Assembly: GCA_937907245.1 (NCBI GenBank)
Contig: CALCUM010000003.1
Location: 186,001-250,000 of the forward strand
Direction of reading: 5' to 3'
Source of the DNA: an uncultured Rhodobiaceae bacterium
Lineage (GTDB): Bacteria; Pseudomonadota; Alphaproteobacteria; RS24
DNA: 64,000 bases
This document shows, piece after piece, positions 1 through 64,000 of the stretch. The notes under the pieces are model-generated. The model saw nothing but the letters and a program-made list of their open reading frames with translations. It had not been told where the DNA came from and made no database searches. The stretch's first letter is position 1, and each line of letters begins with the position of its first letter. The translations under genes and the position numbers were made by a program.

Positions 1-2
1 AA

Positions 3-155
3 GCCCGCTTTGAGGCCGTGCTGGAGGGCATTGGCCCAGACGCCTTTGCCCAATGGAAAAAAACCATGCGGCTGATGATAAATCGCCAAGATCGCGAAAA
101 TGTTGATAATCTGATTACCAGTTCACGCGCCGCGCGCGACACCCATAAGGAGTAA
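3..155 (+). CDS. C-terminal fragment of a regulator, possibly MarR family (5' end outside window)
   Basis: An open frame enters from the left edge and ends at TAA 153-155, giving 50 residues that begin ARFEAVLEGIGP and end ARDTHKE. The fragment is helical and charged, as the C-terminal dimerisation helices of MarR-type regulators are, but it has no diagnostic motif. A MarR-like gene (PetP type) ahead of an OmpR-type regulator is a known arrangement in alphaproteobacteria, and that context is the main reason for the suggestion. The next gene starts 10 bases downstream and its ribosome site (AAGGAG at 147-152) lies inside this gene, so the two are probably co-transcribed. Any other short helical C-terminus would fit equally well. 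Confidence 0.5.
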   Translation, partial: ARFEAVLEGIGPDAFAQWKKTMRLMINRQDRENVDNLITSSRAARDTHKE

Positions 156-165
156 GCCAGCCCCC

Positions 166-864
166 ATGAGCCAACCGGACGAAACCACACCGCATATTCT
201 CATCGTCGATGACGACACACGAATCCGCGAATTGCTGCAGAAATATTTGGCAGACAACGGCTATCGCACATCTAGCGCTAGCGATGCCAAAGAGGCGCAA
301 ACCAAAATGGATGCGCTGACCTATGACCTGTTGGTTTTGGACATCATGATGCCTGGCATTACCGGACTGGAGTTCACCAAGGTTTTACGCGAGGCCGAAA
401 ACGCCATCCCGATTTTACTGCTTACCGCCTTGGCCGAAACCGAACAACGCATCGAGGGGCTGACCTCGGGCGCCGATGATTATTTGCCCAAACCTTTTGA
501 CCCGAAAGAACTTTTGCTTCGTGTACAGAATATTTTGCGCCGCAGCGGAGCCGAGGAAAACACCATCGCGCCGCCGGAAGAAGTGCGTTTTGGCGAGTAT
601 CTTTTCCGCTATGAACGCGGCGAGCTAACCCGCGATGGCACGCGAATTACCCTAACAACCCGCGAAATAGAAGTCTTGCGCTGCCTCACCCAATCGCCCG
701 GCAGCATTGTAACCCGCATTGAATTGGCCGATGGAGAAGACATCTCCGAGCGCGCCATTGATGTGCAGATCAACCGCTTGCGCCGAAAAATTGAAACCGA
801 TCCCCGCGACCCGCTATATCTGCAAACCGTTCGTGGCTCTGGCTATGTTTTGAGAACGGATTAG
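166..864 (+). CDS. OmpR/PetR-type response regulator
   Basis: A 232-residue two-component response regulator. The receiver domain covers about residues 9-127: acidic pocket D15-D17 in ILIVDDD, phospho-acceptor D59 in VLDIMMPG, T87, and K109 in YLPKPFD. A winged-helix DNA-binding domain (about 140-230) contains the usual TTREIEVLRCL and QTVRGSGYVLR segments of the OmpR/PhoB class. The start follows AAGGAG by 13 bases. The sensor kinase gene begins 4 bases after this stop, so the two form a cognate pair. In Rhodobacter a similar regulator (PetR) lies near the cytochrome bc1 genes; here petABC is 10 kb away, so I do not assign that role. The target genes are unknown. Confidence 0.95.
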   Translation: MSQPDETTPHILIVDDDTRIRELLQKYLADNGYRTSSASDAKEAQTKMDALTYDLLVLDIMMPGITGLEFTKVLREAENAIPILLLTALAETEQRIEGLTSGADDYLPKPFDPKELLLRVQNILRRSGAEENTIAPPEEVRFGEYLFRYERGELTRDGTRITLTTREIEVLRCLTQSPGSIVTRIELADGEDISERAIDVQINRLRRKIETDPRDPLYLQTVRGSGYVLRTD

Positions 865-868
865 GCGG

Positions 869-2218
869 ATGCGGTTTTTATTCTCTTTTTCTCTTAGTGC
901 GTTTTTAAAAACCTATATGCCGACCGGGCTTTTCCCGCGGTCGCTTTTAATTATCGTGATGCCCGTTGTGGTAACCCAAATTGTGGTGGCTTTTGTGTTT
1001 ATGGAGCGCCATTGGTCTACCGTGACACAGCGCCTATCGCGCGCCGTTGTATCCGATATCACCATGCTGACAGATTTGCGGATGCGAGAGCTGGGCGGAG
1101 ATGGCGAATTATTAAGCCAGCTCGCCGGCGATGCTTTTGCCATGTCCGTCGCCTTTTTGCCTGGCGAGTCTTTACCCCAAGACAAAGAAGTGCCCATTGT
1201 GGCCCTGCTGCACCAGTCTTTGTCGCGCGAGTTGAGCCAACAAGTCGGCCGACCGTTTTGGGTGGACACAGAGACTTATGAAAACTACGTGGACATTCGC
1301 GTTCTGCTGCCCGGCGAAGTGATGCGCGTGCTGGCGCAACGAAAACGTGTTTACGCCACCAACTCGCATATTTTTATGATTTGGATGATTGGCACCTCGG
1401 TGATTTTGCTCGTGGTCTCGGGCGTATTTTTACGCAATCAAATTCGCCCCATTCAGCGCCTCGCCGAAGCCGCACAGGAATTTGGGAAAGGTCGTGATAC
1501 GCCGAACTTTCGCCCGGCTGGGGCCGCAGAGGTGCGCAGTGCCGCCGCTAGCTTCATTGAAATGCGTGACCGCATTCAGCGCCAAATCGAGCAGCGCACG
1601 ACTATGCTAGCCGGCGTGAGCCATGATTTGCGCACGCCGCTGACGCGGCTGAAATTGCAATTGGCTATGCTGCCTCAAGGCAATGAGATTGAAGAACTGA
1701 ACACCGATATTTCTGAAATGGAAGATATGCTGGATGACTATCTAGCGTTTGCGCGCGGCTATCAGGGCGAGCGGGCGTCGATGGCTAATCTTGCGCCTTT
1801 CATGACGCAAATTCACCATGACGCGGAGCGCCGCTGGCCCGATGTGCAAGTGCGCCTCACCGATACGCTGGAGATGGAGGTGGCGATGAAGCAAAATGCC
1901 TTGCGCCGCTGTGTCACCAATTTGGTCAATAATGCCTGCAATCATGCCGCCCTTGTGCATGTTTCGGCACAGCTGAATAGCAATCATAAAATGGTGCATA
2001 TCACCGTCGATGATAATGGCACGGGCATCCCCGAAGATAAATTAGAGGAAGTGTTCCGCCCATTCTTCCGCCTCGATGATGCGCGCAATGCGCAAATGGG
2101 GGGCACAGGTTTGGGCTTGGCTATCGCGCGCGACGTGGCGCGCGGCCATGGCGGTGATATTGTGCTGTCGAAAAGCGCCTTGGGCGGCTTGCGAGCCACT
2201 GTTTCGCTTCCCGTTTAA
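869..2218 (+). CDS. EnvZ-type sensor histidine kinase
   Basis: A 449-residue inner-membrane histidine kinase and partner of the regulator just upstream. Two membrane segments (about 24-46 and 167-188) enclose a periplasmic domain of about 120 residues. A HAMP domain follows (about 189-240), then a dimerisation domain with phospho-accepting H252 in AGVSHDLRTPLTRLK. The C-terminal ATPase domain shows N, G1 and G2 boxes (LVNNACNHA, DDNGTGIP, GGTGLGLAIARDV). The layout matches EnvZ/RstB-type kinases. The periplasmic part has no recognised ligand fold, so the signal is unknown. The gene overlaps the convergent proC by 4 bases. Confidence 0.95.
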   Translation: MRFLFSFSLSAFLKTYMPTGLFPRSLLIIVMPVVVTQIVVAFVFMERHWSTVTQRLSRAVVSDITMLTDLRMRELGGDGELLSQLAGDAFAMSVAFLPGESLPQDKEVPIVALLHQSLSRELSQQVGRPFWVDTETYENYVDIRVLLPGEVMRVLAQRKRVYATNSHIFMIWMIGTSVILLVVSGVFLRNQIRPIQRLAEAAQEFGKGRDTPNFRPAGAAEVRSAAASFIEMRDRIQRQIEQRTTMLAGVSHDLRTPLTRLKLQLAMLPQGNEIEELNTDISEMEDMLDDYLAFARGYQGERASMANLAPFMTQIHHDAERRWPDVQVRLTDTLEMEVAMKQNALRRCVTNLVNNACNHAALVHVSAQLNSNHKMVHITVDDNGTGIPEDKLEEVFRPFFRLDDARNAQMGGTGLGLAIARDVARGHGGDIVLSKSALGGLRATVSLPV

Positions 2219-3066
2219 TCTTTTTTTGTATCGGTTCCGATTTGCGCCAGCGCGACAGCTCGCTCTTGCGCGGCTTTCGTGGCCCGCTGCATGAGCTGGC
2301 CGAGGCCATCGTTTTTCGCCATTAAAATTTCCAGAGCCGCCTGCGTGGTGCCGCCCGGCGAAGTTACGTTTTGGCGCAGCTCGGCACTCGGCGTATCCAT
2401 TTGTTCCACCATAGCTGCCGCGCCAATAAGGGTTTGCTCGGCCAATTGACGCGCCATATTTTGGGGAAGCCCAAGCTGCTCGCCGGCGGCTGCCAGGGCC
2501 TCGGCCATATGAAAAATATACGCAGGCCCCGAACCGGAAATGGCGGTTACCGTATCGATGGCAGCTTCGGTATCTAGCCAGACGGTTTGCCCTACCGCTT
2601 GCAATAAAGCTTCGGTGGCGCCGCGTTGTTCTGGCGTCGTGTTGGCATCTGCATAAAGCCCCGTCATGCCCTTGCCGATGGAGGCGGGCGTATTGGGCAT
2701 CGTGCGAATACAGGCAAGCTTGTCGCCCAACATATCGCTCAGCGTGGCCAATGGCACGCCGGCCATAAGCGAGATAACCAGAGATTTGTCAGGCAAAGAA
2801 AGCTTGGGCAAAACCGCTTCAATGAATTGTGGCTTAATGGCTAAAATAGTGATGTTTGGCGCATGGGCAGCGAGGCTTTTAGCGTCTGGATTTAGCGTAA
2901 CACCGCTGTTTTTTAACGCCTCGCTGGGCTTGGGATCTTGGACGAAAAATTGGCTCGGCTCGAGGCCCGCCGCAAGCCAGCCCTCGAGCAAGGCCATGCC
3001 CATTTTACCACCGCCCACAAGAAACAGGCTTTGGCCAGCTAGCAGCGTTTGCAGATGACTACGCAT
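2215..3066 (-). CDS. proC: Pyrroline-5-carboxylate reductase
   Basis: Catalyses the NAD(P)H-dependent reduction of 1-pyrroline-5-carboxylate to proline, the last step of proline synthesis, in the cytoplasm. The 283 residues show the N-terminal dinucleotide site (LFLVGGGKMGMALLEGW), the family segment RTMPNTPASIGKGMTGL, and the substrate-site region TAISGSGPAYIFHMAEAL followed by TSPGGTTQAAL. Length is normal for the family (about 270-280). The start overlaps the stop of the upstream YbjN-like gene by 8 bases, implying translational coupling. The pairing of these two genes recurs in alphaproteobacteria. Confidence 0.97.
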   Translation of the reverse strand: MRSHLQTLLAGQSLFLVGGGKMGMALLEGWLAAGLEPSQFFVQDPKPSEALKNSGVTLNPDAKSLAAHAPNITILAIKPQFIEAVLPKLSLPDKSLVISLMAGVPLATLSDMLGDKLACIRTMPNTPASIGKGMTGLYADANTTPEQRGATEALLQAVGQTVWLDTEAAIDTVTAISGSGPAYIFHMAEALAAAGEQLGLPQNMARQLAEQTLIGAAAMVEQMDTPSAELRQNVTSPGGTTQAALEILMAKNDGLGQLMQRATKAAQERAVALAQIGTDTKKD

Positions 3067-3553
3067 CGCCCCGTGTCTCGAACAGGCTGCTTTGCAGCGC
3101 TTCTTGTGGCGAATGACCCGCCCAGATTAAGAATTGAAACGCGGGGAAAAACCGTTCGCAGGTTTCTAACGCATGATTGATAAGTTCTTGGCACTGGCCT
3201 TCCGACAAACCGCCGCTAACAAACATAGTGCTGCGGAACAAGATGGCGCCATCGCCGGACCAAATGTCGAAATGGCCGAGCCATAATTGCTCATTGATGA
3301 GCGCCAATAGCTCATGCACGTCTGCGCGTTTAGCCTTTGGGGCGCGCGTGTCGAGAACACTGGCGACATGCAGGCCACCGAGGTCTGGGCGCCAACTAAT
3401 AGCCAAATGATAATCGCTATGGACGCCAGAAATGCAAACATTCACATCATCTTGCGTGCCGCGTTCGCAAGGCCATTCATGCGCGCAAGCCAGCCCCTCA
3501 ATCAAATCGATTGGATGCTCAATGTCGATATTATGGGCAATTGCGGAGCTCAT
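3059..3553 (-). CDS. YbjN domain-containing protein
   Basis: A 164-residue protein of the YbjN family (a type III secretion chaperone-like fold). It opens with a conserved IEHPIDLIEGLACAHEW stretch and contains the repeated beta-strand pattern of the fold (YHLAISWRPDLGGLHVASVLDT). The C-terminus has WAGHSPQEAL, typical of the alphaproteobacterial version. Members are small cytoplasmic proteins often linked to stress or motility phenotypes, but no biochemical activity is established. A GAGG ribosome site lies 8 bases before ATG 3553. It overlaps and probably drives translation of proC. Confidence 0.85.
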   Translation of the reverse strand: MSSAIAHNIDIEHPIDLIEGLACAHEWPCERGTQDDVNVCISGVHSDYHLAISWRPDLGGLHVASVLDTRAPKAKRADVHELLALINEQLWLGHFDIWSGDGAILFRSTMFVSGGLSEGQCQELINHALETCERFFPAFQFLIWAGHSPQEALQSSLFETRGDA

Positions 3554-3728
3554 TCAGGCGACCTCGTTAAGTAATGACTACATATAGGGGGTAGGTGTCC
3601 CCTCAACCACTACTGAGATTGTCTGATTCACTGAGTCGATAAAAGCGATAAACAGGGAAGCTGAATTTAATCCACGACCTTTGTGAAAACCGCGCAAGAC
3701 CGGCATGAAGATCGCTGATTCTTTGTCT

Positions 3729-4004
3729 TTATTTGGCTTTTTTAGTCTTTTGAAGCGCCTCTAAATCGGCACGAAGCTGATTTATTTGCTCGCCGAGCTG
3801 GCTGTTTTCTTCGCGCGCAGCCACCGCCATTTCGCGAACCGCCTCGAATTCTTCGCGCGATACCAAGCCGTGTTCAGCCAGCATTGCATCCACGCGTCCG
3901 CGCACGGCCTGCTCTATTTCTTCGCGTGCGCCTTGTGCCGCAATACCGAGTCCAGAGACCATGCCACCCAAATCATCGATAATTTTTCTTTTCATATCAC
4001 TCAT
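3729..4004 (-). CDS. ubiK: Ubiquinone biosynthesis accessory factor UbiK (BMFP family)
   Basis: A 91-residue protein starting MSDMKRKIIDDLGGMVSG. It has the two parts typical of UbiK: an amphipathic N-terminal helix and a C-terminal coiled coil (about 45-85, EEFEAVREMAVAAREENSQL then INQLRADLEALQ). In enterobacteria UbiK assists the aerobic ubiquinone-synthesis complex, and that role is transferred here from the family. An in-frame upstream ATG at 4040 would add 12 residues (QYSTRSS...) that do not look like the family and would approach the lgt start on the other strand, so ATG 4004 is preferred. An ATG three codons further in is also possible. The gene is divergent from lgt across about 72 bases. 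Confidence 0.82.
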   Translation of the reverse strand: MSDMKRKIIDDLGGMVSGLGIAAQGAREEIEQAVRGRVDAMLAEHGLVSREEFEAVREMAVAAREENSQLGEQINQLRADLEALQKTKKAK

Positions 4005-4076
4005 AAGCAGCAAGATTGATGAGCGCGTGCTATATTGCAAGCATATTTTGCGACTTTTTTAGAGACGGATTGCCTC

Positions 4077-4904
4077 ATGCCTTTTCCCAACATTGATCCG
4101 GTGATTTTTGAACTTGGTCCCCTCGCGATACGTTGGTATTCGCTGGCCTATATTATTGGCCTAGTGGCGGGCTGGAAATATATTGTTCGTCTTACCCGCA
4201 ACCCGGCTTTATGGGGTAAGGGAGCGCTACCCAACGGGCTGGCTACACCCGCGACCGAAGACGACATCGACGACATGCTGCTTTGGATAACTTTGGGCGT
4301 CATCTTGGGCGGGCGGCTTGGCTATGTGCTGTTTTATAACACCAGCTATTATCTCGCCAATCCGGGCGATGCACTGGCTGTCTGGCAAGGCGGCATGTCG
4401 TTTCATGGCGGCGCCTTGGGGGTGATTATTTGTGTCATTCTATTTGCCCGAAAGCGCGCCATTCCGCTGTTGGCACTGGGCGATATGGTGGCCATTACCG
4501 CGCCTTTAGGACTTTTGTTCGGACGCCTCGCCAATTTCATCAATAGCGAATTATGGGGCCGGGTTACCGATGTGCCTTGGGCAGTTATATTTCCAAATGG
4601 CGGGCCCTTGCCGCGCCACCCAAGCCAACTTTATGAGGCCGCCCTCGAAGGGGTTTTGTTGCTGATCGTGCTGAATGTTTTGGCTTGGAAATTTAAAGCC
4701 CTGTCGAAGCCTGGGCTTCTTACGGGACTATTCCTTATCGGCTATGGGGTCTCGCGCGCTTTTGTCGAATTGTTTCGCGAGCCCGACGCGCACCTTGGAT
4801 TTTTATTCGACGCCATTACCATGGGGCAGGTTTTATCGCTGCCGATGATTGGCGCCGGTTTTGGCTTTGTCTATTGGGCTCTGGTAAAAGCCAACGCCAA
4901 GTAA
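4077..4904 (+). CDS. lgt: Prolipoprotein diacylglyceryl transferase
   Basis: Transfers diacylglycerol from phosphatidylglycerol to the lipobox cysteine of prolipoproteins in the inner membrane. The 275 residues have about seven hydrophobic segments. They also show the family signatures GGRLGYVLFYN, MSFHGGALGV, the Lgt box GRLANFINSELWGR, and RHPSQLYEA. A longer frame begins at 4035, but the family N-terminus is PFPNIDPVIFELGPLAIRWY, so ATG 4077 is chosen. The next gene starts at the base after the stop. This enzyme would process the three small lipoproteins encoded at 44.4-46.0 kb. Confidence 0.97.
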   Translation: MPFPNIDPVIFELGPLAIRWYSLAYIIGLVAGWKYIVRLTRNPALWGKGALPNGLATPATEDDIDDMLLWITLGVILGGRLGYVLFYNTSYYLANPGDALAVWQGGMSFHGGALGVIICVILFARKRAIPLLALGDMVAITAPLGLLFGRLANFINSELWGRVTDVPWAVIFPNGGPLPRHPSQLYEAALEGVLLLIVLNVLAWKFKALSKPGLLTGLFLIGYGVSRAFVELFREPDAHLGFLFDAITMGQVLSLPMIGAGFGFVYWALVKANAK

Positions 4905-6026
4905 ATGAGTGCCTTAAAAGACATTTTGTTAGAGGAGATTGCCGCCCATGGCCCCATGCCTTTGGACGCTTATATGGCGCGCGCTTTGGCTGACCCTGAG
5001 CATGGCTATTACATGCAACGCCGCCCCTTTGGCGCCCCCGATGCAGATGGCGGCGACTTTATTACCGCGCCCGAAGTTAGCCAAATGTTTGGTGAGCTAA
5101 TCGGCACTTGGCTAGCGGATTTATGGAACCGAATGGGGCGACCCGACCCGTTTGCTCTGGTCGAATTGGGCCCGGGACGCGGCACGCTGATGGCCGATGT
5201 TTTGCGCGTCGGGCACGTTTTGCCGGGCTTTCCCGAGAGCGCGCAAGTGCATTTCGTCGAGACCAGCCCCGCTTTGCGCCAAGCGCAAAAACAAGCCGTG
5301 GGCAAAGACGTAGACGCCCATTGGCACGACGATATGACCACCCTGCCCGCCATGCCTTGCTTGCTGGTGGCCAATGAATTTTTTGACGCGCTGCCTATTC
5401 GCCAAACCCGAAAAACCGCTACAGGCTGGCAAGAAATATGCGTCGGTGCCCAAAACAATAGGCTGGTGTTCGTGCCGCAAGATATCGCCGAGCCCGATTT
5501 TTCCGAGGCCGCCAAAGCCTGCCTGCCAGACACATTATTAGAGACAATAGAAGACCAAGCCATCGTCGAGACCTGCCCCCAAGGCGAAGCGGCCATGCGC
5601 CAACTTTGCGCGCATATCGCCCAGCATGGCGGCGCCGCTTTGGTGATCGATTATGGCCATGCCACCAAAGCCTGCGGCGATAGTTTTCAAGCACTCAAAG
5701 AACACCGCTTTGTCGACCCGCTGGAAGCCCCGGGCATGGCTGATATTACCGCACATGTGAATTTTCCTGTGCTGGCGCATTTGGCCGAAGCGGCTGATTT
5801 AGACGTAGCCCCCGTGGCCACGCAAGGCGCGTTTCTTGAGAGCTTGGGGCTAAATTTACGCGCCCAACAATTAATGCAATCTAGCCCCGGTCGCGAAACG
5901 CAAATCCAAAGCGAACGCGCCCGCCTTGCCGCTCCCGATGAAATGGGAACGCTGTTTAAAGTTTTGGGTGTCGCACATAAAGCCATGCCACCTTTGGCTG
6001 GGTTAAGCTTGAAGACGGATACATGA
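4905..6026 (+). CDS. SAM-dependent methyltransferase, MidA/NDUFAF7 family
   Basis: A 373-residue class I methyltransferase of the family that includes mitochondrial NDUFAF7 (MidA), which methylates an arginine of a complex I subunit during assembly. Visible marks are the N-terminal MPLDAYMARALADPEHGYYM, the SAM-binding loop VELGPGRGTLMADVLR, the family motif ANEFFDALPIRQ, and ALVIDYGH. The start codon directly abuts the lgt stop and the gene overlaps pgeF by 4 bases (ATGA), so the three genes are an operon. The complex I role in bacteria is inferred from the family. Confidence 0.88.
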   Translation: MSALKDILLEEIAAHGPMPLDAYMARALADPEHGYYMQRRPFGAPDADGGDFITAPEVSQMFGELIGTWLADLWNRMGRPDPFALVELGPGRGTLMADVLRVGHVLPGFPESAQVHFVETSPALRQAQKQAVGKDVDAHWHDDMTTLPAMPCLLVANEFFDALPIRQTRKTATGWQEICVGAQNNRLVFVPQDIAEPDFSEAAKACLPDTLLETIEDQAIVETCPQGEAAMRQLCAHIAQHGGAALVIDYGHATKACGDSFQALKEHRFVDPLEAPGMADITAHVNFPVLAHLAEAADLDVAPVATQGAFLESLGLNLRAQQLMQSSPGRETQIQSERARLAAPDEMGTLFKVLGVAHKAMPPLAGLSLKTDT

Positions 6027-6790
6027 GCCAATTAAAATATCATCAAGCCAAGCTTTTGGCTGGCACCAATCATGGGTTTTTCACCCGCCTTGGCGGCGTT
6101 TCTAGCGGCCTTTATGACAGTTTAAACATTGGCCTCGGCTCACAAGATGAGCCTGCCCATGTGTTGGAAAACCGCGACCGCGTGCGCCTGGCTTTGGGCG
6201 CCGATGATTTGGTTACGGGGTATCAAAGCCATAGTATCGTGACTGAATTTATTGACGCACCGCAACAAGGCCTGCCCGCCGACGCGCTGGTGACGGCGAC
6301 GCCTGGCTTGGCGATTGGGGCTTTGGCGGCAGACTGCGCGCCTATTCTTTTGGCCGACGTGGAAGCGGGTGTTATTGGCGCGGCGCATAGCGGATGGCGT
6401 GGCGCCTTTGAGGGTATTGCGCAAACTGTGGTGCAGACGATGTGCCAACATGGGGGGCGTCGCGAACATATAAAGGCAGTGGTCGGCCCTTGCATTTCGC
6501 AAGCCGCCTATGAAGTGGGGCCCGAGTTTATCGCGCGCTTTGAAAGCCATTTTGCCGATGACCTCGACTTATTCATGGCCTCCCCCACGGGCAAAACAGG
6601 CCATCATATGTTCGATTTGCCAAGTTTTGTGACCCGCCAATTAATCCGGAGCGGTTTGAGCGACGCGAATGTTGGCCAAATGGGGCTTTGCACTTATCAA
6701 GAAACGGATGCGTTTTTCTCGTATCGACGCACCACCCATCGCGGCGAGCCCGATTATGGTCGTCAAATCTCGGCCATTTGCCTGCCCTAG
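6023..6790 (+). CDS. pgeF: Peptidoglycan editing factor PgeF (YfiH, multicopper-polyphenol-oxidase fold)
   Basis: A 255-residue protein of the YfiH/DUF152 family. Family members remove mis-incorporated amino acids from muropeptide precursors and also show purine nucleoside or laccase-like activity in vitro. The metal and active-site signatures are present: AADCAPILLAD, AHSGWRGAFEGI, VGPCISQAAYEVG, and a C-terminal CTYQETDAFFSYRR. Length is normal. Its start overlaps the upstream methyltransferase by 4 bases. The three-gene run lgt-MidA-pgeF is a recurring alphaproteobacterial cluster. Confidence 0.92.
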   Translation: MSQLKYHQAKLLAGTNHGFFTRLGGVSSGLYDSLNIGLGSQDEPAHVLENRDRVRLALGADDLVTGYQSHSIVTEFIDAPQQGLPADALVTATPGLAIGALAADCAPILLADVEAGVIGAAHSGWRGAFEGIAQTVVQTMCQHGGRREHIKAVVGPCISQAAYEVGPEFIARFESHFADDLDLFMASPTGKTGHHMFDLPSFVTRQLIRSGLSDANVGQMGLCTYQETDAFFSYRRTTHRGEPDYGRQISAICLP

Positions 6791-6852
6791 ACAATTTAGA
6801 GGCACAAACCTGTGCATAGACCGGCGCCGGAGCGCTTCAAAGGCAATAAGTT

Positions 6853-6873
6853 AGATTCGCAAATAGCGAATCT
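6853..6873. promoter_or_regulatory. Perfect hairpin between pgeF and prs
   Basis: Eight-base arms (AGATTCGC and GCGAATCT) flank a 5-base loop. The hairpin sits 62 bases after pgeF and 48 bases before prs. No T-run follows on either strand, so it is not a standard intrinsic terminator. It could be an operator or a 5'-leader hairpin of the prs transcript. Confidence 0.4.
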
Positions 6874-6921
6874 CACGCGGCTTTGTTATTCAAGGAGAGG
6901 ATAGATTTTGGAGATGGTCTC

Positions 6922-7857
6922 ATGAAAATTATAGCCGGTAACAGCAACATTCCCTTAGCCGAAGAAGTAAGTAAATATTTGGGCGTGCCCCTAGCCGAAG
7001 CCACCGTTCGCCGCTTTGCCGATAATGAAGTTTTTGTCGAGATTTTAGAGAATATGCGCGGCGAGGATGTGTTCATCGTGCAATCCACCTCTGCACCGGC
7101 CAATGACCATATGATGGAATTACTAATCATCATCGACGCCCTACGGCGCGCCTCTGCGCGACGCATTACCGCTGTTCTGCCGTATTTCGGCTATGCCCGC
7201 CAAGACCGTAAAATGGGGCCTCGCACCCCTATTTCAGCCAAATTGGTAGCCAATTTGATGGAAGCCTCTGGCGCCGACCGCGTGCTGACGCTCGATTTGC
7301 ACGCTGGCCAAATTCAAGGCTTCTTCGATATCCCAACCGATAATCTGTTCGCCGCTCCCGTATTTGTCGATGATATTAAAAGTCGCTTCAAAAAAGACCA
7401 GGAGCTGATGGTGGTTAGCCCTGATGTGGGCGGCGTGGTGCGCACGCGCGCACTGGGAAATCGCATTGGTGCTGATTTGGCAATTGTGGACAAACGCCGC
7501 GAACGCGCTGGCGAGAGCGAAGTGATGAATATTATTGGCGATGTATCGGGCCGCGCTTGTTTGCTGGTCGATGATATCGTCGACAGTGCGGGCACGCTTT
7601 GCAATGCCGCCACTGCGCTCATCAATGCTGGCGCCACCTCGGTTTCTGGCTATGTAACCCACGGCGTTTTGTCGGGCCAAGCGGTCGAGCGGGTAAATAA
7701 ATCGCAGCTCGAAAACCTGCTGATTACCGACACCATTCAGCCGACTGCCGAAATTCTTGCGTCGCCAAAATTCGACGTTATCAAAATCGCTCCCCTGATT
7801 GGCGAGGCCATGCGCCGCACATCCGATGAACACTCGGTTTCGAGCTTGTTTGACTAA
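6922..7857 (+). CDS. prs: Ribose-phosphate pyrophosphokinase
   Basis: Makes phosphoribosyl pyrophosphate from ribose 5-phosphate and ATP for nucleotide, histidine and tryptophan synthesis. The 311 residues match the family length. Motifs include the ATP site [11 protein letters not shown], the flexible [14 protein letters not shown], and the PRPP loop [16 protein letters not shown] 6922 is chosen over an in-frame ATG at 6883 because [13 protein letters not shown] is the canonical N-terminus and GGAG lies 8 bases ahead. It heads the order prs-rplY-pth-ychF. Confidence 0.97.
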
Positions 7858-8002
7858 ACCCAAGCCGAAGCATTTCTATTGAAACTTGCGGGTTTCACAG
7901 CTATAACCCGCCCACGATCCGGTTTTACACCCCTGGAGGAAACCCGGTCTGACCGGCATGGCATGGGCTATGTCGGGAAATATCGCAACAAAGGAGACAG
8001 AT

Positions 8003-8668
8003 ATGTCTGACATTATAGTTTTAGCCGCTGAACAGCGGGAACGGGCCGGTAAGGGGGTCGCTCGTGCATTACGTCGTGAGGGACTAGTGCCGGCCGTTAT
8101 TTATGGGGGAAAAGAAGCCCCCGAAGGTATCTCGGTGAACAGCCGTGAGATCACCAAAATCTTCAACACAGGGCGCTTGCTCAGCACGCTTATTGAGATT
8201 GAAGTAGATGGTAAAAAACAACGCGCCATTGCACGTGATGTGCAATTGCACCCCGTTCGCGATGATATTCTTCATGCTGATTTTCTGCGCCTTGGTAAAG
8301 ACGCGAAAATTGCGGTTGAAGTGAGCGTGAACTTCCTCAACGAAGAAACCTGTCCTGGTCTTAAAATGGGCGGCGTGTTGAACGTGGTTCGCTACACCAT
8401 TGAGCTGAATTGCCCGGCCGACAATATTCCAGAATCAATTGATCTGGATCTGGCCGACGCGCAAATGAATGACAGCATTCACATCTCTGAGATTAATCTG
8501 CCAGATGGCGTGGAGCCGGTGATTACCGATCGTGACTTCACCATTGTTACCATTGCAGCACCTGCTGCCTTGCGTAGTGAAGCCGAAGAAGCCGAAGATG
8601 CAGCCGAAGCCGAAGAAGCCGCAGCAGAAGCAGCAGAAGCGGAAGCACAAGAAGGCGGCGAAGAGTAA
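8003..8668 (+). CDS. rplY: Large ribosomal subunit protein bL25 (Ctc form)
   Basis: A 5S rRNA-binding protein of the 50S subunit. At 221 residues it is the long Ctc-type form: an N-terminal L25 domain (about 5-95, including LRREGLVPAVIYGG and AIARDVQLHPVRDDILHADFLR), a beta-rich second domain (about 100-190), and a very acidic Ala/Glu tail from about 190 to the end. ATG 8003 is preferred over 7958 because AAGGAG precedes it by 6 bases and SDIIVLAAEQRERAGKG is the conserved N-terminus. A 145-base gap separates it from prs. Confidence 0.95.
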   Translation: MSDIIVLAAEQRERAGKGVARALRREGLVPAVIYGGKEAPEGISVNSREITKIFNTGRLLSTLIEIEVDGKKQRAIARDVQLHPVRDDILHADFLRLGKDAKIAVEVSVNFLNEETCPGLKMGGVLNVVRYTIELNCPADNIPESIDLDLADAQMNDSIHISEINLPDGVEPVITDRDFTIVTIAAPAALRSEAEEAEDAAEAEEAAAEAAEAEAQEGGEE

Positions 8669-8730
8669 TCTTCCCGCCCCTCTCTTGTGGCAAACCTGAC
8701 AGAGATGAAAATCTCCGATAAGGTGACACG

Positions 8731-9333
8731 ATGCAGCTATTTATAGGCCTCGGAAATCCAGAAGCGAAATACGCCAAAAACCGACACAATATAGGTTTTA
8801 TGGTGATGGACGCTCTGGCCGAGGCCTATTCTTTTGCCCCGTTTAAAGACAAGTTTCATGGGCTGGTGGCGCAAGGGCTTATCCCGACAGCCAAGGGGCC
8901 GGAAAAGGTCTTGCTGCTGAAACCCCAGACCTTCATGAACAAAAGCGGCGTGAGCGTCGCGGAAGCCGTGAATTTTTATAAGCTCGAAGGCAGCCAAGTC
9001 TTGGTTTTCTATGATGAGCTAGACCTGCCGCCCGGCAAACTTCGGATGCGGCGCGACGGCGGCCTGGCGGGCCACAATGGCTTACGCAGCATCAAAGCTC
9101 ATATGGGCACAGATTTTCGCCGCGCCCGATTGGGCATTGGCCATCCGGGCCATAAAGACAAAGTAACCGGCCATGTGCTGGGAGATTTTGCCAAAGCTGA
9201 CCAAGACTGGTTGGCCGAATTTTTAACCGCCCTTTGCGACAACGCCCCTTTGGCAGTCGAGGGCGAAGATGCGACCTATCAAACACGGGTCGTGGAAGCA
9301 ATGAAGGGGGGTATCCCCCCTGAGCAAATATAG
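8731..9333 (+). CDS. pth: Peptidyl-tRNA hydrolase
   Basis: Releases tRNA from prematurely dissociated peptidyl-tRNAs. Family motifs are FIGLGNPEAKYAKNRHNIGF (catalytic His in RHN), QTFMNKSGVSVAEAV, YDELDLPPGKLR and GGLAGHNGLRSI. The 200-residue reading frame ends MKGGIPPEQI inside a 32-base tandem repeat. The third repeat copy opens a frame that continues PEPAKPKAAKAKKDETPEG before a stop. Alphaproteobacterial Pth proteins often carry such a Pro/Ala/Lys-rich tail, so the present stop probably results from the repeat expansion. The catalytic domain is complete and should be active. Confidence 0.95.
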   Translation: MQLFIGLGNPEAKYAKNRHNIGFMVMDALAEAYSFAPFKDKFHGLVAQGLIPTAKGPEKVLLLKPQTFMNKSGVSVAEAVNFYKLEGSQVLVFYDELDLPPGKLRMRRDGGLAGHNGLRSIKAHMGTDFRRARLGIGHPGHKDKVTGHVLGDFAKADQDWLAEFLTALCDNAPLAVEGEDATYQTRVVEAMKGGIPPEQI

Positions 9334-9396
9334 TGAAGGGGGTTACCACCCCCGACCAAATATAATGAAGGGGGTTCTACCTGAGCCCGCTAAACC
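9301..9396. repeat. Three-copy 32-base tandem repeat at the end of pth
   Basis: Copies begin at 9301, 9333 and 9365, each starting [AG]TGAAGGGGG; the first two are full length and end CAAATATA, the third decays after about 20 bases. Copy 1 contains a G6-TAT-C6 hairpin (9305-9321) and copy 2 a five-pair G/C hairpin (9338-9353). Because 32 is not a multiple of 3, each copy shifts frame. Copy 1 supplies the pth stop, copy 2 reads VKGVTTPDQI-stop, and copy 3 reads MKGVLPEPAKPK onwards. Confidence 0.85.
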
Positions 9397-9442
9397 CAAA
9401 GCGGCGAAAGCCAAAAAAGATGAAACACCGGAAGGATAAACC

Positions 9443-10540
9443 ATGGGATTTAAATGCGGTATTGTTGGCCTGCCCAACGTAGGCAAATCGACCCTGTTCA
9501 ATGCATTGACGAAAACCGCCAATGCCCAAGCAGCCAATTTTCCTTTCTGCACGATTGAGCCAAATGTCGGCGATGTGGCCGTGCCCGACGAGCGCCTAGA
9601 TGCGCTGGCCGAGATAGCCCAATCCGCCACCCGCATCCCCACTCGCCTGAGCTTTGTCGACATTGCTGGGCTGGTTCGCGGCGCCTCGAAAGGCGAAGGA
9701 CTGGGCAATCAGTTTTTGGCCAACATTCGCGAAGTCGACGCCATTGCCCATGTGTTGCGCTGTTTTGAAGACGACGACATCACCCATGTGGAAGGCGCCA
9801 TTAACCCGCTTTCTGATGCCGATGTGGTGGAAACCGAGCTGATGCTCGCCGATTTGGAAAGCTTAGAGAAACGCGAGGCTAACTTGCGCAAAAAATCGTC
9901 GGCCAAAGATAAAGACGCCGCTGCCGAACTGGAACTGGTGGAATTGGCTCTGGCCGAATTGCGCGAAGGCCGTCCGGCTCGTAACGCCGACATTCCAGAA
10001 GACCGCCAGCGCGAGTATAATAATTTACAGTTAATCACCTCCAAACCGGTGATTTATGTATGCAACGTAGAAGAAGATAGCGCCGGAAGTGGCAATAGTC
10101 TGTCGGCCAAAGTGGCCGAACGCGCCGCCAGCGAAGGCGCGCAAAGCGTGGTTATCTCCGCGCGTATCGAAGAAGAATTGGCGCAATTAGACGATGCCGA
10201 ACGCCTAGAATATCTCGAAAGCCTTGGACTGGCAGAGCCCGGCCTTAACCGGCTCATTCGCCAAGGCTATGCGCTGTTGAAGCTGATTACTTATTTCACC
10301 GCTGGCCCCAAAGAAGCCCGCGCTTGGACGGTTTCCGACGGCTCGTCCGCGCCGCAAGCGGCGGGCGTCATCCATACCGATTTTGAGCGAGGTTTCATTA
10401 AAGCCGAAACCATTGGCTATAGCGATTATGTGGAGCATAAAGGCGAACAGGGCGCACGCGACGCAGGTCGCCTGCGCCAAGAAGGCAAAGACTACATCGT
10501 CAAAGATGGCGACGTGATGTTGTTCCGCTTTAACGTTTAG
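9443..10540 (+). CDS. ychF: Ribosome-binding ATPase YchF (OLA1/Obg family)
   Basis: A 365-residue P-loop ATPase that binds ribosomes and responds to redox state. Motifs are the Walker [21 protein letters not shown], switch region [20 protein letters not shown], and the family's altered G4 (NVEE in place of NKXD), which explains its preference for ATP. A coiled-coil insert (about 130-200) and a C-terminal TGS domain ([16 protein letters not shown] to the end) complete the standard layout. GGAAGGAT lies just before the ATG. pth-ychF adjacency is widely conserved. Confidence 0.97.
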
Positions 10541-10544
10541 CCGT

Positions 10545-10718
10545 TCACTCGGCTTGTTCCAGATCGGCCTTGCGTTTTGCTTTTAGCAGGGTCCAGAACA
10601 CCACCGCGCCAATGGCGATACCACTGAGCCACATTTGCGTTCCGCCACCAAGCGTGGAAACCCATACTGTTGTCATTAAACCGCCTGCCACCAGTGGCAG
10701 AAATAAATGTAGAGCCAT
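10545..10718 (-). CDS. Small two-segment membrane protein of unknown function
   Basis: A 57-residue protein starting MALHLFLPLVAGGL. Two hydrophobic segments (about 3-22 and 31-49) are followed by a basic then acidic tail ending KAKRKADLEQAE. A longer frame starts at 10805, but that extension is hydrophilic and overlaps the petC terminator region, whereas ATG 10718 has AGAGGGG upstream. I recognise no family. It lies downstream of the bc1 operon on the same strand but beyond the terminator, and converges on ychF with a 4-base gap. It could be an assembly subunit or simply a small membrane protein. Confidence 0.6.
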   Translation of the reverse strand: MALHLFLPLVAGGLMTTVWVSTLGGGTQMWLSGIAIGAVVFWTLLKAKRKADLEQAE

Positions 10719-10785
10719 TGCCTCGCCCCTCTTGTTATTGTTACGGCCTTCAGCGTGGCAGGTTAGCGCCTGTTTTGTCCATAAA

Positions 10786-10817
10786 AAACCCCGCCCTGTT
10801 TTCACGGAGCGGGGTTT
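10786..10817 (-). terminator. Intrinsic terminator of the petABC operon
   Basis: Nine-base perfect arms (AAACCCCGC and GCGGGGTTT) with a 14-base loop lie 23 bases beyond the petC stop. On the minus strand the hairpin runs into TTTTTT, and on the plus strand into TTTGTTTT, so it may work in both directions and also stop transcripts from ychF. Confidence 0.85.
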
Positions 10818-10839
10818 GTTTTGGGTCTTTTAGGGCTTG

Positions 10840-11616
10840 CTAGTGCAAGTCAGCCCAGATTTTGCGCATCGAGGCGTACATCAAACCGGCAAAAATGGCC
10901 AAGTAGATAAGCACCATGAAGCCAGCCCGCTTGCGCGCTTCTAGCTCTGGCTCGGCCGCCCAATTAAGGAAATGCGTTACGTCGAGTGACATCTGCTCTA
11001 CCGTGGCGGCTGTGCCGTCGCCATATTCGAGAAGGTCTTCCATCAAAGGCGATGGCATCGCGATTTTGCCGCCCGCCATATATGGATTGTAATACAGACC
11101 CGGACGCATTTCGACGCCGTCTGGAGCTTCTTGATAGCCCGTGAGCAGCGCATGAATATAGTCAGGGCCGCCCGAACGGGCTTTATTGATTAGGCTCAAG
11201 TCGGGCGGATAAGCGCCACCATTGGCCGCGCGCGCCGCATTATCGTTCGGATATGGCGCAACAAAACGGTCGGATGCCAAGGCCGGACGCTCATACATAT
11301 CGCCATAATCGTCGGGCCCATCTTCGACCGTATATTCTTTGGCCAAGGCTTTTACCTCTGCCTCGGTGAACTCTGGCCCACCTTCTTGAGACAGATTGCG
11401 GAACGAGAGTTGGTTCATCGAATGACAGCTCGCACAGACTTCTTTGTAGACCTGATAGCCCCGACGCAATGCGTCGCGATCATAGGTGCCGAGAGGGCCG
11501 TTAAAGCTCCAGTCGATAACCGCAGGGTGCTTGGCATCTCCGGCCGCTTGTGCCGGTGCAATGAAGCTCATCGCCACGACACTTGCCCCAAGAATGGTTT
11601 TTATTGCTTTACGCAT
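10840..11616 (-). CDS. petC: Cytochrome c1 of the bc1 complex
   Basis: The periplasmic haem c subunit of ubiquinol-cytochrome c reductase. The 258 residues comprise a cleavable signal peptide (1-24, ending AQAA), the haem site C61-A-S-C64-H65, the axial-ligand region MRPGLYYNPYMAGGKIAMP with its Met, and one C-terminal anchor (about 233-251) ending MRKIWADLH. Length is typical of alphaproteobacterial cytochrome c1 encoded separately from cytochrome b. It is the last gene of the operon, with GAGGGGGA before the ATG. Confidence 0.97.
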   Translation of the reverse strand: MRKAIKTILGASVVAMSFIAPAQAAGDAKHPAVIDWSFNGPLGTYDRDALRRGYQVYKEVCASCHSMNQLSFRNLSQEGGPEFTEAEVKALAKEYTVEDGPDDYGDMYERPALASDRFVAPYPNDNAARAANGGAYPPDLSLINKARSGGPDYIHALLTGYQEAPDGVEMRPGLYYNPYMAGGKIAMPSPLMEDLLEYGDGTAATVEQMSLDVTHFLNWAAEPELEARKRAGFMVLIYLAIFAGLMYASMRKIWADLH

Positions 11617-11636
11617 GTTTTCTTCCCCCTCAGAGC

Positions 11637-12869
11637 CTATTCGGCAGGTTTTGCGGCCAAGACTGGCTCAGAAATAGATTCCGGTATCGCCTTCGGTTTT
11701 TCAACCAAGCCCAACACTGGCAGAACCACCAGGAAGTGCGCGAAGTAATAAATCGTACCGATACGAGCCAGAACAATGTAAATGCCTTCGGCTGGTTGCG
11801 CGCCCAAATAGCCGAGCAGTAAGCAGTCGAGAATGAACAAGACATAGAACTGACGGAACAGAGGACGATAGCGCGCCGAACGCACTTTCGATGTGTCCAA
11901 CCATGGCAGCAAGAAGAGAACGAAAATCGCTCCAAACATCAAGGCCACGCCGCCTAGCTTATCGGGTACCGCGCGTAAAATAGCGTAGAACGGCAACAGA
12001 TACCATTCCGGCACAATATGCGCTGGCGTAACCAGCGGATTGGCTTGGATGTAGTTATCTGCATGGCCCAAAACATTTGGCGCAAAGAAGATGAAGTAAG
12101 AGAACAAGATGAGGAACAAGGATAGCGCAAAGCCATCTTTCACCGTGTAATACGGGTGGAAAGGCACCGTATCTTGTTTGCTTTTCACAGAGATACCCGT
12201 CGGGTTGTTATTGCCCGGCACGTGCAGCGCCCAAATGTGGAGAATAACCACACCGAAAATCAGGAACGGGATGAGATAATGCAACGAGAAGAAACGGTTC
12301 AGCGTTGGGTTATCAACCGAGTAACCGCCCCATAGCCAAATCGCGATATTCTCACCAATCAGCGGAATAGCGCCAAACAGATTGGTAATCACGGTTGCGC
12401 CCCAGAGGCTCATTTGGCCCCATGGCAAAACATAGCCCATGAAAGCCGCAGCCATCATCAAGAGATAAATCACAACGCCCAAAATCCAGAGGACTTCGCG
12501 CGGTGCTTTATAGGAGCCGTAATACAGGCCACGGAACATGTGAATATATACCGCGATGAAGAACATCGACGCGCCATTGGCATGAATATAGCGGATCAAC
12601 CAACCATAATTCACGTCGCGCATAATGTGCTCAACCGAGTTAAAGGCAAAGTCGACATGCGGCGTGTAATGCATGGCGAGAATGATGCCTGTGATGATTT
12701 GTGTGACCAAGCAGAACGTCAAAATACCGCCGAAAGTCCACCAATAGTTGAGGTTCTTCGGGGTTGGATAATCGACGAAGCTGTCATGTGCCAAACGCAG
12801 AATAGGCAGACGTGTGTCTAGCCATTGCGTAAAACCTGTACCTGGATTGTAAGTGCTTTCACCGCTCAT
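11637..12869 (-). CDS. petB: Cytochrome b of the bc1 complex
   Basis: The 410-residue membrane subunit carrying haems bL and bH and the two quinone sites. It shows about eight membrane helices, the haem-ligand histidines in the second and fourth helices ([32 protein letters not shown] and [21 protein letters not shown]), the Qo-site PEWY in [16 protein letters not shown], and the [14 protein letters not shown] segment. Length is about that of other alphaproteobacterial PetB proteins. It lies between petA and petC with 10- and 20-base gaps. Confidence 0.98.
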
Positions 12870-12879
12870 GGGTCAGTTC

Positions 12880-13407
12880 CTATCCAATTTTAATGCGTGT
12901 ATCGTTGACGAATTCGTAAGCTGGCACTTCCAAGTTTTTCGGTGCCGGGCCTTTGCGAATGCGCCCTGATGTATCGTAATGCGAGCCATGGCATGGGCAG
13001 AACCAGCCATTAAAGTCGCCCGATTGGCCCAATGGCACGCAACCCAAATGGGTGCAAATGCCAACCATAACCAGCCACTCGTCTTTTTGAACGCGCTCGG
13101 CATCGCCTTGCGGGTCTGGTAAATCCGTTACCGCGACGGCGCGGGCTTCGGTGATTTCGGCTTCTGTGCGGCGGCGGATAAATACCGGCTTGCCGCGCCA
13201 TGTGACCGTAATGGATTGCCCCGTCTCAACGCTCGACAGGTCGACCTCGATGGACGCCAATGCCTTCACGGAAGCATCTGGGTTCATTTGGTGAACCAGT
13301 GGCCACACCACATTGGCAACGCCTACAGCCGCAAATGCGCCTGTCGCCAAATACAAAAAGTCTCGACGATTTGGTTGTTCAGCTGTTGGCTTATCTTGTT
13401 CCGCCAT
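12880..13407 (-). CDS. petA: Rieske iron-sulfur subunit of the bc1 complex
   Basis: A 175-residue protein with a twin-arginine-type anchor (N-R-R-D-F-L at 13-18, then a hydrophobic stretch to about 38) and the Rieske cluster motifs C118-T-H120-L-G-C123 and C137-P-C139-H140. C118, H120, C137 and H140 are the cluster ligands and C123/C139 the conserved disulfide. It is the first gene of petABC, with AAGGAG before the ATG. The 204 bases to the divergent hemF must hold both promoters; I see no clear Fnr-type palindrome there. Confidence 0.97.
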
Positions 13408-13611
13408 AGTGCTCTCCTTATTGCGCCCGATTGCTTGCTCTTTATATACAAGCCAAGATTGAGGGCAAACTACAGGCTCAGGCTACCCGACATAATGTGT
13501 CACCATGACGCACAAAAGCCGCAATTCCTCGCTTGCACAAAGATAGATAAAGCATTGTTATTGCTATTGTTTTTAAAAGGCGCCATATTTGGTGACGAAA
13601 GTGGGGAAAAA

Positions 13612-14466
13612 GTGGATCAAGATCTTTGGAATCAGCGCAAAAAAACCGCATCAGACTGGTTTCAGTCATTGCGAGACACTTTGTGTGAAAGCCTCGAATC
13701 ACTGGAACCCGATGGCGCTGTTTTTGAACGCAAAAAATGGCAACGCGGCGATGGCACGCAAGACCTAGGCGGCGGCGAAATGTCGATGTTACACGGCTCG
13801 GCTTTTGAAAAAGCAGGCGTGCATATTTCGACCGTGCACGGCGAGTTTTCCGAAGACTTCCGCAAACAAGTGGCTGGTGCCGAAGAAGACCCAAGGTTTT
13901 GGGCCTCGGGTATCTCCGTGATTATTCATCCCACCAATCCCAATGCGCCCACCGCGCATATGAACACCCGCATGGTGGTAACCACCAAAGGTTGGTTTGG
14001 CGGCGGCGGTGACTTGACCCCCATGCTCGATGCGGCCCGCACCCCCACACATGAAGACACGCTAGACTTTCACGCGAGCTATAAAAGCGCCTGCGATAAA
14101 CATGATGCAGACTATTACCCGCGCTTTAAGGCTGAATGCGATACCTATTTTTATCTGCCACACCGCAAGGAAACCCGCGGCACAGGCGGCATTTTTTATG
14201 ACCATTTAGACAGCGGCGATTGGGACGCAGACTTTTTGTTCACCCAAGATGTCGGGCGCGCCTTCTTAGAATCCTATCCCAAAATTGCCGAACGGCGCAT
14301 TCACCTTCCCTTCGACGACAGCCATCGCGACGAGCAATTGGCGCGGCGCGGGCGCTATGTCGAGTTTAACTTATTGTATGATCGCGGAACTATGTTTGGG
14401 CTGAAGACAGGCGGAAACGTCGAAAGTATTTTGTCTTCCATGCCGCCTGTTGTGAAATGGCCTTAA
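13612..14466 (+). CDS. hemF: Oxygen-dependent coproporphyrinogen III oxidase
   Basis: Converts coproporphyrinogen III to protoporphyrinogen IX using O2. Conserved segments are [67 protein letters not shown] and the C-terminal [34 protein letters not shown]. The frame is open back to 13216, inside petA on the other strand. I place the start at GTG 13612 ([16 protein letters not shown]), giving 284 residues as usual; ATG 13495 would add 39 unconserved residues. The ribosome site before GTG is weak (GGGG). Divergent from petABC, which needs its haem product. Confidence 0.9.
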
Positions 14467-14468
14467 AG

Positions 14469-15692
14469 CTATTTTTCCATCCGCACGAGTAACTGCGCCG
14501 CAACAGCCGCCTCATCGGGAAACCCCTCATCGACCCACCATGCCTCTATCAAACGAGACATAACGCCCATGGTCGGGCCATTGGGCAGGCCTGCGGCTTG
14601 CATCATGGCGCCAGTTAGCGGAAACTTTGGACGCTGATAGTCTGCCGCTTGGCGCGCCGCGGCTAGCACCGCATCACGCGTCCCCCGCCCTTTGGCAAAA
14701 TCTAAATAGGCCCTATCTAGCACCGCCACGGGGCCATCTAGATACAGCGCCTGCTCGAGGGATTGACCTTTGGGGGCGTCGCAAAGCGCGGCGCGTATCC
14801 GCTCGGCTTGTTTTTTGGATAGGCGCAAACTCTGAGCCAAAGCAGCGCCCGATGCGGCATCTGGCATTATGGCCATGAGCCGCAATAGCGGATCCTCTGT
14901 CGTCTCCACCAAAGCATCCAGCGTATCTATCCTGTCTATGTCTTTACAAGGTGAGCCCAGAATAGCCTCCAGGAGCCCCGCCTCTTGCATGGCGCGCGCG
15001 GCTTTATGGGCCTGCGGCAAGGCCATAATTTTAAGCATTTCTGCTTGCCTGCGCTCGCCGGAAAGCGTTTTCATTGCGGGCGCTGCAGCCGCACAGGCCG
15101 AGAGTGCCGCCTCGTCTAACTTGGCCTCAGGAGTGAGGCGATAATGGAAGCGGAAATAGCGCAAAACGCGCAAATAATCCTCTTCGATACGTTCCGCCGC
15201 CACGCCAATAAACCGCACGCGGCAAGCCTTTATGTCATCCAACCCATATCCTGTCGGGTCGTGCAAAGTCGCGTCCGCATCGGCATATAGCGCATTGATG
15301 GTAAAGTCTCTTCGCGCCGCATCGCCCTGCCAATCTTGGGTAAACGCCACTTTGGCATGGCGTCCATCGGTGGCCACATCGACCCGCAGGCTGGTGATTT
15401 CATATATTAACGTGGCGTCTTCTGTGTGAATAATCGCGGATACGGTGCCATGGCGAAGGCCTGTGCCGACCGCTTTGATACCCGCCGCTTTGAGCCGCTC
15501 CATGACCTGCTCTGGCGTCAGATTGGTGGCCATATCTACTTCTGTATCGCGCCCTGCCACGCCCAAAAGCGTATCGCGCACGCAGCCGCCAACGCAGCGT
15601 GTGATGGCGTCATCTGCGTTTAAAACTTGCAGTAGGTTTTGTGTTTCAGGCCGGGTTAGCCAGTCACAATTGCGCGTATCTAATTGGGTCAT
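14469..15692 (-). CDS. CCA tRNA nucleotidyltransferase / poly(A) polymerase family
   Basis: Adds or repairs the 3' CCA of tRNAs. The 407 residues begin MTQLDTRNCDWLTRPETQ. The nucleotidyltransferase head has RCVGGCVRDTLLG and the catalytic acids in GRDTEVDMATN, followed by RRDFTINALYAD and RVRFIGVAAERIEEDYLRVLRYFRFHYRL, which are class II landmarks. The C-terminal half is helical and poorly conserved. An in-frame ATG at 15728 would overlap the preceding gene by 23 bases, and ATG 15692 gives the family-like N-terminus. It ends 2 bases from the convergent hemF. Confidence 0.93.
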   Translation of the reverse strand: MTQLDTRNCDWLTRPETQNLLQVLNADDAITRCVGGCVRDTLLGVAGRDTEVDMATNLTPEQVMERLKAAGIKAVGTGLRHGTVSAIIHTEDATLIYEITSLRVDVATDGRHAKVAFTQDWQGDAARRDFTINALYADADATLHDPTGYGLDDIKACRVRFIGVAAERIEEDYLRVLRYFRFHYRLTPEAKLDEAALSACAAAAPAMKTLSGERRQAEMLKIMALPQAHKAARAMQEAGLLEAILGSPCKDIDRIDTLDALVETTEDPLLRLMAIMPDAASGAALAQSLRLSKKQAERIRAALCDAPKGQSLEQALYLDGPVAVLDRAYLDFAKGRGTRDAVLAAARQAADYQRPKFPLTGAMMQAAGLPNGPTMGVMSRLIEAWWVDEGFPDEAAVAAQLLVRMEK

Positions 15693-15705
15693 CTTGCCCG
15701 AGAGC

Positions 15706-15963
15706 CTATTCAAAACGACCGGGTACAATCTTCCCGTCTTCTAGATAAGGCGCAATATAATTGCCACTGGGGGCATTGCCGGTGCTCACTCGATAGCTCA
15801 GCAAACTGGCTACCACCAAAGCTAAACCAATAAGGGCGGCGGCGGCATATCGTTTGCGCATTTTATCGCTCGGCTGGCTGGCCGAAATAAACTGGGTCCA
15901 TGCCCAGACGATGAAAAACGGGGTCAAGAATAAGACCAAATTTATCACAATAACTCTTATCAT
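15706..15963 (-). CDS. DUF6111 family small membrane protein
   Basis: An 85-residue protein with two hydrophobic segments (about 3-22 and 38-58) and a short hydrophilic C-terminus ending YLEDGKIVPGRFE, the hallmark of the DUF6111 family. The function is unknown. In many Rhodospirillales-type genomes the family sits, as here, between a Nudix CoA pyrophosphatase and the CCA-adding enzyme. Its start overlaps the upstream Nudix gene by 4 bases, so the genes are translationally coupled. Confidence 0.85.
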   Translation of the reverse strand: MIRVIVINLVLFLTPFFIVWAWTQFISASQPSDKMRKRYAAAALIGLALVVASLLSYRVSTGNAPSGNYIAPYLEDGKIVPGRFE

Positions 15964-16640
15964 AGCGCCAACCTCCGGCTCATGTGCATCAGCATACCTG
16001 CTGTTGCCCCCCAGATATTATAGCCCTCAAACTGCAAAGAATAATAGTGGCGCGTTTTGCCCCCCCACTCGCCCGAGTGACGCTCATAGCGTTGCGCATC
16101 TAGCGCCAGACTGGCTGGCACTTCAAAAATATCCGCCACTTCATTGGTGTCTGGCGTCAGGGAAAAGCCGGGCCGGATGAAACCGACGACGGGCAAAATC
16201 AAAAAACCTGTGCCCGTTTGATAGGTATCTAGAAAACCAGCCACTTCAACAAAGCTCGGGTCGAGACCTGTTTCTTCATGGGCTTCGCGCAAAGCGGTTT
16301 CGACGGGCGTTGCATCTTGGCTTTCTACTTTACCGCCGGGAAACGCCACTTGCCCCGAATGTTTATCGAGATGGTCAGCGCGCCGCGTTAATAAAATGGT
16401 TGGTTCTTGGGCGGGCCCTTTGTCAACTAAGCCAATGAGGACGGCGGCCAAACGCAGGTTTTTAGAAGTTTCCAACCAGTCATCATCTGGCGCCACTATC
16501 CCGATGCTCGCAGGGGCTTCTGTTTTAGGGCTAAGAGCGCCATCTACGCTATGGTCGCCGAACTGGCCTTGGCCGTTGAGTATATCTGGCGAGGGTAAAT
16601 CAGGATTGACCATCGCGGCAATGCGGCTGCGATATTCCAT
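15960..16640 (-). CDS. Nudix hydrolase, CoA pyrophosphatase-like
   Basis: A 226-residue Nudix hydrolase. The Nudix box is complete: FPGGKVESQDATPVETALRE followed by AHEETGL. The segment LLTRRADHLDKHSGQVAFPGG upstream of it is characteristic of the CoA pyrophosphatase (NudL/PCD1) subgroup, which cleaves CoA to 4'-phosphopantetheine and 3',5'-ADP. The N-terminal 60 residues are variable. The start codon shares one base with the upstream stop (TAATG). Confidence 0.92.
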   Translation of the reverse strand: MEYRSRIAAMVNPDLPSPDILNGQGQFGDHSVDGALSPKTEAPASIGIVAPDDDWLETSKNLRLAAVLIGLVDKGPAQEPTILLTRRADHLDKHSGQVAFPGGKVESQDATPVETALREAHEETGLDPSFVEVAGFLDTYQTGTGFLILPVVGFIRPGFSLTPDTNEVADIFEVPASLALDAQRYERHSGEWGGKTRHYYSLQFEGYNIWGATAGMLMHMSRRLAL

Positions 16641-17278
16641 TAGGCGCTCGCGCCATCATCAGCATCCATAACCGCGTCCGCCGAAGCGAAAGCGAAAAAC
16701 TGCCCATGACTCCAGACACCGAATTGGCCGTCTACGACCTCACAGAGCTCTACCAAATCATAAAACACGGCTCGGCTGATCAGCGCTTCCAGGCGCGCCC
16801 GAACATGGATGTAAGGCGACGGCTCGTCGGTTGCGGCATCTAGCTCGAAGCGCAACGGATGCTCGGGGCCAGCTTCGGTAAAATCGCCGACATTGGTTTC
16901 AAACCGCAAAACTTGGGATTGGCCTTTTCCGGTCACCGTCATCATCGTAGCGATAAAGGGCGCGTCTTCTACCTCGACCCGAATTTTCTCGACTGGAGAA
17001 ACCAGATAATGTTCGCCATCTTCGTCATGGCGTAAAATTGTTGAGAATAGACGCACGAGCTTTTTGCGGCCAATCGGTGAATTGTCATAATACCACTGCC
17101 CATCGCGGGCGATTTTCATACCTATGTCGCCGCAATAGTCGGGCTCCCAAAGATGCACAGGCGGCAGGCCTTTTTCACCCGTCTGCTTATTTTCGCCAGC
17201 CTTCTCGGCATCGGCAATCACCTTTAGCAGCGCGTTGGCTGCTTCGGCGGTGGCATCTTTATTGGCATTTTCCGACAT
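16640..17278 (-). CDS. DUF1285 domain-containing protein
   Basis: A 212-residue protein of the DUF1285 family, recognised by LPPVHLWEPDYCGDIGMKIARDGQWYYDNSPIGRKKLVRLFSTILR near residues 37-85, written here as the joined segments PPVHLWEPDYCGDIGM and GRKKLVRLFSTILR. The family is found next to CoA pyrophosphatase and the CCA-adding enzyme in many alphaproteobacteria, as it is here. The fold is two beta-rich domains. No activity is established. It heads a four-gene overlapping operon that runs to the tRNA nucleotidyltransferase. Confidence 0.9.
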   Translation of the reverse strand: MSENANKDATAEAANALLKVIADAEKAGENKQTGEKGLPPVHLWEPDYCGDIGMKIARDGQWYYDNSPIGRKKLVRLFSTILRHDEDGEHYLVSPVEKIRVEVEDAPFIATMMTVTGKGQSQVLRFETNVGDFTEAGPEHPLRFELDAATDEPSPYIHVRARLEALISRAVFYDLVELCEVVDGQFGVWSHGQFFAFASADAVMDADDGASA

Positions 17279-17305
17279 AGCTTATTCCCTCTTACTTGAG
17301 AGTAT

Positions 17306-17878
17306 TTAGCACAATTCCGGTGCAGGGCGAACCAAACCAGCCAAATTGGCACAATCTGTCACACAATCTGTCAAACAATCCTCAGCGCTATCGGCTTTGG
17401 GGCTATCGGCTTCAGATTTATCGGGGCTCATGCCTTTGACCAAAAGCCGAGATGGGTCGACCGGCCCAGGCAAGCGCACCGCACGAGGCGCGACTTGAAA
17501 CCCTACCCGCTCGTAATAAGGCAAATCTCCCACCAAAAGCACAAATGGAAAGCGCGCTTTGTCGATAGCGGCGAGCCCCTTTTGCATCAACTGTTCCCCC
17601 AGCCCCAAGCCCTGATGGGAAGGGTGAACCGCCAAAGGCCCCAAAAGCAACGCAGGGCTATCGCCAATGCAAACCGGCCAAAAACTTATCGACCCCAGGA
17701 GCGAGCCATCGGTATTTTGCGCACAAAAATGATACTCGGGAACGGCCACATTTCCCTCGCGCAGGCGCTCGGCCGTGCGCGCCAATCGACCCGGCCCAAA
17801 ACATAGGTCAAGCAAAGCGTCTAAAGCGGCCGAATCGGGGCCGTTTAAGGGTGGCGAAATAATTTCAAAATGGGTCAT
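17306..17878 (-). CDS. GNAT family N-acetyltransferase
   Basis: A 190-residue acetyltransferase of the YhbS-like group. The acetyl-CoA loop is in LLLGPLAVHPSHQGLGLGEQLMQKGL, followed by FVLLVGDLPYYERVGFQVAP, a common end of this subgroup. ATG 17878 (MTHFEIISPPLNG) is preferred to 17953. The last 40 residues are not part of the domain and arise from short tandem duplications (TDCVTDC; two copies of GCTATCGGCTT near 17390-17415). The substrate is unknown. It is separated from the DUF1285 operon by 27 bases and may be its first gene. Confidence 0.85.
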   Translation of the reverse strand: MTHFEIISPPLNGPDSAALDALLDLCFGPGRLARTAERLREGNVAVPEYHFCAQNTDGSLLGSISFWPVCIGDSPALLLGPLAVHPSHQGLGLGEQLMQKGLAAIDKARFPFVLLVGDLPYYERVGFQVAPRAVRLPGPVDPSRLLVKGMSPDKSEADSPKADSAEDCLTDCVTDCANLAGLVRPAPELC

Positions 17879-18055
17879 GAGGATACCAACGAGAGTGTAT
17901 ATGGGCTGCGCCCGATATTTGTTTTGCGAAAGATTACAACAAGTCAAAAACACCAGAGCCGAAATTAGCTTGGTGGGTTAAAATTATCGTCGTCGCAAGA
18001 TCTGTTTCACACTCGTCCTCAATTTAAAGCTCTTAGGAGCCACGGGTTTAGCCTA

Positions 18056-19003
18056 TTAAGCGGTAAAAATAAAGCCCATATAGCTGGCATAAAGCGCCAA
18101 GCAAAGGCTGCCCTCTAAGCGCGACATGCGACGGCCGGTACCCATAAAAAACGTTCCCAAGGCTGCCACGCCCAGCATAATTGGAATATCGCGATGGGCC
18201 ATTAATTCGGAAATAGGCAAAGGCGCCAACAAAGACGTGGCACCAAGTATCAACAAAATATTGGAGATGTTGCTGCCGATAATATTGCCGACCGCAAGGC
18301 TTGCATGGCCACGCACCGCCGCGACCATGGAGACGGCCAGCTCTGGCAAAGACGTGCCAAGCGCTACCAAACTAAGCGCTATCACCGCTTCTGAAATGCC
18401 CATTTGGCGGGCCAATAAAACCGCGCCATCGACCATTAGGCCCGCGCCCCAAATAATACCTGCTAGGCCGAGCGCCAAAACCAAGAGGGCCATCCATAAG
18501 CCACCCGGCACAAGGTTTTCTTCCACGCCGGCTTCGGCCTCTTGGGCATCCTCGCCCGCGCGCGATGACGTATAGAGATAAATTGTAAAACCGATGAGGG
18601 CCACCAACAGGAGCGTGCCAAGGGCGGGCGATATGGCGCCGAGAAAGCCCAAACCAACCAGCGACAAAGAGACGCCAAGCATAAAGCTACCATCGCGCGC
18701 CAGCGTGCCTCTTTGGGTTGCAAACGGGCTAACCACGGCCATTAACCCCAAAACCAAAAGTATGTTGGCAATGTTAGAACCAACCACATTGCCGATAGAA
18801 ATATCAGGCTGACCGTTTAACGCCGCTTTGACCGATACCGTAAGTTCGGGCGCGCTCGTGCCAAAGGCGATGATGGTGAGGCCAATAATCAGCGGCGAAA
18901 CTTTGAGATGACTGGCGGCACTTACCGCGCCGCGCAAAAGCGCTTCGCCAGCAAAACCGAGAACAATAAATCCAGATATGAGTAAGAAAAGCGGTGATTC
19001 CAT
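18056..19003 (-). CDS. Calcium/sodium antiporter (CaCA family, YrbG-like)
   Basis: A 315-residue inner-membrane cation exchanger with about ten hydrophobic segments. The two internally homologous alpha repeats are clear: AFGTSAPELTVSVKAAL with GNVVGSNIANILLVLG, and ALGTSLPELAVSMVAAV with GNIIGSNISNILLILG. A hydrophilic loop (about 160-180) separates the halves. ATG 19003 (MESPLFLLISGF) is the family-like start; ATG 19018 and the far upstream 19105 are alternatives, none with an ideal ribosome site. Divergent from the acyl-CoA synthetase operon. Confidence 0.92.
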   Translation of the reverse strand: MESPLFLLISGFIVLGFAGEALLRGAVSAASHLKVSPLIIGLTIIAFGTSAPELTVSVKAALNGQPDISIGNVVGSNIANILLVLGLMAVVSPFATQRGTLARDGSFMLGVSLSLVGLGFLGAISPALGTLLLVALIGFTIYLYTSSRAGEDAQEAEAGVEENLVPGGLWMALLVLALGLAGIIWGAGLMVDGAVLLARQMGISEAVIALSLVALGTSLPELAVSMVAAVRGHASLAVGNIIGSNISNILLILGATSLLAPLPISELMAHRDIPIMLGVAALGTFFMGTGRRMSRLEGSLCLALYASYMGFIFTA

Positions 19004-19131
19004 GGCTCGTTTTAACATGTTCCCCAAAAAAAAATCGATGTTTTTGCTTGGATGTCGCAAAAAGTCTTGGCAGAAGCAGGTTTTATGCACTAGCCTTTTT
19101 TCCAAATTATAGGGTTTTCTGGGAGGAAATA

Positions 19132-20748
19132 ATGCACTGGAATTTTGGTGATATCATCGATGCAATCGTACCGGCTTTGCCGGACGGACACTTGGCTTTG
19201 GTTCATGGCGACAGAGAGATTACGTGGCAGGAAATGAGCCATCGGTCGAATAATCTGGCGCGCAATTTACGAGCCAATGGCGCGCAAACCGGCGATAAAG
19301 TTGGCTTCTACATGCGCAATCGCCCCGAATATTGCGAATTGCTGGTCACGTGCTTTCGCGCCCGCCTCACCCATGTGAACGTCAACTACCGCTATGTTGC
19401 CGATGAAGTTCATTATATTTTCGAAAACTCTGACGCCACCGTCGTGGTTTACGGCAAAGAGTTTCGCGACAATATCGAAATATTGCGGCCAAAACTGCCA
19501 AATGTAAAACAGTGGATTGAAGTCGGCGATGGCCAAGATTTGCCAGACGGCAGCATCGACTACGAAAGCCTCATGCAGGAAGGCGATGGCTCTAATTTAG
19601 ACATTGCCCGCGCGCCAGATGATTTACTGTTTCTCTATACTGGCGGCACAACAGGCATGCCAAAAGGCGTGATGTGGGAACACCATAATTTGCGCGAAAC
19701 ACAAATTATGGCCTTGCGCGCGCTTGGCGATGTGCCCGAGACGATGGACGAGCTGGTCGCGCATATCAAAAATTCCGGCCCCGGCCAAGTTTACATTCCC
19801 GCCTGCCCTCTCATGCATGGCACGGGATTATTTACCGCCATGGGCGTGCTGATGAACGGCGGCACCATTGTAACGCTCGAGGCAGCCTCGCTTGATAGCC
19901 AAGAACTGTGGTCTGTGGTGGGGCGTCGCGGCGTCGATTATATGGCCATCGTGGGCGATGCATTTGCCAAGCCAATGCTAGCGGAGCTGCAAAACAACCC
20001 AGGTGCTTATGATGTAAGCTCGGTCACCAACATTGTGTCCTCGGGCGTGATGTGGTCGATGGAAGTGAAACAAGAGATGTTGGAAGTTCTGCCAGACACC
20101 TGCCAATTGGTCGACAGTTTCGGCTCGTCAGAGGCAATCGGGTTTGGCTCCTCCATAACCATGAAAAACATGCCCGTGAAAACCGCCAAATTCACCACCA
20201 ATGAAATGTGCAAAGTGTTTGACGAAAACGACAATGAAATTCCATGGGGCAGCGAAACGCCGGGCTTTATTGCTTTTGGCGGGCCTATTCCGTTGGGCTA
20301 TTATAAAGACGAAAAGAAAACCGCTTCGACTTTCAAAACCATCAATGGCCATCGCTTCTCTATTCCGGGCGACTATTGCTTGGTTTCCCCAGAAGGCGAA
20401 TTGACGCTTTTGGGTCGCGGCTCCGTTTGTATTAATTCGGCGGGTGAGAAAATTTATCCAGAAGAAGTCGAGGAAGCCTTGAAGTTACATGACAGCGTTG
20501 ATGATGCTTTGGTCGTGGGCGTGGCCGACGAAAAATGGGGCCAAGCGGTTACCGCCGTGGTGAAAACCATAGAGGGTGCCAACTTTGATGAAGGGGAGTT
20601 AAAAGCCTTCTGTAAAACTAAATTGGCCGCTTATAAAACGCCCAAACATGTGTTCCATGGCGGCCCTGCGTTCCGCGCTCCCAACGGCAAGGCCGATTAT
20701 AAATCGGTAACTGAATTTGCCGTTGAAGAGGTCAGCAAGCGCGCATGA
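19132..20748 (+). CDS. Acyl-CoA synthetase (AMP-forming, FadD-like)
   Basis: A 538-residue adenylate-forming ligase that activates a carboxylic acid to its CoA thioester. Motifs are the AMP-binding LFLYTGGTTGMPKGVMWEHHN, LVDSFGSSEAIGFGSS, the hinge region LTLLGRGSVCINSAGEKIYPEEVE and the catalytic-lysine segment APNGKADYK. GGGAGGAAAT immediately before ATG 19132 fixes the start; the frame is open to 18994. It opens an operon with a 2-hydroxyacid dehydrogenase (4-base overlap) and two acyl-CoA dehydrogenases, so it probably feeds a beta-oxidation-type route. The acid is unknown. Confidence 0.95.
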   Translation: MHWNFGDIIDAIVPALPDGHLALVHGDREITWQEMSHRSNNLARNLRANGAQTGDKVGFYMRNRPEYCELLVTCFRARLTHVNVNYRYVADEVHYIFENSDATVVVYGKEFRDNIEILRPKLPNVKQWIEVGDGQDLPDGSIDYESLMQEGDGSNLDIARAPDDLLFLYTGGTTGMPKGVMWEHHNLRETQIMALRALGDVPETMDELVAHIKNSGPGQVYIPACPLMHGTGLFTAMGVLMNGGTIVTLEAASLDSQELWSVVGRRGVDYMAIVGDAFAKPMLAELQNNPGAYDVSSVTNIVSSGVMWSMEVKQEMLEVLPDTCQLVDSFGSSEAIGFGSSITMKNMPVKTAKFTTNEMCKVFDENDNEIPWGSETPGFIAFGGPIPLGYYKDEKKTASTFKTINGHRFSIPGDYCLVSPEGELTLLGRGSVCINSAGEKIYPEEVEEALKLHDSVDDALVVGVADEKWGQAVTAVVKTIEGANFDEGELKAFCKTKLAAYKTPKHVFHGGPAFRAPNGKADYKSVTEFAVEEVSKRA

Positions 20749-21824
20749 CCCGACATATAGCTGTATTTGGTAAAATGGGCGCAAGGTTTGCGCCCATTAT
20801 CGCCGACACGATGAAGGCCGAAGCTGGCGACTGGGTGGTGGACGTTTGGCCCTGCAATGATGATTTGGGCGCGCGCGATGCTATTCTTGCAAATTGCGAG
20901 GCGGCGGTTATGAGCGCGGACTTTATTTTGACACCGGGCAATTTCGGCGCGCTAATGGCCGCGCCCAAGCTGAAAATTCTATTGCAACCCTGGGTCGGAA
21001 CCGATTGGCTTGACGCTGGCTTCTTGCCCGACGGATTGGTGTTTTGCAATGCCGGTGGCCATGCCGCCCCCATGGCTGAGTATGTGCTGGGTGCCATGTT
21101 GGAACACGCGCTAGAGTTGCGCCACTTGCACCAAGATATGACGCAAGGCAAATGGCACCGCGCCGGCCGCAACGCCGCCGCCGAAGCTCGCCATGGCGAC
21201 TTGCGCGGCAAACATGTTGGCATCGTCGGCTATGGCGATATTGCAAAAGCTGTGGCCTCGCGAGCCAGTGCGTTTGATATGCAGGTCTCAGCCATCGCCC
21301 GCAGCGTGCGCGACACGACACCGGAACCGCTGGACTGGATTGGCACCCAAAAAGATTTGCCAAAACTACTTAGCCAAAGTGATTATCTCATTCTGACTTG
21401 CGATTTAAACGACGAGACGCAAGGCATGATTGATGCGGCCGCTTTTGAGGCGATGAAAGACAGCGCCTATATTATTAATGTCGCGCGCGGCGAAGTGATC
21501 GATGAAGATGCGCTTTTTGACGCCCTCTCCAACCATAAAATTGGTGGCGCTGCGTTAGACACTTGGTATCGCTATCCAACCAATATCACCGATGCGGAAG
21601 CCGACCCCGATAGAGGTGGGCCTTATCAAGGTAGTCGACATGACTTCTTGTCTCTCGACAATGTATTGCTGACGCCCCATAGCGCCGCGCATACTTTTGG
21701 TGCCGATAGGGGCCGCTATGAAAGCATCGCCAAATCTTTGCTCCGCTATGCCAAAGGCGAACCGATAAAGCGCCATGTCACAACTGGAACCGGCGAAAAC
21801 CTCGACGGCTTCCAGATGCCATAA
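20745..21824 (+). CDS. D-isomer-specific 2-hydroxyacid dehydrogenase family protein
   Basis: A 359-residue NAD-dependent dehydrogenase. The nucleotide fold is marked by KHVGIVGYGDIAKAVASRA. The catalytic Arg lies in YIINVARGEVIDEDAL and the catalytic His in VLLTPHSAAHT. Members reduce 2-keto acids to D-2-hydroxy acids. It is slightly longer than the usual 310-330 residues because of an insert near 285-310 (YPTNITDAEADPDRGGPYQG). Placement in an acyl-CoA catabolic operon suggests a hydroxy- or keto-acid intermediate, but the substrate cannot be read from the sequence. Confidence 0.88.
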   Translation: MTRHIAVFGKMGARFAPIIADTMKAEAGDWVVDVWPCNDDLGARDAILANCEAAVMSADFILTPGNFGALMAAPKLKILLQPWVGTDWLDAGFLPDGLVFCNAGGHAAPMAEYVLGAMLEHALELRHLHQDMTQGKWHRAGRNAAAEARHGDLRGKHVGIVGYGDIAKAVASRASAFDMQVSAIARSVRDTTPEPLDWIGTQKDLPKLLSQSDYLILTCDLNDETQGMIDAAAFEAMKDSAYIINVARGEVIDEDALFDALSNHKIGGAALDTWYRYPTNITDAEADPDRGGPYQGSRHDFLSLDNVLLTPHSAAHTFGADRGRYESIAKSLLRYAKGEPIKRHVTTGTGENLDGFQMP

Positions 21825-21965
21825 GGCCCCCATTTGGGTGTTTTTGACCTTTTTTTGGCGTTAAAAACTGCGGCCAGATGCCACGCAAGCTGAATATTGA
21901 ATCACTTGCGGCACCCATTCGCCGTGCTATTATTTTTGCAGATTTGTAAATTGGAGAAAATGATT

Positions 21966-23156
21966 ATGACAGCTCTAGATAGTTTCCGCGAAGAGACTCG
22001 CGCTTGGTTGGAAGAAAATTGCCCTGCCTCGATGCGCACACCAATGCCAGAACGCGAAATGCCATGGGGTGGCCGTAAAGCCAGCTACCCGAATCCAGAC
22101 ACGAAAACCTGGATGGACAATATGGCCAGCCGTGGCTGGACCGCGCCAACTTGGCCAGCTGAATATGGTGGCGGTGGCCTCTCCAAAGAAGAAAACAAAG
22201 TGCTGCAAGAAGAGCTAGGCCGCATCAAAGCGCGCCCTGCCCTAACCAGCTTTGGCCTATGGATGCTTGGCCCAGCGCTGCTAGAATTTGCCAGCGAAGA
22301 GCAAAAGAAAAAATACCTTGGCGAAATCATCCGGGGTGAAATTCGTTGGTGCCAAGGCTATTCCGAGCCAGGCGCCGGTTCTGATTTGGCGGGTCTTCAA
22401 ACCAAAGCCGAAGATAAAGGCGATCACTATTTGGTAAATGGCCAGAAAGTTTGGACCTCTTACGCGGACCAGTGCGATTGGATTTTCTGCCTCGTGCGTA
22501 CAGACACATCTGTAAAGCATGACGGTATTTCCTTCCTGCTTATCGATATGGATGATGCTGGGGTGGAAGCTCGCCCGATTAAATTAATCTCGGGCGCCTC
22601 GCCATTTTGCGAGACTTTTTTGACCGATGTGAAAGTGCCGAAGGAAAACCTTGTCGGCGAGCTGAACAAAGGCTGGACCATTGCGAAGCGTCTGCTTGAG
22701 CATGAACGCAGCATGATCTCTGGCATGGGCATGGGCGCAGGGGCTGCCTCCATGGGCGGCATGGAAGCCGTAGCGAAAGAAAACTTTGGCGCCGATGGCG
22801 ACAAAATTGCCGAGCCAGGAATTCGCCAAGCCGTAGCCGAACATAAAATGGACCAGCAAGCTTTCGGCCTAACCCTAAAGCGTGCCGAAGCCGAAGCCAA
22901 AGCCGGACAAGGCATGGGGGCCGCTGCCTCGATGTTTAAATATTACGGCACCGAAGTGAACAAACGCCGTTTTGAGCTATTGCTAGACCTGATGGGCACA
23001 CAAGCGCTGGGCTGGGAAGGCGAAGGCTTTGATAAACGCGAGCTGGCCGTGACCCGCTCTTGGTTGCGCTCCAAAGGTAACTCGATTGAGGGCGGCACAT
23101 CAGAAGTGCAGCTTAACGTGATTGCAAAACGTGTATTGGGCCTCCCCGACGCCTAA
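21966..23156 (+). CDS. Acyl-CoA dehydrogenase, catalytic-type subunit
   Basis: A 396-residue FAD-dependent acyl-CoA dehydrogenase. The FAD-contact segment is WCQGYSEPGAGSDLAGLQT. The C-terminal FGTQ-type region reads LLDLMGTQALGWEG, and SIEGGTSEVQLNVIAKRVLGLP carries the glutamate (in EGGTSE) that acts as base in most of the family. Of two close ATGs (21960, 21966), the second lies 9 bases after GGAG and is preferred. The neighbouring second dehydrogenase lacks that glutamate, so the two may form one heteromeric enzyme. The length of the acyl chain cannot be judged. Confidence 0.95.
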   Translation: MTALDSFREETRAWLEENCPASMRTPMPEREMPWGGRKASYPNPDTKTWMDNMASRGWTAPTWPAEYGGGGLSKEENKVLQEELGRIKARPALTSFGLWMLGPALLEFASEEQKKKYLGEIIRGEIRWCQGYSEPGAGSDLAGLQTKAEDKGDHYLVNGQKVWTSYADQCDWIFCLVRTDTSVKHDGISFLLIDMDDAGVEARPIKLISGASPFCETFLTDVKVPKENLVGELNKGWTIAKRLLEHERSMISGMGMGAGAASMGGMEAVAKENFGADGDKIAEPGIRQAVAEHKMDQQAFGLTLKRAEAEAKAGQGMGAAASMFKYYGTEVNKRRFELLLDLMGTQALGWEGEGFDKRELAVTRSWLRSKGNSIEGGTSEVQLNVIAKRVLGLPDA

Positions 23157-23197
23157 GCGTCGAGCGGCCCCCGCTTTGATTTAAAAAGGAATACCCT

Positions 23198-24337
23198 ATG
23201 GCATTCGTGCTTACCGAAGAACAAACCATGCTCCGCGATATGGCGAAGGACTTTTTCACCGAACAAGTTCCGGTCGCAAATTTGCGCAAGCTTCGCGATG
23301 AAGAAAACGCAGACGGCTACGATAAAGATGTCTGGAAACAAATTGTGGAACTGGGCTTTGCTGGCATACTTATTCCAGAAGAACATGGCGGCACAGGTTT
23401 TGGCCCCATGGGGCTTGGGATTGTGATGAAAGAAGCTGGCCGCACGCTGGCTGCTTCGCCGCTTTATTCCACGGCTGTTTTGGGCGCTGGGCTGATTATG
23501 GCGGCGGGCTCTGACGAGCAAAAAGCCGCTCTCCTGCCAAATATTGCTGCGGGCGAGACCCTCATAGCCTTGGCTCTGGAAGAAACCAACCATCACAATC
23601 CTCTGAACACCGCTATGACAGCAGAGAAATCAGGCGACGGCTTTACCCTTACGGGCGATAAAAAGTTTGTCATCGATGGCCATATCGCCGATACGCTTAT
23701 CGTTGTTGCCCGCACGGGTGGCGCGGCAGGCGACGCCCAGGGCTTGTCGATGTTCCTCGTCGATGCAAAAGCCGACGGCGTTAGCATTACGCGCAATCAT
23801 ATGGTGGACAGCCGCAATGCGGCCAGTGTTTCGTTTGGTAATGTGCAAGTTTCCGCGGATGCCGTTTTGGGTAGCCTTGGGGGAGCTTATGCCGAATTGG
23901 AAAGCAGCCTCGACTTGGCTCGGGTTTGCTTGGCCGCTGAAATGCTGGGCGGCGCTGAAACCGTGTTCGACACAACTTTGGATTACCTCAAAGAGCGCAA
24001 GCAATTTGGTGTCATCATCGGCACATTCCAAGCCTTGAAACACCGTGCGGCCGAGTTGTTCTGCGAAGTTGAGATTTGCCAATCGGTTCTTTTGGATGCT
24101 CTTTCGGCATTGGAAGAGCGTCGCAATGATACGCCTCGTGCGGCCAGCCTTGCCAAAGCACGGGTTGGCGATGCTTTGCGCCTCATCACCAATGAAGGCG
24201 TGCAGATGCACGGCGGCATTGGCATGACGGATGCGGTAGACATGGGCTTGTTTATGAAACGGGCTCGCGTTCAGGCGCAAATGTTGGGCGATACTAATTT
24301 CCATCGCACGCGCTACGCGGATTTGGGTGGCTATTAA
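23198..24337 (+). CDS. Acyl-CoA dehydrogenase family protein lacking the usual catalytic glutamate
   Basis: A 379-residue paralogue of the preceding enzyme. The N-terminal and middle domains are normal (FGPMGLGIVMKEAGR, ALALEETNHHN, DKKFVIDGHIADTLIVVAR), and the FAD/dimer region QMHGGIGMTDAVDMGLFMKRA is present. Where active members have a Y/I-E-G-[TG] glutamate, this protein reads QMLGDTNFHRTRYADLGGY and then stops. In two-subunit acyl-CoA dehydrogenases, such as those of sterol side-chain degradation, one subunit lacks the base. It starts 41 bases after its partner, with AAAGGAAT upstream. Confidence 0.93.
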   Translation: MAFVLTEEQTMLRDMAKDFFTEQVPVANLRKLRDEENADGYDKDVWKQIVELGFAGILIPEEHGGTGFGPMGLGIVMKEAGRTLAASPLYSTAVLGAGLIMAAGSDEQKAALLPNIAAGETLIALALEETNHHNPLNTAMTAEKSGDGFTLTGDKKFVIDGHIADTLIVVARTGGAAGDAQGLSMFLVDAKADGVSITRNHMVDSRNAASVSFGNVQVSADAVLGSLGGAYAELESSLDLARVCLAAEMLGGAETVFDTTLDYLKERKQFGVIIGTFQALKHRAAELFCEVEICQSVLLDALSALEERRNDTPRAASLAKARVGDALRLITNEGVQMHGGIGMTDAVDMGLFMKRARVQAQMLGDTNFHRTRYADLGGY

Positions 24338-24365
24338 TCTAAAAGCCACTTAAAAAGATTTTACA

Positions 24366-24391
24366 GGCCTCGACATTTGCGTGTTGAGGCC
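24366..24391 (+). terminator. Probable terminator of the acyl-CoA operon
   Basis: Ten-base arms (GGCCTCGACA and TGTTGAGGCC, one G-T pair) close a 6-base loop 28 bases after the second dehydrogenase. The following sequence, TTAATTCTAT, is only moderately T-rich, so efficiency is uncertain. Confidence 0.6.
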
Positions 24392-24431
24392 TTAATTCTA
24401 TCGGATAGACGATTACTTAGAGGGGCAAAAA

Positions 24432-24659
24432 ATGGCTGAAGAAACGAAGCAACCTGAGCGCATCACCGTTCTTGCTGAGGAATTTACGCCGGCTGCCATG
24501 GAATTTCACCGTCGCAATATGAGCGCACGGGGATATCGCATGGAAGGCCAAATCACGCCTCGTCGTTACATGATGATTGAGGGCCTGGGCGAACCAAAAG
24601 ACTTATTCGACGCAAAAGAATATTATGCTGTCACTTTTGTTCGCAAAGACGGCGAATAA
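24432..24659 (+). CDS. Small conserved-looking protein, function unknown
   Basis: A 75-residue soluble protein, MAEETKQPERITVLAEEF onward, with an amphipathic stretch MEFHRRNMSARGYRMEGQ and a beta-type end EYYAVTFVRKDGE. It has no cysteine, no signal peptide and no membrane segment. GAGGGGC lies 8 bases before the ATG. Codon use resembles its neighbours. It stands alone between the acyl-CoA operon terminator and hemA, 95 bases from the latter. I do not recognise the family. It could be a small regulatory or ligand-binding protein; the strand pattern of the C-terminal half is like small alpha-beta sandwich domains, but this is only impression. Confidence 0.7.
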   Translation: MAEETKQPERITVLAEEFTPAAMEFHRRNMSARGYRMEGQITPRRYMMIEGLGEPKDLFDAKEYYAVTFVRKDGE

Positions 24660-24754
24660 TCTGAAAACTGCGGCAAATAGCCCCTTAACCTCGCTAGGCT
24701 GGCCTTGTAGGTCTATATAGTCTAGGTATATGGCAGTTTTAAAGGTGACCCGAT

Positions 24755-26011
24755 ATGCCCGTCGATTACGACAAACATCTCGATGACGCACTGGCCTCTC
24801 TCCATGAAGAGGGCCGCTACCGCGTATTTACCGATCTGGCGCGTCGCGCCGGTCAGTTTCCGCGCGCCATAGATTATTCCACCACCCCCCATCGCGAAAT
24901 CACCGTTTGGTGTTCCAATGATTATTTAGGCATTGGACAAAACCAGGACGTGATGGAAGCCATGAAAACGGCAATCGACGAAATGGGCACCGGGGCTGGC
25001 GGCACGCGCAATATTTCTGGCACGCACCACATGATTGTGGAGCTGGAAAACGAACTTTGTGACCTGCACAATAAACCCGCCGCTCTGGTCTTTACCTCAG
25101 GATATATTTCCAATGAGGCGACCATCTCGACGCTGGCCAAACTCTTGCCCAATTGCCTTATTCTGTCGGATGAGCTGAACCACGCTTCCATGATTGAAGG
25201 GGTGCGCCAAAGCGGATGCAGCAAACTCATCTGGCGTCATAATGACATGGCGCATCTAGAAAGCCTTTTGGCTGACGCCGATCCGGCACGCCCGAAACTT
25301 ATCGTTTTTGAGAGCGTTTATTCGATGGATGGCGACGTTGCGCCAATTGAACAGATTTGTGATTTGGCTGAAAAATATGGCGCCCTCACTTATTTAGACG
25401 AAGTGCATGCTGTGGGCATGTATGGCGAACGCGGTGGCGGCATTGCCGAGCGCGATAACCTTATGCACCGCATTGATGTGATTGAGGGCACGCTTGCCAA
25501 AGCCTTTGGCGTGATGGGCGGCTATATTACCGGCAATCGTAATTTGGTCGACGCCATTCGCTCCTTTGCGCCTGGCTTTATTTTCACGACCTCTCTGCCG
25601 CCAGCCATTGCTGCGGGCGCGATTAAGAGTGTGCAATTGGTCAAACAATCGAATTTTGGCCAAGACTTGCGTCTGCGTCACCAAGAGCGCGCCGAGACCT
25701 TGAAAGATAAATTAGCCAATGCGGGCCTGCCGGTTTTGCGCACGCAAACCCATATTGTGCCGCTGATGGTGGGCGACCCGCTTTTGTGCAAAGCCGCCTC
25801 AGACCGTTTGCTGAACGAGCATAATATTTACATTCAGCCGATTAATTATCCGACCGTGCCCCGCGGCGCGGAACGCCTGCGCATCACCCCAACGCCCCTG
25901 CATGATGATGCCATGATAGAGGCCCTCGTAGAGGCAATATCGGAAGTTTGGGCGCATCTTGATATCACACGCGAGCTGCCTCGCGTTATATCTGCTCCTG
26001 CGGCGCAATAG
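24755..26011 (+). CDS. hemA: 5-Aminolevulinate synthase
   Basis: Condenses glycine and succinyl-CoA to 5-aminolevulinate, the first step of haem synthesis in alphaproteobacteria. The 418 residues show the alpha-oxoamine synthase features: [63 protein letters not shown], and the PLP lysine in [22 protein letters not shown] precedes the ATG. hemH follows 5 bases after the stop, so the first and last enzymes of the pathway are in one operon. Confidence 0.98.
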
Positions 26012-26016
26012 ACCCT

Positions 26017-27027
26017 ATGTTGCCAAATTCTCACCCTACCGTTGCCTATGGAAAAACTGGTCTTTTGCTAGTAAATCTCGGCACGCCCACGAGCCCAGAT
26101 AAAAAGGGGTTACGCCCCTATCTCAAGCAGTTTTTGAGTGACCGCCGGGTGATTGAGGCCTCTCCGCTAATTTGGCAGCCGATTTTGCGCGGTATTATTT
26201 TAAACACGCGACCGAAAAAATCAGCCAAAGCCTATGCTAAAATCTGGCGCCAAGAGAGCAATGAAAGCCCGTTGCGCTATTACACCCGCCGCCAAGCCGA
26301 ACTCTTGCAAGAGGTCTTAGGCGAAAGTGTCATCGTCGATTGGGCCATGCGCTATGGCGCGCCATCGATAGACGATAAAATTAAGGCCATGAAAGACGCG
26401 GGCTGCGAACGTATATCCATTATGGCGCTCTATCCGCAATATAGCGCGACGACATCGGCCAGTGTGTATGATGACGTTTTCCGCTCTCTCTTGAAATTGC
26501 GCTGGCAGCCTGCCGTTCGGACAGCGGCACCGTGGCACGACCACCCTGCCTATATTGACGCTTTGGCACAATCGGTCACCCAACATATCGACACGCTCGA
26601 CTGGAAACCGGATGTGATTATCGCCTCTTTCCACGGCTTGCCGCAGGCCTATTTTGATAAAGGCGATCCCTATCACTGCCATTGTGCCAAGACCGCGCGC
26701 CTGTTGCGCGAAAAATTGGGCATGGATGACACACAGCTAAAACTCACCTTCCAGTCGCGTTTCGGCCCGACCCAATGGCTACAGCCCTATACCGACAAGA
26801 CAGTGGTCGAAATGGCGGAAGCCGGCACGAAAAAAATTGCGGTGGTGACCCCAGGCTTTATTTCAGATTGCGTTGAAACCTTGGAAGAGATTGGCATTGA
26901 GCTTCAAGGCGACTTTAAAGAAGCCGGCGGCACACATTTCACCACAGTGCCCTGTCTCAATGAAACACAGCCCTGCGTAGACCTTTTAAATACTCTCGCT
27001 TTGCGCGATTTGAGTGGATGGCTTTAA
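26017..27027 (+). CDS. hemH: Ferrochelatase
   Basis: Inserts Fe2+ into protoporphyrin IX. The 336 residues include LLLVNLGTPTSPDKKGLRPYLKQFLSD, written in part as LLVNLGTPTSPDKKG, then WAMRYGAPSIDDKI, YPQYSATTSAS, the catalytic His in IIASFHGLPQAYFDKGDPYH, and FQSRFGPTQWLQPYT. The conserved glutamate is in FISDCVETLEEIGIE. Three cysteines in YHCHCAKT and FISDCVE resemble those near the site in other bacterial enzymes; whether a 2Fe-2S cluster is bound is unclear. It has no strong ribosome site and is probably coupled to hemA. Confidence 0.97.
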   Translation: MLPNSHPTVAYGKTGLLLVNLGTPTSPDKKGLRPYLKQFLSDRRVIEASPLIWQPILRGIILNTRPKKSAKAYAKIWRQESNESPLRYYTRRQAELLQEVLGESVIVDWAMRYGAPSIDDKIKAMKDAGCERISIMALYPQYSATTSASVYDDVFRSLLKLRWQPAVRTAAPWHDHPAYIDALAQSVTQHIDTLDWKPDVIIASFHGLPQAYFDKGDPYHCHCAKTARLLREKLGMDDTQLKLTFQSRFGPTQWLQPYTDKTVVEMAEAGTKKIAVVTPGFISDCVETLEEIGIELQGDFKEAGGTHFTTVPCLNETQPCVDLLNTLALRDLSGWL

Positions 27028-27082
27028 GCAACAGTTGACCTAGTTCCCGCTTACTGTCAAACTCTGGGTCTATAGGTGATAT

Positions 27083-27421
27083 ATGAGCCCATGGTTAAGC
27101 CTTTTTGAACTTCCCCTCCACCCAGCCACTGGTATGGTTATTTTTGGGTGCGCTCTTGTTTGGGGCACACGAAGCCGGCGCAAAACTCGGCCTTATTTAT
27201 TAGCCGCGCAGGCCGCTATCCTAGCCTTAATCCTCTCCCAAATTGGAATTTCTCTCTCTCAAGATGAGGTTTCCTTATTCAACGTCGTGAGCGCCGTTTT
27301 ACAAGTAAGCGTCGGCCACCTGGTCTTTCTTTGGGTATCGGCATGGGTCGTCATCCGCGGGGTAGCCGCCATTCGAGGACGCAATGGCAACGCTCATATA
27401 TTCACACGGAACCGAAAATAA
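27083..27421 (+). CDS. Small membrane protein of unknown function
   Basis: A 112-residue protein, MSPWLSLFELPLHPATG onward, with three hydrophobic segments (about 14-28, 39-58 and 67-92) and a basic tail ending AHIFTRNRK. Its stop shares a base with the start of the MFS transporter gene (TAATG), so the two are coupled. AGGTGAT precedes the ATG. I recognise no family. It may be a partner of the transporter or a small membrane protein carried along in the hemAH operon. Confidence 0.65.
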   Translation: MSPWLSLFELPLHPATGMVIFGCALVWGTRSRRKTRPYLLAAQAAILALILSQIGISLSQDEVSLFNVVSAVLQVSVGHLVFLWVSAWVVIRGVAAIRGRNGNAHIFTRNRK

Positions 27422-28710
27422 TGAATGACACCTCCGCGCCGTCTGGCCCAATGTTCTCGCGTGGGCTTAAGGCCTATACGGTTGGCCTGCTCACCCTTAT
27501 CTATACGGCCAATTATGTCGACCGTCAGATTGTCGCCATTTTATTGCAATCCATCAAAACAGACATGGACTTAACGGATACCCAATTGGGCTTGCTAACG
27601 GGGCCTGCTTTTGGCGTGTTTTATGCCACCTTAGGTATTCCCATCGCTTACTTGGCAGACCGCATGTCGCGCAAAAAAATCATCATTGCTTCGCTATCCT
27701 TATTTTCCGTTATGACTTTTGTTTGTGGCCTCGCGCAAAACTATGTGCAGCTTTTACTCGCGCGCGTCGGTGTGGGGGTTGGGGAAGCCGGCACCAGCCC
27801 ACCTTCGCATGCGATTATCGCGGATATGTATGGCCCGGCAGACCGCGCCGCCCCTTTGGCTGTATTTGCACTGGGAATTAATTTAGGTCTTTTCGCGGCT
27901 TTCATCGTTGGGGGCTATATCGGCGACACATATGGTTGGCGCGTGGCAGTTCAAGTTGTCGCTATCCCCGGTTTGGCCTTAGCTGTTTTAGCTTGGTTTA
28001 CCTTGCGAGATCCGCCGCGTGGCATGAGCGATAATAAAGCCAGCGGCACCGCACCGCCATTAGCCGAAACCTTTCGCTACATGTGGAACACCAAATCTAT
28101 TCGCCAGTTAATCATCGCCTCGACGCTTGTGATTACGGTTGGCTATGGCGCGGTAGCTTGGTTGCCAAGCTATTTCATCCGCGTGCATGGCATGAGCGCT
28201 ACGCAAGTGGGCGGCATTTTAGCCCTTATGATTGGTATTGGTGGCGGCCTCGGCACAGCCTTTGGCGGTGTGTTTGCCGACCGATTGGGCAAACGCGATG
28301 TACGCTGGAACCTGTGGCTTGTCGCCGCCGTGACTATCGGGGTGGTGCCTTTCTCAATTATCGGCTACCTCAGCACAGACGTTATGGTGGCGCTGGTTTG
28401 GCTTATTCTACCGATGACTGTCGGCGCGCTATATTTTGGCCCCACTTTGGCTATGCTGCAAACTTTGGTAAAATCTGAAATGCGTTCGCTCGCCTCCGCC
28501 ATTATGCTGTGCATTAACAATATTATCGGACTGGGCGTAGGCCCCCTCAGCATCGGCTATTTAAGCGATCAATTCACCCCTATTTACGGGCCCCAAGGAC
28601 TTGGCTATGCCCTCGCCGTTATGACGATTGTTGGCCTATGGGGCGGCTTTCATTATTGGATGGCGGCACGTAGTTTGCAGCAAGATATTGAAGCCGTTCA
28701 AGCCGCTTGA
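27421..28710 (+). CDS. MFS transporter, spinster-like
   Basis: A 429-residue major facilitator transporter with twelve predicted membrane segments. The N-terminal half carries YTANYVDRQIVAILLQSIK, GPAFGVFYATLGIPIAYLADRMSRKK in two parts (GVFYATLGIPIAYLADRMSR), and GVGVGEAGTSPPSHAIIADM, the pattern of the spinster-type subgroup of bacterial MFS proteins. The longer frame from 27331 reads through the preceding gene and is rejected in favour of ATG 27421. Substrate unknown; linkage to haem genes is positional only. Confidence 0.92.
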   Translation: MNDTSAPSGPMFSRGLKAYTVGLLTLIYTANYVDRQIVAILLQSIKTDMDLTDTQLGLLTGPAFGVFYATLGIPIAYLADRMSRKKIIIASLSLFSVMTFVCGLAQNYVQLLLARVGVGVGEAGTSPPSHAIIADMYGPADRAAPLAVFALGINLGLFAAFIVGGYIGDTYGWRVAVQVVAIPGLALAVLAWFTLRDPPRGMSDNKASGTAPPLAETFRYMWNTKSIRQLIIASTLVITVGYGAVAWLPSYFIRVHGMSATQVGGILALMIGIGGGLGTAFGGVFADRLGKRDVRWNLWLVAAVTIGVVPFSIIGYLSTDVMVALVWLILPMTVGALYFGPTLAMLQTLVKSEMRSLASAIMLCINNIIGLGVGPLSIGYLSDQFTPIYGPQGLGYALAVMTIVGLWGGFHYWMAARSLQQDIEAVQAA

Positions 28711-28733
28711 AGCTCCACTGGATAGAGAAACTT

Positions 28734-29603
28734 ATGCGCCGCGCCCTTTCGCTTTTTATAATTGGCTCCCTAGCCCTGGCCACACCCGGCCGCTCGGCAG
28801 ACGCGCCATCGCGCTATTTTTCGGCTGAATACCGCATTTACGCAGGCGGTATCTTGCTTAGTAAAGTTGAATTACAGCTCGACCTCTCCTCCGTTTCGTA
28901 TCGAGTTAGCGCTCATATTGCCCCTGCGGGCCTTGGCCATATCGCGTCTAACTCTCATGTCGTAGCGACTTCTTATGGGGGTCTGGATGCGGGCGAATTT
29001 GTCCCACAGCACCTCGATTTAAGCTGGGCGAATGATGAGGGGATAAAGTCATCCTGGATGCGATATAAAGATGGCGCGCCCATAGAATTTGTATCCGGCT
29101 ACGCCCTGCCTCCCGAAGGTCAATCGGACACTAAAGTAGATATCGATAGTATTGGCGCGGGCACGACGGATCCGTTTCTGGCTATGTTGGCACCGCTGAC
29201 GACAGGCAAGCTCGTCGATGCGTGCCAAGGCGAGCAGCAGATTTTTGACGGGCGGCGCCACGCAAGCCTGACCCTCATTGCGGGGCAGGAATTAGCCCCA
29301 AGCGAGCACGATTACCCAAGCCAAATAGCCGCCCTAACCTGCAAAGTTGTTTGGGCTCCGATTGCCGGATACTCAAAGCGCAGCATGGCGCGCGCGGCAG
29401 AGTTTCCGCCCGTGGAAGCGCATTACGGGCGCATTCAGGACACCCAATTTGCAGCCCCTTTGGAAATGCGCGGCGAGACCCGCTACGGCGCCTTATCCAT
29501 CTATGCCGTTCGGTTTTTTACCGAAACCCCGATACAAGCCGCGCCTTTCGACATTCAAGACTATGCTTATGACTTTGAACCAGATGAATTAGACGAAGAT
29601 TAA
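28734..29603 (+). CDS. DUF3108 domain-containing periplasmic protein
   Basis: A 289-residue exported protein. The N-terminal signal sequence (MRRALSLFIIGSLALATPGRSA) precedes a DUF3108 domain with its typical opening YFSAEYRIYAGGILLSKVEL and the later SGYALPPEGQSDTKVDIDSI and DPFLAMLAPL. ATG 28734 is chosen; an upstream TTG overlapping the MFS stop would spoil the signal peptide. The C-terminus is acidic. DUF3108 proteins are beta-rich envelope proteins without known activity. It ends the hemA-to-DUF3108 run of closely spaced genes. Confidence 0.85.
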   Translation: MRRALSLFIIGSLALATPGRSADAPSRYFSAEYRIYAGGILLSKVELQLDLSSVSYRVSAHIAPAGLGHIASNSHVVATSYGGLDAGEFVPQHLDLSWANDEGIKSSWMRYKDGAPIEFVSGYALPPEGQSDTKVDIDSIGAGTTDPFLAMLAPLTTGKLVDACQGEQQIFDGRRHASLTLIAGQELAPSEHDYPSQIAALTCKVVWAPIAGYSKRSMARAAEFPPVEAHYGRIQDTQFAAPLEMRGETRYGALSIYAVRFFTETPIQAAPFDIQDYAYDFEPDELDED

Positions 29604-29681
29604 GCCATACCTTGAGGCATAAATTAATTCACCTTGCCGCAAGGCGCTGATTTGCCTAAACCTAAAGCACAGGAGTTTTCT

Positions 29682-29936
29682 ATGGCCAAAATTGAGATTT
29701 ACACCACCACAACCTGCCCCTACTGCCACGCAGCCAAAGACCTGCTGGGCCAAAAAGGCACGAGCTATACGGAAATCAACGTAACGAACGACCCAAAACT
29801 TCGCAGCACAATGCAGGGTCGAGCGGGCGGTAAAACTTCAGTGCCCCAAATCTTTATCGACGGCACCCATATCGGTGGCTGTGACGACCTTCATGCGCTT
29901 GAGCAAAAAGGCGCCCTCGACGCTTTATTGGCCTAA
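29682..29936 (+). CDS. grxC: Glutaredoxin 3
   Basis: An 84-residue dithiol glutaredoxin that reduces disulfides with glutathione. The active site is C11-P-Y-C14 in YTTTTCPYCHAAKDLL. The cis-proline segment is TSVPQIFIDGTHIGGCDDLHAL. ATG 29682 with AGGAGTTTT upstream is the family start; an extension to 29634 is unlikely. Usual length is 80-90. It is transcribed alone or from the upstream operon, and converges with the M20 peptidase gene. Confidence 0.96.
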   Translation: MAKIEIYTTTTCPYCHAAKDLLGQKGTSYTEINVTNDPKLRSTMQGRAGGKTSVPQIFIDGTHIGGCDDLHALEQKGALDALLA

Positions 29937-29946
29937 GCCGCCCGCC

Positions 29947-31425
29947 TTATAAGCCAGACATCATCCGGAAGAAGAACCGCACGGTATCGTTTAGCGTTGC
30001 GACGCTAATGCGTTCATTGGTGCCATGGATGGCCCCTAAATCGCTAGCGCCGAGCTGCATATAGGTGAATCGATAATGGTTAGGCGTCAAAGCGCGGTAA
30101 TGGCGCGTATCGGTTGCGGCCACCAAAAGACGCGGCGCAATGATAATCCGCTCCGGCGCCGCCGTGTCTCGAATGGCCGTGGTAAGCGTTTCCCAACCAT
30201 AACCAGACTGCGGGCTTACGGGCGATGGCCCCATGCCACCTTGTCCGGAAACATCAAAATTCACCTCGACGCGCGCATCGTTAATCACTTCGATAACGCG
30301 GGCCCGAACCGTATCTGGCGTCTCGCCTGGCAGAATGCGGAAATTGACTTTTGCCGAAGCATCGATAGGCAAGACATTGGCCTTGATACCGCCTGAAATC
30401 ATTGTCGCGGCCGTTGTGGTGCGCATGCCGGCTTGAATTTGCACATCATTTTCTAGCTGGCTCATCACGATGGGTTTGAACAGCCATAGATTTTTCATCA
30501 CCAATCGGTTGAGGAAAGGCATGTCATCGGCCACGGATTCTAGGAAGCTTTGCGTATGCGAGAAATCGCGCGGAAACTGATTGGCCTCCAAAGCTGCAAT
30601 GGAAGCGCCCAGAATACCGATCGAGGTTTGAACTGGCGGCACAGAAGAGTGCCCGCCGTTGCCAACCACTTTTAGCTCCAGGGTAACAATGCCTTTTTCG
30701 GCAGGCGCGACGACCGCCATGAGTGGCTCTACACCGGGCACAATGCCTTGGGTTACCAAGCCGCCTTCATCGATAAGAAACTCAGCTTCGACACCGCGTG
30801 CCTCAAGTAATTTGGCCATTTCCAAAGCGCCATCAATGCCGCCCTGTTCTTCGTCGTGACCAAACGCGAAATAAATTGTGCGTTTGGGCTGCAAGCCTTT
30901 CGCCAGCATATTCTCCGCTGCCTCTAACAGACCAACGATGTTCACTTTATTGTCTAATGTGCCTCGGCCCCAAATGAAACCATCGGCAATCACGCCCTTG
31001 AAGGGCGGCTGTTTCCAGTCGGCTTCCGTGCCAGGAATCACCGGTACCACATCTAAATGACCCAGCAAAATAACCGGCTTATTGGCTAGCGAGACGGGCT
31101 GACTGCCGGCCCATGTGTAAAGCAAGGAATACTCGCCGACCACTTCGCGCTTCATCGCCTTATGCACGTTTGGAAAACTTCTCTCGAGGTATTTGTGATA
31201 GGCCAGCAAAGCTTTGCTGGAGGTGGGTTTGTCGCGACCATAGGAAATGGTTTTATAGCGCACAGACTCGCTCATAAGCCTCGCAACCCGATCGCTATCG
31301 GGGGTAAAGTCAAAGCTTTCCCCAACCCCTTGTTCGGCCGCGGGCATGAAAGTGCGCGCCAGAACAAGGATAATAATCAGGGCAAGGAGCCCACCAAAAG
31401 CCGGTAAAATTCTTGTCTTTAACAT
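29947..31425 (-). CDS. M20 family metallopeptidase (carboxypeptidase S-like), membrane-anchored
   Basis: A 492-residue zinc peptidase of the M20 family. A single N-terminal hydrophobic segment (about 6-28) suggests export or anchoring. Metal-binding motifs are in VILLGHLDVVPVIPG, the aspartate in GRGTLDNKVNIVGLLEA, and the catalytic glutamate region YFAFGHDEEQGGIDGA. A dimerisation domain begins near VAPAEKGIVTLELKVVGNGG. The C-terminal ligand histidine is probably in GAIHGTNERI. The layout resembles carboxypeptidase S/Gly-Xaa carboxypeptidase. AAGGAGA precedes the ATG. It follows rodA by 46 bases and may be the last gene of that transcript. Confidence 0.92.
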   Translation of the reverse strand: MLKTRILPAFGGLLALIIILVLARTFMPAAEQGVGESFDFTPDSDRVARLMSESVRYKTISYGRDKPTSSKALLAYHKYLERSFPNVHKAMKREVVGEYSLLYTWAGSQPVSLANKPVILLGHLDVVPVIPGTEADWKQPPFKGVIADGFIWGRGTLDNKVNIVGLLEAAENMLAKGLQPKRTIYFAFGHDEEQGGIDGALEMAKLLEARGVEAEFLIDEGGLVTQGIVPGVEPLMAVVAPAEKGIVTLELKVVGNGGHSSVPPVQTSIGILGASIAALEANQFPRDFSHTQSFLESVADDMPFLNRLVMKNLWLFKPIVMSQLENDVQIQAGMRTTTAATMISGGIKANVLPIDASAKVNFRILPGETPDTVRARVIEVINDARVEVNFDVSGQGGMGPSPVSPQSGYGWETLTTAIRDTAAPERIIIAPRLLVAATDTRHYRALTPNHYRFTYMQLGASDLGAIHGTNERISVATLNDTVRFFFRMMSGL

Positions 31426-31470
31426 TAGGGTCTCCTTAGTTGTCTGCCCTGTCTAAGCTATCCAGCAAGA

Positions 31471-32595
31471 CTATTTCGGTAGGTCTGCCATCGGTTGTCG
31501 TTCCATGGCTAATATAACGCCAATACTCGCCATAAAGGTCAAGAGAGAAGTCCCGCCATACGAGACAAAAGGCAGCGGCACCCCAACAACCGGCGCCAAG
31601 CCCATTACCATGGCCAGGTTCACAATGACGTAAATGGATATCGAGAACCCCATAGAAGCAACGGCCAAACGCGAGAAAGAATGGCGCATTTGATTGGCAA
31701 TGCGGAAGATAAGAAACAGCATAAGGATAAATAGAATTAGCAAAGCAAGGGAGCCAAAAAAGCCCATTTCCTCTGCAAAATTACTGAAAATAAAGTCGGT
31801 ATGGCGTTCGGGTAAAAAGTTCAATTGGCTTTGCGTGCCCTGCGCCAGGCCTTTGCCAAACACGCCGCCCGAGCCGATACCAATTTTCGATTGAATAATG
31901 TGGTAGCCAGCGCCTAGCGGATCTCTCTCCGGATTTAAAAACACTAAAACGCGCTCTTTTTGATAGGTCAGCATGTTCTGCCATACGACGGGAATGGCGG
32001 CGATAATAAGCACACTGCCCCCCATGAAATATCGCAAGTTCACCCCAGCCAAAAACAGCACGCTTAAGCCTGCCACCGCAATCATAATCGATGTGCCCAA
32101 GTCAGGCTGGTTCAGCACCAGCAAACATGGTGCCACAATCATCGCCACTGGCATAATTAGGTTTAGCGGATGCGAGACATCATTTTGATGCATGGCATGG
32201 TAAAAACGAGCCAGCGCCAAAACCAAAGCCAAGCGCATAAACTCAGATGGTTGCAAGCGCACGAAACCTAAATCTAGCCATCGTTGCGCGCCCATATTTT
32301 TCGTTCCAAAGACTTCCACCCCGACCAATAAAACTAAGACAAGCCCGAAAAGCGGATAAGCTAAGACATAAAAGGTTCGCAACTCAATCGTCGATAGGAC
32401 GTATATCAGCCCAAGTCCGCCCAAGATGCGTACACCGTGGCGCCATGCCCAAGGCGAAAAGTCTCCGCCAGCAACTGAATAAAGAACCATAACCCCGATC
32501 ATGCCCAGCAGACCGACGCAGACAAACAAAGGCTTATGCATGTCTTCGAAATGCTCTAGCAGGCCGGCACGATTCATTTGATTTCCATAACTCAT
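31471..32595 (-). CDS. rodA: Rod-shape glycosyltransferase RodA (SEDS family)
   Basis: Polymerises lipid II into glycan strands for cell elongation, paired with PBP2. The 374 residues have ten membrane segments. SEDS signatures include LGFVRLQPSEFMRLALVLAL, the conserved LNQPDLGTSIMI with its catalytic-loop aspartate, SQLNFLPERHTDFIFSNFAEE and PLPFVSYGGTSLLT. The gene overlaps mrdA by 4 bases. It is the last gene of the mreBCD-mrdA-rodA elongation operon. Confidence 0.97.
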   Translation of the reverse strand: MSYGNQMNRAGLLEHFEDMHKPLFVCVGLLGMIGVMVLYSVAGGDFSPWAWRHGVRILGGLGLIYVLSTIELRTFYVLAYPLFGLVLVLLVGVEVFGTKNMGAQRWLDLGFVRLQPSEFMRLALVLALARFYHAMHQNDVSHPLNLIMPVAMIVAPCLLVLNQPDLGTSIMIAVAGLSVLFLAGVNLRYFMGGSVLIIAAIPVVWQNMLTYQKERVLVFLNPERDPLGAGYHIIQSKIGIGSGGVFGKGLAQGTQSQLNFLPERHTDFIFSNFAEEMGFFGSLALLILFILMLFLIFRIANQMRHSFSRLAVASMGFSISIYVIVNLAMVMGLAPVVGVPLPFVSYGGTSLLTFMASIGVILAMERQPMADLPK

Positions 32596-34466
32596 GAGCG
32601 CTCCTCTGGAGCCGGAGAGACACTTGCTTGCGGGCTAGAAGGGGCCGCTTGCGGGCTAGACGGGGCCGTGCCTCCGCGAGAGCGCAGCAGGTCCACCATA
32701 ATATCGCGCGCCATAGGCGCCGCTACTTGGCCCCCACCCCCGCCATGTTCAATCACTACAGAGATGGCATAGCGCGGCGCATTATGCGGCACATAGCCAA
32801 CAAACAAAGCGTGGTCGCGCAAATGCCAATCTAACTTTGAATTGGGGATGACGCCTTCTTCGCGTTCCGTCATAGAAATGCGGCGAACCTGCACCGTGCC
32901 CGTTTTGCCCGACATGCGCTGCCCTTCAATCAACAGACTGGAGGCATAGGCCGTGCCATCTGGCTTATTGACCGCGCGATACATGCCGCGTTGGACGATG
33001 CTCAAATTCTTGGGCGACACGCCAATTCGAACGGCCTCGCCAGACGTTTCTTGGTTTCGCACAAGCGTGGGGGTTACCAGCTTGCCACCATTTGCAAGTG
33101 CCGCCGTCATCACCGCCAATTGCAAAGGCGTGGTTAGCAAATAGCCTTGGCCGATGCCCGTGATGACCGTCTCCCCAGATCTCCAGCCCGTATCATAATT
33201 GGCTCGTTTCCAATCGCGCCCAGGTACAGTTCCCGATTTCTCGCCCATCAGATTAATGCCCGTGGGCACCCCGAAACCAAAGCGGCGAGCCATGGATTCA
33301 ATGCGATTAATGCCAACTTTCAAAGCCAAGTCATAAAAATATGTGTCACAAGATTGTTCGATCGCTTGAACCATATTGGTGGCGCCATGGCCCTCAGTTC
33401 GCCAGCAATGATATAGTTCACCCGAAAAATCATAGACGCCCGAGCAATCAATCTCATCATCTGGGTTTACCAAATCATCTTCTAAAGCTGCCAAGGCCAC
33501 GAGCATTTTAAAGGTCGAACCAGGTGAATATTGTCCGCGAATGGCTTTGTTCAAAAGAGGCTTTCGCTCGGCCGCCAGCATTTTTTCCCATGTGCGTGTA
33601 TCCACTCCGCGCGAGAAATCATTTGGATCAAAAGACGGCACGGAGGCCATGGCCAATAGCTCCCCCGTCTCAATATCCATCACCACTGCAGAGCCACTAT
33701 GCCCGGCCAAACGCGCAGACACTTTTCTTTGCAGGGCCACATCAATAGACAAAGCTATGTTTTGCCCCGGGCGCCCTGGATTGGTTTCCAGTTCGCGAAC
33801 CGTGCGCCCTCGGGCATTCACCTCGACATGCCGCACGCCAGCCCTGCCCCGCAGGTCACGCTCAAACTCGCGCTCGACGCCACTGCGCCCGACTGTATCG
33901 CCGACAATGCGCCCCATACGCCGCAAATCAGCTGCCGTTTTATCGCCAACATAGCCCACCACATGCGCCAATTTAGCGCCTTCGGGATAAACCCGCTTTT
34001 CACCCACACGAGGCGCAACGCCCGGCAAAAACGGTAGGCGCAGATTAATCGCCGCAAACGCATCCCAGTCGACATCTTCAGCTATGGTGACGACTTTGAA
34101 AGACGGCCCGCGTTTGATCCTACGGCGCAGCTCCCGAACTCGGCCCGTCGTCAGGCCCAAATGCTCTTGCAGCTCAGCCAGTGTTCTATCCAGTTCCTTG
34201 ACCTGCTCGGGCACCAGCTCGACAAGTAGCTTGCGATCATTGTCGGCTAACAGAACTCCGTCTCGGTCGGTGATGAGACCGCGTGCTGGTGAGAGTTCTG
34301 AAATATTCACCCGATTTGCTTCGGCCAAGGTCGCGTAATCATCGGATTTAGAGATTTGCAAATACTGCAGCCGCCCCGCCAATAAAGCAAATAAGCTGGC
34401 TTGCATGCCACCAAGGGCAAACAGCCGCCGCGAGAATAATCCGCTCTCATTTTCAAATAGAGCCAT
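32592..34466 (-). CDS. mrdA: Penicillin-binding protein 2 (transpeptidase)
   Basis: Cross-links peptidoglycan during elongation, partner of RodA. The 624 residues have a short cytoplasmic start, one membrane anchor (about 15-33), a pedestal domain with ARGLITDRDGVLLADN, and a transpeptidase domain with S317-T-F-K320, S372-C-D and KTGT (about 524). The last 25 residues are an added Pro/Ser/Ala tail containing two copies of APSSPQA, made by a 21-base tandem duplication (32627-32668). The start shares a base with the mreD stop. The start codon and membrane anchor fit the family. Confidence 0.97.
   Translation of the reverse strand: MALFENESGLFSRRLFALGGMQASLFALLAGRLQYLQISKSDDYATLAEANRVNISELSPARGLITDRDGVLLADNDRKLLVELVPEQVKELDRTLAELQEHLGLTTGRVRELRRRIKRGPSFKVVTIAEDVDWDAFAAINLRLPFLPGVAPRVGEKRVYPEGAKLAHVVGYVGDKTAADLRRMGRIVGDTVGRSGVEREFERDLRGRAGVRHVEVNARGRTVRELETNPGRPGQNIALSIDVALQRKVSARLAGHSGSAVVMDIETGELLAMASVPSFDPNDFSRGVDTRTWEKMLAAERKPLLNKAIRGQYSPGSTFKMLVALAALEDDLVNPDDEIDCSGVYDFSGELYHCWRTEGHGATNMVQAIEQSCDTYFYDLALKVGINRIESMARRFGFGVPTGINLMGEKSGTVPGRDWKRANYDTGWRSGETVITGIGQGYLLTTPLQLAVMTAALANGGKLVTPTLVRNQETSGEAVRIGVSPKNLSIVQRGMYRAVNKPDGTAYASSLLIEGQRMSGKTGTVQVRRISMTEREEGVIPNSKLDWHLRDHALFVGYVPHNAPRYAISVVIEHGGGGGQVAAPMARDIMVDLLRSRGGTAPSSPQAAPSSPQASVSPAPEERS
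32627..32668. repeat. 21-base tandem duplication in mrdA
   Basis: Two 21-base units (32627-32647 and 32648-32668) differ at one base. In frame they encode a doubled 7-residue APSSPQA block in the C-terminal tail of PBP2, outside the catalytic domain. Confidence 0.9.
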
Positions 34467-35011
34467 TAGTCATCTCGCCTTCGAAGCGGGTCTGAAAAGG
34501 TTTGGTTTTCCATCCATCCCAGCGGAAAATATAGCAGCGGGAAACACAGGCCAGTCAGCAAAGCCGAAGATAAATACAGTAAAAAATTAATCTCCATATC
34601 GGCGCGCAGCAGGCCTATCAGATAGCCAGCAAAATATGTCAGCACACATAGGACCAAAAAATTTATCCATATGCCCGTCATTCGGGCCTCTCGCAAAACC
34701 GCCTTTTGGCCCATGGCCAAGAGGTAGAAAAAACCAAATAAAAATGCCCAATAGCCAATCGGCGCCTCGCTTAACACATCGTTGAGCAGGCCAAAGGCAG
34801 CAATCCCAACGGGCGCGAAGTCACTGTCACTTGGCGATACAGCGATAAAGAATATCGGCACGAGATAAAGCCCTATCTCTAAATGGGTTAGCCAGTAATA
34901 GTCGACGGGAAGCCCATCCAGCATAATAAACCAGGCCAAGACAAGGTAGGGAACCAGCCATAGGCTGCCGCCATCGGGCGCCCGAATATCGTTATGTCCC
35001 CAGGGGGTCAT
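34466..35011 (-). CDS. mreD: Rod-shape determining protein MreD
   Basis: A 181-residue inner-membrane protein with five or six hydrophobic segments, part of the elongasome that links MreB and MreC to wall synthesis. The family is weakly conserved in sequence. The segment GIAAFGLLNDVLSEAPIGYW (loop with Asp and Pro between membrane spans) is a typical MreD feature. Position between mreC (4-base overlap) and mrdA (1-base overlap) makes the call secure. The start ATG 35011 is the only one consistent with the overlap. Confidence 0.93.
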   Translation of the reverse strand: MTPWGHNDIRAPDGGSLWLVPYLVLAWFIMLDGLPVDYYWLTHLEIGLYLVPIFFIAVSPSDSDFAPVGIAAFGLLNDVLSEAPIGYWAFLFGFFYLLAMGQKAVLREARMTGIWINFLVLCVLTYFAGYLIGLLRADMEINFLLYLSSALLTGLCFPLLYFPLGWMENQTFSDPLRRRDD

Positions 35012-35883
35012 TGTTTCGCCTTGCGGCGAGCCGGAGACACATCTATGTCAGGCGGTGTTTCAATGGCAGATCCCTTCACCACACGCACGTGGATGAGACC
35101 TTGCATATCATCTAGAAGCTCTACTGTAGGCGGCTCGCCGTCCTTGCCCAAACGCACCAGCCCAACAGGTAAGCCGATAGGAATACGTCCCCCGCGCCCT
35201 GAGGTGACCAGCAGATCGCCATCTTTTAGTTTGGCTTTGCGCGGCAGGAATTGAAGTTCTGGCGAGGCATTATTTCGCCCCCCTAAAATCGCTTGCACAT
35301 TGCTAGCCAGGGCGACCACGGGAATATTGCTGTTAAAATCTGTGAGCAGCAAAATACGTGCGGACTGCGAGCCGCTCGAAATAACTCTACCGATAAGACC
35401 ATTGGTGCCAATAACCGCCAAGCCGTTTTCAATGCCTACGTTTTTTCCGCCTTTGGTAACGAGTGTTTTCACAAACGGGCTAGAAAGATCGGCCACGACC
35501 CGCACGGGGAATAGCTCAATATCTGGTTCCGGTGGCAAATCCAAGAGGGCGCGATATTGCTGCATCAAGAATTGCGATTGTGTCATCTCGTTGATTTTCA
35601 GACGTAGCGCTTCGTTCTCGGCCAGCAGTCGGTCGTTTTCTTCGCGTAGCCCGCCCAATTGCGCGACTTTGGTGCCCGTGTTTCGAAGCGCAACAAAGGG
35701 GCGTCCCAAAGCATCTATGGCAGGCAGAAAAATATCAAAGGCGGTTTGGCGCAATTGCATGACCCGCGGATCCTCCCGCGGCAAGAGGAATAAAAGCAAG
35801 GCGCCTACCAGCAAACAAGCAGCCGCAATACCCGTCGCACTGACAAAGCGTGTCTCGCTAATACTGGCGCTCAATTTCGCCAA
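35008..35883 (-). CDS. mreC: Rod-shape determining protein MreC
   Basis: A 291-residue bitopic protein: one N-terminal membrane segment (about 16-34), a coiled coil (about 70-100, QLGGLREENDRLLAENEALR), and a periplasmic beta-domain with the family motifs NVGIENGLAVIGTNGLIGRV, ARILLLTDFNSNIPV and LLVTSGRGGRIPIGLPVG. It forms filaments that regulate PBP2. It starts 22 bases after mreB and overlaps mreD. Its basic C-terminus (SPARRKAKQ) is not conserved. Confidence 0.96.
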   Translation of the reverse strand: MAKLSASISETRFVSATGIAAACLLVGALLLFLLPREDPRVMQLRQTAFDIFLPAIDALGRPFVALRNTGTKVAQLGGLREENDRLLAENEALRLKINEMTQSQFLMQQYRALLDLPPEPDIELFPVRVVADLSSPFVKTLVTKGGKNVGIENGLAVIGTNGLIGRVISSGSQSARILLLTDFNSNIPVVALASNVQAILGGRNNASPELQFLPRKAKLKDGDLLVTSGRGGRIPIGLPVGLVRLGKDGEPPTVELLDDMQGLIHVRVVKGSAIETPPDIDVSPARRKAKQ

Positions 35884-35904
35884 AGAATCCTCTCAAAGTC
35901 TCGC

Positions 35905-36957
<1,053 letters not shown>

Positions 36958-36971
36958 TCAAAGAGTACCAA

Positions 36972-38540
36972 TCAGGCGGTCAGACTATCCGGCGCCTGTT
37001 TTTCTCGTTTAATCAACAATTTGTTCAAAGCACTAATATAAGCTCGTGCCGAGGCGACCATTGTATCTGTATCAGCGGCGCGGCCAATCACGGTTTTACC
37101 GCTTTCTTCCAAACGCACACTCACTTCAGCTTGTGCATCCGTACCTTGTGTCACGGCATGGACTTGGTAAAGCTGCAAATCTGCTTCATGCGGGAACAAA
37201 GCCTTAATCGCATTGAACGTCGCATCGACGGGACCGTCGCCTGTGCTTTCTACTTCGGTTTCTTTGCCGTCAATATCGAGTTTCAAAACCGCCTGTTGAG
37301 GGCCGTGCGAGCCTGCAACAACCCGCAAAGACACAAGCTTGATACGGTCGATACCTTTGGCAACTTCATCATCAATCAACGCGATAATGTCATCATCAAA
37401 CACATGTTTTTTCCGGTCGGCCAGCTCTTTAAAGCGCACAAACGCCTCTTGCAACTGGTTGTCACCCAATTGATAGCCCAGATTATTAATTTTATCGCGA
37501 AACGCATGGCGCCCTGAATGTTTGCCCATAACCAAGGAGGTTTTGGAAATACCCACACTCTCAGGCGTCATAATTTCATAGGTCTGATTATTCTTCAGCA
37601 TTCCATCTTGGTGAATACCGCTCTCATGCGCGAACGCATTCTGGCCCACAATCGCCTTATTGTATTGCACTGGAAAAGCGGTCACCGACGACACTAACTT
37701 AGAGGCACGAGACAGCATTTGCGTCTCGATGTTGGTCCATTGTGGCATCAAGTCATTGCGCACATTCATCGCCATAACAATTTCTTCCAAGGCCGCATTG
37801 CCCGCACGTTCGCCAAGACCGTTAATGGTGCATTCGATTTGGCGCGCGCCGGCGCGAACGCCAGCCAAGGAATTGGCAACCGCCAGTCCCAAATCATTAT
37901 GGCAATGCGTAGAGATAATCGCTTTATCGATATTCGGGACACGCTCGCGCAACATGGTAATCATCTCAAAATATTCCTGCGGCATCGTATAGCCAACAGT
38001 GTCTGGAATATTAATGGTCGTCGCGCCAGCTCGAATGGCGGTTTCGACGCTGGCACATAAGAAATCATGGTCTGTGCGGGTCGCGTCTTCTGGCGACCAT
38101 TCCACATTGTCGGTATGATCACGCGCGCGCGCTACCGAAGTTGCAATGGCTTCCATTACGTCTTCCGGTTCCATTTGCAATTTGTGTTTCATATGCACAG
38201 GACTGGTAGAGATAAACGTATGGATGCGCGGGTTTTTGGCGTGTTTTAACGCATCTGCCGCCCGGTCGATATCTTTGGCACCGGCGCGCGCCAAGCCACA
38301 TACTTGGGCATTTTTCACTAATTTCGCGACTTCGCTTACGCTTTCAAAGTCACCGTTCGAGGCAATGGGAAATCCAGCTTCGATAACATCGACACCCATT
38401 GTGTCCAAAGTTTCGGCAACTTGCAGCTTTTCTTCTAAAGTCATAGAAGCGCCTGGCGACTGTTCGCCATCGCGCAAAGTTGTGTCAAAAATATAAATGC
38501 GGTCGCTGGCAGCGCCTGTTTGTTTTGTTGAGTTGGTCAT
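36972..38540 (-). CDS. leuA: 2-Isopropylmalate synthase
   Basis: Condenses acetyl-CoA and 2-oxoisovalerate, the committed step of leucine synthesis. The 522 residues carry the DRE-TIM signature [21 protein letters not shown] in part ([14 protein letters not shown]), the metal site [29 protein letters not shown], and a C-terminal leucine-feedback domain from about 390. This is the class related to E. coli LeuA. AAGGATGATGAA precedes the ATG. A leader peptide with clustered Leu codons lies 110 bases upstream, indicating attenuation. mreB follows immediately on the same strand. Confidence 0.97.
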
Positions 38541-38611
38541 TTCATCATCCTTCTAGAGGGGCTTTTACCTAGCTTTTTTAGGCATTTGCCGTTGTGTTTG
38601 GTTCCTAAATC

Positions 38612-38656
38612 ACCCCCTGAGAACGCGCCTTGCATGGGCCTGTCCGATCTCAGGGG
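38612..38656 (-). promoter_or_regulatory. Attenuator-like stem overlapping the leader stop codon
   Basis: Nine-base perfect arms (CCCCTGAGA at 38656-38648 and TCTCAGGGG at 38620-38612, minus strand) are separated by 27 bases. The 5' arm contains the leader stop TGA, so a ribosome finishing the leader would cover it. No T-run follows the 3' arm (it continues GTGATTTAGG), so the stem is not itself an intrinsic terminator. It may be the anti-antiterminator of an attenuator, or may act with Rho. Confidence 0.55.
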
Positions 38657-38793
38657 CAGGTTAGGAGAAGGATGGTAAGTAAGTCGTTTGGCCGAACCAA
38701 TTTCTTGCTCTCGCCCGAGGCCGCGCGCAAACTCGCACCACCGCCAGAAGGCAGTGTGTGTAAGGAGTTTGTAAATTTGGCCTGAGCCATCAT
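38650..38793 (-). CDS. leuL: Leucine leader peptide upstream of leuA
   Basis: A 47-residue frame too short for ordinary gene calling. It begins MMAQAKFTNSLHTLPSGGG and ends PNDLLTILLLTCP, with five Leu codons (TTA CTT, then CTT CTC CTA) within seven codons of each other close to the stop. The ribosome site AGAGG lies 8 bases before the first ATG. The TGA is in the 5' arm of a nine-base stem. Clustered Leu codons just before a stop and a competing RNA stem upstream of leuA are the standard signature of leucine attenuation. The first 30 residues are longer than in the enterobacterial leader, so an internal start is possible. Named by role, not by homology. Confidence 0.75.
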   Translation of the reverse strand: MMAQAKFTNSLHTLPSGGGASLRAASGESKKLVRPNDLLTILLLTCP

Positions 38794-38808
38794 TATGCGC
38801 CTCTTTTG

Positions 38809-38826
38809 GAAACGAATTTTCGTTTC
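38809..38826. promoter_or_regulatory. Short palindrome upstream of the leucine leader
   Basis: Arms GAAACGAA and TTCGTTTC surround a 2-base centre, 16 bases upstream of the leader ATG. It lies within the likely promoter or early leader region and could be an operator or a 5' hairpin. Confidence 0.4.
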
Positions 38827-38961
38827 GTAAAAATTCTTATCTATAATGTTTATCCAAGCAAAACAGCCATGGCAAGCACTTTCATCTGGAAGCCATAGCC
38901 CCCATTTTGTCTATTTTTCAGACCCAAGCGATAAGGCCTCAAGCGCTCAGTAGATGGCGTC

Positions 38962-39894
38962 TCAGTTGGCCTCTCGCCCCGCCAAAGCGGCCGCGCGTTC
39001 GCTGACGTGCTGAATTAGGAAGTCCATCACAGTTCGGACATGCCCAAGGCGCGCCAAATCAGCTCTGGTGAGCAGCCATAACTCTAGGTTGCCGACTAAA
39101 TCAGGCCCAATGAGCTGCACCAAACCCGTTTGCGGTTGGGCAATAAAACACGGCAAAGCGGCTAAGGCCTCGCCTCCGAAGACGGCATTCATCCGAGTGG
39201 CCACGCTGGACGAGCGCATGACCACTTTGGCGTTTTTTTCCGCTCGCGAAAGCCACCAAACTGGCCCCAAGGGGCGCTCTTCTTCCGAAAATGCGATGAC
39301 TTGGTGACCCGATAAATCGCCACCGCTATTTATCTCTCCAAATTTCTTTACGTAGGCAGGCGTCGCGTAAACGCCATAAGCCACATCGCAAAGCTTGCGG
39401 GCCAGCATGTCGCCTTGCGTGGGGCGTGCCAAGCGCAAAGCAACATCAACATCGCGCAGCACATTCATCACCCTTGGCGCTCCCCCCGGGCCCGATAGAC
39501 TAGGATCCGTGATGATGTCGAGGGCAATATCGGGCGCGGTTTTTAAGAAACTTGGCACCGCAGGGCCCACCAAGCCCCCAGCCACTACATCGCTGGCAGA
39601 CAGGCGCACAATACCACCGTAAGCTCCTGAATCTGCTTGAAAATCTCTTTGTAGCGACGAAAGGCTGGTATCCACCGGCTCCAACGATTGTAGCAACCGA
39701 GTGCCATCTTGCGTAAGCGTATACCCGCTGCGGAGGCGCTCAAAAAGCCGCGCTTCTAGGGCCGCCTCCAAATTGCCGATGCGGCGCAACACCGTGGTGG
39801 TGTTGACGTTTAACTCGCGGGCAGCCGCCGACAGACTACCTGCTGCAGCCACCGCGAGAAAAAACCGTAAATCGTCCCAATCAAGATCTTTCAT
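38962..39894 (-). CDS. LysR family transcriptional regulator
   Basis: A 310-residue regulator. The N-terminal winged helix is clear (MKDLDWDDLRFFLAVAAAG, then SLSAAARELNVNTTTVLRRI), followed by a linker helix and a LysR-type effector-binding domain of about 200 residues. The TTTVLRRI variant places it in the group where recognition-helix residues differ from classical members (usually SQPALS). It follows the buf operon's doxX gene by 63 bases on the same strand, with a 41-base palindrome between them. It lacks an obvious ribosome site. Its targets may be the buf genes or itself. Confidence 0.93.
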   Translation of the reverse strand: MKDLDWDDLRFFLAVAAAGSLSAAARELNVNTTTVLRRIGNLEAALEARLFERLRSGYTLTQDGTRLLQSLEPVDTSLSSLQRDFQADSGAYGGIVRLSASDVVAGGLVGPAVPSFLKTAPDIALDIITDPSLSGPGGAPRVMNVLRDVDVALRLARPTQGDMLARKLCDVAYGVYATPAYVKKFGEINSGGDLSGHQVIAFSEEERPLGPVWWLSRAEKNAKVVMRSSSVATRMNAVFGGEALAALPCFIAQPQTGLVQLIGPDLVGNLELWLLTRADLARLGHVRTVMDFLIQHVSERAAALAGREAN

Positions 39895-39905
39895 AATCGC
39901 AACAA

Positions 39906-39946
39906 CTTAGCTGCAAAAATGCAAGATTGCAATTTTGCAACTTAAG
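39906..39946. promoter_or_regulatory. 41-base imperfect palindrome in front of the LysR gene
   Basis: Left arm CTTAGCTGCAAAAATGCAA mirrors right arm TTGCAATTTTGCAACTTAAG with about three differences, around a centre at GAT. It contains three copies of TTGCA or TGCAA. It lies 12 bases before the LysR start codon. No T-run follows the arms, so an operator for the LysR protein (T-N11-A type half-sites) is more likely than a terminator of the preceding buf operon. Confidence 0.6.
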
Positions 39947-39957
39947 CTTTGCGAAAA

Positions 39958-40521
39958 TTAGCGTTTTCGGTCGAGGTTCAGAAAATTATCGAGAGACAAA
40001 CGCCCCGCCCCTTTGACCACAATAACAGCCAACACAAACACCCAAAGTAACCGCTGGTCTAGAATGAGCGAATCCGAGGTTCGGTCAAACCAAGCGCCGA
40101 TTGTGGCTGCTTCGGCGCCGTGGCCCCAAATATCGGTTAACGACTGCACAATCACAAACCCCGCCATCGCCAAGGCGGCGCCACGGGTAAACAGGCCGAC
40201 CAGCAAGAGGGCTGGCAATATAAACTCGGCCCAGCTACCCAATAAAACGATGGGCGCAAAGAAAAGAGAAATCGCGTCCGTGTCATATTCGGCAGCTTGC
40301 GTGATGCTGGGTAGAATTTGGTAATAGGCACCAATCGTTGGGGTGAAAACACCTTCCAATTTGGTCATGGCTGAGGCCCAGTAATAGCCCGCCAAGACGG
40401 CCACAAACGTAAAGCGGGCTGCCAAGGGAATAAACCATTCGCCAGCTGCTTCCCCTATTCGGTTCATAACCTTGAGATAAAGCGATAGGCTATCGCGGCA
40501 GTATTGTTGGAATTTTGTCAT
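39958..40521 (-). CDS. DoxX family membrane protein of the bufferin operon
   Basis: A 187-residue inner-membrane protein of the DoxX family with four hydrophobic segments (about 30-50, 85-110, 115-135, 155-172). The N-terminal region is hydrophilic. DoxX-like proteins are frequent fourth members of buf operons next to a DUF692 enzyme and DUF2063 partner, which is the arrangement here (13 bases downstream of the DUF2063 gene). Their role there is not established; electron transfer or maturation at the membrane has been proposed for the family in general. Confidence 0.88.
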   Translation of the reverse strand: MTKFQQYCRDSLSLYLKVMNRIGEAAGEWFIPLAARFTFVAVLAGYYWASAMTKLEGVFTPTIGAYYQILPSITQAAEYDTDAISLFFAPIVLLGSWAEFILPALLLVGLFTRGAALAMAGFVIVQSLTDIWGHGAEAATIGAWFDRTSDSLILDQRLLWVFVLAVIVVKGAGRLSLDNFLNLDRKR

Positions 40522-40534
40522 TATTTTTCCTCCA

Positions 40535-41311
40535 TTAAAGTTTGGTTTCTGGTTTGGTTTGAAAGACGGCGGTCACTAGCCCAGCCCCGACGAGATGCGA
40601 TAAAAGCCAAGCCATATCTGCCTCTTCCATCGCTCGTTCATCGAGTGCGGCTTGACCAGCCACCGAGAGCGACTTCCCAGCCAGTAGAGCGGCCAGAAAG
40701 GCCTCCCCTCCGGCAGGCAGAGACACTAATTCGATATCAAAATCTTGCGTCCGATAGACCAAAAGCGATTGACTGAGGCTCATATCTTGCGGCGCATCTG
40801 TGCGGTCGACTAAAAACGTCCATAAATCATGCAGTGGCCAATCCGATATCACTAGCTGCACGCATGGCGCCAACCGCAGACCTTGCGTATCTGGATCACT
40901 GAGCTGCAACTCGGTTTCCACATCCGCATCGCTGGCATGGCCCGCGTGGCGCATGGCCAGCTCAAGGCGCGCCACGTCGGCCGCATAGGGCACTTCAGCA
41001 AACGGCTGGAATTGACGAATGAAATCGGGCAGCGCATCGCCATAGGCAAACATTAAGGGCGAGCGCGGCGGGTGGGTGCGCACGAAATCATCGGCTAAGG
41101 CATCAAACGCCTCGTCACCCAAGAGTGCCACGAGGAGCGGAAAGCCATCCGCTAGGTTTTGCTTTAACGAAACCACCACATTATTGCGATAAATAGAAAA
41201 CCGCTCGACGGCAGCCTGGCCTTTTTGAGGGTGAGAAAAGCCGCGCGGCACCTCCGCCGTGGGCTCGAATAAGGCCTGTAAAAAAGCAGCTTGCTGGGTC
41301 ATGCGACACAC
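40535..41311 (-). CDS. bufC: DUF2063 partner protein of the MNIO enzyme (BufC-like)
   Basis: A 258-residue protein with an N-terminal DUF2063 putative DNA-binding/recognition domain: QQAAFLQALFEPTAEVPRGF, followed by RFSIYRNNVVVSLKQNLADG and FPLLVALLGDEAFDALADDF, which are the family hallmark. In bufferin and related peptide pathways this protein recognises the precursor and partners the DUF692 enzyme. It overlaps the DUF692 gene by 13 bases. The C-terminal half is variable. The DNA-binding label of the family is historical and not supported by context. Confidence 0.88.
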   Translation of the reverse strand: MCRMTQQAAFLQALFEPTAEVPRGFSHPQKGQAAVERFSIYRNNVVVSLKQNLADGFPLLVALLGDEAFDALADDFVRTHPPRSPLMFAYGDALPDFIRQFQPFAEVPYAADVARLELAMRHAGHASDADVETELQLSDPDTQGLRLAPCVQLVISDWPLHDLWTFLVDRTDAPQDMSLSQSLLVYRTQDFDIELVSLPAGGEAFLAALLAGKSLSVAGQAALDERAMEEADMAWLLSHLVGAGLVTAVFQTKPETKL

Positions 41312-42183
41312 GCCTTTGGATGTTCTTTATCCGCGCTGAAACGGTTCAAAATAGTTTCCGCCTTGGCGCACTCCGCTTGTAAGACCGTCCATTCTGGGAC
41401 ATTCGTATCCCATTCGATAAGACTTGGGAGAGGCCCGCTGACCGCCAGTAGCTTCTCATATAACTCCCAAACAGGTGGCGCCACAGGGCCACCATGATTG
41501 TCGATAAGCACCGTGTTGCCCGACGCATCAACATCGCTGGCATGGCCGGCCAAATGCACCTCGCCAATAGCTGCAAGAGGCAGCCCGCGAAGATAATCAT
41601 CGCAGCACCAGCCGAGGTTCTGGCAGGTAACAAAAATATTATTCACATCCAGCAACAATCCGCAGCCAGACTGTGACACCAAAGCGCTGAGGAAATCGGT
41701 TTCCGCGGCAGCGCTATCGCAACCCTCGGCCGCCAAATATAACGACGGGTTTTCGATTAGAATTCTGTGCCCCAAAGCCTGTTGTGCAGCTTCAATATTT
41801 GCGCTCACACGGGCCAAAGCCTCTTGGCTATAGACCACCGGCAGCAGGTCGTTGGCGAAAGTCGCCTGCCCATTGGCGCTATGCATCGACCAAGCCAGGT
41901 GTTCCGAAAATTGGGCGGGCTGCAGCTCATCTATCAGGCGTCGCAAACGCGCCAGATGGTCTGCATCCGGCGCGCTTGTGCCGCCGAGCGAGAGCCCCAC
42001 GCCATGCAGCGAGATGGGCATATGCGAACGCAACTCAAAAAGCTGCGCTCGCATGGATCCACCATCCATAAGATAGTTCTCAGCATGCACTTCCGCCCAC
42101 CCGACTTGCCCTTTAGAGGCCAGCAGATCAGCAAAGTGACACGGCTTAAAACCAACACCAACGGTGCATGGAAGATTGGTCAT
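41299..42183 (-). CDS. bufB: DUF692 multinuclear iron enzyme (MNIO, BufB-like)
   Basis: A 294-residue TIM-barrel enzyme of the DUF692/MNIO family, which modifies cysteines in ribosomally made peptides (to oxazolone/thioamide or thiooxazole in characterised members). Candidate metal ligands occupy the expected places: E31/H33/E35 in WAEVHAENYLM, H60 in SLHGVGLSLGG, E144 in ILIENPS, D179/N181 in LLLDVNNI, H210 and H214 in EVHLAGH, and D228/H230 in IDNHGGP. It starts 17 bases after the precursor gene. Together with that DUF2282 peptide it identifies a bufferin type 1 operon. Confidence 0.93.
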   Translation of the reverse strand: MTNLPCTVGVGFKPCHFADLLASKGQVGWAEVHAENYLMDGGSMRAQLFELRSHMPISLHGVGLSLGGTSAPDADHLARLRRLIDELQPAQFSEHLAWSMHSANGQATFANDLLPVVYSQEALARVSANIEAAQQALGHRILIENPSLYLAAEGCDSAAAETDFLSALVSQSGCGLLLDVNNIFVTCQNLGWCCDDYLRGLPLAAIGEVHLAGHASDVDASGNTVLIDNHGGPVAPPVWELYEKLLAVSGPLPSLIEWDTNVPEWTVLQAECAKAETILNRFSADKEHPKACVA

Positions 42184-42200
42184 TTTCGTCGGAGGTCGAC

Positions 42201-42503
42201 TTAAGCTGGGTCGCGTTTTAGCGCTTCCAGCGAACCATGACGACGCATGCCATTACTTTGTTTTGGCAGGCTAATTTTTTCGCATTTTCCGACCTTCATA
42301 AATTTCCAGGCATTGCCTTGGTAATCTACTTTTGACGTACCGGCACAGCTGGTACCTGGCCCTGCGGCGCAATCATTTTTACCAGCTTTGGAAACACCGA
42401 AACATTTTTCGCGTTTCTTAGCCTCAGCAGGTGTGACAGACATAGTTCCAACGGCCACAGCGAATGCACTGGCAACGAGGAGAGAGGTTGATAGAAGTTT
42501 CAT
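42201..42503 (-). CDS. bufA: DUF2282 bufferin-type precursor peptide
   Basis: A 100-residue exported peptide. The signal sequence (1-28, ending TPAEA) precedes a core with four cysteines: C34, C45, C53 and C74, in [26 protein letters not shown] and VGKCEKI. The pattern is that of DUF2282 bufferins, peptides whose core cysteines are modified by the adjacent DUF692 enzyme and which bind copper in the periplasm. A tail of about 25 residues ([20 protein letters not shown]) follows the fourth cysteine and looks longer than usual. AAAGGG precedes the ATG. It is the first gene of the operon. Confidence 0.92.
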
Positions 42504-42628
42504 ATTAAATACCCTTTCTTTTATTTTTAGGCAGTTTTACCTTATCAATAGTCCGCAAGAAGACAAGAGCCAACTAGGGCTCGCTCACGAATAAGACTTG
42601 TAAGGAGATAAGTTTAAGGAAGCGTAAA

Positions 42629-44416
42629 CTAGAAGAACCGCTTGATGCCCAGCTCAAAAAACTCTTCTTCGCGCTGGCTCGACTTTCGATATCCGGCCGT
42701 CATCCAAAGAGCAGATGAAGGCGCCAAATCCATCTGAAAGTCATACTTAAGCTCCGAAACACCGTTGTGCTCTTGTGTGTCTGGATAGGTGCGAGTGAAA
42801 ACAAGAGCGCCCCTAGTTGCAAAAACTTGTTTGACTAACAAACCTGCTTCAATCTCACCGAACGCCCATGTGTTATGGCTTTTATTGCTTCTCACGCCGC
42901 CACCCATAAAGCCGTAAGCCGTCACATCAGGGGATAAAGAAAACCCAACCCCATAGGCACCGCCAAGATTGGCTGTCAATGGGCGTTGCAGCGCACCGTC
43001 GACAAAACGCCGAGCGCTGAAGTCAAACTTGAACGAATACGCATCGGAATATTTTTGTTTCGGCACAACAGACTTGAGAGACAAGACCACGAACTCTTCT
43101 AACCGGACATCATCGTCTTGCATATCTACCGACATGGTGACCTGCGCTAACACGTTCTCTTGTTGGGCGAAATAAGCATCTCGATTGTCCATAAATTGCC
43201 GTGCTGCTGGCAAGTAGCCAATCTTTAACCTTTCATCCTCGCCGATTTTTTGGATGGAAGAAAACACTTGGCTGTCAGGTTTTATATTCAACGGCGTTTT
43301 ATGATTTTGCAGCCAATACTGGCTTGGGTTAATGTTTTTGAGAAGCAACGCACGCTCTAAGCCTCGATGGTTTTCCAAGGCTCTGTCTTGCGTAATTTTA
43401 TTGGTTGAAAACAGGTCCTCATTCAATGCCTGTGCGAACACCAATTCATTTGGAGAAAAATCACCATATTGATTGGGCGCACCGTCCTTCGTCAGGGTCT
43501 TTTCTATGTCTGAGGCTGGAAACCCCAACGAGCCGCCGAGCGATCGGAAGACCCAATCCCTAGAGGGCACTGCTTTGGTCTGTTGCTGCGAGATAGCCGA
43601 CGCCTTTTTAAACAAATCTATTGGCGTTACAAAACGCTTAGCCCGCTCGTAGCCACCTGAACTTGCGATCGCAAGCAGTCGATCCAGAAAGGTGGCGCAA
43701 TTAAAGGAAATAAACAAATACTCAGGCGCAGCCAGCCTTAGCTCCCAAATATGAAGCTGGGTCAAAAGACGGGATTCTGCAGTCATCTCAATTTCGACTT
43801 CCCAAATGCTGCGCTCCCCAACATCGACATAATCAATAATCATTTGCTCATACGGGCCGAGGGCTACATGGCCATCTCGCCCCGTAAAGAGGATGCTTGT
43901 AAGCAACCCAGGAAGATTGAAAGTGTTAATATTGGTAAAGAAAGAAATGGCGTAGGAAACATTTTCTGCATCTTCGTTAAGCCCCTCCATCTTCAAGAAA
44001 GAATGGCCCATAATGGACGCAGGTGCATTCAGCTGTTCCGAAGCAAATACAAGCGACAGCCTATCAAACGGTACGCGGGCCAAAAATTCTTGGAGTTCGC
44101 CACAGTCAGACAATAAAGCACTCGGGTCTCGGCCTGTAGCACGCGCAACAATATGAGCTCGTGCTGGAAAGTTGCAGACCCAGTCATTATCACCGACTTT
44201 CAACCGCTCGTCATACTCATTAAAAAGCTTTTTCTGCAGGGCGACTTCATGCCTATTTGGCCAAGACGCCTCCACGCCGTATTTTGTGTCCGTCGGCAAG
44301 GATACAATCCCTGACCAGACGTCTGGAGGCGACAGGTCCAGCGCTTGCACTAAGCCTGAGCATACAAATAATGCCAGAAAGTTAAGTCGTAAAACCGACA
44401 TCAAGAAATGCATCAA
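42629..44416 (-). CDS. DUF4105/Lnb-type periplasmic thiol enzyme with C-terminal barrel-like domain
   Basis: A 595-residue exported protein. After a signal sequence (1-25) comes a DUF4105 (Lnb N-terminal periplasmic) domain with its marks: VCNFPARAHIV (C81), MGHSFLKMEG with H138, and ISFNCATFLDRLL with C240, a Cys-His pair in a papain-like arrangement. Members include Lnb, a lipoprotein N-acyltransferase of Bdellovibrio. From about residue 420 it has alternating strands ending in EEEFFELGIKRFF, with a terminal Phe as in outer-membrane barrels. It starts 8 bases after a small lipoprotein gene, so a lipoprotein substrate nearby is plausible but unproven. Confidence 0.85.
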   Translation of the reverse strand: MMHFLMSVLRLNFLALFVCSGLVQALDLSPPDVWSGIVSLPTDTKYGVEASWPNRHEVALQKKLFNEYDERLKVGDNDWVCNFPARAHIVARATGRDPSALLSDCGELQEFLARVPFDRLSLVFASEQLNAPASIMGHSFLKMEGLNEDAENVSYAISFFTNINTFNLPGLLTSILFTGRDGHVALGPYEQMIIDYVDVGERSIWEVEIEMTAESRLLTQLHIWELRLAAPEYLFISFNCATFLDRLLAIASSGGYERAKRFVTPIDLFKKASAISQQQTKAVPSRDWVFRSLGGSLGFPASDIEKTLTKDGAPNQYGDFSPNELVFAQALNEDLFSTNKITQDRALENHRGLERALLLKNINPSQYWLQNHKTPLNIKPDSQVFSSIQKIGEDERLKIGYLPAARQFMDNRDAYFAQQENVLAQVTMSVDMQDDDVRLEEFVVLSLKSVVPKQKYSDAYSFKFDFSARRFVDGALQRPLTANLGGAYGVGFSLSPDVTAYGFMGGGVRSNKSHNTWAFGEIEAGLLVKQVFATRGALVFTRTYPDTQEHNGVSELKYDFQMDLAPSSALWMTAGYRKSSQREEEFFELGIKRFF

Positions 44417-44424
44417 TTTTAGAA

Positions 44425-44820
44425 CTAATTAAGGTTACACCGGATGACCAAATTATCCCTATAGTTCCACATCTTTCCGTTCAGATAGTCTAGGGCAGGG
44501 CTGGAAGGAATGCCACTTGAGGAGGTAACCCCAAGGATATTCCACACAAACTCGCCACTTATCTGCCTATCGACTGTGGTGGTGGGCAAACAGTCAGAAT
44601 TATCGACATGAATCCTTACTGGGTGGGAGTTTATCTTTACAATTTCGACATCGCCGGGAACCTTAAAAATGGTTCCGTCAGAGAGCCTTGCTTCAAAAGT
44701 TGCGTCATTCGAAGCGCGGACGGTTAAAATTTCAGAATCCTCGCCCAGCATGGTCGCACAGCCCGCCATCAGAAATCCTACCGAGAATATAAGGCCAAGA
44801 TTTTTTATTATTTTTTGCAT
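44425..44820 (-). CDS. Small lipoprotein, paralogue of the next upstream gene
   Basis: A 131-residue lipoprotein with lipobox MAGC (C21) after a hydrophobic signal. The mature part shares with its upstream neighbour the pattern CAT-x-x-G-x-DS, L-[TS]DGT-x-x-K-[VI]-PG, [NH]PV, DC-x-P and DY-x-x-GKMWNY, ending in a Cys. The fold resembles PEGA-like cell-envelope lipoproteins (short beta-sandwich), with two conserved cysteines that may form a disulfide. ATG 44820 rather than 44853 gives the signal peptide. It sits 8 bases upstream of the DUF4105 enzyme and is probably translated with it. Confidence 0.8.
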   Translation of the reverse strand: MQKIIKNLGLIFSVGFLMAGCATMLGEDSEILTVRASNDATFEARLSDGTIFKVPGDVEIVKINSHPVRIHVDNSDCLPTTTVDRQISGEFVWNILGVTSSSGIPSSPALDYLNGKMWNYRDNLVIRCNLN

Positions 44821-44835
44821 TTTTTTATCCCAAAA

Positions 44836-44868
44836 AATTGGGGAGGCGCACACATTGGTGCCCTCCCC
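44836..44868 (-). terminator. Intrinsic terminator between the two lipoprotein paralogues
   Basis: Eleven paired bases (GGGGAGG-C-GCAC with GTGC-CCTCCCC, one bulged C) enclose a 6-base loop. On the minus strand the hairpin is followed by AATTTTTTGGG. It lies 15 bases after the first lipoprotein gene and 20 bases before the second, so much of the transcript may stop there. Confidence 0.8.
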
Positions 44869-44883
44869 ATGTATTTTATTCCC

Positions 44884-45255
44884 TTAACCGCGGCAAATCA
44901 CGGTCACGTTTGACGCATAGTTCCACATTTTACCGGTAATATAATCTGTGCCTGAACCCAGAAGGCCACCACTAATTAAATTTCCCCAAAATGCTGGTTC
45001 CAATGAGCGAGTAACATTTGTGACAGGCGAGCAATCTCGCTTGTTGACAAAGACTTGCACTGGATTGGAGTCTGTTTTTTGAATTACAACTGGACCGGGA
45101 ATCTTAACTGGGGTTCCGTCGGTCAGTCGCCCTTTAACCATTTTGTTGTCCGACGTGCGAATATTTACGGTCTGAGAATCGGGTCCGAACAAGGTAGCGC
45201 AGCCAGAAAGGCTTACTGCCAAAACGATGGTGCTTAAGAAAATTTTCGTATTCAT
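44884..45255 (-). CDS. Small lipoprotein (first of a paralogous pair)
   Basis: A 123-residue lipoprotein with lipobox LSGC (C19). The mature chain reads CATLFGPDSQTVNIRTS onward and carries LTDGTPVKIPGPVVI, the NPVQVFV strand, DCSPVTNV, and DYITGKMWNYASNVTVIC. Two mature-chain cysteines (in DCSP and the final VIC) match those of the second copy. GGAG lies 8 bases before ATG 45255; the in-frame ATG at 45267 is less likely. Outer-membrane or inner-membrane location cannot be read; the residue after the lipobox Cys is Ala, so no Lol avoidance signal. Confidence 0.8.
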   Translation of the reverse strand: MNTKIFLSTIVLAVSLSGCATLFGPDSQTVNIRTSDNKMVKGRLTDGTPVKIPGPVVIQKTDSNPVQVFVNKRDCSPVTNVTRSLEPAFWGNLISGGLLGSGTDYITGKMWNYASNVTVICRG

Positions 45256-45318
45256 TTTAATCTCCACTTTTTATTGTTTTTATTTTGACTCCTAATTTTT
45301 ATTAATTTGGAGACTTAT

Positions 45319-45344
45319 TTGATAGTAAGAGTTTCTCCTATCAA
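45319..45344. promoter_or_regulatory. Inverted repeat in the divergent promoter region
   Basis: Seven-base arms TTGATAG and CTATCAA flank 12 bases, in an AT-rich 218-base gap between the divergent lipoprotein genes. A shared operator is possible. Confidence 0.4.
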
Positions 45345-45473
45345 GTCAATTGAGCAAATCCAGTCCACCCAAACGACGAGCAACAAAAGCTTACGATTAC
45401 CTTTTCTTTACCCTCCCCAAGCCTTATGCTAGCCAATATCAAAATTGTTTGCTCTGAGAATAAGGGGAACCCC

Positions 45474-46010
45474 ATGCTTCGTATTTTGACAATTAGTAGC
45501 TTTGTTTTATTAACCGCCTGCGCCACGCCGGGCGAAGAGGATCGAGCGGGGTCGTTTTCGGCTGGCCAAGTCAACCAGCGCCAGCAAGTTAAAATTATCT
45601 CTATCCTCTCCGTCCTGCCCGCAAAAGTAACTGTCGCCAATCGGCGAAATCAGAAGCTCGCTTCTGGCATAGGTGCCGTAGTGGGAGGCCTTTTAGGGGC
45701 TGCCATTGGCCACGATAGCAACCGCTCTTCTGGCGGAGGCGCGCTTGGGGTTATTGCCGGGTCTGAGGCTGGACGCCTTGGACAAGGCTCTACAAAATTG
45801 GTCGATGGAGTACAAATTATCTATCGCGACGGCGAGGAGACTTTATCATCCGCTCAAGTGGCACGCCCTTGCGATTATGCGTTGGGACAGGCTCTACTGA
45901 CTTTTGTTGGAGAAACCCAGACCCGCATTCAATCCAACCATGACTGCGTCAAAGGCCAAGAGCAGCAGCTCGGCCAACTGAGCACCATGCAAGGCGTCTC
46001 TTTAAACTAG
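45474..46010 (+). CDS. Glycine-zipper lipoprotein (SlyB/17-kDa antigen-like)
   Basis: A 178-residue lipoprotein: signal with lipobox LTAC (C16), a variable linker, a glycine-zipper segment (KLASGIGAVVGGLLGAAIGH at about residues 60-79, continuing with GGGALGVIAGSEAGRLG), then a mature C-terminal domain with two Cys. Glycine-zipper 2TM proteins sit at the outer membrane and the best known are SlyB and Rickettsia 17-kDa antigen. ATG 45474 has AAGGGGAA upstream; an in-frame ATG at 45426 gives a poor signal sequence. It is divergent from the lipoprotein-DUF4105 genes and ends at the ilvC terminator. Confidence 0.82.
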   Translation: MLRILTISSFVLLTACATPGEEDRAGSFSAGQVNQRQQVKIISILSVLPAKVTVANRRNQKLASGIGAVVGGLLGAAIGHDSNRSSGGGALGVIAGSEAGRLGQGSTKLVDGVQIIYRDGEETLSSAQVARPCDYALGQALLTFVGETQTRIQSNHDCVKGQEQQLGQLSTMQGVSLN

Positions 46011-46030
46011 GCGCCTTTTGAGCCCCCCCG

Positions 46031-46065
46031 AAAAAAGGGCGGCACTCGCTTTCGCGAGGCCGCCC
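46031..46065 (-). terminator. Intrinsic terminator of the ilv operon
   Basis: Arms GGGCGGC + CTCG and CGAG + GCCGCCC, with one bulged A, form an 11-pair hairpin 22 bases after ilvC. On the minus strand it runs into TTTTTT. It also separates ilvC from the convergent lipoprotein gene. Confidence 0.9.
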
Positions 46066-46087
46066 TATTGTCACGCTGAAATCAGCT

Positions 46088-47116
<1,029 letters not shown>

Positions 47117-47150
47117 CTAGTTAGGGTTTACGTAAAATTACAGGAGCTCT

Positions 47151-47663
47151 TTACATGGCCTCCGGGCCGCGAGAGATAGCTGCCGCGCCCGTGCGCGAAA
47201 CTTCTCGAAGACCCAAAGGTTTCATCAGCCCAATAAAGGCATCAATTTTTTCGGTATTACCGGTAATCTCAAAGACAAAACTATCCGGCGTCGCATCTAC
47301 CACGCGGGCGCGGAAAGCTTCCGACATGCGGAGCGCCTCGACGCGGGCATCGCCCTTGCCTGTCACTTTCACCAAAGCCAATTCGCGCTCGACGCTCTCG
47401 CATTCGACCGTTAAATCGACCACCCGATGCACTGGCACCAAGCGACCTAATTGGGCTTTAATTTGTTCAATCATCGGCGGCGTGCCCAAAGTCACAATGG
47501 TGATACGAGACATATGCTCTTGCTCATCCACCTCGGCCACGGTCAGGCTGTCGATATTATAGCCACGGCCCGAAAAAAGACCGATAACGCGCGCCAGAAC
47601 ACCCGCCTCATTATCTACGAGGACGGATAGCGTGTGCCGCTCAATTTGATTTTCTGCGCTCAT
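47151..47663 (-). CDS. ilvN: Acetolactate synthase small (regulatory) subunit
   Basis: A 170-residue regulatory subunit that confers valine feedback on the large subunit. The N-terminal ACT domain carries HTLSVLVDNEAGVLARVIGL and FSGRGYNIDSLTV, and the second half has the small-subunit C-terminal domain (VEALRMSEAFRARVVD). The size places it with the IlvH/IlvN long form. ATG 47663 (MSAENQIERHTLS) is preferred to 47678. It is separated from ilvB by 95 bases. Confidence 0.96.
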   Translation of the reverse strand: MSAENQIERHTLSVLVDNEAGVLARVIGLFSGRGYNIDSLTVAEVDEQEHMSRITIVTLGTPPMIEQIKAQLGRLVPVHRVVDLTVECESVERELALVKVTGKGDARVEALRMSEAFRARVVDATPDSFVFEITGNTEKIDAFIGLMKPLGLREVSRTGAAAISRGPEAM

Positions 47664-47758
47664 CTTCAACCTTCTCAAAAATCGGCCTTTCGACCCATTC
47701 GTGCGCCTTTCTATAGCGCACTCACTGGGTGGTTAAAAGCCCGATTATTTGCCCCTAT

Positions 47759-49516
47759 TTAAACCAGAGTTTTCCCCGCCTCCGAGACTTCAATATCCAA
47801 GCCTTCGCTATCGGCGAGAAGCATTTCATTATGCGCCGCGCCGGATGGAATCATCGGGAAGCAGTTTTCATCTTTGGTCACGATACAATCAAAAATAACC
47901 GGGCCTGGTGTATCGATCATGCGCTTAATCGCATCATCTAATTCAGCAGGTGTTTCGGCACGAATACCCGTGGCGCCATAGGCTTCAGCCAATTTAACAA
48001 AATCAGGCAGCGCCTCCGAATAGGAGCTGGAGTAGCGTCCGCCATGCAGCAGTTCCTGCCATTGGCGCACCATGCCCATATATTCATTATTCAGGATGAA
48101 AATCTTAATCGGCAAACGATATTGCACCGCCGTAGATATCTCCTGCATGGTCATTTGCACCGAGGCCTCGCCGGCAATGTCGATAACCAAACTTTTAGGA
48201 TGCGCCACTTGCACGCCAACCGCGGCCGGAATGCCATAGCCCATCGTGCCCAAGCCGCCTGAGGTCATCCAGCGATTGGGGTCTTCAAAACGATAATATT
48301 GGGCCGCCCACATTTGGTGCTGGCCCACTTCGGTGGTGATGTAAGTGTCGGCGTCTTTGGTCAGCTCATATAAGCGCTCGACCGCATATTGCGGCTTGAT
48401 GGCCTTAGCGTCTTTTTTATACGACAAGCATTTTCTATCCCGCCAAGCTTCAATCTCGCTCCACCAGCTTGCCAATGCTTTTTTGTCTGGCGTCACCGCA
48501 TCCGATTTATAGACCCGCAGCATGTCTTCTAAAACATGCGCGCAATCCCCAACAATGGCGACATCCACCATGACATTTTTATTGATGCTAGAAGGGTCGA
48601 TGTCGACATGGATTTTCTTCGAGTTCGGCGAAAACTTATCCAAAACGCCGGTGATACGGTCATCAAAGCGCGCGCCGATGTTAATCATCAGGTCGCAATC
48701 ATGCATCGCCCAATTGGCTTCATAAGTGCCGTGCATACCCAACATACCCAACCATTGCTTGTCTGCGGACGGGTAACTGCCCAGCCCCATAAGCGTTGAG
48801 GTGATTGGGAAACCCGTCAATTTAACCAATTCGCGTAGCAATTGGCTGGCATGTGGGCCAGAGTTGATGATGCCGCCACCGGTGTAAAATATGGGTTTCT
48901 TGGCATTAGCAATCAGCTCAACCGCTTGCTTGATGGCCGTCATATCGCCTTTGATTTGCGGTTGATAGCTTTTGTGCTTCACCGCTTTCGGCTTCATATA
49001 AGGGCCAAGCGCGAACTGAATATCTTTTGGAATATCAACAACCACAGGGCCCGGACGACCCGTGGTAGCCACTTGAAACGCCTCATGCATAATGCGCGCC
49101 AAATCGTTGATGTCTTTAACCAAATAATTGTGCTTGGTGCAGGGGCGCGTGATGCCAACGGTGTCGGCCTCTTGAAACGCGTCGCCGCCAATGAGATGCG
49201 TGGGCACCTGGCCGGTGATGCAAACCATGGGGATACTATCCATCAAGGCATCGGTAAGGCCGGTTACCGCATTGGTGGCACCGGGGCCAGAGGTAACCAA
49301 AACCACGCCGCATTTTCCGGTTGAGCGGGCATAGCCTTCGGCCGCATGGGTCGCGCCCTGCTCGTGGCGAACCAGAATATGTTCGATCGATTCCTGCTGA
49401 AAAATCTCATCATAAATCGGCAGAACCGCGCCGCCAGGGTAGCCAAAAATATGCTCTACACCATGGTCTTGCAAAGATTGCAGAACGATTTGCGCGCCGT
49501 TTAATTGTTTGTCCAT
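47759..49516 (-). CDS. ilvB: Acetolactate synthase large (catalytic) subunit
   Basis: A 585-residue thiamine-diphosphate enzyme joining two pyruvates, or pyruvate and 2-oxobutyrate. The N-terminal catalytic glutamate is in ILVRHEQGATHAAEGYAR, with VTSGPGATNAVTGLTDAL in the middle, and the ThDP-binding GDG region appears as the variant DIAGEASVQMTMQE, with AGE in place of the usual GDG. ilvN and ilvC follow. A leader peptide is not evident in the 93 bases upstream. Confidence 0.97.
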   Translation of the reverse strand: MDKQLNGAQIVLQSLQDHGVEHIFGYPGGAVLPIYDEIFQQESIEHILVRHEQGATHAAEGYARSTGKCGVVLVTSGPGATNAVTGLTDALMDSIPMVCITGQVPTHLIGGDAFQEADTVGITRPCTKHNYLVKDINDLARIMHEAFQVATTGRPGPVVVDIPKDIQFALGPYMKPKAVKHKSYQPQIKGDMTAIKQAVELIANAKKPIFYTGGGIINSGPHASQLLRELVKLTGFPITSTLMGLGSYPSADKQWLGMLGMHGTYEANWAMHDCDLMINIGARFDDRITGVLDKFSPNSKKIHVDIDPSSINKNVMVDVAIVGDCAHVLEDMLRVYKSDAVTPDKKALASWWSEIEAWRDRKCLSYKKDAKAIKPQYAVERLYELTKDADTYITTEVGQHQMWAAQYYRFEDPNRWMTSGGLGTMGYGIPAAVGVQVAHPKSLVIDIAGEASVQMTMQEISTAVQYRLPIKIFILNNEYMGMVRQWQELLHGGRYSSSYSEALPDFVKLAEAYGATGIRAETPAELDDAIKRMIDTPGPVIFDCIVTKDENCFPMIPSGAAHNEMLLADSEGLDIEVSEAGKTLV

Positions 49517-49557
49517 CTTATCTCAACGGCCAAGGCCGCCTCCAAATGTGAGTGGGC

Positions 49558-49579
49558 GCACCGATACCGGTCTCGGCGC
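49558..49579. promoter_or_regulatory. 22-base imperfect palindrome between miaA and ilvB
   Basis: Nine of eleven base pairs match around an ACCGGT centre. It lies 42 bases upstream of ilvB and 30 bases past the miaA stop. It could be a weak terminator of miaA or an ilvB operator; no T-run follows. Confidence 0.35.
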
Positions 49580-49609
49580 TGCCTCGTGAAGATGCGAAAA
49601 TAGCAATAA

Positions 49610-50575
49610 TTATGTCGTGGTCAAGCTATTTTTGGTAATAAATGAAAAGATTTTATCATGGTTATCGGTGTAATCTTGCTCAGGGAAAGTTTCCCAACCG
49701 ACCATTTGATTGCGAAACCAAGTCATTTGGCGTTTTGCATAGCGGCGTGTGGCCTGTTGTGCCTGCTCAATGGCTTGCTCGCGGGTTAGGCTGCCGTTCA
49801 AAAAGCCCATAATCTCGGATACCCCGAGCGCTTTTTGGATTGTGGCCTCCGCGGTAAGCTCGAGCGCCGCCAGCGCCTCTACTTCGGCTAAAGCTTCGCC
49901 TTGCATCATCTGTTCAAAACGCAAATTGCAGCGCGCATAGAGCCAGTCTCTATCGGGCAGGAGTAAAATTTTATGGGCTTGGCTCAGCGGCGCTTGCGGC
50001 TTTATTCTTTGCCAATCCGATAAGCGCGTGCCTGTTGCCTCCCTAACTTCAAGCCCGCGCAAAATGCGCTGCTTATCGGTTGGCTGCAGGCGCTCTGCCA
50101 AGGGCGCGTCGCTCTGTTGTAGCTCCGCATATAGCCCCGCCACACCGATTGCCTCGAGACGTTGGCGCCAATGCTCGCGAACCCGCGGGGGTATTTCAGG
50201 TAAATCGACCAGACCTTCCGTTAGGCTTTTAAAATACAGCCCCGTGCCGCCCACCACGATAGGAACTTGGCCAGCCGCTTGCGCTTGTTGGATTTGTGCC
50301 AAAGCCTGTTCTTGCCAGATGCCAACATTATAGGGCGCGCCGGCCGCCACATGGCCATAGAGGGCATGGGGGGCTTGTGCTTCTTCTTCTAGGCTGGGGC
50401 GCGCGGTTAATTGGCGTAATGTATCGTAGACTTGTAAGCTATCGGCATTGATGATGCGCCCGTTCACCTGTTTGGCTAAAGCCAAGGCCAATGCGGACTT
50501 GCCGCTAGCGGTGGAGCCTGCAATAAGAAGGGGCAAAAATTCGCCAGTCGGAGATATAGTCGAAGACGTAGACAT
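49610..50575 (-). CDS. miaA: tRNA dimethylallyltransferase
   Basis: Adds a dimethylallyl group to A37 of tRNAs that read UNN codons. The 321 residues start MSTSSTISPTGEFLP, with the P-loop LIAGSTASGKSALALALA, DSLQVYDTLRQLTARPS, GGTGLYFKSL and the C-terminal RRYAKRQMTWFRNQ zinc-finger-like end. The longer frame to 50653 overlaps the divergent serB and is rejected. It is divergent from serB with 29 bases between start codons. Confidence 0.96.
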   Translation of the reverse strand: MSTSSTISPTGEFLPLLIAGSTASGKSALALALAKQVNGRIINADSLQVYDTLRQLTARPSLEEEAQAPHALYGHVAAGAPYNVGIWQEQALAQIQQAQAAGQVPIVVGGTGLYFKSLTEGLVDLPEIPPRVREHWRQRLEAIGVAGLYAELQQSDAPLAERLQPTDKQRILRGLEVREATGTRLSDWQRIKPQAPLSQAHKILLLPDRDWLYARCNLRFEQMMQGEALAEVEALAALELTAEATIQKALGVSEIMGFLNGSLTREQAIEQAQQATRRYAKRQMTWFRNQMVGWETFPEQDYTDNHDKIFSFITKNSLTTT

Positions 50576-50604
50576 AAGCGTTAGTCTTACAGGGTTGAGG
50601 ACAG

Positions 50605-51495
50605 ATGACACAACAAATGAATGATACACTTTATTTGGTTCTGACGGCCGCACCCCATAGCGGCTATTTTACGCCAGCACGATTGCGGGAAATGGCCACG
50701 CAATTTGCAGACCTGCCCGCCGCCAAAAGCTTGAGCGAAGATGCTGTCGAATATGCATTCGACAACCAAAATGACGAGCTGACCGCCCAATTGGCCGATC
50801 TGCCTTTTGATGTGAATTGGGTAAACGACACCCAGCGGCGCAAGAAAATGCTCATCGCGGATTTAGAATCGACCATCATCGAACAAGAATGTTTGGATGA
50901 GCTGGCGGTGGTTATCGACAAGCAAGCCGTGATGGTGGATATCACCACTCGCGCCATGCGCGGCGAATTAGATTTCGAGCCCGCCCTCAAAGAACGCGTG
51001 GCCATGCTAAAAGGCATGCCCGAGAGCGCCCTGCAAGACCTGTATGATAACGGCGTGACGCTGATGCCCGGGGCCCAAACCTTATTGGCTACGTTGCGGG
51101 CGAATGACGTATTTTGCGGATTGGTATCCGGCGGTTTCGCCTTTTTCGCAGACCGCATTGCCCAGCGCATCGGCTTTAATCGCTTTCAGTGCAATGACCT
51201 GAACATCACCGATGGGATTTTGGATGGCACGGTCGTCGAGCCCATTTTGGGGCGCGCCGCCAAGGCCGAGATTTTGAACGCTTGGGCGCAAGAGCTAGGC
51301 CTCACACCTGACGACGTCTTGGCGACGGGCGATGGCTCAAACGATTTGGCCATGTTGAAAATTGCGGGCATGGGCGTGGCGTTTCGCGCCAAGCCAGCGG
51401 TAGCCGAAGCGGCGCAATATACGCTTCAGCACGCCGACCTGACAGGCCTTCTCTACCTACAAGGCTATAGCGAAAGCCAATTTATAACCGCCTAA
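50605..51495 (+). CDS. serB: Phosphoserine phosphatase
   Basis: Dephosphorylates phosphoserine in serine synthesis. The 296 residues have an N-terminal domain (about 1-75) and a HAD domain. The nucleophile motif is modified to ADLESTIIEQECLDEL (usual DMDST reads DLEST, with the catalytic Asp intact as D in ADLE), and motif III/IV appears as LATGDGSNDLAMLKIAGMGVAF. The HAD cap carries TRAMRGELDFEPALKERVAML. GAGGA precedes the ATG. It overlaps the convergent protease gene by 4 bases. Confidence 0.95.
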   Translation: MTQQMNDTLYLVLTAAPHSGYFTPARLREMATQFADLPAAKSLSEDAVEYAFDNQNDELTAQLADLPFDVNWVNDTQRRKKMLIADLESTIIEQECLDELAVVIDKQAVMVDITTRAMRGELDFEPALKERVAMLKGMPESALQDLYDNGVTLMPGAQTLLATLRANDVFCGLVSGGFAFFADRIAQRIGFNRFQCNDLNITDGILDGTVVEPILGRAAKAEILNAWAQELGLTPDDVLATGDGSNDLAMLKIAGMGVAFRAKPAVAEAAQYTLQHADLTGLLYLQGYSESQFITA

Positions 51496-52955
51496 TTGCC
51501 GAGTGGGATAGCAAGGAAGCGGACTGTACCGCTTGATTTCACAAACACCAGAACCGATTTGCGGCCCGACTTTTTGGCCTTTTTTAGAGCTTCGACCGCC
51601 GTTTTTGCCGACCCAATGGTCTTTTGGTCAATCTCGGAAATAATATCGCCGACGCGAATACCCGCTTCAAAGGCCACGCTAGAGCGATCTATCTCAATCA
51701 CCAAGGCGCCGCTGGCATTTTCGCCAAGCTCGAAATCACGGCGCGACTTCGGATTGATGTTTTGTAACGTGAGCCCCAAATAGACATGGCTCTTGGCGTC
51801 CTGCTGTTTTTGCTTTTTGGTTTCGGCTGGCTTCTTATCCAGCGCCGCCTCTTGCAAGCGTCCGGTCACAATTTCAATGCGCTTAGTGCGGCCGCGACGA
51901 ATTAATTCGACGCGAACCGGCTTATCAATCTTGGTTTCAGCAACAATGCGCGGCAAGTCGCGCATCGTCGGCACGGGCTTATTGTCAAATTTCACAATCA
52001 CATCGCCAACTTTCACCCCGCCTTTTTCAGCTGGGCCGCCTGGCGATACTTCTGAAACCAAGGCGCCACGTGCTTTTCCAAGCGATAGGCTATCGGCTAA
52101 TTCGTCCGTCACCTCTTGAATGCGGACGCCCAACCAACCGCGACGCGTTTCGCCATATTGGCGCAATTGCGCGATGACAGAGGTCGCAAGGTTCGAGGGA
52201 ATAGAAAATCCAATGCCGACGGAGCCGCCAGATGGCGAGATAATTGCCGAGTTCACGCCAATGACCTCCCCCTTCATATTGAATAAGGGGCCACCAGAGT
52301 TGCCTTTATTAATGGCCGCATCCGTTTGAATGAAACTGTCATAAGGGCCTGCATTAATGTCCCGCTTGATGGCTGAAATAACGCCCGCCGAGAGCGAGCC
52401 GCCAAGACCGAAAGGATTGCCAATGGCAATCACCCAGTCGCCCACGCGAGCTTTGGCGCTATCGCCCATGGGGACGAAAGCTAATTTCTTTTTGGTTTTA
52501 ACTTGTAAGACAGCCAAATCGGTTTTGGGATCGCGGCCAATAATCTCAGCCGGTAATTTACTGCCGTCTGAGAAGTTGATGGTAATCTCATCGGCTTCTT
52601 CGATGACGTGATTATTGGTGATGATAATCCCGTTCGGGTCAACGACGAAACCAGAGCCTAGCGACGAAACCTTGCGGCTTTGTGGCTGATTATTAGGGCT
52701 CTGGGGCGCGCCGTTTTGGCCACGACGTTGGTTAAAAAACTCTTCGAAAAAGTCTCCAAATGGCGGCTGGCCGGGGCCACGCGAATTGCGCTGCTGCACG
52801 GTTTGAGAGGTGGAAATATTGACCACAGCTGGCATCAGGCGTTCGGCTAAATCTGCGAAACCTTCCACTGGGCGGGCCAGACTTGGAGACAATAATAAAG
52901 GTAGAACCAACAAACATAGGATCAAAGAAAAACGAAGGGCACGAACAGACTGCAT
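51492..52955 (-). CDS. DegP/DegQ family periplasmic serine protease with two PDZ domains
   Basis: A 487-residue HtrA-type protease and chaperone for misfolded envelope proteins. The signal peptide (1-28) is followed by a protease domain with H116 (TNNHVIEEADE), D146 (KTDLAVLQV) and S220 (NKGNSGGPLF), then two PDZ domains (about 275-365 and 395-475). The linker near 55-95 is Gln/Asn/Gly-rich. It follows the DUF2065 gene and the hflK-hflC pair on the same strand, a classic quality-control cluster. Confidence 0.96.
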   Translation of the reverse strand: MQSVRALRFSLILCLLVLPLLLSPSLARPVEGFADLAERLMPAVVNISTSQTVQQRNSRGPGQPPFGDFFEEFFNQRRGQNGAPQSPNNQPQSRKVSSLGSGFVVDPNGIIITNNHVIEEADEITINFSDGSKLPAEIIGRDPKTDLAVLQVKTKKKLAFVPMGDSAKARVGDWVIAIGNPFGLGGSLSAGVISAIKRDINAGPYDSFIQTDAAINKGNSGGPLFNMKGEVIGVNSAIISPSGGSVGIGFSIPSNLATSVIAQLRQYGETRRGWLGVRIQEVTDELADSLSLGKARGALVSEVSPGGPAEKGGVKVGDVIVKFDNKPVPTMRDLPRIVAETKIDKPVRVELIRRGRTKRIEIVTGRLQEAALDKKPAETKKQKQQDAKSHVYLGLTLQNINPKSRRDFELGENASGALVIEIDRSSVAFEAGIRVGDIISEIDQKTIGSAKTAVEALKKAKKSGRKSVLVFVKSSGTVRFLAIPLGN

Positions 52956-52977
52956 GATTATTCCTACTTAAAAATTG

Positions 52978-53163
52978 CTAATTGAGAAGCCAGACCAAAC
53001 CGACCCCAAGGCCCAGAGCGATGACCCCACCTTGTCGTAAGGTGGCGTCCTCGACCTGTTCCAATTGCTTCATCATAGAGCGCAAAAATGTCGGAAAAAG
53101 GGCATAGAGGGCCCCCTCAAAAGCCAACACGAGAGCGAAAGCCAAAAAGACTTTCTCTAGCAT
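52978..53163 (-). CDS. DUF2065 family small membrane protein
   Basis: A 61-residue protein starting MLEKVFLAFALVLAFEGALYA, with a second hydrophobic segment ending GGVIALGLGVGLVWLLN. It is a DUF2065 (YjeT-like) member; these sit next to hflC in many proteobacteria, as here. Its ATG overlaps the hflC stop by one base. The longer frame from 53217 is inside hflC and is rejected. Function unknown. Confidence 0.9.
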   Translation of the reverse strand: MLEKVFLAFALVLAFEGALYALFPTFLRSMMKQLEQVEDATLRQGGVIALGLGVGLVWLLN

Positions 53164-54170
53164 TACTGAAGAGCTATTTTCGCGTCCGCTTTGGCCTTTG
53201 CAGCAATTTCTGGGCAAAGCGAGTCGCTTAACGAACGACCCTTGGCTGTCAGCTTAGCGACATCCAAGCGTTTGCCGCGCTGCACCGTGCCGCGTTTGCT
53301 AGGGGCAAGAACGCTGTTTGGGTTTTTCATGAACTGCAAGAACGAACTGTCTGGCGACATCACCATAGTGGTGCCCTCTTCCAGTGCCGTTGTATAGGCT
53401 TGCATGGAGCGATAAAACGCGAAGAAATCTGGGTCTTGCCCAAAGACACGGGCAAACACACGCGTCCGGCAGGCATCGCCTTGGCCGCGGATAACTTCAC
53501 TATCGCGGGTCGCTTCAGCTGTTAAAACCGTCACTTGCTTGTCAGCTTGGGCGCGGATGGCACGACCGACTTCTTGACCACGTGCGCGAAACTCAGCTGC
53601 TTCTTGTTCGCGTTCCGTTTGCATGCGGCGATAAATCGCTTGGCTGTTGGCTTGCGGCAAGTCGGCACGACGAATACGCACATCGACAATTTCAATGCCA
53701 AAATCAGCCGCTTGCTCATTGACCAATTTGGTGATGCGGGTCATCAGCTTGGAACGCTCGTCGCGAACCACGGTTTGAAACTCTTCTTCGCCCAATACCG
53801 AACGCATAGAAGAAGACACAATCGCCGCCAGACGCGAACGTGCCCGGCGTTCATCGCGTAGGGCTTTATAGAATTGCAAAGGATCGGTGATTTTGTAACG
53901 GGTGAACGCATCCACAACCAAACGCTTCTGGTCAGAGGCAATCAGCTCTTCTGCTGGCGTATCCAAATCGAGAATACGCTTATCGACGAAAATCACATTT
54001 TGCACGAAGGGCACTTTGAAGTTAAGCCCGGGCTCGGTAATCACGCGACGCGGATCGCCGAATTGCAGCACCAAAGCTTGTTGCGTTTGGTGCACGGTGA
54101 ATAGGGTAGCCGAGGCGATTACGCCCAGCACGATGAGAAGGAAAACGGCAATCAGTCCTGTGCGTTGCAT
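53163..54170 (-). CDS. hflC: HflC, SPFH-domain protease modulator
   Basis: A 335-residue inner-membrane protein with one N-terminal anchor (about 5-25) and a large periplasmic SPFH/band 7 domain (QTQQALVLQFGDPRRVITEPGL, in the part QQALVLQFGDPRRVIT, then PAEELIASDQKRLVVDAFTRY). A helical region AEFRARGQEVGRAIRAQADKQ with Ala/Glu-rich coil follows. With HflK it forms the cage that regulates FtsH. The start directly abuts the hflK stop (one base shared). Typical length is 330-340. Confidence 0.96.
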   Translation of the reverse strand: MQRTGLIAVFLLIVLGVIASATLFTVHQTQQALVLQFGDPRRVITEPGLNFKVPFVQNVIFVDKRILDLDTPAEELIASDQKRLVVDAFTRYKITDPLQFYKALRDERRARSRLAAIVSSSMRSVLGEEEFQTVVRDERSKLMTRITKLVNEQAADFGIEIVDVRIRRADLPQANSQAIYRRMQTEREQEAAEFRARGQEVGRAIRAQADKQVTVLTAEATRDSEVIRGQGDACRTRVFARVFGQDPDFFAFYRSMQAYTTALEEGTTMVMSPDSSFLQFMKNPNSVLAPSKRGTVQRGKRLDVAKLTAKGRSLSDSLCPEIAAKAKADAKIALQ

Positions 54171-55318
54171 TATTTTGTCTCCTTGCTAATCGAGCGGCTA
54201 TTCAACTGGTCGAGCGGCAGATATGGCACGACGCCAGTGCCAGTGTTTTCGATGATAATTTTATTGGTGCGTGCCATAACTTTTTCTAGCGTTTCCAAAA
54301 AAATTCGTTGGCGCGTCACGCCTTGGGCACCGCGATATTCGGTGTAAATCGAGGCAAAGCGCGTGGCTTCACCATCGGCTTCCGCAACCGTTTGGGCCCG
54401 ATAAGCTTCCGAGTCTCTGCGAATGCGAACCGCTTCACCCTGGGCTTCTGGAACCACACGGTTAGCGTAAGAATTGGCTTCATTGCGAGCGCGTTCTTGG
54501 TCGGCTCGCGCGGCTTGCACATCGCGGAAAGCGTCGATAACCGCGGCGGGCGGATCGACCTTTTGCATTTTCACCTGCGTGATGCCAATGCCAGCGTTAT
54601 AGCTGTCGAGCGTGGCTTGCATAAGCGCTTTAACTTGCTCTTCGTTGGTTTGGCGCTGTTCCGTCAAAATCGGTTGAATGTCGTTTTGACCCACAATCTC
54701 GCGCATGGTGCTTTCGGCCACAGCTTTTACGGTGCCGGTTGGGTTTTGAATGTTGAATAGGAAGTCAGGCGCATCGTCGATAACCCAGAAAACCGAGAAA
54801 TCAACATCAACGATGTTTTCGTCCCCCGTCAGCATCAGGCTTTCTTCTGGCACATCGCGCATCACGCCAGCGGAGCGGCGATCGTCGCCAGCCCGCATGC
54901 CGATATCAACCCGATTGACCGTTGTTACCTTTGGCGTTACGGCGGTCTCAATTGGCCAAGGCAGGTGATAATTCAGGCCCGGAGCGGTTTGCGTATGAAA
55001 TTTGCCAAAGCGCAAAACAACGCCCTGCTCGTCGGCACCCACGCGGTAAAATCCGCTGACTGCCCAAACGCCAATCAATACCGCCAGAATAACCAGCAAG
55101 CCCGAACCGCCGCCAGCGCCAGGTATCAATCCATTGAAACGAGCTTTTAGATCTCGCAAGAGTTCGTCGAGGTCAGGTTCATTTCCGCGACCAGGGCCAC
55201 GGCTAGGGCCACGGCTTGGGCCTCGCCCCCCACCGTTGGAGCCGCCACCGTTGGATCCACCGCCATTCGATCCGCTCCCCCAAGGGTTTTGATTGTCTGA
55301 TTTGTTATCCCAGGGCAT
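54170..55318 (-). CDS. hflK: HflK, SPFH-domain protease modulator
   Basis: A 382-residue partner of HflC. The cytoplasmic N-terminus is Gly/Asn/Arg-rich (MPWDNKSDNQNPWGSGSNGG, then repeats of SNGGG and GPSRGPSRGPGRG), followed by an anchor (about 78-97), and the SPFH domain with VGADEQGVVLRFGKF and NRVDIGMRAG. ATG 55318 has TAGGAGGAAG upstream, so the longer frame to 55567 is rejected. The Gly-rich head contains 12-base tandem repeats. Confidence 0.96.
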   Translation of the reverse strand: MPWDNKSDNQNPWGSGSNGGGSNGGGSNGGGRGPSRGPSRGPGRGNEPDLDELLRDLKARFNGLIPGAGGGSGLLVILAVLIGVWAVSGFYRVGADEQGVVLRFGKFHTQTAPGLNYHLPWPIETAVTPKVTTVNRVDIGMRAGDDRRSAGVMRDVPEESLMLTGDENIVDVDFSVFWVIDDAPDFLFNIQNPTGTVKAVAESTMREIVGQNDIQPILTEQRQTNEEQVKALMQATLDSYNAGIGITQVKMQKVDPPAAVIDAFRDVQAARADQERARNEANSYANRVVPEAQGEAVRIRRDSEAYRAQTVAEADGEATRFASIYTEYRGAQGVTRQRIFLETLEKVMARTNKIIIENTGTGVVPYLPLDQLNSRSISKETK

Positions 55319-55498
55319 GAAACTTCCTCCTAATAGGTATAGCTCGTTATAGGCTAGGCAGTCGATTATCACAATGTAACAAAGTGTCGCCGACCCCTCT
55401 CGCCACCAAACCCATTGAAAGTTCGGTCGTGAGCCATCATATAGTATGCATGTGGGGACGCCGACGCCCCTTTTCAAGTGCGAAAGAAAGAATTCGAC

Positions 55499-56584
55499 AT
55501 GAGCCAAACGACCGAGGCAGATATTCGCGACGCGCTCCGCACCGTCATACCAGACGGCGAGACACAATCGCTTATCGCCAGCGATCGAGTGCAGGGCATT
55601 GTCGTTAAGGGCGGCAATATTGGGTTTTCTATCGAAGTGGACGGCCTAAGCGGCGAGAGCATCGATGAAGTTAAAGAAAAAGCCGAGAAAGCCGTGAGCG
55701 CGCTATCTGGCGTCTTGTCTGTTACTTGCGTGCTGACCGCGCATAAAGCCCCGGCTACAAACCCCGAAAGCAAGCCCGCCAGTAAAGGCCCCCATAATAG
55801 TGCCAGCACGCAAGTGCCCAAAGTCTTTGAGCGAATTGGTGCCGTTATCGCCGTGGCCTCGGGCAAAGGCGGCGTAGGCAAATCTACCGTGGCTGTGAAC
55901 CTTGCCATTTCGATGGCTCAACAAGGCAAACGCGTGGGACTTTTGGATGCTGATATCTACGGCCCCTCCGCCCCGCAGCTTTTGAATATCGCTGGCAAAC
56001 CAGATTTGAACGACGAGAAGAAGCTTATTCCCATCGAACGCCACGGTGTTTTTACCATGTCCATCGGCTATATGGTGTCGCCCGAACAGGCAATGATTTG
56101 GCGCGGGCCTATGGTGCAAAGTGCGCTCATTCAAATGCTGGAAGATGTGGCTTGGCCAGAGTTAGATGTTTTAATTTTAGATATGCCACCTGGCACCGGC
56201 GACATTCAATTGACCATGGCGCAGCGTATTCCGGTTACGGGAGCGCTGATTGTTACCACGCCGTCGAGCTTGGCCACAGCGGATGTGAAGCGCGCCATTG
56301 TGATGTTTGAGAAAACCGAAATTCCGGTTTTTGGCCTTGTCGAAAACATGGCCTATATGAACGCGCCGGATGGCAGCAAACTGTTTCCCTTTGGCCAAGG
56401 CGGCGCTGAATTAGCGGAACAACTGGGGCTAAAACATTTGGCCGCCCTGCCGCTGGATGCGGCTGTGCAAGCGGCCAGCGAAAGCGGCGTGCCACTGAGT
56501 GCGCCAGAAAACATGGCCGCGGAAGCCAGCGAAACAGCACAAGCTTTCACCGATTTAGCGGCTACCCTCATGCGCCAAGTTTAG
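55499..56584 (+). CDS. mrp: Mrp/ApbC family iron-sulfur carrier ATPase
   Basis: A 361-residue P-loop ATPase of the Mrp/NBP35 family that carries and delivers Fe-S clusters. An N-terminal DUF59-type MIP18 domain (about 6-85) precedes a ParA-like domain with deviant Walker A IAVASGKGGVGKSTVAVNLA and LLDADIYGPSAPQLL, then VLILDMPPGTGDIQLTMAQ. The usual C-terminal CxxC is not evident, which is common in this family's variants with only partial motifs. ATG 55499 (MSQTTEADIRDAL) is used rather than 55478. Divergent from hflK. Confidence 0.93.
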   Translation: MSQTTEADIRDALRTVIPDGETQSLIASDRVQGIVVKGGNIGFSIEVDGLSGESIDEVKEKAEKAVSALSGVLSVTCVLTAHKAPATNPESKPASKGPHNSASTQVPKVFERIGAVIAVASGKGGVGKSTVAVNLAISMAQQGKRVGLLDADIYGPSAPQLLNIAGKPDLNDEKKLIPIERHGVFTMSIGYMVSPEQAMIWRGPMVQSALIQMLEDVAWPELDVLILDMPPGTGDIQLTMAQRIPVTGALIVTTPSSLATADVKRAIVMFEKTEIPVFGLVENMAYMNAPDGSKLFPFGQGGAELAEQLGLKHLAALPLDAAVQAASESGVPLSAPENMAAEASETAQAFTDLAATLMRQV

Positions 56585-56593
56585 GAGACACTT

Positions 56594-56806
56594 ATGAGTG
56601 AGACTCAAAAGAAAGCCTATCGGTACTTAACCGGTGCCGATGATGTAGATTTTTGCCAACGCGTTTCTGACGCTTTGCGGGATGGCTGGGTGCTTTATGG
56701 CCCCACCAGCCTAGAGGTCGACGCGCAAGGCAATCGCCATTGTGGGCAGGCTTTGGTTTTGCCTGAATTTTCGCCTGAATATTTGCCTAGAGATTTAAAA
56801 AATTAA
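56594..56806 (+). CDS. DUF1737 domain-containing protein
   Basis: A 70-residue protein, MSETQKKAYRYLTGADD onward, with the DUF1737 marks YRYLTG, FCQRVSDAL and GWVLYGPTS. TTAGGAGAC precedes the ATG and it starts 9 bases after mrp, so the two are probably co-transcribed. Its function is not known. It overlaps the convergent SMP-30-like gene by 20 bases. Confidence 0.9.
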   Translation: MSETQKKAYRYLTGADDVDFCQRVSDALRDGWVLYGPTSLEVDAQGNRHCGQALVLPEFSPEYLPRDLKN

Positions 56807-57695
56807 GCGGGAGACCCGGCGCATCCCAATCGGTTTTTAACAATCGTCCGCTGCTGGAGGCCGTGATATAAGCGGTTTTCAAATCCGCCCCGCCGAAGCA
56901 AATATTGGTCGTCATAAAATCATCGGTGGCGACATGGCGAATGTCGCCTGTGGTGGGGTGGATGCGCGAAATGCCACCCCCAACAATCGTCGCTACGCAA
57001 ACCGTGCCATCAGCCTCGACCGCCAGACTGTCGAAGAAATTCAAACCCGAGGGAGAGGCGATAAAGTTTTTCTGGCTGGTTTGCGCTCGGCCTTTGATTT
57101 TCCCCGGCCCTTCTAACTCAAACCCCCAAAGGCGTGCGCCTTGGGTTTCGGCTACATAGACTTTGTCTTCTTGCGGGCTTAAGCCAATACCGTTCGGGGT
57201 TTCGATAGGAAATACCATTTGCTCAATAAAGCTGCCGTCGGCTTTGGCATAATAGACGGCGCCGCGGTCTTTCAACCGACCAAAACCTTTGCCCAAATCA
57301 GTGAACCAAAAGCCGCCAGATCTATCGAACACAATGTCATTGGGGCCACGCAAGGGCTCGCCATCGCAAGCGGTATAAAGAACCTCCGATTTTCCGTTCG
57401 CAAGGTCGACACGCTCAATGCGCCCGCCCGAATAATCGGTGGCGATGTCGCCAGGATGCAGCGCGCCATTATGCTCAGCCCAATCGAAGCCACCGTTGTT
57501 GCAAACATAGACCGCCCCATCGGGGCCAATAGCGGCGCCGTTTGGGCCACCTCCAAGGTTGGCGATAACCTCAATGGCGCCTTTGGGCGTGACGCGGCTT
57601 AGGGTGCCACGCGCGATTTCAACCAGAATAACCGAACCATCGTCCATGGCGATGGGCCCTTCTGGGAAGCGTAATCCGGATGCGATTTCTTGCAT
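56787..57695 (-). CDS. SMP-30/gluconolactonase-family protein
   Basis: A 302-residue beta-propeller of the SMP-30/gluconolactonase/LRE family. Metal-site motifs are RFPEGPIAMDDGSVI (Glu), GGPNGAAIGPDGAVYV (Asn), GPNDIVFDRSGGFWFTDLG and ETPNGIGLSPQEDKVYV, with a final Asp in NFFDSLAVEADGTVCVATI. Members hydrolyse lactones. AGGAGGGC lies ahead of the ATG. It follows folA by 46 bases, so may belong to the thyA-folA transcript. The specific lactone cannot be deduced. Confidence 0.9.
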   Translation of the reverse strand: MQEIASGLRFPEGPIAMDDGSVILVEIARGTLSRVTPKGAIEVIANLGGGPNGAAIGPDGAVYVCNNGGFDWAEHNGALHPGDIATDYSGGRIERVDLANGKSEVLYTACDGEPLRGPNDIVFDRSGGFWFTDLGKGFGRLKDRGAVYYAKADGSFIEQMVFPIETPNGIGLSPQEDKVYVAETQGARLWGFELEGPGKIKGRAQTSQKNFIASPSGLNFFDSLAVEADGTVCVATIVGGGISRIHPTTGDIRHVATDDFMTTNICFGGADLKTAYITASSSGRLLKTDWDAPGLPLNFLNL

Positions 57696-57741
57696 AATGC
57701 CCTCCTCTTGGCATCAACCACGAAAGGCCGATGCCGCAGTT

Positions 57742-58254
57742 TTAACGACGCTGAAGCGTGATAAAACTATAGTCGGCGCTATCTTTTTCACCAGCAGAAA
57801 ATCTCTCGCGAGCCACCTCTTGCCAATCGTCGGGCTGGCTGAGGGCAAAACTTGTGTCGCCATCGGGCGTGTCGTGCACTTGTGTAAAATGCAGGGTCGT
57901 CGCCATCGGTTCGAAGATTTTATAAATCTGCCCGCCACCGATAATCATCAAAGTCTGCGTATCGCCCCCAGCTTGCACGGCCGCCTCGGCCCCAGCTTGC
58001 ACGGCCGCCTCGGCCGAGGCCACGCACATTACGCCGTCTGGTAAATCTAATTCGCTGCGGCTGATAACAATATTAAGGCGCCCTGGCAAAGCCCGCCCGA
58101 TGGATTGCCAGGTTAAACGGCCCATGATAATTGGGCAGCCCATGGTGACTTGTTTAAAATGCTTGAGGTCCGAGGGCAAACGCCATGGCATGGCGCCATC
58201 TTTGCCGATGATGCCATTTTCGGCCACGGCCACGACCATCTCTATTTTCGGCAT
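57742..58254 (-). CDS. folA: Dihydrofolate reductase
   Basis: Reduces dihydrofolate to tetrahydrofolate. The 170 residues have VVAVAENGIIGKDGAMPWRL, DLKHFKQVTMGCPIIMGRLT, NIVISRS and LMIIGGGQIYKIFEP; the active-site acid lies in LPSDLKHF. It is about 10 residues longer than E. coli FolA because of a 24-base tandem duplication that doubles EAAVQAGA near residues 82-97, just before the last Rossmann-type motif. It starts one base before the thyA stop on the same strand, forming the usual thyA-folA pair. Confidence 0.96.
   Translation of the reverse strand: MPKIEMVVAVAENGIIGKDGAMPWRLPSDLKHFKQVTMGCPIIMGRLTWQSIGRALPGRLNIVISRSELDLPDGVMCVASAEAAVQAGAEAAVQAGGDTQTLMIIGGGQIYKIFEPMATTLHFTQVHDTPDGDTSFALSQPDDWQEVARERFSAGEKDSADYSFITLQRR
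57967..58014. repeat. 24-base perfect tandem duplication in folA
   Basis: Two identical 24-base units (57967-57990 and 57991-58014) add an extra eight residues in frame to dihydrofolate reductase. The exact identity suggests a recent slippage event. Confidence 0.95.
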
Positions 58255-59049
58255 TTAGACGGCAATCGGCGCCGCGATATGCGGCTGCGAGACATAATTA
58301 GTCAGTTCGAAATCATCAAAAGTGAAATCGAAGATATCTTTTTTATCCGGGTTCATCACCAGCCCGGGCAGATTGCCGGGCTTGCGCATGAGCTGTTCTT
58401 TGGCTTGATCAATATGATTAAGATACAGATGCGCATCGCCCAAAGTATGGATGAACTCGCCTGGCTCTAGGTCACACACTTGCGCTAACATTTTCGTTAG
58501 CAAAGCATAGGACGCGATGTTAAACGGCACGCCAAGAAAAATATCGGCCGAGCGTTGATAGAGCTGGCAAGACAGCTTGCCGCGCGCAATATAAAACTGA
58601 AACAAGCAATGACACGGCGGCAGCGCCATGTCTTCGACATCGGCAGGGTTCCAAGCGGTGACAATATGTCGTCGCGAGTCGGGATTATTTTTCAGCTGCT
58701 GAACAAGCTGGGAAATCTGGTCGATATGCGCGCCACCAGGGGTTTGCCAACTGCGCCACTGCTTGCCGTAAACCGGGCCTAATTCGCCAGTTTCATCGGC
58801 CCAATCATCCCAAATCTTGACGCCATTTTCCTTTAAATAGGCGATATTTGTGTCGCCTGAGAGAAACCATAGCAATTCGTGGATGATGGATTTTAAGTGC
58901 AGTTTTTTGGTCGTCAAAACCGGAAATCCACGGCCCAAATCGAAGCGCATTTGATGGCCGAACACCGATAAAGTGCCGGTTCCTGTGCGGTCTTCGCGTT
59001 TTACGCCCGTATGCAGCACGCGCTCTAGAAGAGATAAATATTCTTTCAT
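58255..59049 (-). CDS. thyA: Thymidylate synthase
   Basis: Converts dUMP to dTMP with methylenetetrahydrofolate. The 264 residues match E. coli ThyA in length. Visible are [36 protein letters not shown], the catalytic Cys in [33 protein letters not shown] and the C-terminal [13 protein letters not shown] 59049 ([12 protein letters not shown]) is chosen over 59097. It produces dihydrofolate that the overlapping folA recycles. Confidence 0.98.
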
Positions 59050-59132
59050 AGCCGCATATTCAACGATTCTTGTGGGCGGGCGCAATCCCTTTCGCACCCC
59101 CCCTGTTATTTACCTGTGAGAAATGATATAAA

Positions 59133-59447
59133 GAGGCGTCGGCTTGCCGACTATGGCGATACACGGACTTCGTAATAAACCTATCGGACCCGGGGGCAGT
59201 ACCCGGCGCCTCCACCAAATCTCTATAGCTTTTTGGGGGCGAAACAGGATCGACGAGGGCGTAAAGGATGTTTCCGTCGCTCGGCATGGTACCATCGTTA
59301 TCGGGCCATTTTAGTAGTTGCAAATGACAACTATGCGGAAGTAGCCGTCGCTGCGTAAGCAGTCACGACCTTCACATTAAGTCCAATTCCTTCGCAGGTT
59401 TTGGCGGGGTTCGGAAGGCACCTGGCAACAGAAGCCTTCCACTTTTT
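59133..59447 (+). ncRNA. ssrA: tmRNA, circularly permuted two-piece form
   Basis: Rescues stalled ribosomes by adding a degradation tag. The acceptor piece comes first: a T-arm-like stem around 59189-59203, then the 3' end CGCCTCC-ACCA finishing at 59217. After a 17-base intervening stretch the coding piece starts GGGGGCGAAACAGGATCGAC at 59235, its first seven bases pairing with CGCCTCC. The tag frame runs from GCA 59320 to TAA 59358 and reads ANDNYAEVAVAA. A terminator hairpin GGAAGGC/GCCTTCC with TTTTT ends the gene at 59413-59447. The 5' boundary is approximate; a GTCGGC hairpin (59138-59151) and TATAAA (59127-59132) lie there. sspB, the tag's adaptor, follows. Confidence 0.92.
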
Positions 59448-59480
59448 GGGCAAACCAAAGCAGCAAAACGGAAACCACCT

Positions 59481-60008
59481 ATGCCAGACGATACGACGCC
59501 ACCTCTCCCCCCTTCCGACACGACTGACGACTTTTACCAATATGCGGAGCGCGCTCAAACGGCCCTCCTCGATATGGTGAAAAATGTATTACGCCAAGTG
59601 GCGCAAGACGGGCTCGTGGGCGAGCATCATTTTTACCTGACCTATTACACCCAAAGCGAAGGCGTGGTTTTGTCCGACAAAATGCGCGCCGCCCACCCAG
59701 AAGAAATTACCATTGTTTTGCAAAACCAATTTGAAGACCTTGAGGTCGACGAGGATGCCTTTCAGGTTACCTTGAGTTTTAACAATCAAGCCGAGCGCCT
59801 TGTCGTGCCGTTTAAAGCCTTATCGAAATTCTACGATCCATCCGTAGCTTTCGGCTTGATGTTTGATGTCGAGCCGCCGTTAAGCGAAGACCCAGAAGCC
59901 GACTTAGAAGATAACTATGGCTTGGCCGAAGGCGACCAAAAAACAGCCCCAAAGCCAGATGGCGCTAGCGGCGAAGTGGTGAGCCTCGATAGTTTTCGCG
60001 ATAAATAA
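59481..60008 (+). CDS. sspB: SspB, ClpXP adaptor for ssrA-tagged proteins
   Basis: A 175-residue alphaproteobacterial SspB. The substrate-binding fold is seen in EHHFYLTYYTQSEGVVLSDK, HPEEITIVLQNQFEDLEVDE and FQVTLSFNNQAERLVVPFKA, and the C-terminal end (SGEVVSLDSFRDK) includes a short ClpX-binding tail after a flexible acidic linker. It starts 33 bases after the ssrA terminator, so adaptor and tag RNA genes are side by side. No strong ribosome site is visible. Confidence 0.95.
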   Translation: MPDDTTPPLPPSDTTDDFYQYAERAQTALLDMVKNVLRQVAQDGLVGEHHFYLTYYTQSEGVVLSDKMRAAHPEEITIVLQNQFEDLEVDEDAFQVTLSFNNQAERLVVPFKALSKFYDPSVAFGLMFDVEPPLSEDPEADLEDNYGLAEGDQKTAPKPDGASGEVVSLDSFRDK

Positions 60009-60075
60009 GAGACAAATGCGGCAGCCCTATGCTAGACCGCGACACAAGACTTGACGATTTAAGGGAGATACGGCC

Positions 60076-61467
60076 ATGACCGATACACGCAAAGAAACCG
60101 ACAGCTTTGGCCCATTAGAAGTGCCATCCGAAAAATATTGGGGGGCGCAAACGCAGCGCTCGTTAGGCAATTTTAAAATCGGTACCGAAAAAATGCCGCT
60201 CCCGCTCGTGCGCGCCCTTGGCATTGTAAAAATGTCCGCCGCGCAAGCCAATATGGCACTGGATAATTTAGAGAGCGATATCGGTAACGCTATTGTTAAC
60301 GCCGCCGCCGATGTTGCCGAAGGCAAATTGGACGATCATTTCCCGCTGGTAATTTGGCAAACGGGCTCCGGCACACAGTCGAACATGAATGCCAATGAAG
60401 TGATTTCCAATCGCGCCATCGAGGCTATGGGCGGCACTATGGGCTCGAAAGACCCTGTGCATCCAAATGACCATTGCAACCGCAGCCAATCGTCCAATGA
60501 CACCTTCCCGACCGCCATGCACATTGCCGCAGCCGAGGAAATTGTGCATCTACTCGTACCGAGCCTCAAAAAATTGGCCAATGCGTTGAACGACAAAAAA
60601 CAGGCGTTCAAGGACATCATCAAAATCGGCCGCACGCACACGCAAGACGCTACGCCACTGACTTTGGGGCAAGAGTTTTCCGGCTATGTCGCCATGGTCG
60701 AAAATGGCATTCAGCGTGTAGAAGCCGTTTTGCCAAAGCTTTATCAATTGGCGCAAGGTGGCACAGCCGTCGGCACAGGCATTAATGCCAAAATCGGCTT
60801 TGCCGAAGGGTTTGCCGAACATGTGGCGGCCTATACCAAACTGCCTTTCGTGACGGCGCCAAATAAATTCGAAGCCCTGGCAACCCATGACGCCATGGTA
60901 GAAGCGCATGGTAGCTTGAACGAAGTGGCTGTGTCGCTCTTCAAGATTGCCAATGATATTCGCTTGCTTGGCTCGGGCCCGCGTTCAGGACTTGGCGAAT
61001 TGAGCCTGCCGGAAAATGAGCCCGGCTCGTCCATCATGCCTGGCAAAGTAAACCCAACACAATGCGAAGCGCTGACCATGGTTTGCGCGCAAGTGATGGG
61101 CAATAATACCGCCGTTTCTTTCGCCGGTTCGCAAGGTCATTTCGAGTTGAATGTTTATAAGCCAGTGATTGCGGCCAATGTGTTGCAGTCTATTCGTTTG
61201 CTGGCAGATGCGGCCGTGAGCTTTACCGATAATTGTGTGGTTGGCATTCAAGCCAATGAAGATAATATCGCCGCTCTGATGGCGCGCTCCTTGATGTTGG
61301 TAACCGCTTTGGCGCCGACCATTGGCTATGACAATGCAACCAAAGTAGCTAAAACGGCGCATAAAAACGGAACGACCTTGCGCGAAGAAGCGGTCGGCTT
61401 GGGCTTTGTGACCGAAGCTGAATTTGACGCTGTGGTGCGCCCTGAGGATATGATTGCCCCGAAATAA
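60076..61467 (+). CDS. fumC: Fumarate hydratase class II
   Basis: Hydrates fumarate to malate in the TCA cycle, without iron. The 463 residues show the [14 protein letters not shown] segment, [36 protein letters not shown], and the signature [17 protein letters not shown] with the catalytic Ser. GGGAG lies ahead of the ATG. sspB-fumC-RHH is a recurring gene order in alphaproteobacteria, sometimes with DUF4169 between; none is present here. Confidence 0.98.
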
Positions 61468-61476
61468 AGGTCTTGT

Positions 61477-61689
61477 ATGAAGCCTGAAAAACGCTCCATC
61501 TCTATCGCCGGACACGCCACCAGCGTGTCTTTGGAGCCCGCGTTTTGGGACGCTTTGAAAGATATGGCAGCCGCGCAAGACTGCTCGCTGCCAGACCTCA
61601 TTCGCAAGCTCGACGCCAGCTCTAGAGACGCCAGCCTCTCCAGTACCCTGCGGGTGGCTATTCTAAACTGGGTGCGCTCGGCTTCTTAG
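61477..61689 (+). CDS. Ribbon-helix-helix domain-containing protein
   Basis: A 70-residue protein, MKPEKRSISIAGHATSVSLE onward. A short beta strand (RSISIAGHATSVSLEP) followed by two helices (AFWDALKDMAAAQDCSLPDLIRKLD in overlapping parts, then LSSTLRVAILNWVRSA) is the pattern of the RHH_4 group of alphaproteobacterial DNA-binding proteins that accompany fumC and sspB. It begins 9 bases after fumC and overlaps the convergent AsmA-like gene by 32 bases. Target sites are unknown. Confidence 0.9.
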   Translation: MKPEKRSISIAGHATSVSLEPAFWDALKDMAAAQDCSLPDLIRKLDASSRDASLSSTLRVAILNWVRSAS

Positions 61690-64000
61690 GCGCCTGCAGT
61701 TGAGACACATCTAACTCGACCTTCGGCTTAGCAATGGGGCCAGAGATATCCCACACGAGGTTATTGCCGGGCTGGGCGATCGGTAGTTGGAATTTGGCCA
61801 CCATTTCTTGCGTTACCAAATCGACCTGAGCCTTAAACTGAGCCGAGGCACGCGGCGCCGCAAGGGCGAAATCTGCCGTCGCCGTTTCAACCCGACCATT
61901 GCGGATTTGAGCCACGCCTATGCCGCGTTCAAAAGGTATATCGCCCGCGCCAAGATATTCCCCGACCAAGTCTTTTGCCTTGCCAGAATAATCTGGCGAG
62001 GCTAGAGCCTTGGTCAGGCCCTGCCCATCGATAAAAGTGAACGCGCCCGCGCCCGCATCGACTTGGAGAGATCCAGAGACAGACTCCATCATGGCAGCCA
62101 CCGAGGTGCCGCGCCCGCGCAACGCCAGCGTGCCACGATGCGGCGCATCCCAAACGGAATTCCGAGCGCTTGAGGCCTGCAAAGTCGGCGGTCGTATATC
62201 TGTGAAGCTAGCTTCCAGATTAAAATAAGGATTTAGGCTACCGCCCTCTGCCTGAAGATTGGCCGATAGTTTTCCACCCAGAAATTGCGCGCCCATCTCT
62301 GGCACTTCCAGCACGCCCTCAATCAATTTTAGCCGCGCCATCGCGCTATTTACCGGCACAGAGCCAAAGTTCGCGTTCAGTAAGCGTAAGTTCATATCCG
62401 CATTGGCATACCCCAAAAGAGGCCAAGCCATAGGCGTTTGCGCCCAGCCGGTGCTCGTCCATTCCGGCAAAGCCCATGTGAGGTCTGTGCCATCCAAAAA
62501 AATGTCTGCGGCCAACTGAGGGGCTGCGTCCCCTAGTTGCAAAATCCCGTCGATATTCATTTTTCCATCGCCAAGCTGGCCTTCGAAACCCGAAAATCCA
62601 ATATTCGTTGCCGAGGCGTTTAATTGCCCCCGCGCCGAAGCCGACAGGTTTGACGCGCTCGATTGCACGCCCAATAAGGGCAATATATTGGTTGTGGTGA
62701 AACTCAGCGCCCCCTCCAGACGAGGCCCATCGGCGGAAGGGCGCAAACGGCCCGACACTTGTGCTTTGTCTTCGCTCAAGACCAACTCACCGCGCAGAGC
62801 GGAAACATCTGTGCTTTGGCGATCGAGGGCGACTTCGAGGCGTCCTTGCGCCGAGGCGGGATAGTGCGACGGAAGCTTGAAGGGATGAGCTAAATCGTTT
62901 GCTGAACCATTTAAAATCAGAGAAACCCTACTGCCAGCGACCCCATAATCGAGGGAACGGGACGGTGTTATAATATTAAAATGAGCGCCTAAGTCGCCGA
63001 TTTTACCGCGTCCGGCGAATTTGGCATCGGGCCAATCCGGGGCCTCGGGCGAGCTTAGACGTAGGTTGCCGGATAGAGAAGCGGACGTATCGGCGGCAAA
63101 TGAAATCGGGATAAAGCGGCGCAAGACGGGGGCCGCCAGCTCTTTCAAACGAGAGCTCTCGAGCTGCACATCTATCTCACCATGTGGCAGACCCGTTGCG
63201 TAATCCATTTTTCCTGTGGCGCTAATCTGTGCGCCGCTGAAGTCTGCTAGCTGAACCTCGTCGAGGGTAAGATATTGGTCTTTTACGTGAGCTTCCAATT
63301 GCACCGGGCCAAAGCTTTGCGTGCCCGAATACAGCTGATTTGCTTCCAACCGCAGTTTTACCTGGCGCTTTTCATCTGGTTTTTGCAGCCATGACCCCAT
63401 GGCTCTATGCACAGGGTGCCAAATTGCGGCCAGCTTAAAGTCCCGATTGGTTTGCCCATCGCCTATTCCCCAATCGCTCATATCTAGGCGAGAGAAATTC
63501 AAATCAGCCCCGACATGGAGGGCGGGGCCTTGCCTGACGGAAATTTCGCCAGAAACCCGATCGTCATCTAGGCGTCCCGACAGTCGGGTTAACTGCAGGC
63601 TTTCGTTCGACCAGTCGATATCGCCAACCAAACTAACGCGTTGTAACCGCGAGGGGTCAATACTCTCAGCTAAACCTGAGATGTCGGACGAAAATTGATC
63701 GCTGGCCCATATCATAGCCGCCAACCCATCGGAGCTACGGGCTGAAAAACTGCCCGAGAAAGCAGGTGTTGGGGCTGAAACATCCAGCACCCCGACGGCC
63801 AAGAGGGCGCTACGAAATGGCAGATTGAGGCTTAGGCGTTCGATATCCATTTGTTGGCCGCGCCAATCAAAGGCCAGCAATAAATTACTCCCCGTTTCGC
63901 CACCAAGTTCGAATTGGTTCGCCTCTAGGCGCAACCCCATACCAAGGTCGGGCGCCAAACTGCGCCACAATCGATCGGCGGCCGGCGCCGGAGACGAAGG
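61658..64000 (-). CDS. AsmA-like / YhdP-type envelope protein (5' end outside window)
   Basis: An open frame of about 780 residues enters from the right edge with no stop, ending at 61658. It is rich in alternating beta strands with repeating patterns such as ISVRQGPALHVGADLNFSRL and ASARGQLNASATNIGFSGFE, as in AsmA/TamB/YhdP proteins that bridge inner and outer membranes and move lipids. The C-terminal AsmA_2-type region includes GTLALRGRGTSVAAMMESVS and GAFTFIDGQGLTKALASPD, with the final DISGPIAKPKVELDVSQL. An N-terminal anchor should lie upstream outside the window. No start can be assigned. Confidence 0.85.
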   Translation of the reverse strand, partial: PSSPAPAADRLWRSLAPDLGMGLRLEANQFELGGETGSNLLLAFDWRGQQMDIERLSLNLPFRSALLAVGVLDVSAPTPAFSGSFSARSSDGLAAMIWASDQFSSDISGLAESIDPSRLQRVSLVGDIDWSNESLQLTRLSGRLDDDRVSGEISVRQGPALHVGADLNFSRLDMSDWGIGDGQTNRDFKLAAIWHPVHRAMGSWLQKPDEKRQVKLRLEANQLYSGTQSFGPVQLEAHVKDQYLTLDEVQLADFSGAQISATGKMDYATGLPHGEIDVQLESSRLKELAAPVLRRFIPISFAADTSASLSGNLRLSSPEAPDWPDAKFAGRGKIGDLGAHFNIITPSRSLDYGVAGSRVSLILNGSANDLAHPFKLPSHYPASAQGRLEVALDRQSTDVSALRGELVLSEDKAQVSGRLRPSADGPRLEGALSFTTTNILPLLGVQSSASNLSASARGQLNASATNIGFSGFEGQLGDGKMNIDGILQLGDAAPQLAADIFLDGTDLTWALPEWTSTGWAQTPMAWPLLGYANADMNLRLLNANFGSVPVNSAMARLKLIEGVLEVPEMGAQFLGGKLSANLQAEGGSLNPYFNLEASFTDIRPPTLQASSARNSVWDAPHRGTLALRGRGTSVAAMMESVSGSLQVDAGAGAFTFIDGQGLTKALASPDYSGKAKDLVGEYLGAGDIPFERGIGVAQIRNGRVETATADFALAAPRASAQFKAQVDLVTQEMVAKFQLPIAQPGNNLVWDISGPIAKPKVELDVSQLQAPKKPSAPSLE

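Follow-up and report, generated by a model that had tools for sequence, protein, structure and literature searches.

A Buf1-type bufferin operon at the ilvC-lysR junction of a marine alphaproteobacterial family, with an apparently unrelated LysR neighbour and signs of repeated loss in relatives

We analyzed a 64,000-nucleotide stretch of contig CALCUM010000003.1 (hereafter, the window) from an uncultured Rhodobiaceae bacterium and found that it carries a real, intact, and standard bufferin operon of the known Buf1 type, composed of bufA, bufB, bufC, and a doxX-like gene. Comparison with related genomes indicates that this operon is an accessory insertion at the junction between ilvC and lysR, common to two genera of the family (g1 and g6). 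The adjoining lysR gene, which a preliminary description had regarded together with a nearby palindrome as an unusual regulator of the operon, appears to be an older resident of the locus, a bystander that is not part of the bufferin operon. Close relatives, in turn, have lost the operon repeatedly while retaining the regulator. We consider this account, comprising insertion of a Buf1 operon, a bystander lysR, and later erosion, to be very probably correct as a whole. The coordinates of all features are given in Table 1.

Table 1 Features of the bufferin operon and its surroundings (positions in the window)
Feature	Position	Strand	Description	Basis
ilvC	46088..47098	-	Ketol-acid reductoisomerase, upstream flank of the putative insertion site	NF004017, 535.6 bits; order conserved
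Possible bufA promoter	42539..42567	-	CTTGTC (42562-42567), 17 bases, TAAGGT (42539-42544)	Aligned upstream sequences
bufA	42201..42503	-	Buf1-type bufferin precursor (DUF2282), 100 aa, core C34/C45/C53/C74	PF10048
bufB	41299..42183	-	MNIO enzyme	PF05114 (MbnB_TglH_ChrH)
bufC	40535..41302	-	DUF2063 and RRE-type partner (PME1-like), 255 aa	PF09836
doxX-like gene	39958..40521	-	bufD position	PF07681; position in other buf operons
TTGCA array	39895..39954	-	lysR upstream region, probable autoregulatory promoter/operator	Conserved in 20 aligned family genomes
lysR	38962..39894	-	Apparently resident LysR-family regulator of the ilvC-leuA region	PF00126, PF03466
leuA	36972..38540	-	2-isopropylmalate synthase, downstream flank of the putative insertion site	PF00682, PF08502; order conserved

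Open reading frames and Pfam matches placed the four operon genes and lysR on the minus strand, just where they had been described, in the gene order of Buf1-type operons. The gaps reported between bufA and bufB (17 bases) and between bufC and doxX (13 bases) are right. The overlap between bufB and bufC, reported as 13 bases, depends on a GTG start of bufC at 41311; an ATG at 41302 is the likelier start and leaves a 4-base ATGA overlap between the two genes.

The reading of these genes as a bufferin system was borne out by family models, conserved residues, a fold match, and purifying selection. BufA scored 82.5 bits against PF10048 (Pfam cut-off, 22.4), and its four core cysteines, previously described as intact, recur in 60 or 61 of 61 homologues. 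By eye, the translated N-terminus resembles a Sec-type signal, with a basic start, a hydrophobic stretch, and an AEA/KK site. BufB passed the NCBIfam equivalog model MNIO_BufB (NF050167; 331.1 bits, cut-off 310) and matched the solved MNIO structure 3bww in the PDB (E 3.5e-31). When its residues were aligned with the family, as the preliminary description had proposed, the 11 residues H60, H95, E144, N145, D179, N182, H210, D228, H230, E257, and D259 proved to be kept in at least 65 of 67 homologues. Judged via the 3bww alignment, N182, D228, and H230 seem to correspond to N175, D242, and H244 of HvfB (PMC13419390).

BufC matched PF09836 over its N-terminal part (88.6 bits, Pfam), and its length falls within the 250-260 aa that, together with a DUF2063 and an RRE-type domain, defines Buf1 partners. 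Since a phmmer search against PDB sequences gave no match for BufC, we turned to fold comparison: its AlphaFold2 model (pLDDT 91.8) had 3dee (NGO1945) and 8hi7/8hci (TglHI) as its best Foldseek matches in the PDB. The doxX-like gene matched PF07681 at E 1.5e-4, slightly below the cut-off (22.7 against 23.6 bits), and the HvfX family weakly; it holds the matching position in other buf operons. Overall, the window encodes a normal and probably functional bufferin operon.

The core Buf1 cluster makes a peptide whose central cysteines are modified, with a disulphide joining the outer pair (PMC12452194); the modification of related products has been described as 5-thiooxazole (PMC13097082). By analogy with characterised bufferins, BufC would present the precursor, still bearing its signal peptide, to BufB, an iron enzyme that would oxidise C45 and C53 to thiooxazoles; a disulphide would link C34 with C74. 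The exported peptide may then buffer copper in the periplasm, with DoxX in an auxiliary membrane role. For this organism, we infer both the thiooxazole chemistry and the copper function from those bufferins.

Among the closest known systems are other Buf1 operons, such as CC3254-CC3257 of the Caulobacter sigF regulon, which encodes DUF2282, DUF692, DUF2063, and DoxX proteins; its gene set and gene order are those of the window, and so is the four-cysteine precursor (PMC12452194, PMC3511200). The oxazolin/captophorin systems (HvfABC of Haemophilus, NgoABC, and FonABC) also pair an MNIO with a PME1-type partner, and the fold of BufC matches that of NGO1945 (3DEE); however, their precursors contain EGKCG repeats, whereas the precursor in the window is a DUF2282 four-cysteine protein. 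The closest BufB group in our tree (support 100/97) is that of Rhodobacterales bufferin operons, such as those of Poseidonocella pacifica (L045) and Sulfitobacter (L048), with approximately 50-55% identity. These share the bufABC-doxX order of the window but are not located at an ilvC-lysR junction and have no LysR gene after them.

We next consider the lysR gene. An orthologue was detected in 21 of 28 family genomes, directly upstream of leuA in every case (21/21), and with ilvC on its other side in all of them except G001, where the contig ends, and G012. In 17 of these 21 genomes the junction holds no intact buf operon; such an operon was present there only in G000, G005, G016, and G019, although the comparison genomes are mostly draft assemblies, in which a gap could pass for an absence. 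The ilvC-lysR interval measures 97-119 bases in genus g4 and 136-157 bases in g3. In two g3 genomes (G013 and G023), a buf operon is found at another place, with no LysR gene adjoining it. Among 61 buf loci from outside the family, there is no case of a same-strand LysR gene immediately following the operon. In Pseudomonas weihenstephanensis (L072, 7610-9108), a different LysR-type gene stands tail-to-tail with the doxX of a buf operon.

The region between lysR and leuA has features of its own. A leader ORF (38650-38793, minus strand) upstream of leuA ends in ...DLLTILLLTCP* and overlaps the first arm of a CCCCTGAGA/TCTCAGGGG hairpin (38614-38656, minus strand). The leucine-rich tail of this leader is kept in 21/21 family genomes, which suggests leucine attenuation; the leader has no Rfam match.

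The element described as a 41-base palindrome (39906-39946) is imperfect, pairing at only 11 of 20 positions when ungapped, and is better seen as part of an inverted repeat of 58 bases (39897-39954), likewise imperfect, in which 21 of 29 positions pair. This repeat ranks second in the window, the strongest of its length (61961-62018, 23 of 29 paired) apparently lying within the reading frame 61658-63970. The sequence is an array of TTGCA units with an 8-bp period that ends at the lysR start codon. Over 20 aligned family genomes, it reads GCAA-N8-TTGCA-N3-TTGCA-N3-TTGCA-N3-TTGCA, followed by TTGCAATTATG at the start codon, and is kept in genomes with or without buf genes; G012 has a diverged form, and in G002 (L124) there is one additional 8-base TTGCGTAT unit, an apparent unit duplication. 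Allowing one mismatch, the 1.8 Mb genome contains no second TTGCA array, near bufA or elsewhere, and a position-weight scan of the window revealed no second strong site. We also examined a possible LysR site at bufA by means of the TGCAANNTTGCA dyad and rejected it: the sole other match, at C2:428827, was taken as a chance occurrence because it lies in a coding region. The array is most likely the promoter and operator of lysR itself, through which the gene would be autoregulated, and TTGCAA-17-TAAGTT is a possible promoter within it. The resident LysR, placed between ilvC and leuA and equipped with a promoter/operator of its own, would not control buf through this site, although it could act on buf through a site of a different kind, or its level could rise by read-through from buf.

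The latter arrangement is the strongest alternative, albeit an unlikely one: lysR would keep its own role but be co-transcribed from the buf operon, such that a stress inducing buf raises LysR as well. The gap between doxX and lysR is just 63 bases, with no strong terminator found in it, while relatives that lack buf genes at this junction, such as G013, have a GC-rich hairpin and T run before the lysR promoter that looks terminator-like by eye. Yet a weak terminator-like stem is present at the 3' end of doxX (39992-40012), and the conserved lysR promoter region could suffice for expression.

Far less credible is the notion that LysR is a copper-responsive (or other) regulator of buf and the palindrome its operator. 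It is true that wherever the family has an intact operon at the junction (four genomes), lysR is its immediate neighbour and is read in the same direction. Nevertheless, the same LysR stands between ilvC and leuA in relatives without buf, where the array persists as its upstream region; the buf operons of G013 and G023 lack a neighbouring LysR; the arrangement is absent from all 61 outside loci; and the array sits beyond the doxX end of the operon, 2.6 kb away from bufA, which has no copy of its own. The earlier proposals of a LysR regulator and of an operator belonging to the operon are therefore not upheld.

As for the control of buf itself, a possible promoter precedes bufA (Table 1). The matching place in G005 reads CTTGTT-17-TATGGT. 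G000 and G005 would thereby have a plain, sigma-70-like layout in common; a consensus promoter scan did not pick up the candidate. The Caulobacter Buf1 operon, by contrast, is under sigma-F/NrsF. In the window genome we found no NrsF (linked sigma-F/NrsF genes occur in some, but by no means all, Buf1 clusters and do not define the type); two ECF region-4 sigma matches are both unlinked to buf; and the sigma-F motif GTAACC-N16-CGAA occurs as often as expected by chance, with no match before bufA. Rfam revealed no known RNA at the locus, only two weak matches far below their cut-offs.

Because lysR and its array stand at the junction in relatives without buf, we regard the operon as the inserted element. 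In the BufB tree, the g1 and g6 sequences form one clade (98/94) inside the Rhodobacterales group. The tree of neighbouring genes is compatible with one insertion that preceded the g1/g6 split, although its fork placing g4 outside is weak. The operon probably entered before that split and has since eroded in place several times. Other accessory genes occupy the same junction in the window, namely a Lnb_N/DUF7840 protein (42629-44416), a glycine-zipper protein (45426-46010), and, between these, two small lipoprotein-like proteins (44425-44853 and 44884-45267). In G005 the contents of this interval (window 42629-46010) are different.

Buf remnants were detected at the ilvC-lysR junction of G001, G003, G004, G008, and G022, all inside contigs apart from that of G001, whose contig ends just upstream of the remnant. 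In G022 (L130), residues 1-45 of bufA are joined to residues 134-180 of doxX, a fusion that stems from a single deletion internal to the operon. G003 retains the tail of doxX. The doxX pieces of G001 and G004 are larger, and their breakpoints differ. G008 has part of a broken bufC together with a full-length doxX, and the junctions of G002 and G007 end, by eye, in what appear to be the last codons of doxX. These patterns require at least three separate losses in place: one in G022, one on the G001/G004 side, and one in the clade of G002, G003, G007, and G008. The breakpoints suggest more than three, in a count limited by the draft assemblies.

That the operon is itself decaying in the window genome is very improbable: relatives carry truncated remnants at the same site, and BufB and BufC are more diverged than neighbouring genes, but all four frames are open with key residues intact, and dN/dS between the two intact g1 copies (the window and G005) is 0.034 for bufA, 0.111 for bufB, 0.203 for bufC, and 0.090 for doxX. 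Such values, spanning 0.03-0.20, indicate that the intact copies, including that of the window, are under purifying selection.

As to why the operon eroded, one might speculate that copper stress was lost in a streamlining marine lineage, and that doxX outlasts bufABC through a separate function and not merely through its adjacency to the lysR promoter. The full-length doxX beside the broken bufC of G008 is a pointer in this direction, but we consider the idea doubtful. A literature search on bufferin gene loss in marine bacteria found nothing relevant.

Our analysis adds a bufferin operon for a family of marine Alphaproteobacteria with small genomes, and it disposes of the idea that a LysR protein regulates bufferins, which was a false lead. 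That the operon was lost repeatedly at one site is a more informative result than the operon itself with its bystander regulator: intact copies, partial deletions, and empty sites at a single junction form a natural series on when bufferins are worth keeping.
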